IMG/VR virus record: IMGVR_UViG_3300028388_001910
Coordinates: 1 to 20,707 of that record
DNA length: 20,707 nucleotides
Source: a virus
Strand: one strand, 5' to 3'
In this document: piece after piece, positions 1-20,707 of the stretch
How the letters are laid out: every line of letters starts with the position of its first letter
How positions within the stretch are numbered: the stretch's first letter is position 1
Notes under the pieces: generated by a model
Seen by the model: the letters and a program-made list of their open reading frames with translations, nothing else
Told to the model about the DNA's origin: nothing
Databases searched by the model: none
Translations under genes and position numbers: made by a program

Positions 1-429
1 GTATTAATCAATATTGAAAAAATAAAACCATATACTGACAAATACGATTTGATAATTAGTTTTTTACATAATCCTAATACTGCTGCTGCTCGTGCTGCTG
101 ATGCTGCTGCTGCTGCTTATGCTGCTCGTGCTCATGCTGCTGATGCTGCTCGTGCTGATGCTGCTTATGCTGCTCGTGCTGCTGCTTATGCTGCTGCTGC
201 TGCTTATGCTGCTCGTGCTCATGCTGCTGATGCTCGTGCTGCTGATGCTGATGCTGCTTATGCTGCTCGTGCTGCTGATGCTGCTGCTGCTGCTTATGCT
301 GCTCATGCTTATGCTGCTGATGCTCGTGCTGCTGATGCTGCTGCTGCTGATGCTTATACTGATGCTGCTGCGGCTGGCTCCAGCAAACAGGTAAATAAAT
401 TATTAATCGAAATGTTTAATGAGTTTTAA
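1..429 (+). CDS. Ala-rich repeat protein, 5' end outside window
   Basis: The reading frame is open from base 1, so the gene starts upstream; 142 residues are visible. The first 27 are ordinary sequence (KIKPYTDKYDLIISFLHNPN) and the last 17 (GSSKQVNKLLIEMFNEF) look like a short amphipathic helix. Between them about 98 codons (82-375) are almost only Ala, Asp, Tyr, Arg and His, written with GCT, GAT, TAT, CGT and CAT. The other two forward frames and one reverse frame are also open across the array, but only this frame continues into normal sequence on both sides. The repeat should form a long helix or coil. Phage hypothetical proteins with AAYAADAAY-type stretches and a similar NPN lead-in exist, as far as I recall; no function is known to me. 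It is the first visible gene of a plus-strand cassette. A TTG at 49 is an internal codon, not the likely start. Confidence 0.75.
   Translation, partial: VLINIEKIKPYTDKYDLIISFLHNPNTAAARAADAAAAAYAARAHAADAARADAAYAARAAAYAAAAAYAARAHAADARAADADAAYAARAADAAAAAYAAHAYAADARAADAAAADAYTDAAAAGSSKQVNKLLIEMFNEF
82..375 (+). repeat. GCT-type trinucleotide array
   Basis: About 98 consecutive codons of the form GCT, GAT, CGT, TAT or CAT, each within two substitutions of GCT. Expansion by replication slippage followed by point drift would explain this. As the unit is 3 bases, changes in copy number would alter length but not frame. Confidence 0.9.
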
Positions 430-474
430 CAACCAGCGGTAGCACTATAAAGCGCCATGCACGGGAGAAACATT

Positions 475-777
475 ATGATTGAAGTGGAGTTAAATATTGA
501 AGATTACTATTTTGATGAAAAGCCAGGTATTAGCTTTAGCATTGACGCAGTGGTAAGCATTTGTATTGAGACGGACATAACAGCAATAGACTATGGCGAT
601 GCTTTTGCGTTTAAAGATGATGACGAGCTGGACATTGAAGAGGCCGCGAAAGGCATTGACGATAAAATTGACGACCTATTCATAAAAATGGCACTAGAAA
701 GCGAAGAACACAAAGAGTACGAATCCGAGCTTTACTACTCAGATATGATGCACGCAACTAGGGGGTGGAGTGAATAA
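475..777 (+). CDS. Highly acidic small protein, unknown
   Basis: A 100-residue protein with no family I recognise. By hand count it has 30 Asp/Glu and only 7 Lys/Arg, a net charge near -23, with the acidic residues spread along the whole chain and densest at residues 45-65. No signal peptide or membrane segment is seen, so it is probably cytoplasmic. An ATG at 457 is in frame, but the ATG at 475 is preferred because GGGAG lies 7 bases before it. The stop overlaps the next start by one base (TAATG), so the two are probably translationally coupled. Small, very acidic phage proteins are sometimes DNA mimics that block host nucleases or binding proteins; that role is only a possibility here. Confidence 0.7.
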   Translation: MIEVELNIEDYYFDEKPGISFSIDAVVSICIETDITAIDYGDAFAFKDDDELDIEEAAKGIDDKIDDLFIKMALESEEHKEYESELYYSDMMHATRGWSE

Positions 778-1214
778 TGATTTTAACAATTGAGCAAGCT
801 AGGGCTAGATACGAAGGCGCTACAATCCACGAGGGCGCTATAATCCAAGAAGGCGCTATAATCTTCAAAGGCGCTATAATCTTCAAAGGCGCTATAATCG
901 GCGAAGTCGCTATAATCCGAGAAGGCACTATAATCCACGAGGGCGCTATAATCTTCAAAGGCTCCGAAATCGGCAAGGGCAGGTCGGGTGTTCGTCATAG
1001 CATTGCAATCAATGGCATCGGCGAGACTAAAAACATAACTGCATATAGTTGTGATGACGGATTGATTATCAGTATCGGCTGTATGAATGACTATCGCGGC
1101 GATACGCTAGAAAATACTAGGAAAGCAATTTCTGAAAAATACCCGCCAGAGCATGAATATTTTTTAGCTATGGATTTGATAGAACGCTGGTATAATAATT
1201 TAGAAGGTGAATAA
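777..1214 (+). CDS. Hexapeptide-repeat phage protein
   Basis: A 145-residue protein in two parts. After a short lead (MILTIEQARARY), residues 13-66 are nine tandem hexapeptides with consensus EGAIIx or KGAIIx, a pattern fitting a short beta-solenoid. Residues about 75-145 form a compact domain with AYSCDDGLIISIGC followed by a helical stretch. Phage proteins that join short Gly/Ile or Gly/aromatic repeats to a C-terminal domain with an AY...DG...GC pattern are common, and this seems to be one; their function is unknown to me. GGAG is 6-7 bases before the ATG. It overlaps both neighbours by one base (TAATG at each end), so it sits in a tight operon. The lead resembles that of the next gene (MYLTIDEL), perhaps from a shared N-terminal motif. 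Confidence 0.75.
   Translation: MILTIEQARARYEGATIHEGAIIQEGAIIFKGAIIFKGAIIGEVAIIREGTIIHEGAIIFKGSEIGKGRSGVRHSIAINGIGETKNITAYSCDDGLIISIGCMNDYRGDTLENTRKAISEKYPPEHEYFLAMDLIERWYNNLEGE
813..974 (+). repeat. Nine 18-bp tandem repeats, in frame
   Basis: Units start at 813, 831, 849, 867, 885, 903, 921, 939 and 957. The core is GGCGCTATAATC, coding G-A-I-I. Unit 1 has ACA for ATA, unit 6 has GTC for GGC, unit 7 has ACT for GCT, and unit 9 is diverged. The first Ile is ATA and the second ATC in nearly every unit, so the array appears to have spread by duplication rather than by selection on the protein alone. Confidence 0.95.
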
Positions 1215-1537
1215 TGTATTTAACAATAGATGAATTAGGGGTAAAAGTGCATGAACTTTACCCCATCATGATCAACCCTTTTATTTTTACGTCACCAAAG
1301 CATTATTGGTATAAAAAAGTATCGGACGAAAGATTGAAAGGTATCGCGACAGTAATTGAAATTAATGGAGGTTGGACAGTGAAAGACTTTGAAGACGTGT
1401 ACAACAATATTATTGAAACTAAGCACAAAAGCATTGAAGACACAATGAAAGAGCTAGAAGCGGCTAATCGAAACTTTGAAAAGTTGTTTGGTTTACATCA
1501 GCCAGTCATTGAGCAAGCCAAAAAAGAATTGAAATAG
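1214..1537 (+). CDS. Hypothetical protein, 107 aa
   Basis: Not recognised. It begins MYLTIDELGVKVHELYP, has a central aromatic stretch (KHYWYKK) and ends in a long charged helix (about residues 65-107) that could be a coiled coil. No signal peptide or membrane span is seen. AAGGTGA lies just before the ATG, which overlaps the stop of the hexapeptide-repeat gene by one base, so the two are expected to be co-translated. A hairpin followed by T residues lies about 20 bases after the stop and probably ends this operon. Confidence 0.65.
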   Translation: MYLTIDELGVKVHELYPIMINPFIFTSPKHYWYKKVSDERLKGIATVIEINGGWTVKDFEDVYNNIIETKHKSIEDTMKELEAANRNFEKLFGLHQPVIEQAKKELK

Positions 1538-1541
1538 CATC

Positions 1542-1582
1542 CCCAAGGTGTGGCTTGGGCGTAGTAAGCAGTGCCCTTTTTT
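1542..1582 (+). terminator. Terminator with a competing upstream hairpin
   Basis: Hairpin one pairs CCCAAG (1542-1547) with CTTGGG (1554-1559). Hairpin two pairs GGGC (1557-1560) with GCCC (1573-1576) and is followed directly by six T. The hairpins share bases 1557-1559, so both cannot form fully at once. The T-run makes termination on the plus strand likely, though the second stem is only 4 bp. Confidence 0.5.
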
Positions 1583-1667
1583 ATTGGAATAAATCTTGAT
1601 TGTATGACACTATAACTATTAAATCATACCCAGTTGAGTAGTCGGGTAACACGGAAGAGGCACGACT

Positions 1668-1871
1668 ATGAATCGATCAAAAATAAACATTATTGAAATC
1701 TCGCATTCTGGCATTGAGTCAGTAGTGGATTCTATAGATATGGAATCGCTCGGAATTGATGAGGAATCCAGGAAAGAATTTGAGGATCATGCAAATGATA
1801 CTGTAGCGTTGTTCTTTGAATCACGCTGTCACGAATACGATTCATTTAGATGGAGCTATGCAAATGATTAA
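1668..1871 (+). CDS. Small acidic protein, 67 aa
   Basis: Not recognised. The chain has about 16 acidic and 6 basic residues and no hydrophobic segment, so it is probably a soluble cytoplasmic protein. GGAAGAGG lies about 8 bases before the ATG. It is the first gene after the terminator-like element at 1542-1582 and may have its own promoter in 1583-1660, where TTGATT (1596-1601) and an AT-rich stretch about 15-17 bases later give only a weak match. Its 3' end overlaps the next gene by 8 bases, so the two are probably coupled. Confidence 0.6.
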   Translation: MNRSKINIIEISHSGIESVVDSIDMESLGIDEESRKEFEDHANDTVALFFESRCHEYDSFRWSYAND

Positions 1872-2379
1872 ATCCAAGGGATGGATATTTTTAATTATCT
1901 TACTTGTTGTATCAATAGATAAAAGCCACGCGCTATCAATCCTGCATCTACAATCTGTCACCAATGGAACCGAACATCACGTAAATGACAGCCCTGACTA
2001 CAACGAGGACAATGATGGTAAACTCTATGAAATCACAACCAAGCCAATTCGAGATAATAATTTTCGTAACATTTCTACTCATTATCGTTATACCAATGGC
2101 CATTTTATTAACAGCCATTACCAAAGTACCCGCTTTACTAGTTTCGCTGGTGAGGCTTGTTTGGGCGATATTCTCAATTATTGTTGGTCGTTTGGTGTTG
2201 GCGGCTTTGCGGGCTATAGCGACACTCCGGACATGCTGGAAGGATTTGCATTTGTGCCGATTGCAGACCATAGCTTACAGATTAACGCCAAAAGCTTTAA
2301 GGCGGTTTATAGACAGTACTGGCTTATAAGTAGTGTGAGTAGTGAGTATTGGGGATTGGGTTATCAGTTTGAGTTTTAA
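1864..2379 (+). CDS. Secreted protein, outer-membrane barrel-like
   Basis: A 171-residue protein with a clear Sec signal: a basic start (MIKSKGW), a hydrophobic core (IFLIILLVVSI) and a likely cleavage site after SHA near residue 23. An in-frame ATG at 1816 is rejected because GGAG lies 8 bases before 1864 and the signal peptide starts there. The mature part is rich in alternating polar/aromatic strands, holds a Cys pair about 10 residues apart (ACLGDILNYC) and ends in GYQFEF. A C-terminal Phe preceded by alternating aromatics is the usual signal for assembly as an outer-membrane barrel. Short barrel-like proteins with GVGGFAGYSDT-type strands occur in many phages of Gram-negative bacteria. 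A role at the cell surface, such as superinfection exclusion or receptor masking, is an inference. Confidence 0.65.
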   Translation: MIKSKGWIFLIILLVVSIDKSHALSILHLQSVTNGTEHHVNDSPDYNEDNDGKLYEITTKPIRDNNFRNISTHYRYTNGHFINSHYQSTRFTSFAGEACLGDILNYCWSFGVGGFAGYSDTPDMLEGFAFVPIADHSLQINAKSFKAVYRQYWLISSVSSEYWGLGYQFEF

Positions 2380-2626
2380 GGTAGGGCGCTTCTCCTTTGC
2401 TGATTAATTCAGCGCAGGCCAGCTATGAGGCCTTAATGATAAATTGTTCTAGTTAGAGTCCTTAGTTTTTAGCTCTTTCTAGATAGATAGATGCGCGCCC
2501 GTAATCATAAGGCGTCTAATTTATCAGTTCATAGCGTTTTAATTGTAGTTCAAATGTAGAGAATGAAAGTAAAACGATGATTAAGAATTGGCGTGTAGAT
2601 AATGTATATAAACTGTAGAATGGAAG
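2380..2626. other. Intergenic region between convergent gene blocks
   Basis: No gene is seen. Two adjacent inverted repeats lie at its left end: GCTGA-TTAAT-TCAGC (about 2400-2414) and AGGCC-AGCTATGA-GGCCT (about 2417-2434). Neither is followed by a clear T-run, so termination is possible but not shown. Further right is a short GATA-type run (about 2481-2493). The region is AT-rich elsewhere. Confidence 0.5.
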
Positions 2627-3004
2627 CTATTTTTTATATTCTTTCATCATCTTTTCTCCACTTCGCCCCACTACATAACCCGCCAAACCTATCTTAACAA
2701 TTTCTAGGAGCCCATTCACTTCCGATTCAGATAGATTGTCAGGAGTGAACCCCAGCCAGTGCGCAGCGATTAAGCCAACAAACGTCAGCATTGTAATAGG
2801 TCGCCAGTTTTGTTGTATCCAGCTACCGCCTTGCGCCTCGGCTGTAATTATTTGGGCCTGAGATTTTAACTCTTGCTCGTTAATAGAGAGTAGCTTTTGA
2901 TTGATGGCTGATTTCAGCTTTTCAGCTTGATCTTTATCTAGTACGTTTTTATCGATTACGTCAACGATGGGGCTGGCAATCGTTTTAATGAAATCTAATA
3001 TCAT
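2627..3004 (-). CDS. Holin, 3TM/GTA-type
   Basis: A 125-residue protein matching the GTA-type 3TM holin family: a helical N-terminus (residues 1-55), the motif NWRPITML (66-73) that begins a membrane span (about 68-86), a second span (about 96-113), then GRSGEKMMKEYKK. The WRP motif and the GY-V-GRS-EK ending are typical of this family. Holins form inner-membrane lesions that release the endolysin. It is the last gene of the late block, after the lysozyme, and a hairpin/T-run (3018-3063) lies between the two. GGAG is 7 bases before the ATG. Confidence 0.8.
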   Translation of the reverse strand: MILDFIKTIASPIVDVIDKNVLDKDQAEKLKSAINQKLLSINEQELKSQAQIITAEAQGGSWIQQNWRPITMLTFVGLIAAHWLGFTPDNLSESEVNGLLEIVKIGLAGYVVGRSGEKMMKEYKK

Positions 3005-3017
3005 AATCTACTCCAAT

Positions 3018-3063
3018 AAAAAAACCCGCATCAATTTGAGCATTGTTAAGAGGCTTGGCGGGT
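3018..3063 (-). terminator. Long-loop hairpin with T-run after the lysozyme gene
   Basis: On the minus strand ACCCGC (3063-3058) pairs with GCGGGT (3029-3024) around a 28-base loop, followed by seven T (3024-3018). It lies between the lysozyme and the last holin and may partly terminate or attenuate transcription into the holin. The long loop lowers confidence. Confidence 0.55.
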
Positions 3064-3127
3064 GTGTTAATTATACGTTAGGTATTATATTAAAGCTTTT
3101 TTCGCTGCTCATATGTCTTCAAATCCT

Positions 3128-3544
3128 TCAATAAGCATCCCAATTACCTCTTGCCATTAACCTACTCAATCTCAATGCTCGTTCGCCTACCTGATCCGCC
3201 CACCTAGAATCCAGCATTTCAGCAGATGCACCTGTAAAATCTTTACGCTCTACCGCTTCAATAGTCTTCTTGAATTGTGAAAACCTAGGCCAACCGAGAT
3301 TGAAGCACATATCTATCAAGACAGATTGACGCACATCGTTCAGCTCATCCCAAATGAATATACGATCAGATAGAACGGCGCGGAACTCATCTAAATCATT
3401 ATTTAGCATTAGCTCTATTTCATCATCTCGAAGGCCATTATCTTCAATGTTTCTACCCACTCCTATTGTCAGCTTGTCTGAAGTGCATTTGTATGGAAGT
3501 TTCTTAACACCTTCGTGGTGCTTGATCATATCAATCAGATTCAT
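3128..3544 (-). CDS. Endolysin, T4-type lysozyme (GH24)
   Basis: Cleaves the MurNAc-GlcNAc bond of peptidoglycan at the end of infection. From the ATG at 3544 the 138-residue protein places HHEG at residues 9-12, YKC at 18-20 and LTIGVGR from 25, so the catalytic Glu11 and Thr26 carry the same numbers as in T4 lysozyme, while Asp20 of T4 is Cys20. Cys at this site is also found in other phage lysozymes. No signal peptide or SAR span is present, so export must depend on a holin. A TTG at 3556 would add four residues (MAKK) and has AGAGAAA upstream; the ATG is preferred for its fit to the family. The 5' end overlaps the holin candidate upstream by 14 bases. Residues 95-138 are the expected helical C-terminal lobe. 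Confidence 0.9.
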   Translation of the reverse strand: MNLIDMIKHHEGVKKLPYKCTSDKLTIGVGRNIEDNGLRDDEIELMLNNDLDEFRAVLSDRIFIWDELNDVRQSVLIDMCFNLGWPRFSQFKKTIEAVERKDFTGASAEMLDSRWADQVGERALRLSRLMARGNWDAY

Positions 3545-3767
3545 CTTTTTTGCCAACTGTTTCTCTGTGTACTTTTTCGCTAAACTTCTTTCTGCTCCAG
3601 CTAAAATAAATCTGAGACAATAAACCGATTAAGGCGATAGTAAACATCAGAGCTTGATAATTGTCCTCTATAAACCCAGAACCACCAGCCGCACCGCTAC
3701 TTACGGTTACGGAAGCTGCAAGATACTCTTTTATCTTTAGCCAAGTCTCTGCGCTTAAATGTCCCAT
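3531..3767 (-). CDS. Small membrane protein, probable holin
   Basis: A 78-residue protein with one strong membrane span (ALMFTIALIGLLSQIYF, about 39-55), a weaker Ala/Val/Gly stretch before it (YLAASVTVSSGAAGGSGF, about 15-32) and a highly charged tail (SRKKFSEKVHRE). This arrangement, its size and its position directly upstream of, and overlapping, the lysozyme suggest a class II-like holin. AAGGAAG lies about 11 bases before the ATG. A second holin-type gene follows the lysozyme, so one of the two may act as pinholin or antiholin. The first 71 bases overlap another ORF in a different frame (3697-3870). Confidence 0.65.
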   Translation of the reverse strand: MGHLSAETWLKIKEYLAASVTVSSGAAGGSGFIEDNYQALMFTIALIGLLSQIYFSWSRKKFSEKVHRETVGKKDESD

Positions 3768-3870
3768 TTTTATATGCTTCCTTGTCTCGCTTTAATTGCT
3801 TCCATGATTTAACGATATTGTACAGCAAATGGGTTAGCATGATAACCATGATGAATATCTCTAATCCCAT
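3697..3870 (-). CDS. Overlapping small membrane ORF, 57 aa
   Basis: An ORF starting with ATG at 3870, 7 bases after AAGGA, and ending TAG at 3697. It overlaps the end of the multi-span protein gene by 62 bases and the start of the holin candidate by 71 bases, in a different frame from each. The product has an N-terminal hydrophobic stretch (GLEIFIMVIMLTHLLYNIV) followed by about 35 residues rich in Lys and Arg, giving a short single-span protein with a basic tail. It may be a lysis regulator, but it has no recognised family. The good ribosome site and otherwise weak start signal support for this stretch argue for it; the long overlaps argue for caution. Confidence 0.45.
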   Translation of the reverse strand: MGLEIFIMVIMLTHLLYNIVKSWKQLKRDKEAYKNGTFKRRDLAKDKRVSCSFRNRK

Positions 3871-4213
3871 TCGATTTCCTTATCAATAATAGCGTCAATG
3901 CAAAAACTACTATCTCCCAATAGTCATAAATTATGTTAGTGCTTAGAATGTAATCAATCTCAAGAAGTAAGGCGGATACAAGCAATGTAAAAATAATACT
4001 AGCTTCGTATATTCTACCACTTCTAGTCAGCCAAAACGCTGCAATATACGCGACACAAATGGGCACTAAGGCGTCAAACTGAAATATCCAGTTCAAAGAC
4101 TGAACAGAATAGCAAAGCACCAAGGGAATATCTAACCTGTACAATGAAATAGTAAACACGATTAGATAAGCTATTAGCGGTAGATTGTACGTTAGATAAG
4201 ATTCAATTATCAT
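3809..4213 (-). CDS. Multi-span membrane protein, unknown
   Basis: A 134-residue very hydrophobic protein with four or five likely membrane spans (about 10-27, 30-44, 48-65, 71-88 and 99-115) and a basic, His-rich C-terminal tail. No family is recognised. It overlaps the small gene upstream by 11 bases, and no strong ribosome site is seen, so translation may depend on coupling. Its place just before the holin and lysozyme suggests a lysis or membrane-related role, for instance an accessory holin, but this rests on position only. Confidence 0.55.
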   Translation of the reverse strand: MIIESYLTYNLPLIAYLIVFTISLYRLDIPLVLCYSVQSLNWIFQFDALVPICVAYIAAFWLTRSGRIYEASIIFTLLVSALLLEIDYILSTNIIYDYWEIVVFALTLLLIRKSNGIRDIHHGYHANPFAVQYR

Positions 4214-4349
4214 CGCGCTTTTTTTTCGGACCGCCGACCATCGGCCTTAATAATTTCTCTTTAGCGCCACTTAAAACATCATGCTTTTTCAGCCAATGTC
4301 CGAAAACTACACCGCCAGCAAAAAAGAACCAAATTTCTACTATTTCCAT
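4203..4349 (-). CDS. Small single-span membrane protein, 48 aa
   Basis: A short ORF with ATG at 4349 and an excellent ribosome site (AAAGGTGA about 8 bases upstream). The product starts MEIVEIWFFFAGGVVFGHWL, a likely membrane segment of about 17 residues, then becomes strongly basic (PMVGGPKKKRDDN). It fills the gap between the lipoprotein-like gene and the multi-span protein gene and overlaps the latter by 11 bases. No family is recognised; the layout resembles other small phage membrane proteins of lysis regions. Confidence 0.6.
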   Translation of the reverse strand: MEIVEIWFFFAGGVVFGHWLKKHDVLSGAKEKLLRPMVGGPKKKRDDN

Positions 4350-4353
4350 ATAA

Positions 4354-4638
4354 TCACCTTTGTATAATCCAATATTCTAGTTCGATTCCAACACCATCAT
4401 AGACATTTTGATCAGTAGACCAAGCGCATGAATGATGCGTGTATTTAGCCGATACGGTTAATCTATCATCCTGGTAAATCATACCTCGAAAGCCTAGGTT
4501 GCTGGTGGCTCTGTCATCCAAGCCACCCAACATACATTGAGGACTGACTTTCTCTGTGTAATCAATACCTGCGAAAACAGAACAACCCGCTAGAAATGAA
4601 ATCAACCCTACAATCAAAAACACAAAAAGCGCTTTCAC
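4354..4638 (-). CDS. Alternative internal-start lipoprotein
   Basis: A nested, in-frame product starting at the GTG at 4638, with AGGCGGGG just upstream (a few bases before the start). It would be 94 residues: a signal peptide with one Lys, a hydrophobic core and LAGC, with Cys19 as the lipidated residue, then the exported domain. This gives a complete, conventional phage lipoprotein. Whether cells use this start, the longer one, or both cannot be told from sequence. Confidence 0.45.
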   Translation of the reverse strand: MKALFVFLIVGLISFLAGCSVFAGIDYTEKVSPQCMLGGLDDRATSNLGFRGMIYQDDRLTVSAKYTHHSCAWSTDQNVYDGVGIELEYWIIQR

Positions 4639-4758
4639 GACCCCGCCTTTAATGTCGTCGGTTAGCGGCGCAACGCTCGGTCGAAAATACCTAGCTACTC
4701 TATATGAGATATAAGCCAAGAGCACAACCCCAACGATAAATTTAAGATAGGAATCCAT
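4354..4758 (-). CDS. Membrane protein with internal lipobox, phage OM-type domain
   Basis: A 134-residue protein from the ATG at 4758, which has GAGG about 9 bases upstream; an ATG at 4788 would only add MNNSTQRRCS. It has a first span (about 5-20), a short polar linker, a second hydrophobic stretch (VKALFVFLIVGLISFLAGC, residues 41-59) ending in a textbook lipobox LAGC, and a C-terminal domain of about 75 residues with KYTHHSCAW and YDGVGIELEYW. Similar C-terminal domains occur in phage proteins predicted to be exported. The lipobox would normally follow an N-terminal signal peptide, so either this is a fusion or translation also starts inside, at the GTG at 4638. It overlaps the upstream gene by 17 bases. 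Function is unknown. Confidence 0.6.
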   Translation of the reverse strand: MDSYLKFIVGVVLLAYISYRVARYFRPSVAPLTDDIKGGVVKALFVFLIVGLISFLAGCSVFAGIDYTEKVSPQCMLGGLDDRATSNLGFRGMIYQDDRLTVSAKYTHHSCAWSTDQNVYDGVGIELEYWIIQR

Positions 4759-5287
4759 TGAACACCGCCTCTGTGTCGAATTGTTCACATTCTTCTATAG
4801 TGGATAATAACATTATTGCACCTTGAACGGTTTGACCATAAGCATTGAATCCTTTTTGCCAATGGTCATGCATTTGTCGATTCAGTTCGTCGTAATCTTC
4901 TTTTGTGACCAACTCTATACCGCTAGTATCTGAATTCAAAAACCACGTTGAGTGCGCGTAATTCTCTTTTTCGGCTTTACGGTCTAGCACGTCTAAGGCG
5001 TTCGCGTCTTTTTCTCTGCATTTAACATTGTACGCTTGGCCGTTTGAATGCGTGTATAGAATACCTGCAATTTCGTAGCTTTGTTTTAATGCCTTAGCTT
5101 CTTCAATTAAAACCTTCTGCCACTCATCAACGGTTCGCCACGGCTCAATATCAAAAACATCACCCTCTTCAATCCAGCCGTTACGGGTTAGGCTTGGTAT
5201 AGTGCCAACTGTCCCGCGACCGTCGCTGGTTTGAATGTGTATTTTTGTGTTTTCAGGGTTAAACCATTTCGCACTTTTTATACTCAT
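4742..5287 (-). CDS. Tail-associated protein, DUF4376-like
   Basis: A 181-residue soluble protein following the tail fibre gene. The N-terminal half has short strand-rich sequence (SIKSAKWFNPENTKIHIQ). The C-terminal part (about residues 75-165) has GILYTHSNGQAYNV, a STWFLNSD segment, and LVTKEDYDELNRQM followed by a long helix; this order resembles the DUF4376 domain seen at the ends of phage tail proteins. A role in fibre assembly or as a tail appendage is inferred from position. The start overlaps the stop of a 10-codon ORF (ATGA), which carries the strong ribosome site; no good site lies directly before this ATG. Confidence 0.6.
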   Translation of the reverse strand: MSIKSAKWFNPENTKIHIQTSDGRGTVGTIPSLTRNGWIEEGDVFDIEPWRTVDEWQKVLIEEAKALKQSYEIAGILYTHSNGQAYNVKCREKDANALDVLDRKAEKENYAHSTWFLNSDTSGIELVTKEDYDELNRQMHDHWQKGFNAYGQTVQGAIMLLSTIEECEQFDTEAVFNGFLS

Positions 5288-5316
5288 GCGTTTAATTTAT
5301 CTCTTGATTTAGTCAT
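5284..5316 (-). CDS. Ten-residue leader ORF coupled to the next gene
   Basis: AAGGAG (5330-5325) lies 8 bases before an ATG at 5316 that opens a 10-residue ORF, MTKSRDKLNA. Its TGA overlaps the ATG of the next gene. The strong ribosome site therefore serves the mini-ORF, and the gene at 4742-5287 may be translated by re-initiation. Confidence 0.5.
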   Translation of the reverse strand: MTKSRDKLNA

Positions 5317-5331
5317 AGATGAATCTCCTTG

Positions 5332-6237
5332 TTAATACCAACGGCCTGTAGCTGTGTAGGTTGCATTACTAGACCCACCATAGGTAGTTGCAGCGTCTGG
5401 TGATGCATACCATGTAGAATTGATTCCAGAGTTATCAAAACTTAAAGTTGTTATGTAAGCACTTCTGCCAGAGATCTGAGATTCTTGAGTTGTCCCTGAT
5501 ACGCTTATGCAAGTTGAAAATGGCTTAGGGAATGTTAGTGAACCTGCATTAACATAGGCATGAGTTGTTGCGTTTGTCCACCCTGACGCGGGCATTGAAT
5601 TTAGTTGCCCCGAACACTCTTGAAAACCACTTGCCCTTCTAAGCCAATCCTCGCCAGACAAATCACTAATCAAAAGAAAGTCAGTACCGTCATAACGCCA
5701 GTTAAGATTCTGCTTATTGTAAGTATCATCTAGGTCGCCAACATCGAATGATGAACCGTCTATGTATTTTAGGTTGATAACCGTTCCGTTATAGTTTAAA
5801 TCAGGTGAGGTGGTGGTGTTTGCTGTAGCTGGTAGCGGGAAGCTTATCACCATGCCAGCTTGCAAGGCTCTGAATTCTCCCGACAATGGAGTAAATGTGT
5901 AGGTGTCTGAGCTATAAGCTATAGCCCCATTCTGTATAGTATCGCCAAAATCTTCTGCGACCGAATCTAAGCTCACAATCTCAACATTACGCCAAGTTTG
6001 CGAACCCGCGCCGCCGCTCGCGGTCACTCTGTATCTGCCCGGCTCAGCGTAAAAGAAAAAGAATCCATTTGAATCAGCAAAAAACGGATTGCTTAATTGA
6101 GCGCCTCCGCTTCTAGCACCCCAAATTCCATCAGTTGGTGTAACGCCTGTAGCCTCGTCAATTACATCTATCTGAGCGCTGGGCTGTATGTCGCCATTGT
6201 CGCTTACCACTGTGCTCTGAAATATTGCTCTGCTCAT
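5332..6237 (-). CDS. Tail fibre protein
   Basis: A 301-residue protein next to the tail-tip gene, overlapping it by 4 bases (ATGA). Residues 1-95 form a strand-rich domain with GAQLSNPFFADSNGFFFFYA, then GRYRVTASGG and a TWRNVEI strand, an arrangement common at the N-terminus of siphophage tail fibres. The C-terminal region (about 200-301) has a Gly/Ser/Thr-rich strand pattern and ends ATGRWY, similar to the knob of other phage fibres. It probably binds the tail tip through its N-terminus and the host surface through its C-terminus. No enzyme motif is seen. Confidence 0.75.
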   Translation of the reverse strand: MSRAIFQSTVVSDNGDIQPSAQIDVIDEATGVTPTDGIWGARSGGAQLSNPFFADSNGFFFFYAEPGRYRVTASGGAGSQTWRNVEIVSLDSVAEDFGDTIQNGAIAYSSDTYTFTPLSGEFRALQAGMVISFPLPATANTTTSPDLNYNGTVINLKYIDGSSFDVGDLDDTYNKQNLNWRYDGTDFLLISDLSGEDWLRRASGFQECSGQLNSMPASGWTNATTHAYVNAGSLTFPKPFSTCISVSGTTQESQISGRSAYITTLSFDNSGINSTWYASPDAATTYGGSSNATYTATGRWY

Positions 6238-9200
6238 AATATCGCTCCGATTATAGTTCCATTATTTGTTAGGCTTATTGTGCCTGAAGTCTCAACTATG
6301 GCCCGGCCGTTATCACCCCTAGATGCTCCGCTCTGCTCAAATATTGAGGTTGATTCACCGCCAGAACCGCTCTGACCAATAGATGATAAGCTCGCACCAT
6401 CACCACCATCACCACCCATTGCACTAACCACAGTTGGGAAAGCTGGCTCTCCGGGAGGTTGCGGCACAACGTAAGTTATGATGGCAGTAGCACCGCTACC
6501 ACCCGCACCCCTGCTAGAAAAGCTTGAACCTCCGCCGGGCTGACTGGTTGCGGATTCGGTTGAATAATATCCACCAGATGGGAAATTGTAGCTAATCGAC
6601 GCACCGCCGATTCCAGGAAGGCTACCAGTACCTGCGCCGCCGCCAGCTCCGTTTGCGATAGAAAGATATACAATATTGTTATAGCGCGAAAAAGCAAAAG
6701 CACCGCCGCCACCGCCGCCACCGCCGCCGCCTCGATATATATTACCGTTATTTATAAAATTAACATCGTAATCAATAAGGAGCGCATCGCCACCATCCCA
6801 ACCATCTTGCGGCAGCACTTGAGTGTAGACAGGGAAACCAGATGTTTGGCCAATGGAATCCACTGTAAAAGCTCCGCCATTTCCGCCTCTTCCAGCCCTG
6901 CCCGAAATAGTACCGTTGTTGGTTATATTAACAATTGCGCCAGAGGGGAAGCCTCCTATTCTTAGGCCGTAGGAATTAGATGAGCCTCCGACAACAACGC
7001 CGCTATTAATAGTTACGTTTACAGTAGTATCGCTAGTTACGGTTTTAATTTGACTAGCTAAATCATAAATATTCACACTGACTGAATTAGTGTCAATAAC
7101 CAAATCAATTACATCGGGGTCAACATCAGGAATCAACTCTGAATATCTAACCTCTTCCGCAACTACATCTATATAATCAATGTTCGGTTTAACCCTTACA
7201 ATCTGAGCATCAATTGAATCCAGCTCCCCGTTGGGCTTCTGAATGGGCCAGCTTTCAACCTTATACCCACTGACTAATTGGGGTATTTGTAGCTGATCAT
7301 TTCTAAACAACCTAAAACCTAGGCGTCTAGGCGGGTCTACAAATCTCTGCAATATTAAGTTATTCAAATTTGAGGCTACAGATTGAGCTTGCGCGGGTAT
7401 CCATCGGCTAAATATTTGCTTAACCATTGGGCTACCATAAAACTCTTCCGAATCAGTATTGGTTGTCGCCAATATGTTTGAGTAATTTTGAACTTCATCT
7501 AGTTTTAGCGTTGGGTTTAATTGCCCGTAATACGTCCAAACCTGAGATACCCTAGATTGCGGCTGGTCCTTAATATTCAGCGAGTCCTGCTCAATAATGT
7601 CGTCATCAAACAATACAGCATCTGTTGGAACTCTTTTTAAAACGCTAACATTAATTAGTTGCGACTCATCCGACCAATACATTGTCGTTGCTGTCTGTGT
7701 TAATAATTCATTTAACAGCTCTTTTACTGGCGTAGGCTCGGGGATGATCGCGCTATAAAGATTATTAATATATGTATCTGACTCAACCGTCCAAGCCGAC
7801 AAAGGAATGTACTCACTAGGAACGTCTGCATAATTTGACAGCAAGTCGCTCCAAATATCGGCGGGGTTTTCCCCATCATACTCAAGCACAAGCTGTACTT
7901 TGGCATCTGCCTTGTGCTCTTCGGCGGGCGTATTATCTTGCGCTCTAACAATGGTCATATTGTCGCCACTTCTCGTGAAGTTGGCTATCTCAGTGCCACC
8001 TATACAAACCTTTCCGCTTGATGGGTATTCGCTGCCAACGCTAGCAGGTAGCAAGGCAATAGACGTTGTGCTATTGCCTATGTCCGATTGTAGGTAGCCA
8101 TTTGATACCTTTGGAGCCAATGCTCTATCGCCGTCGGCAAGCTTTAGTATATCCTTGGCTACTATTTTAAAATTGCCTGCGTTATCTGGACCGGCAAAAT
8201 CTTCTATTACATAGTGCCTAGTTTCCATTGCGTCCATCGAGTCACTTATATTACCCTTAATCCATCGCAAAGGTTGGTTTTTCAGGTATGGAAATCTAGA
8301 TCTAAATTTACCCCAGTAGCTGCCCGTATCATAAGGGTTGTAAGCTCGACTTTCTGGATACCTATCGCCGCCGACCTCATTATCTGGGCTTCTATGATCC
8401 TTAAACGCTACACTAAGACTTGCACGAACACCTAACCCTTTGCCCAACTCCAATGCCGCTGGGTCAAACTGAATACCTTGAATGCTAGGTATAGCGTCAA
8501 TAGATAGAGGAAGCCTTGAGGTTGGTACGGCATAGCGAACAGTGCTAGGCTCATAAACAGCAGGCCACCAACTGTCATAAGTTGCCTTGAGCTCTGGGCT
8601 GTAGATTTTTATGTAGTCTATCTCACCATGTGCGTTTGAGTCGTTACCAAACATATCTAAGCGGATATGCGTTATAGCGCTGTCGCTCCAACCTGTAGTA
8701 TTGCTCATATCTATAAACGCTGTGTAGAATCCGCTGCCATCTGGGCCTACGAGAGTACTCCGTAGCTCTACGTCAGCAGAATATCCAATCCCAAATGCTA
8801 CTATGTCATTACTGCTATATCCTCCTCCGCCAATATTTCTAAACAACAACAAGCTACTGCCACCAGAAAACTGTTTAAATCTAATTTCAACCATATTAAA
8901 TAAGCTGCCGTCAAACTCTGCAAAACCATTGGACGGGCCTCTGCTCATGCTTGGATCAGCGTTAATTGCGCCTATCGATAAAATTCCGTTAGATATACTC
9001 TCGCTAATATTATTAAAACCCCACTCGCTCAACTCGTCCGTGCTCGCCCATTCGTTATAAAGCGCGTAAGGGTATGGATTTGGGTTTTTTCCTGCAAATA
9101 CCGCCTGAACGTAAACATTAGAGCCAATATCTGGTATTTTAGTTGTTGAGTCGTTTTCTTCGAAGAACGAATTTCGCAAGCCAACATCTTGATCATAACT

Positions 9201-9776
9201 AGACTCTCGTACAGACTGAATCAATACATAGCCATCAGATAGAGCCATATAATTTATATATTCATCACTCCCAGAAAAAACCTCTTTCCCATCTGAAACT
9301 CGAACTCTATACTGACCGTTATCGGTAACACTAAAATCAAAGAAATACTCAACGACGGCGAGACTGTTCGCATTTTTTGCTATTAAAGAAGAGTATATTT
9401 GTTCCCCTCTGTTTACTGAAAAAGAAGAGCTTGAAGAAAATGTGTTAAAACTAGTACCTACCTGCTCCAGAAGACCAACAACCTCCGAGCCACTTGGATT
9501 AGGAGTATTAATATTGGCAATCGTTCCATCTGGATCAGACGTAGCACCAAACCACCCACTCGGATCGAACGGGCTTGGCATGTAGTTGGTCACATTAGGG
9601 TAAGAAACTTTACCTTTTTCACTACCTTTATAATTAGCCAAATCTTGACACGTTGCTCGGCAGTTAAAGCATTTCTCATCACCCGTCACGCCAACTTCGG
9701 CGGTGCAAGGTGCTACGCCGTACTCATTTACGCATAGGTTTAAATCTATTTCGATGTATTCTATTTTCTCACTCAT
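6234..9776 (-). CDS. Central tail-tip / host-recognition protein
   Basis: A 1180-residue protein, by far the largest here. The N-terminus has a Cys motif (GVAPCTA at 20-26, KCFNCRATCQD at 35-45) typical of a siphophage tail-hub family. In other members the hub domain follows soon after; here it resumes only at about 412 (AVPTSRLPLSIDAIPSI) with LGVRASLSVAFKDH (448-461) and SYWGKFRSRFPY (486-497). The 330 residues between look like inserted strand-rich domains, the second (about 240-395) ending GEIDYIKIYSPE like a jelly-roll carbohydrate-binding domain. From about 926 the chain is glycine-rich, with 10 Gly in a row at 1016-1025 and three NNGxI motifs, as in polyglycine-sandwich adhesins. It likely closes the tail and binds the receptor. 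It overlaps both neighbours by 4 bases. Confidence 0.85.
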   Translation of the reverse strand: MSEKIEYIEIDLNLCVNEYGVAPCTAEVGVTGDEKCFNCRATCQDLANYKGSEKGKVSYPNVTNYMPSPFDPSGWFGATSDPDGTIANINTPNPSGSEVVGLLEQVGTSFNTFSSSSSFSVNRGEQIYSSLIAKNANSLAVVEYFFDFSVTDNGQYRVRVSDGKEVFSGSDEYINYMALSDGYVLIQSVRESSYDQDVGLRNSFFEENDSTTKIPDIGSNVYVQAVFAGKNPNPYPYALYNEWASTDELSEWGFNNISESISNGILSIGAINADPSMSRGPSNGFAEFDGSLFNMVEIRFKQFSGGSSLLLFRNIGGGGYSSNDIVAFGIGYSADVELRSTLVGPDGSGFYTAFIDMSNTTGWSDSAITHIRLDMFGNDSNAHGEIDYIKIYSPELKATYDSWWPAVYEPSTVRYAVPTSRLPLSIDAIPSIQGIQFDPAALELGKGLGVRASLSVAFKDHRSPDNEVGGDRYPESRAYNPYDTGSYWGKFRSRFPYLKNQPLRWIKGNISDSMDAMETRHYVIEDFAGPDNAGNFKIVAKDILKLADGDRALAPKVSNGYLQSDIGNSTTSIALLPASVGSEYPSSGKVCIGGTEIANFTRSGDNMTIVRAQDNTPAEEHKADAKVQLVLEYDGENPADIWSDLLSNYADVPSEYIPLSAWTVESDTYINNLYSAIIPEPTPVKELLNELLTQTATTMYWSDESQLINVSVLKRVPTDAVLFDDDIIEQDSLNIKDQPQSRVSQVWTYYGQLNPTLKLDEVQNYSNILATTNTDSEEFYGSPMVKQIFSRWIPAQAQSVASNLNNLILQRFVDPPRRLGFRLFRNDQLQIPQLVSGYKVESWPIQKPNGELDSIDAQIVRVKPNIDYIDVVAEEVRYSELIPDVDPDVIDLVIDTNSVSVNIYDLASQIKTVTSDTTVNVTINSGVVVGGSSNSYGLRIGGFPSGAIVNITNNGTISGRAGRGGNGGAFTVDSIGQTSGFPVYTQVLPQDGWDGGDALLIDYDVNFINNGNIYRGGGGGGGGGGAFAFSRYNNIVYLSIANGAGGGAGTGSLPGIGGASISYNFPSGGYYSTESATSQPGGGSSFSSRGAGGSGATAIITYVVPQPPGEPAFPTVVSAMGGDGGDGASLSSIGQSGSGGESTSIFEQSGASRGDNGRAIVETSGTISLTNNGTIIGAIL

Positions 9777-10558
9777 AGAATACCTCTAAAATTCCATGAG
9801 ATTTCCATCATGCCATTAGGGAGTGAGTTAGATGGTCTTGGGTTGCCTTCAATCCAGCAATAACCAACCTCAGCAGGGTATTTATCTGGCTTCCACGCCC
9901 AAAAGCAAGGCTCTCTAGGTACTCTTTGAATGAAAGGCTGCAAATTAGATCGATACCAATCTGGCTCAAGGTTTTTCAAATTAACAGACGTGGACACATT
10001 TCTATTCAAAATAATCTCGCCCATGTATTGCCCGCTTTGGCTCATACCTGTAATTGATTTTCTATTTTCACCCATTGTGATAGGTGTATGCCCAACATAT
10101 ATTGAGCGCTGCAACCTTAAAACGGGGCCAGCATATAAAACAGCAATAGACGCAGCCGCCGATGCGCCAGATATGTTAATCGTAATAGTGTTTGGGCTTG
10201 CTTCATTTGTATTGAACAACAAAGCTTGATTCTGATTAACTTGTGTTGATGGTACGACAGTATTCCCATCAAACGAAATTGAAATACTCGCACCAATAGC
10301 ATTTAGATTATGTCTAGCGATACCCACATAACTTACAACCTGACCATTATTCTGAATCGTGATAACTTGATCAGCACCGCTAGAGGCTCGCCACCTATAT
10401 GAGGTTGACGTGTTCGCCAGATTGGATGCAGGATTATTTACATTAGATGATGTTGCTGTGATGTCTGATTCATTAAAATTATTCAAATAACCAATCAATC
10501 CAAACTGACTATTTTCTGGCTGTTGAGATAATACTAGGCCGCCCGATATGTATGTCAT
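9773..10558 (-). CDS. Distal tail protein
   Basis: A 261-residue protein between the tape measure and the tail-tip gene, the usual place for a distal tail protein that joins the tube to the tip. Residues about 20-140 look like a strand-rich domain (SYRWRASSGADQVITIQNNG, then YVGIARHNLN) seen in similar siphophage proteins and resembling a discoidin-type fold. The C-terminal part (about 150-261) has AWKPDKYPAEVGYCWIEG and ends in a hydrophobic strand. Both ends overlap neighbours by 4 bases, so it is co-translated with them. Confidence 0.75.
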   Translation of the reverse strand: MTYISGGLVLSQQPENSQFGLIGYLNNFNESDITATSSNVNNPASNLANTSTSYRWRASSGADQVITIQNNGQVVSYVGIARHNLNAIGASISISFDGNTVVPSTQVNQNQALLFNTNEASPNTITINISGASAAASIAVLYAGPVLRLQRSIYVGHTPITMGENRKSITGMSQSGQYMGEIILNRNVSTSVNLKNLEPDWYRSNLQPFIQRVPREPCFWAWKPDKYPAEVGYCWIEGNPRPSNSLPNGMMEISWNFRGIL

Positions 10559-12288
10559 GCTATCACCACTTGCCCGCCGTCCCTTTGAAAATCCACCAAC
10601 TTCTCAGCGATCATTCTAACAGAATCCCCATCATATAGACTGTTTCTATCTAACCCCTGGACTGTTAGCGTCTGGTCCTGCCCTGCCGATGAAGCTGCAC
10701 CACCTTGAGCGCCTGCAACAGATGATTGTATAGCACCGCCTCCGCCTGCAGCCGCCGCCGCGCCACCACCTCCGCCACCGCCGAAAGAGGTCGAGTTGAT
10801 AGCCTGCATTCTGACATAGCCAGCCGCAACAGCCGCAGCCGCAGCCGCCGCACCAAGTGCTGGTCCGACAATTGGTATTCCAGCGAGTGAATTATAAGCT
10901 TTCTGGGCCGACTCATACGTTGAGATTAATGTGTTGGCTTGAGCGGCTTTTTTGCCTATCTCAAACATTTCTTTATTTTTAGACTGCATTAATACAGAAA
11001 GGTTATCAAGGATGCCAATACTTGCTTGTGTTTGTTGCTTTCCCCAAGCTTCCTTAATTTTTGATACTTTCTCTTCGTAGTTCTCTTGCTGATCTGCCAT
11101 TTTATCAAGCGATTGCTTTTGATTGGCAATCAACTCTTGGTTTACTTGTGTAGCCGCATGAGTAACAGAATCAAACTTTAAAGACTCAGCCCATTCATCC
11201 ATTTTTTCGCTAGGTAGTGGAGCGAGCAACAAGTCTTGCATCTCTTGCGCAGCTTCCGCAAAATCAGCCTCAAAAGCCTTAGCAAGTTTGGCGATACCTG
11301 TACTTTCATATTCTATCTCGACGCCGGGTATAATATTGGCAAGTTCCGCCGCACCTTCTGCGACTTGCGCAAATGTTCTCAATGCGCCAGCCGAGAATCC
11401 CTTCATTAAAGCTTCCAGTCCTTTAATGACAATCTCTATACCGCGCCACGCATTAGCAACGTAACCCGCACCCGTGATAATCCCACTAAACACAGACTCA
11501 GCGACCTTACCCATGCCGCCCATATCACCGATCACCTCTAGCAACTCTTTGGATACCGCATCTATAGCTGGGGCGAATTGAACAGAAAGTTTATCAAAGA
11601 ATGAACCTGACGCCTCACCAATTGAATCTAAGCTACCCTTTAAATTGTCAAGCTGCTGCACTTCAATATCTGTTAGGGCTAAACCTAGTCGCTCAGATTG
11701 AGATGCGAACTCCTTCATACCTTCGCCATTATTCTTTAATAGCGGCAACAGCTGAGTGGAGTCCGACGCTATGGCTTCCATGTAGAAGACCATTTCCGAT
11801 TGACTGAGATTAGCTTTTTCTAACGAGGATACATAAAGCCCTAGAGCATCAGGGCCGGAAAGGTTTTTAAAATCATTAGCGGCAACACCAACTTTAGGGC
11901 CGATATTGTCAAAAAAGTCTTGAAGTGGGCCAGCACCGTTGGCAATAAAGTCACCAACCTTGTCTTGAGTATCTTTAAAGATGTCTGCAAGTTTATCTTG
12001 CTCAATACCAACGGATTTAGCAGCAAAGGCCATCTCCTGGAAGCCTTTAGCGCCCGTACCTGAAAGCTTGGCAAGATTGTTTATCTCTCTAGCTGCTGTA
12101 GCACTTCTAGCAGTCATAGCAACAATGGCGGCGCCAGCAGCCGCAGCCGCAGCACCAACCTTGGCAATACTTTTAGCTGCCATTACAGCAGGGCCACCCA
12201 AGCTTTTAAGTTGCTGCTTGCCGCCTTTAACACCTTTTTTTAGTGGTGTTATATCCGCGCCTACTCTAAATACAATGGACTCAGCCAT
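10555..12288 (-). CDS. Tail tape measure protein
   Basis: A 577-residue protein located after the tail chaperone and before the distal tail gene. It has the expected make-up: an N-terminal LKKGVKGG segment, Ala-rich hydrophobic stretches (about 34-60 and 470-493), long helical segments with coiled-coil character (about 375-450), and a Gly/Ala-rich region (about 503-520). It sets tail length and is ejected with the DNA. At the usual 0.15 nm per residue the tail would be roughly 85 nm, a fairly short siphovirus tail. It starts immediately after the stop of the chaperone extension frame and overlaps the next gene by 4 bases. Confidence 0.9.
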   Translation of the reverse strand: MAESIVFRVGADITPLKKGVKGGKQQLKSLGGPAVMAAKSIAKVGAAAAAAGAAIVAMTARSATAAREINNLAKLSGTGAKGFQEMAFAAKSVGIEQDKLADIFKDTQDKVGDFIANGAGPLQDFFDNIGPKVGVAANDFKNLSGPDALGLYVSSLEKANLSQSEMVFYMEAIASDSTQLLPLLKNNGEGMKEFASQSERLGLALTDIEVQQLDNLKGSLDSIGEASGSFFDKLSVQFAPAIDAVSKELLEVIGDMGGMGKVAESVFSGIITGAGYVANAWRGIEIVIKGLEALMKGFSAGALRTFAQVAEGAAELANIIPGVEIEYESTGIAKLAKAFEADFAEAAQEMQDLLLAPLPSEKMDEWAESLKFDSVTHAATQVNQELIANQKQSLDKMADQQENYEEKVSKIKEAWGKQQTQASIGILDNLSVLMQSKNKEMFEIGKKAAQANTLISTYESAQKAYNSLAGIPIVGPALGAAAAAAAVAAGYVRMQAINSTSFGGGGGGGAAAAAGGGGAIQSSVAGAQGGAASSAGQDQTLTVQGLDRNSLYDGDSVRMIAEKLVDFQRDGGQVVIA

Positions 12289-12468
12289 TTAAAATCCTTC
12301 TTCTAGCAATCTAAGGAGCCGTTTACTTTCTGACTCCTCAAATAATTCTGGCCTCTTTGCTTGAACATACCACCAAAATTGCTTAGGTGACATATTAAAA
12401 AAATCAGAATGACTTAAACCCAGCCTGATAGCCATTGTATAATGCTGTTTTATCAGACTTCCTGATTT
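12289..12468 (-). CDS. Tail chaperone extension reached by -1 frameshift
   Basis: A 59-codon frame that has no start of its own with a ribosome site but joins the upstream chaperone by a -1 slip at 12468-12474. It reads KSGSLIKQHYTMAIRLGLS, then HSDFFNMSPKQFWWYVQAKR, ending at TAA directly before the tape measure ATG. The fusion would be about 178 residues and is the counterpart of lambda gpGT, which brings tail tube subunits to the tape measure. The FxxMSPKQFW motif is typical of this part in such phages. An ATG at the MAIRLGL position lacks a Shine-Dalgarno site, which supports frameshifting over a separate gene. Confidence 0.8.
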   Translation of the reverse strand, partial: KSGSLIKQHYTMAIRLGLSHSDFFNMSPKQFWWYVQAKRPELFEESESKRLLRLLEEGF

Positions 12469-12476
12469 TTTTTTAC
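12453..12476 (-). promoter_or_regulatory. Programmed -1 frameshift site
   Basis: The zero frame reads GTA AAA AAA AAT. The slip heptamer A-AAA-AAA lies at 12474-12468 within nine consecutive A. Directly after it ATCAG and CTGAT can form a 5-bp stem around 5 bases, and a weak purine-rich site (AAGGCGGTGAAG) lies just upstream. Slippery A-runs of this type are used for the same purpose in many phages. Confidence 0.75.
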
Positions 12477-12824
12477 TTCACCGCCTTCGTTGTCTTCAGC
12501 ATTCTGGATGAATGATTCCGGCGGCATCATTTGTTCGACCACACCATACAGAGCAGCCATAACGCCTTGCTGCATCTCGCTAGGATGATGCAACCCTTGA
12601 ACAATATATTTAAGGTCGTAATCTTTACATCCAGCCACTTCAAGCATAATGCAAAAAGCTCTGGCGGCCTTCAATGGCTTAATCAGTGAGGTATCAGAAG
12701 CCCATCCAACCATGGTATAAGTACTGAAATTGATTTGATCTTCCCAGCGCTCAACGATAGAGAAGATTTTTTCAGACTTAATGGTATATTGGCTGCCTTT
12801 CCACTCGATAATAATATTTTTCAT
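12453..12824 (-). CDS. Tail assembly chaperone, short form
   Basis: A 123-residue soluble helical protein between the tail tube and tape measure genes, in the place of lambda gpG. It starts at the ATG at 12824, which shares one base with the stop of the tube gene (TAATG); an in-frame ATG at 12848 would add MDLHGRRL inside the tube gene and is rejected. It ends in an acidic stretch (NAEDNEGGEV) and KKNQEV. The slip site near the 3' end yields a longer form with 59 different C-terminal residues. It acts transiently during tail assembly and is absent from virions in relatives. Confidence 0.8.
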   Translation of the reverse strand: MKNIIIEWKGSQYTIKSEKIFSIVERWEDQINFSTYTMVGWASDTSLIKPLKAARAFCIMLEVAGCKDYDLKYIVQGLHHPSEMQQGVMAALYGVVEQMMPPESFIQNAEDNEGGEVKKNQEV

Positions 12825-13234
12825 TAAGCGCCTGCCGTGTAAGTCCATTCACCACTAGACTGCAATGTACCACTGAAAGTAATAGCGCCATCTGAACCAC
12901 CACCATCTTCTGACAACCCATTAAAGTAAAAGTCTCCACTAATACTGTCGCCAGTAGATTGAGCGCCAATAGGTGGGTATTCAACCGTAATGTCGGTTAA
13001 AAGCATCGATTGCTCAGTCATAATTAGCTCACGTAAAAGCTGGTCTTTTGTTACACCAGAAAATGAAATATCCAGAGTTTTTGTTCCCGCCTTATCAAGC
13101 AGCAACCGATAGCCATTATCTTCATCAGTAGTGATATCGATAGGCTCTTTAGCAACTGCAATAGACTTGGCGTTAATCCCTGCTAGTCTAGTTGAGTCCT
13201 TGTTTAGTATTAAATCGCGACTTGCTGCACCCAT
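12824..13234 (-). CDS. Major tail tube protein
   Basis: A 136-residue protein matching the small TP901-1-type major tail protein family: MGAASRDLILNKDSTRLAGI at the N-terminus, alternating strands, TKTLDISFSGVTKDQLL in the middle and a final GTLQSSGEWTYTAGA strand. It forms the hexameric rings of the tail tube. A strong ribosome site (GAGGAG, 9 bases before the ATG) fits its high copy number. It is separated from the upstream gene by 2 bases and overlaps the chaperone start by one base. Confidence 0.85.
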   Translation of the reverse strand: MGAASRDLILNKDSTRLAGINAKSIAVAKEPIDITTDEDNGYRLLLDKAGTKTLDISFSGVTKDQLLRELIMTEQSMLLTDITVEYPPIGAQSTGDSISGDFYFNGLSEDGGGSDGAITFSGTLQSSGEWTYTAGA

Positions 13235-13236
13235 GA

Positions 13237-13635
13237 TTATAGCTCCTCAATGAGTAGGTTAAATGTCTGCACTCCATGCCTAGTTAAACCGTCAGTATCT
13301 AAGAAACTAACGCTATCAACTTGTGCAATGTTGATAAATTTATATCCCGGCTCGGATAAATTCGCGCGATGCAAAGATTCATAAATAGCGCCTTGCATTT
13401 CTTTAATTTCTTTTCGACCTCGATACCTTGACCATGTATGAATCGTGATTGAAACTTGATTCATTAACTCGGTATCAGTGTCTATTGTAACATGATTGTC
13501 TTCCCCTATAGTAACATAGGGGAAATCATCTTTATTACCTGAATCATCAGGTTGTGGTACGTTATCATAAACCGGATAACTTAAATCTGTAGCGAGCTTG
13601 CTGTATATGGCTTTTTGGACAACCGTTTCAAACAT
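13237..13635 (-). CDS. Tail terminator / tail completion protein
   Basis: A 132-residue protein of the DUF3168 (gp11/gpU-like) type by its start (FETVVQKAIYSKLATDLSYP), PYVTIGEDN, and VSITIHTWSR followed by a helix, then a final strand pair (VQTFNLLIEEL). Such proteins cap the tail tube and join it to the head. It overlaps the upstream gene by one base (TAATG), which suggests translational coupling, and sits two bases from the tube gene. Confidence 0.8.
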   Translation of the reverse strand: MFETVVQKAIYSKLATDLSYPVYDNVPQPDDSGNKDDFPYVTIGEDNHVTIDTDTELMNQVSITIHTWSRYRGRKEIKEMQGAIYESLHRANLSEPGYKFINIAQVDSVSFLDTDGLTRHGVQTFNLLIEEL

Positions 13636-14060
13636 TATTTAGCTCGCTTTTTGATTTCTCTATTAATCGCAGCCTGCACTTTTTTAGCAAACTGCGAATT
13701 AAGTATCTCTTTTAATCTTGGCTTAACTGAATCAACCACTGGCCTGATAAATGGCGTTTCCCCCACTTTTGGCGTGCCGTATTCTACAAAATGCCAATAA
13801 AAGGCGTCATTTTTAACATTGCCATGAGTAATAACCACATCGCTCTGAAATTTATTGCCCTTTTGCCTTCTTCTCTTTGGTTTGATAGCCTTTCTTAAAT
13901 CGCCAGTCTGCCTAGGCGCTCGTTGCTTCATCGCTTTAGCGGCTTCGCTTGCTACGCCGTTTAAGGTAGAGCGCAATAGGTTTTTACTCCGCCTTTCTGG
14001 TAGCTGGTCAAGAATGTCAAGCACATCATCAAGACCAACCATTTCAACCTCGCGACTCAT
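13635..14060 (-). CDS. Head-tail joining protein, HK97 gp10-like
   Basis: A 141-residue basic protein with the family features: an N-terminal helix (LDDVLDILDQLPER), the stretch KAMKQRAPRQTGDLRKAI (about 42-59) and FVEYGTPKVGETPFIRP (about 91-107), then a long basic C-terminal helix. Relatives act in joining heads to tails. The ATG overlaps the preceding stop by 4 bases, so it is probably coupled to the adaptor gene. An internal Met at residue 7 is possible but less likely. Confidence 0.85.
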   Translation of the reverse strand: MSREVEMVGLDDVLDILDQLPERRSKNLLRSTLNGVASEAAKAMKQRAPRQTGDLRKAIKPKRRRQKGNKFQSDVVITHGNVKNDAFYWHFVEYGTPKVGETPFIRPVVDSVKPRLKEILNSQFAKKVQAAINREIKKRAK

Positions 14061-14380
14061 TGAGCTACACCACGCTCGGCGATGATTTCAAGGTACAAAT
14101 GACGCTTACTCTTTTGCTTCAATCCTTGAATATTATAATCGACACCATCCCATCGAATAAAATACTTCTCGAGTAAATCTTGACGATTGCGAATCACAAA
14201 AACATAACTCGCCTCCGCATTAACTCTATTAAACTCTTCTCTTTCCCTAACAGAGAGTGGTCTAACCTCAGACCAAACACTGTCAATAAGGACTTCCGCT
14301 GTCGTACTGCCTCCTAAACCGTCATCAGTCTCAGCTATATTATAAATTCCAATCCTTTGATCTAGCTTGCCAGGCCTCAT
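14057..14380 (-). CDS. Head-tail adaptor (SPP1 gp16-like)
   Basis: A 107-residue protein with the pattern of phage head closure proteins: MRPGKLDQRIGIYNIAE at the start, DDGLGGS, VWSEVRPLSVRERE, and ending in a strand with RWDGVDYNIQGLKQ. Members plug the portal/connector opening and form the tail docking surface. It overlaps both neighbours by 4 bases (ATGA type). Confidence 0.85.
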   Translation of the reverse strand: MRPGKLDQRIGIYNIAETDDGLGGSTTAEVLIDSVWSEVRPLSVREREEFNRVNAEASYVFVIRNRQDLLEKYFIRWDGVDYNIQGLKQKSKRHLYLEIIAERGVAQ

Positions 14381-14913
14381 ATACCAAGTTCCACTCGATA
14401 AGGATACAGCATAACCTTAACTGCCCGATTTAACGCGATACTGGTCCCTACTATATGCTCTACCCTTGTTTCATAAAGGTCTGCAACAGTCATTAATATT
14501 GCTTGCTTGACCGCTTTAAATTCCAATGGTGGTGCCGCAGAAACATCCACCTTAAACGTCTTAGCTTGAGGCAATCCATCATAGGTGACGATTTGCGTCT
14601 GAGGATCAAAGGTATATCCCGTTAATGATTGTTGGTTATCGCCTAAATCCTTATAGGTAATAGAATCAACAGTCACCAAATCAGGATATGGAAGCCTCAA
14701 CACTTCAGGAAACGTGCCATAGTAAACAATAGTGGCTTGTGTCTCTGTGAAAAAACGATTGCAGTAATTTTCAGCACGATCACGCGCAGCAGATATAAGG
14801 GCCGATATATAGTCATCTTCAAGACTACCATCCACCCTCAAATGTTCCTTTGCCTCAACCAAGGTAACAGGCTCTTCAATCGGTGCAACCGTTTTAACAA
14901 CACTGTAACGCAC
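14377..14913 (-). CDS. Head-tail connector (gp6-like)
   Basis: A 178-residue protein. Residues about 17-60 contain EPVTLVEAKEHLRVDG, then DDYISALISAARDRAENYC, the helical start characteristic of gp6/gp8-type connectors, which form a ring below the portal. The central part is strand-rich, and a helical C-terminal segment (AVKQAILMTVADLYETR) follows. It overlaps the upstream small gene by one base and the adaptor by 4. Confidence 0.85.
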   Translation of the reverse strand: MRYSVVKTVAPIEEPVTLVEAKEHLRVDGSLEDDYISALISAARDRAENYCNRFFTETQATIVYYGTFPEVLRLPYPDLVTVDSITYKDLGDNQQSLTGYTFDPQTQIVTYDGLPQAKTFKVDVSAAPPLEFKAVKQAILMTVADLYETRVEHIVGTSIALNRAVKVMLYPYRVELGI

Positions 14914-15098
14914 TATTTACGCTCCAAGCTATCGCTCTTTCTAGGCTTTGTTGCTTTTGATTTTTTAGGCTCAGGTTTAGACTTATGGCCTTCTTTAATC
15001 AATCCAGCATTAAGCCAAGATTGATGAAAGGGCGCTTCATCGCCTTTCTTGATCTTACCATACATAAAACTATTAATGTCTTTCGTTGCTATATACAT
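14913..15098 (-). CDS. Small basic protein after the capsid gene
   Basis: A 61-residue protein with an ordered N-terminal half (MYIATKDINSFMYGKIKKGD) and a Lys/Ser/Pro-rich tail. Small basic proteins of this type are common between major capsid and connector genes in HK97-like phages; function is not established. AGGGG lies 7 bases before the ATG, immediately after the T-run of the capsid terminator, so the message can be translated if transcription passes the terminator. The tail could bind DNA, which is only inferred from charge. Confidence 0.7.
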   Translation of the reverse strand: MYIATKDINSFMYGKIKKGDEAPFHQSWLNAGLIKEGHKSKPEPKKSKATKPRKSDSLERK

Positions 15099-15108
15099 AT
15101 ATACCCCT

Positions 15109-15135
15109 AAAAAAAGATGGGGCGACTAGCGCCCC
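15109..15135 (-). terminator. Intrinsic terminator after major capsid gene
   Basis: On the minus strand GGGGCG (15135-15130) pairs with CGCCCC (15124-15119) around a 5-base loop, followed by an AT and seven T (15115-15109). It lies 7 bases after the capsid stop. Partial termination would give more capsid than downstream transcript. Confidence 0.85.
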
Positions 15136-15141
15136 TGTTAG

Positions 15142-16284
15142 CTATGCTTGAGCTGTGATTGCAGTAATGTCACCTGTAACAATCGCCGCAGGCGTCATTA
15201 CAAGCTCAGCACCGCGAGTCTCAGCGCGAACAGTCACCAGGTTTTTGGTCACGTTGTCGCTATCTTGCTCGAACATCTCAACAATCGTACCTTCGCGGCT
15301 TGCGTACATATCTGCATCGGCAGACTTACAAACCATGGTACCTTCAGGGATGTTGTTAGATAGGACAACAGGCAAGCCCCACAACATAGGAGTTAGACCA
15401 TTGTTTACATACATAACAGCGCCAGAAGCGGCAACGAATGCACCATCAGAACTAGAGCGGCGAGTGGTTTCCGCTGTCTCCCAGTCCTTTGGGTTCATGT
15501 AGAAATAATCAGGCTCATAGTCAGCCGCGATAACGTCATACTTCATTCTAGCCGCTAGACCGTAAATATCGGTTGTTAGCAATGGGTCTGCCGCAGTGTT
15601 ATTCCCTACAGCCAACCAGCCGTCAGCAGTATCATTGATGACATAATCTTCGACAGCGGTATTCACACCGTGACGTAGACGGCGATCAATGTAAGATGCC
15701 AAGAAACTTGAATCTGCCAACGCCTGCTTAGATACGCGTATAAACGTTGGAATAGTCTTCACAGAAGTGTTAACTTCCTCGAAAGTCAACGTTGATTCTG
15801 GCTTAGCAACACCCTCAGCAGTCTTTGCAGCCGCATTGGTGTATGAAAGTTCACGCGAGTAATAAATGATATTACTAGACGTTGAGCCTTGCATTACTGT
15901 AGGCATAACCGTCAAATTACGGAAAGCGCCCGGCACTGCGCCCGGCAACTGGTCGTGACGCGACACAGTATTACCAGAGTTAATGATGGTGTTCTTAACT
16001 TCAACGCGGCCTTTGTTGGTCGATCCGCTCAAGAATGACTTAATACCATCCGACTCTAAAACAGACTGACCAAAAGACTTGGCCTCTGCTTTTTCGTGGC
16101 TGATTTCATGTTTTTGAGCTAAATCAAGAATCTGCTCATCTAAGCTCTTAATAGAGCTCTCTAAAACAGATAGCTTTTCTTTATACTCTTGACTGTTGGT
16201 ATCTACAACATCATTTACAGCTTTAATTTGGTTCTCAATATCCTTATGGACTTCACCAAGAGCGCTTTTGAATTCTTCAGACAT
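15142..16284 (-). CDS. Major capsid protein, HK97 fold
   Basis: A 380-residue protein. Residues about 8-65 form a charged coiled coil, the scaffold-like delta domain that the prohead protease removes in such phages; the cut probably lies in or just after residues 70-98, but the exact site is not visible. The body has RNLTVMPTVMQG, IIYYSRELSYTN, and PTFIRVSKQALADSS, then the DWETAETTRR region and a C-terminal AAIVTGDITAITAQA. These fit the HK97-type capsid family and its placement after the protease gene. AAAGGAG lies 7 bases before the ATG, a strong site for an abundant protein. The start overlaps the protease gene by 8 bases. Confidence 0.93.
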   Translation of the reverse strand: MSEEFKSALGEVHKDIENQIKAVNDVVDTNSQEYKEKLSVLESSIKSLDEQILDLAQKHEISHEKAEAKSFGQSVLESDGIKSFLSGSTNKGRVEVKNTIINSGNTVSRHDQLPGAVPGAFRNLTVMPTVMQGSTSSNIIYYSRELSYTNAAAKTAEGVAKPESTLTFEEVNTSVKTIPTFIRVSKQALADSSFLASYIDRRLRHGVNTAVEDYVINDTADGWLAVGNNTAADPLLTTDIYGLAARMKYDVIAADYEPDYFYMNPKDWETAETTRRSSSDGAFVAASGAVMYVNNGLTPMLWGLPVVLSNNIPEGTMVCKSADADMYASREGTIVEMFEQDSDNVTKNLVTVRAETRGAELVMTPAAIVTGDITAITAQA

Positions 16285-16918
16285 TGAATGTCTCCTTTAA
16301 AAGTTTCGTTGCTTCGATTGCGGCTTCTTTAGCCGACTTTTCCTGGTCTAGCTCACGCTCTCCGTGAACAATCTTCTTCACTGCCGCCACAATCTCTGTG
16401 GCTTCTTTTTGTGAAAAACCTTTTTGACGCAAAACTGCTTCAATATCCTTCAGTTTTACCGCAGATTTAATGTTTGAAATATGGGCATTATTATCAGCAG
16501 GGGACTCAACAACGCTGATCTCATAAAGCTCTATTGCTTTAAGCTTCCTAATAACACCATCTTCTTCTGAGTCTTTAGCCGAGTAGCCAATAGACAAGCC
16601 AGATATAGCACCATGTCTAAGCAATGCGGCTGCATCCTCTGCCGTAGAATGCCCTTTGGTTAGCTCACCTTCAACATATAAACCCATTTCATCTTCATAC
16701 ATGTCAGTAAACTTGCCAATAACGGGACCATAATGGTTCCATCGCAACTGTACAGGTCTATCCCGATCAATGAGCGTTTCTTTATACGCGCCCGGTAAAA
16801 TCATATCACCGTAGGAGTCGATTCCATTAAAAACAGACGCATAACCAGAAAACTTCAAATTGCCTTCTGCGCCCATCTTAATTTCTGTTTGCTTTAAGCC
16901 TATCTGCTTAGTTTCCAT
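16277..16918 (-). CDS. Prohead protease, S78 family
   Basis: A 213-residue protein that cuts the capsid delta domain during head maturation. Motifs match the HK97-type serine protease: FSGYASVFNGIDSYGDMILP (23-42), His62 in LRWNHYGP as catalytic His, and SGLSIGY (106-112) with Ser109 as the probable nucleophile, then ELYEISVVESPAD. The last 60 residues are charged and helical. It overlaps the portal gene by 11 bases and the capsid gene by 8. Confidence 0.92.
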   Translation of the reverse strand: METKQIGLKQTEIKMGAEGNLKFSGYASVFNGIDSYGDMILPGAYKETLIDRDRPVQLRWNHYGPVIGKFTDMYEDEMGLYVEGELTKGHSTAEDAAALLRHGAISGLSIGYSAKDSEEDGVIRKLKAIELYEISVVESPADNNAHISNIKSAVKLKDIEAVLRQKGFSQKEATEIVAAVKKIVHGERELDQEKSAKEAAIEATKLLKETFNV

Positions 16919-18113
16919 TGATTTCCGCCTGTAATTGTCGTGCTTGTGTTCCTGCTGGCACTAAAGTTCCATTTAAAAATATGTTGTCGCCACCCTCTTT
17001 TGGCCCTCTACCTTCGGCCGCTCTTACTTCATTAGGTGACATCTGACCGCTATTTATCTGCTTACTGTGAGTTTCTGCCCTTGTTGCCGCATCCGCTCTT
17101 AACAGAGAATCAAAATCGAACTCTATGTCTATATTTTCCCAATCTGACTTAGGCATTAAATGGCGCTTAATGCTAGACTCGATGCGCTCAAGATAGGGCT
17201 TTAGGTTTAATTTATAAAACCCCATATTGATCTGTTCAATACCACTGCCCCAAGTCGTACTAGAGCTAGTATCATTAATCAAAACAGACGGAACGCCCAT
17301 GAATCTAGCAACATCCTCAACACTAAAACGCCTACTCTCTAGTAGCTGCTGATCAGTAGGGCTTAGGGCTGTTTGTTGATACTTGAATCCTGCCTCAAGT
17401 ACAAATATCTCATCGTCATTTCCCTCGGATAGAGTTTTGAAATTAGCCTTGACCGCTTGACGCTGCTTATCTGTTAGCGCCTCATCCACCGTGAGCACGC
17501 CGTTAACCTTACCGCCGTTGCTTGCCAGCTTTGCCTGCCTATCCGCTAAATTCTTGCTAACACCAAGCGCGTTGCCCGCATAAGCAAGTGGTGACATACC
17601 CACCAAACCATTGCCGAATATTTTAACATGCCACACAGACGATTCTGCAAAGACCTTGACATTTCCATTAGGGTCAGTGTATTGATAGGTTATCGAACCA
17701 TCAGAAAGAAGGCACATTTCGACTTGCTCAGATGGATAAACAGTTAAACTGGTTATTCTCCCGCCTGCCCTCTGCTTGATAACATAGGCATTACCCCACG
17801 TTGTGAGGTTTAGCATTAATTGCTCGAAGAATTCTGTTCGGGTTTGGTATCTGTTTGGCTGGTAATTCAATAGACGCCACAAATCATAATCTGTGACTTT
17901 TTCTTTTATTGAGCTATCATTATTTTTACGGTAGCAATTGATAGGCATTGCTGACACTGTTTCAGTTAACAGTCTAACCGAGGCCCAAAAAGCAGATTGC
18001 GTCATGGCCGTGTCGAAGTCTTTCACTTCCACGGGCACCGTTGGTCTATTTCTTTGCTCTCCCTGCGTGACAGTATCACCGCCGCGCCTGAATAAAAAAT
18101 TCAGTATTCCCAT
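16908..18113 (-). CDS. Portal protein, HK97 family
   Basis: A 401-residue protein that forms the ring through which DNA enters and leaves the head. It has features of the HK97-type portal family: a core starting SAFWASVRLLTETVSAMPIN (35-54), LLNYQPNRYQTRTEFFEQLM, NLTTWGNAYVIKQR, FGNGLVGMSPLAYA, and SVEDVARFMGVPSVLI near residue 260, then RRAE-type C-terminal sequence ending in a short flexible tail. The ATG directly follows the TerL stop (TAAATG). Length is normal for the family. Confidence 0.93.
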   Translation of the reverse strand: MGILNFLFRRGGDTVTQGEQRNRPTVPVEVKDFDTAMTQSAFWASVRLLTETVSAMPINCYRKNNDSSIKEKVTDYDLWRLLNYQPNRYQTRTEFFEQLMLNLTTWGNAYVIKQRAGGRITSLTVYPSEQVEMCLLSDGSITYQYTDPNGNVKVFAESSVWHVKIFGNGLVGMSPLAYAGNALGVSKNLADRQAKLASNGGKVNGVLTVDEALTDKQRQAVKANFKTLSEGNDDEIFVLEAGFKYQQTALSPTDQQLLESRRFSVEDVARFMGVPSVLINDTSSSTTWGSGIEQINMGFYKLNLKPYLERIESSIKRHLMPKSDWENIDIEFDFDSLLRADAATRAETHSKQINSGQMSPNEVRAAEGRGPKEGGDNIFLNGTLVPAGTQARQLQAEINGN

Positions 18114-19775
18114 TTACCAACTTGCTCTAATTGGATCATCAATTGCCGATTGTACACCATTTTGTTCCGCATTCATAGCACGTCCTATTGCCATAATCAA
18201 GGCTACTGGGCCATCTATTTTATTTTCTGGCCTTTCTTTGTTTGGATATACGTTGTCTTTTTTGTCTAATTTCGCCGTCACATTAGATAACATCCACTTA
18301 AAAACAGGGTTATCTTCATGCAATATCTTACCTTCTCGCATCCAAGCATCTAGCTCTTTCATTGGCTCGCTGAAATTTAAAACCGTTGGGCGCATCTCAA
18401 CCACTGGTACGCCTTCATCCATCAGGTCAGTGATTAGCATTGTGGCCTGAAATGGATCATAGGCAAGCTCGACAAGCTCAAACTTGCTAGATAAATCAAG
18501 AATATCATCCTTTATCTCATTGAAATTAATAATCTCCCCATCGGTAACAGTCAACCACCCATCACGCATCCAGCCTTGATAATGCTCTAAGTCTGCGGCC
18601 GCTTCTGGTAGGTAGTGTTTGGAGAAATGCGCATAATTTCCGTCATCACCTTCTATTAAAATCTCAAGCGCCGCAATGTCAACCCTGCTTGCTAGGTCTA
18701 AACCTATATAGGCTCGCTTGCCATAGAAATCTGATATCTTATTACCAAAGGCGCATTGCTGCCATTTTTCAATATTGTAAAACGCATCTCTTGAGCCAAC
18801 CCATAAATTCAAGTGCTTAGTTTTATAGGTTGATTGCTTACGTGCGTTGTTTTTAGCATCTTGCAACCTGTTTAATAAGAAGTCTTCAGAGACAGATACC
18901 CCAAAATTAGGATTTGCTTTGCGCATTGTATCGACTTCCGACCAATCATCACCCACATCGGCGCAATAAATAAGAGCAAAGGTCTGATTGTCTTCTAGCG
19001 CACCTTCAAGCATCTTTTGTGCGTCTAGCTGCATTTGGTAGCATGGGCCTGATATGTTGTCACCCGCTGTGGTAATCATGAGTAACAAAGGCTCCTCACG
19101 CGCTCCCATACCTGTTTCCATCGTATCAACGAGGCGATCATCTTTATGTTCGTGGTACTCGTCGACAATGGCGCAATGCGGACTCGAACCATCGCCGGGA
19201 TTACCAATGATAGGCTCAAACCTACTACCGTTCTCCATGATGTTCATGTTGGAAGCGTTGACCTCTATCCCAAACGCCTCTTTGAATTGCGGGGTTTTAG
19301 TGACCATAAGCTTTGCCGGCCTAAAAACTTCCCACGCTTGCTTCTCAGTAGTTGCACCACTGTACACCTCGGCACCGTACTCACCATCAACCGCAAACAT
19401 ATAATTACCAATGGCAGCGGCCAGTGCGGATTTACCATTTTTCCTAGGCACCCACAACAACGCTCTACGGTAGCGCCTTTTGTCATCTTTCTTTCGCTTC
19501 CATCCAAAAATGCACGCGACAAAAAAGCATTGCCAAGGCTCAAGAATTAAAGTTTGCCTGTCACGCGCCCACTTACCCTTGGTGTGAGGCATTAGCTCAA
19601 TGAAATTTATCGCTTTATTGGCTGATTTTTCGCAGAAATAGCAAGGGAAATCTTCTTTATTCTCTTTGGATAGGTCGTCAAAATGCCGCTGGCACGCCAA
19701 GAACACCCAGTTATTTGAGATAATATTGCCGCTTAGTACATCCTCGCAGTATTGATTTGCTCTGTCCGCAGGCAC
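18114..19775 (-). CDS. terL: Terminase large subunit
   Basis: A 553-residue ATPase-nuclease that packages DNA into the head. A Walker A-type loop WVPRKNGKS (108-116), a Walker B strand CAIVDE (201-206) and the TTAGD coupling segment (235-239) are visible. The nuclease domain shows Asp360 in YIGLDLAS, Asp440 in LAYDPFQ and Asp521 in KIDGPVALIMA. A CxxC pair (CYFC, 45-48) and the ANQYCEDVLSG start are typical of the HK97-type large terminase. GTG is the start codon at 19775; a stop lies four codons upstream in frame, and AGGG precedes the GTG by 8 bases. Length is typical. Confidence 0.95.
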   Translation of the reverse strand: MPADRANQYCEDVLSGNIISNNWVFLACQRHFDDLSKENKEDFPCYFCEKSANKAINFIELMPHTKGKWARDRQTLILEPWQCFFVACIFGWKRKKDDKRRYRRALLWVPRKNGKSALAAAIGNYMFAVDGEYGAEVYSGATTEKQAWEVFRPAKLMVTKTPQFKEAFGIEVNASNMNIMENGSRFEPIIGNPGDGSSPHCAIVDEYHEHKDDRLVDTMETGMGAREEPLLLMITTAGDNISGPCYQMQLDAQKMLEGALEDNQTFALIYCADVGDDWSEVDTMRKANPNFGVSVSEDFLLNRLQDAKNNARKQSTYKTKHLNLWVGSRDAFYNIEKWQQCAFGNKISDFYGKRAYIGLDLASRVDIAALEILIEGDDGNYAHFSKHYLPEAAADLEHYQGWMRDGWLTVTDGEIINFNEIKDDILDLSSKFELVELAYDPFQATMLITDLMDEGVPVVEMRPTVLNFSEPMKELDAWMREGKILHEDNPVFKWMLSNVTAKLDKKDNVYPNKERPENKIDGPVALIMAIGRAMNAEQNGVQSAIDDPIRASW

Positions 19776-19809
19776 TCGATAACCCTAATTTATGCGACTA
19801 GCAACATTT

Positions 19810-20019
19810 CTAAATATCCTCTGTCATAGCCTTTAAAATTTCATCAGTTAAAATGAATTCGACATTAATAACTGATATGTCGTTTAATCCAATCTCTACA
19901 TTAGCCCTCATGATTGGAGAATCTGACAACAATGGTTTTATCTTCTTTATTAAACCTAGTCCAATCTTTGGATTATTTGTCTTTTTAGGCTTTAATCCAT
20001 ATTCTTTATCGTGCGACAC
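19810..20019 (-). CDS. Small hypothetical protein between terminase genes
   Basis: A 69-residue protein with a GTG start; AAGGAG lies about 11 bases upstream. The N-terminus is basic (DKEYGLKPKKTNNPK) and the C-terminus acidic and hydrophobic (ISVINVEFILTDEILKAM). No family is recognised. It lies between the small and large terminase genes, where a DNA-packaging or nuclease-accessory function is conceivable, but nothing in the sequence shows it. Confidence 0.5.
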   Translation of the reverse strand: MSHDKEYGLKPKKTNNPKIGLGLIKKIKPLLSDSPIMRANVEIGLNDISVINVEFILTDEILKAMTEDI

Positions 20020-20084
20020 AGACCTATTCTCCTTTTTTATCCATGAATTAGTAATTTTTTAAAAATCATCCTAATTGACCACTG

Positions 20085-20198
20085 CTATCCTCGACGGGCA
20101 TACCTTGGCACCCATTTAAACCACTTATGAAAATAGGACTCTCTAAAGTCATGTAATGACATTCTAATGAATTTAAGCAATGTGCTTTCTTTTTCCAT
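20085..20198 (-). CDS. 37-residue ORF between terminase genes
   Basis: An ATG at 20198 with AGGAG 8 bases upstream opens a 37-codon ORF. The product is basic and aromatic (FHKWFKWVPRYARRG at the end), with an amphipathic N-terminus. The good ribosome site supports real translation; the shortness and lack of a known relative argue against certainty. Confidence 0.45.
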   Translation of the reverse strand: MEKESTLLKFIRMSLHDFRESYFHKWFKWVPRYARRG

Positions 20199-20282
20199 AT
20201 ATATCTCCTGCTTTGTTTTTTTAAATATATAGCCAATCAATTAAAAAGTACATTGCCACCTAATGCCATATTCAAAGCGACA

Positions 20283-20663
20283 CTAAATACTCTCAAATGG
20301 ATTAGACTTCTTTTTAGTTGGTATTGATATTTTTGTTCTATCACTTGGTGTCATTCCAAAGCGCCCGGCCAGCTGGCTTAATTGTGTGATTTTGGCCGCT
20401 GTCATTTCTTCAAAGTTCAAACGCATCTCAGCAATTAGTCTGCACATCATTTCAAGCGCAATTCGATCAGCTTCACCTAGCACGTCAGCATAGTAAATAC
20501 CTACCACTTCATCCCAAATACTCTGCTCGTATTCGGTTAAGGATTTATGCGGCTCACCTATCCCCCGCTCTGGCTTTGGCTCGTTTGGATTAATCCTTGT
20601 CTTGTTCCGCTTATGCGTACCTTGAACCTCTTTAATTGCCGTTGGCTTCCTTGGCGCTCCCAT
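20283..20663 (-). CDS. terS: Terminase small subunit, P27 type
   Basis: A 126-residue protein matching the P27-type small terminase: MGAPRKPTAIKEVQGTHKRN at the start (GRPxKP-like), NPNEPKPERG, a Leu-rich helical middle (EYEQSIWDEVVG, ADRIALEMMCRLIAEM), and a final GMTPSDRTKI with a basic tail. It recognises the packaging site and recruits the large subunit. AAGGA lies a few bases before the ATG. It is the first gene of the visible late block; a cos or pac site upstream would fall at or beyond the window's right edge. Confidence 0.88.
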   Translation of the reverse strand: MGAPRKPTAIKEVQGTHKRNKTRINPNEPKPERGIGEPHKSLTEYEQSIWDEVVGIYYADVLGEADRIALEMMCRLIAEMRLNFEEMTAAKITQLSQLAGRFGMTPSDRTKISIPTKKKSNPFESI

Positions 20664-20707
20664 TTTTCCTTAAAACCTCTCAAATTAATTTTCTGTGCAT
20701 GTAAGAA

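Follow-up and report, generated by a model that had tools for sequence, protein, structure and literature searches.

Tail-tip proteins with inserts of sugar-binding type are already known from evolved Dit and from the hub and the Megatron of roseophage vB_DshS-R4C (R4C), and most of the evidence found for such inserts comes from phages of Gram-positive dairy bacteria. In siphophages of Gram-positive hosts, evolved Dit and Tal carry CBM domains within conserved tip proteins, in some members only (PMC10688798, PMC6669499, PMC7291167), and experiments with recombinant phages established that lactococcal phages adsorb better to exopolysaccharide-bearing hosts when carbohydrate-binding domains are inserted in their Dit (PMC10688798). 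Excerpts of the structural report on R4C (PMC10276861) describe an oligosaccharide-binding domain in the hub (residues 162-243), lying between the halves of a four-Cys Fe-S ion-binding domain, and a further domain in the Megatron (482-629), extra relative to RcGTA, which the authors named carbohydrate-binding; in these excerpts the name derives from a CtCBM11-like topology and not from an assay. The Fe-S site itself has a precedent in phage lambda, where gpL Cys173/182 and Cys205/212 hold a 4Fe-4S cluster (PMC10721106). Alishewanella phage LSH1 has a minimal single-chain hub with polyglycine-rich brush domains, and the brush is also found on the hubs of Pseudoalteromonas phages (PMC13243795).

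Here a single hub loop, in a phage family of marine Gammaproteobacteria and other hosts, appears to have repeatedly taken up unrelated lectin-like domains. The window, the stretch of DNA that was analysed, corresponds to an entire virus record (20,707 bases), with genes for terminase, portal, protease, head, connector, tape measure and tail on the minus strand. Its hub gene, P0001, contains about 355 residues of extra sequence, the second half of which is most likely a member of the R4C Megatron domain family.

The hub protein and its insert

P0001 encodes 1180 residues in a reading frame that is open throughout, and the gene order around it is tape measure, 261-residue protein, hub and fibre. 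Residues 410-1179 match positions 55-774 of the 775-position profile of tail family phrog_11439 (E 9.5e-133, 445 bits); as the match enters the profile at position 55, about 55 residues are normal in the family ahead of P0001 residue 410. Isolated phages, of which those of Idiomarinaceae, Alteromonas, Pseudoalteromonas, Marinomonas, Oceanospirillum, Microcystis and Pseudanabaena were compared, align to P0001 mostly from residue ~403-442 onward only. An AlphaFold2 model of the protein, based on 62 family members, has pLDDT near or above 90 for residues 1-50 and 411-885 and passes from a strand at 4-14 to one at 409-416 across the insert, which would thus sit in the first hairpin of the hub. With this hub model the top Foldseek match was the T5 tail tip pb3 (7zhj_b, E 4.9e-12, prob 1.00), and Mu gp44 (1wru, E 1.4e-5) and the hubs of DT57C, Chi, lambda and VgrG were also matched. 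By sequence and predicted structure, then, P0001 is a single-chain tail-tip hub with a glycine-rich end, as a first-pass annotation of this DNA had proposed when it placed a tail-tip protein and a glycine-rich C-terminus in the same chain; the end of P0001 aligns to the glycine-rich end of the family. The features are collected in Table 1.

Table 1. Positions of the hub gene P0001 and its parts in the window
Feature	Position	Strand	Basis
Whole protein P0001, predicted single-chain tail-tip hub with C-terminal glycine-rich adhesin	6234..9776	-	ORF, phrog_11439, AlphaFold2 and Foldseek, gene order
First hub strand, residues 4-14	9735..9767	-	Predicted strand, pLDDT ~90
Four-Cys module, putative Fe-S or metal site, residues 15-44	9645..9734	-	Conserved spacing in relatives; lambda gpL spacing
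Insert, residues ~52-410, between Cys module and second hub strand	8547..9623	-	Absent from isolated phages and nearest relatives
First half of insert, residues 57-236	9069..9608	-	No relative in phages, Pfam, PHROGs or PDB; AlphaFold2 pLDDT mostly <50
CBM-like domain, residues 241-395, homologous to R4C Megatron carbohydrate-binding domain	8592..9056	-	Profile, hhalign and PDB profile match
Hub core, residues 411-885	7122..8546	-	pLDDT mostly >90; Foldseek hub matches (T5, Chi, lambda, Mu gp44, VgrG)
Glycine-rich C-terminal region, residues 886-1180, putative Gp38-like or brush adhesin	6237..7121	-	Aligned to family C-termini

At the C-terminus of the window protein Pfam returned no match of any kind, GP38 included; among the relatives, GP38 matched L032 (5.8e-10) and L049 (8.8e-5, under the curated cut-off). 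At the other end of the protein, the Cys motif reported in the first-pass annotation is present, but as one C-x8-C...C-x6-C module (C15-x8-C24-x11-C36-x6-C43) with an additional C39. The C-x6-C pair occurs in all 172 motif-bearing relatives and C-x8-C in 158 of them, which have both pairs. In Pseudoalteromonas phage H105/1 the Cys region holds a small beta-rich stretch (residues ~40-130) which looks, by eye, like a later hub domain with an IGDE motif, as if copied from it.

It is clear that the extra sequence in P0001 departs from the usual arrangement. In a ten-protein alignment the hubs of the isolated phages continue from the Cys motif directly to the strand that holds R414; in the group of Pq0, AL and PB15 both the Cys motif and the insert are missing. 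Among 209 deduplicated hub ORFs, the gap that separates the last Cys from the hub profile could be measured in 172 and has a length of 8 residues in 150 of these; only one large gap was found besides that of the window (222 residues, in L239). The proximity of Cys motif and hub that the first-pass annotation described as normal for the family is borne out, and the large insertion placed at 8540-9600 is recovered at 8547-9623. The empty junction from Cys motif to second strand that is usual in phrog_11439 hubs is not the case in P0001 (355 residues against 8); it is usual without being strictly defining, and the insert is a decoration of the family and does not exclude P0001 from it. The insert is real and is absent from close relatives: the nearest by tree (L195, L185, L190, L177 and L189, with up to 50% identity) all have the Cys motif and lack the insert. 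Such pairs of hubs with and without the insert are suited to tests of its role.

It is scarcely credible that the region belongs to the hub proper and has been lost in most relatives or is hidden by alignment. Some relatives do bear inserts, one of them (L239) at exactly the same junction; but the region is missing from every one of the nearest relatives, so that the comparison with insert-free hubs suggested in the first-pass annotation places it outside the ordinary hub, while the inserts of other members belong to unrelated families and the hub is predicted at high confidence without the insert. It is likewise very improbable that the insert arose by chimeric assembly of a metagenomic contig or by an accident of reading frame. 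In favour of such an origin, the window is a 20.7-kb IMG/VR record, and nothing in the collections searched matches the insert closely. Against it stand one intact 1180-codon frame, a GC content of the insert halves (0.40 and 0.44) like that of the flanks (0.41 and 0.44) and a gene order that is typical; other contigs, moreover, have large inserts of independent kind in this loop.

The one other insert found at exactly this junction, in L239 (ORF 4155-6599, residues ~66-280), follows the same CFNC variant of the Cys motif; its domain is unrelated to that of the window and had no Pfam match.

The two halves of the insert

Direct searches with the insert returned nothing from Pfam, PHROGs or PDB, nor from phage records, plasmids or 274 genomes in the class to which the L097 genome belongs; in Pfam, even at E up to 10, the insert had no match, Laminin_G_3 (PF13385) included. 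AlphaFold2 modelled the insert alone at low confidence (pLDDT 31), the relatives being too few, and this model was not used for fold search.

The second half, residues 241-395, which is the part ending GEIDYIKIY, could be traced further. When it was searched against 295 genomes from the same class as G008, which is that of a Saprospirales bacterium (L102), one match emerged, L281 (E 1e-4), a multi-domain protein whose C-terminus resembles, by eye, a type IX secretion tail. From the relatives of L281 a profile of nine Bacteroidota-class domains was built with the window left out; it scores residues 241-395 at 37.2 bits, against 8.1 for the best of 5000 shuffles, at 36.4 bits when the seed is removed, and at 26.2 bits when only three domains from two other genomes are used. 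hhalign of the same residues against the A7 profile gave 96% (E 3.5e-9, 139 columns). Residues 241-395 are thus, as judged by profile, homologous to a domain of Bacteroidota proteins. When the profile that includes the window (A6) was searched against PDB, it found residues 488-626 of 8gtc chain M, the R4C Megatron (E 1.6e-5), and this stretch was still the best match of the profile without the window (A7; E 0.0024); with a profile containing two more divergent rows (A5), 8gtc chain M was not listed. The stretch is the only solved relative found for this domain family. Residues 241-395 are therefore most likely a member of the R4C Megatron carbohydrate-binding domain family, with putative sugar binding. 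In the AlphaFold2 model of P0001 there are strands at 295-392, at low confidence. A scan of viral contigs for relatives of residues 241-395 found none, and when viral contigs were searched with a degenerate DNA pattern for GxIDYIKxY, only chance matches and one LamG-type tail came up; the matches L283 and L284 were rejected as spurious on inspection.

Residues 57-236 appear beta-rich, and searches of phages, Pfam, PHROGs and PDB found no relative of them. The idea that this half is the phage jelly roll seen in the RcGTA head spike fibre (A8) was not supported by a profile test, in which hmmsearch gave no match and hhalign 8%, although the likeness is good by eye. The carbohydrate-binding jelly roll that the first-pass annotation saw here is thus upheld in part, for 241-395 through homology to the R4C domain, and not for 57-236.

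Inserts across the hub family

The family was surveyed by viral and genome scans reduced to the 209 hub ORFs. Inserts of about 200-460 residues were found in the first-hairpin loop of 18 other fetched members, a fraction biased upward since two scans had an insert-bearing sequence as first row, so that their spread over the tree is the safer statement. The distance from second to third Cys is usually about 11-12 residues and exceeds 200 in L027, L028, L029, L032, L048, L068, L084, L118, L121, L152, L181 and L251; in L026, L149, L151 and L188 the same hairpin carries inserts and the Cys module is absent, and L059 also has an insert in the first hairpin. Laminin_G_3 scored above the Pfam cut-off in the first-loop inserts of 12 relatives (L026-L029, L118, L121, L149, L151, L152, L181, L188 and L251), as tandem pairs in L029, L121 and L149, and the insert of L084 is matched by the profile of a phage jelly roll known from several solved tail proteins, the RcGTA head spike fibre among them. 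Five more ORFs (L054, L062, L065, L142 and L219) seemed to have inserts and were dropped, the extra residues being taken as an artefact of translating sequence ahead of the start codon; of these five, L054 and L219 were inspected.

A tree of 184 hub cores, inserts excluded, was built with FastTree. Inserts occur in 18 of its rows, the window and 17 relatives, and at least 16 changes are required to account for them, of which well-supported branches force 10; shuffled labels give a mean of 17.5. The insert label is thus nearly scattered over the tree, although change counts on so fast a tree do not separate gains from losses. These counts point to the first-hairpin loop as a recurrent insertion site. 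In a limited search of the literature, a hub loop was not found described as such a site, while the hypervariability of this hub region, a related point, has been remarked on (PMC13243795).

Two later hub loops also bear inserts, of about 215-250 residues, near position 478 in L072 and L088 and near 602 in L049, L057 and L121; that of L049 is Laminin_G_3 and that of L057 is without a Pfam match. In L006 (Oceanospirillum phage GJ44) the upstream neighbour of the hub, in the place of Dit, carries the annotation discoidin domain-containing and has 546 residues, compared with 261 in the window; by this difference in length the neighbouring tip protein may also carry inserts.

Proposed role and likeness to known systems

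It is probable that the hub loop took up the insert of ~355 residues, with its CBM-like 241-395, as a binder of surface or capsule polysaccharide. P0001 would be a trimeric hub closing the tail of a siphovirus-type phage, in which the loop between the first two hub strands can repeatedly accept whole foreign domains with the hub undisturbed. In the window this loop would have taken up at least one CBM-like beta-sandwich (241-395) and another domain ahead of it. Displayed on the outside of the tip, the insert would bind surface or capsule polysaccharide reversibly, and so would keep the tip close to the envelope; irreversible binding would follow once the glycine-rich adhesin at the C-terminus had found its receptor. 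Reversible polysaccharide binding is the likely work of the insert, and the nearest functional precedent is that of the Dit inserts in lactococcal phages (PMC10688798); we infer the sugar binding, the exposure on the outside of the tip, the trimer and the benefit to adsorption, and homology supports the reading for half of the insert (241-395).

Sandwiches of the CBM-like kind also serve protein contacts. The insert might accordingly bind a target other than sugar, such as a protein receptor or another tail protein, or act as a structural spacer or stabiliser in the manner of some phage Ig-like domains. Residues 57-236, with no family match, would agree with such a role, and excerpts of the R4C report suggest local stability, not adsorption, as the function of an Ig-like domain near the head (PMC10276861). 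This alternative is nevertheless unlikely, as surface binding accounts better than a single structural role for finding so many lectin-like folds of unrelated kinds (Laminin_G_3, phage jelly roll, CBM-like) in the same tip loop. With unrelated lectin-like pieces in many relatives, the first-hairpin loop resembles a socket in which binders of the host surface can be exchanged, and so a place where host-surface preference could be read from metagenomic phage genomes. A broader proposal, advanced tentatively and at somewhat less than even weight, is that the first hub hairpin and the gpL-like Cys module together form a general exchange socket of the single-chain hubs of this phage family, filled many times independently with unrelated binders, and that residues 57-236 represent a new family of binding domains with no described relative.

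Parallels with the described systems are instructive. The evolved Dit and Tal are other proteins, from phages of Gram-positive hosts, whereas the window insert lies in the hub of a different phage family. The Cys module shares the C-x8-C...C-x6-C spacing of the lambda gpL Fe-S domain, its metal site in the window being putative, and it lies in the first hub hairpin, whereas in lambda it is found in the C-terminal domain of a separate protein. LSH1 and the window both have single-chain hubs with glycine-rich ends, a likeness drawn from description only, and Pseudoalteromonas phages whose hubs carry the LSH1-type brush are in the family aligned here; the LSH1 hub has been called minimal, whereas that of the window has the 355-residue insert. 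Members of phrog_11439 (Idiomarinaceae phage 1N2-2, Pseudoalteromonas phages Pq0 and AL, and others) have the same protein from residue 410 on; those named are without the insert, and some also without the Cys module. The sugar-binding-type insert of the R4C hub falls inside its Fe-S module (PMC10276861), as do those of L027, L028, L029 and L118, which lie between C-x8-C and C-x6-C, whereas the window insert comes just after the second Cys pair; the Cys module follows the attachment domain in the R4C hub and lies near the N-terminus of the single chain in the window. The closest likeness in the domain itself is to the R4C Megatron (PDB 8gtc), where the homologous domain, aligned over nearly its full length, is likewise within a tail-tip protein and is absent from the RcGTA relative. 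Its place differs, being a peripheral domain of the Megatron in R4C and the first loop of a single-chain hub, beside the Cys module, in the window, and unlike that of R4C the CBM-like domain of the window is preceded by a second domain (57-236) of no assigned family.
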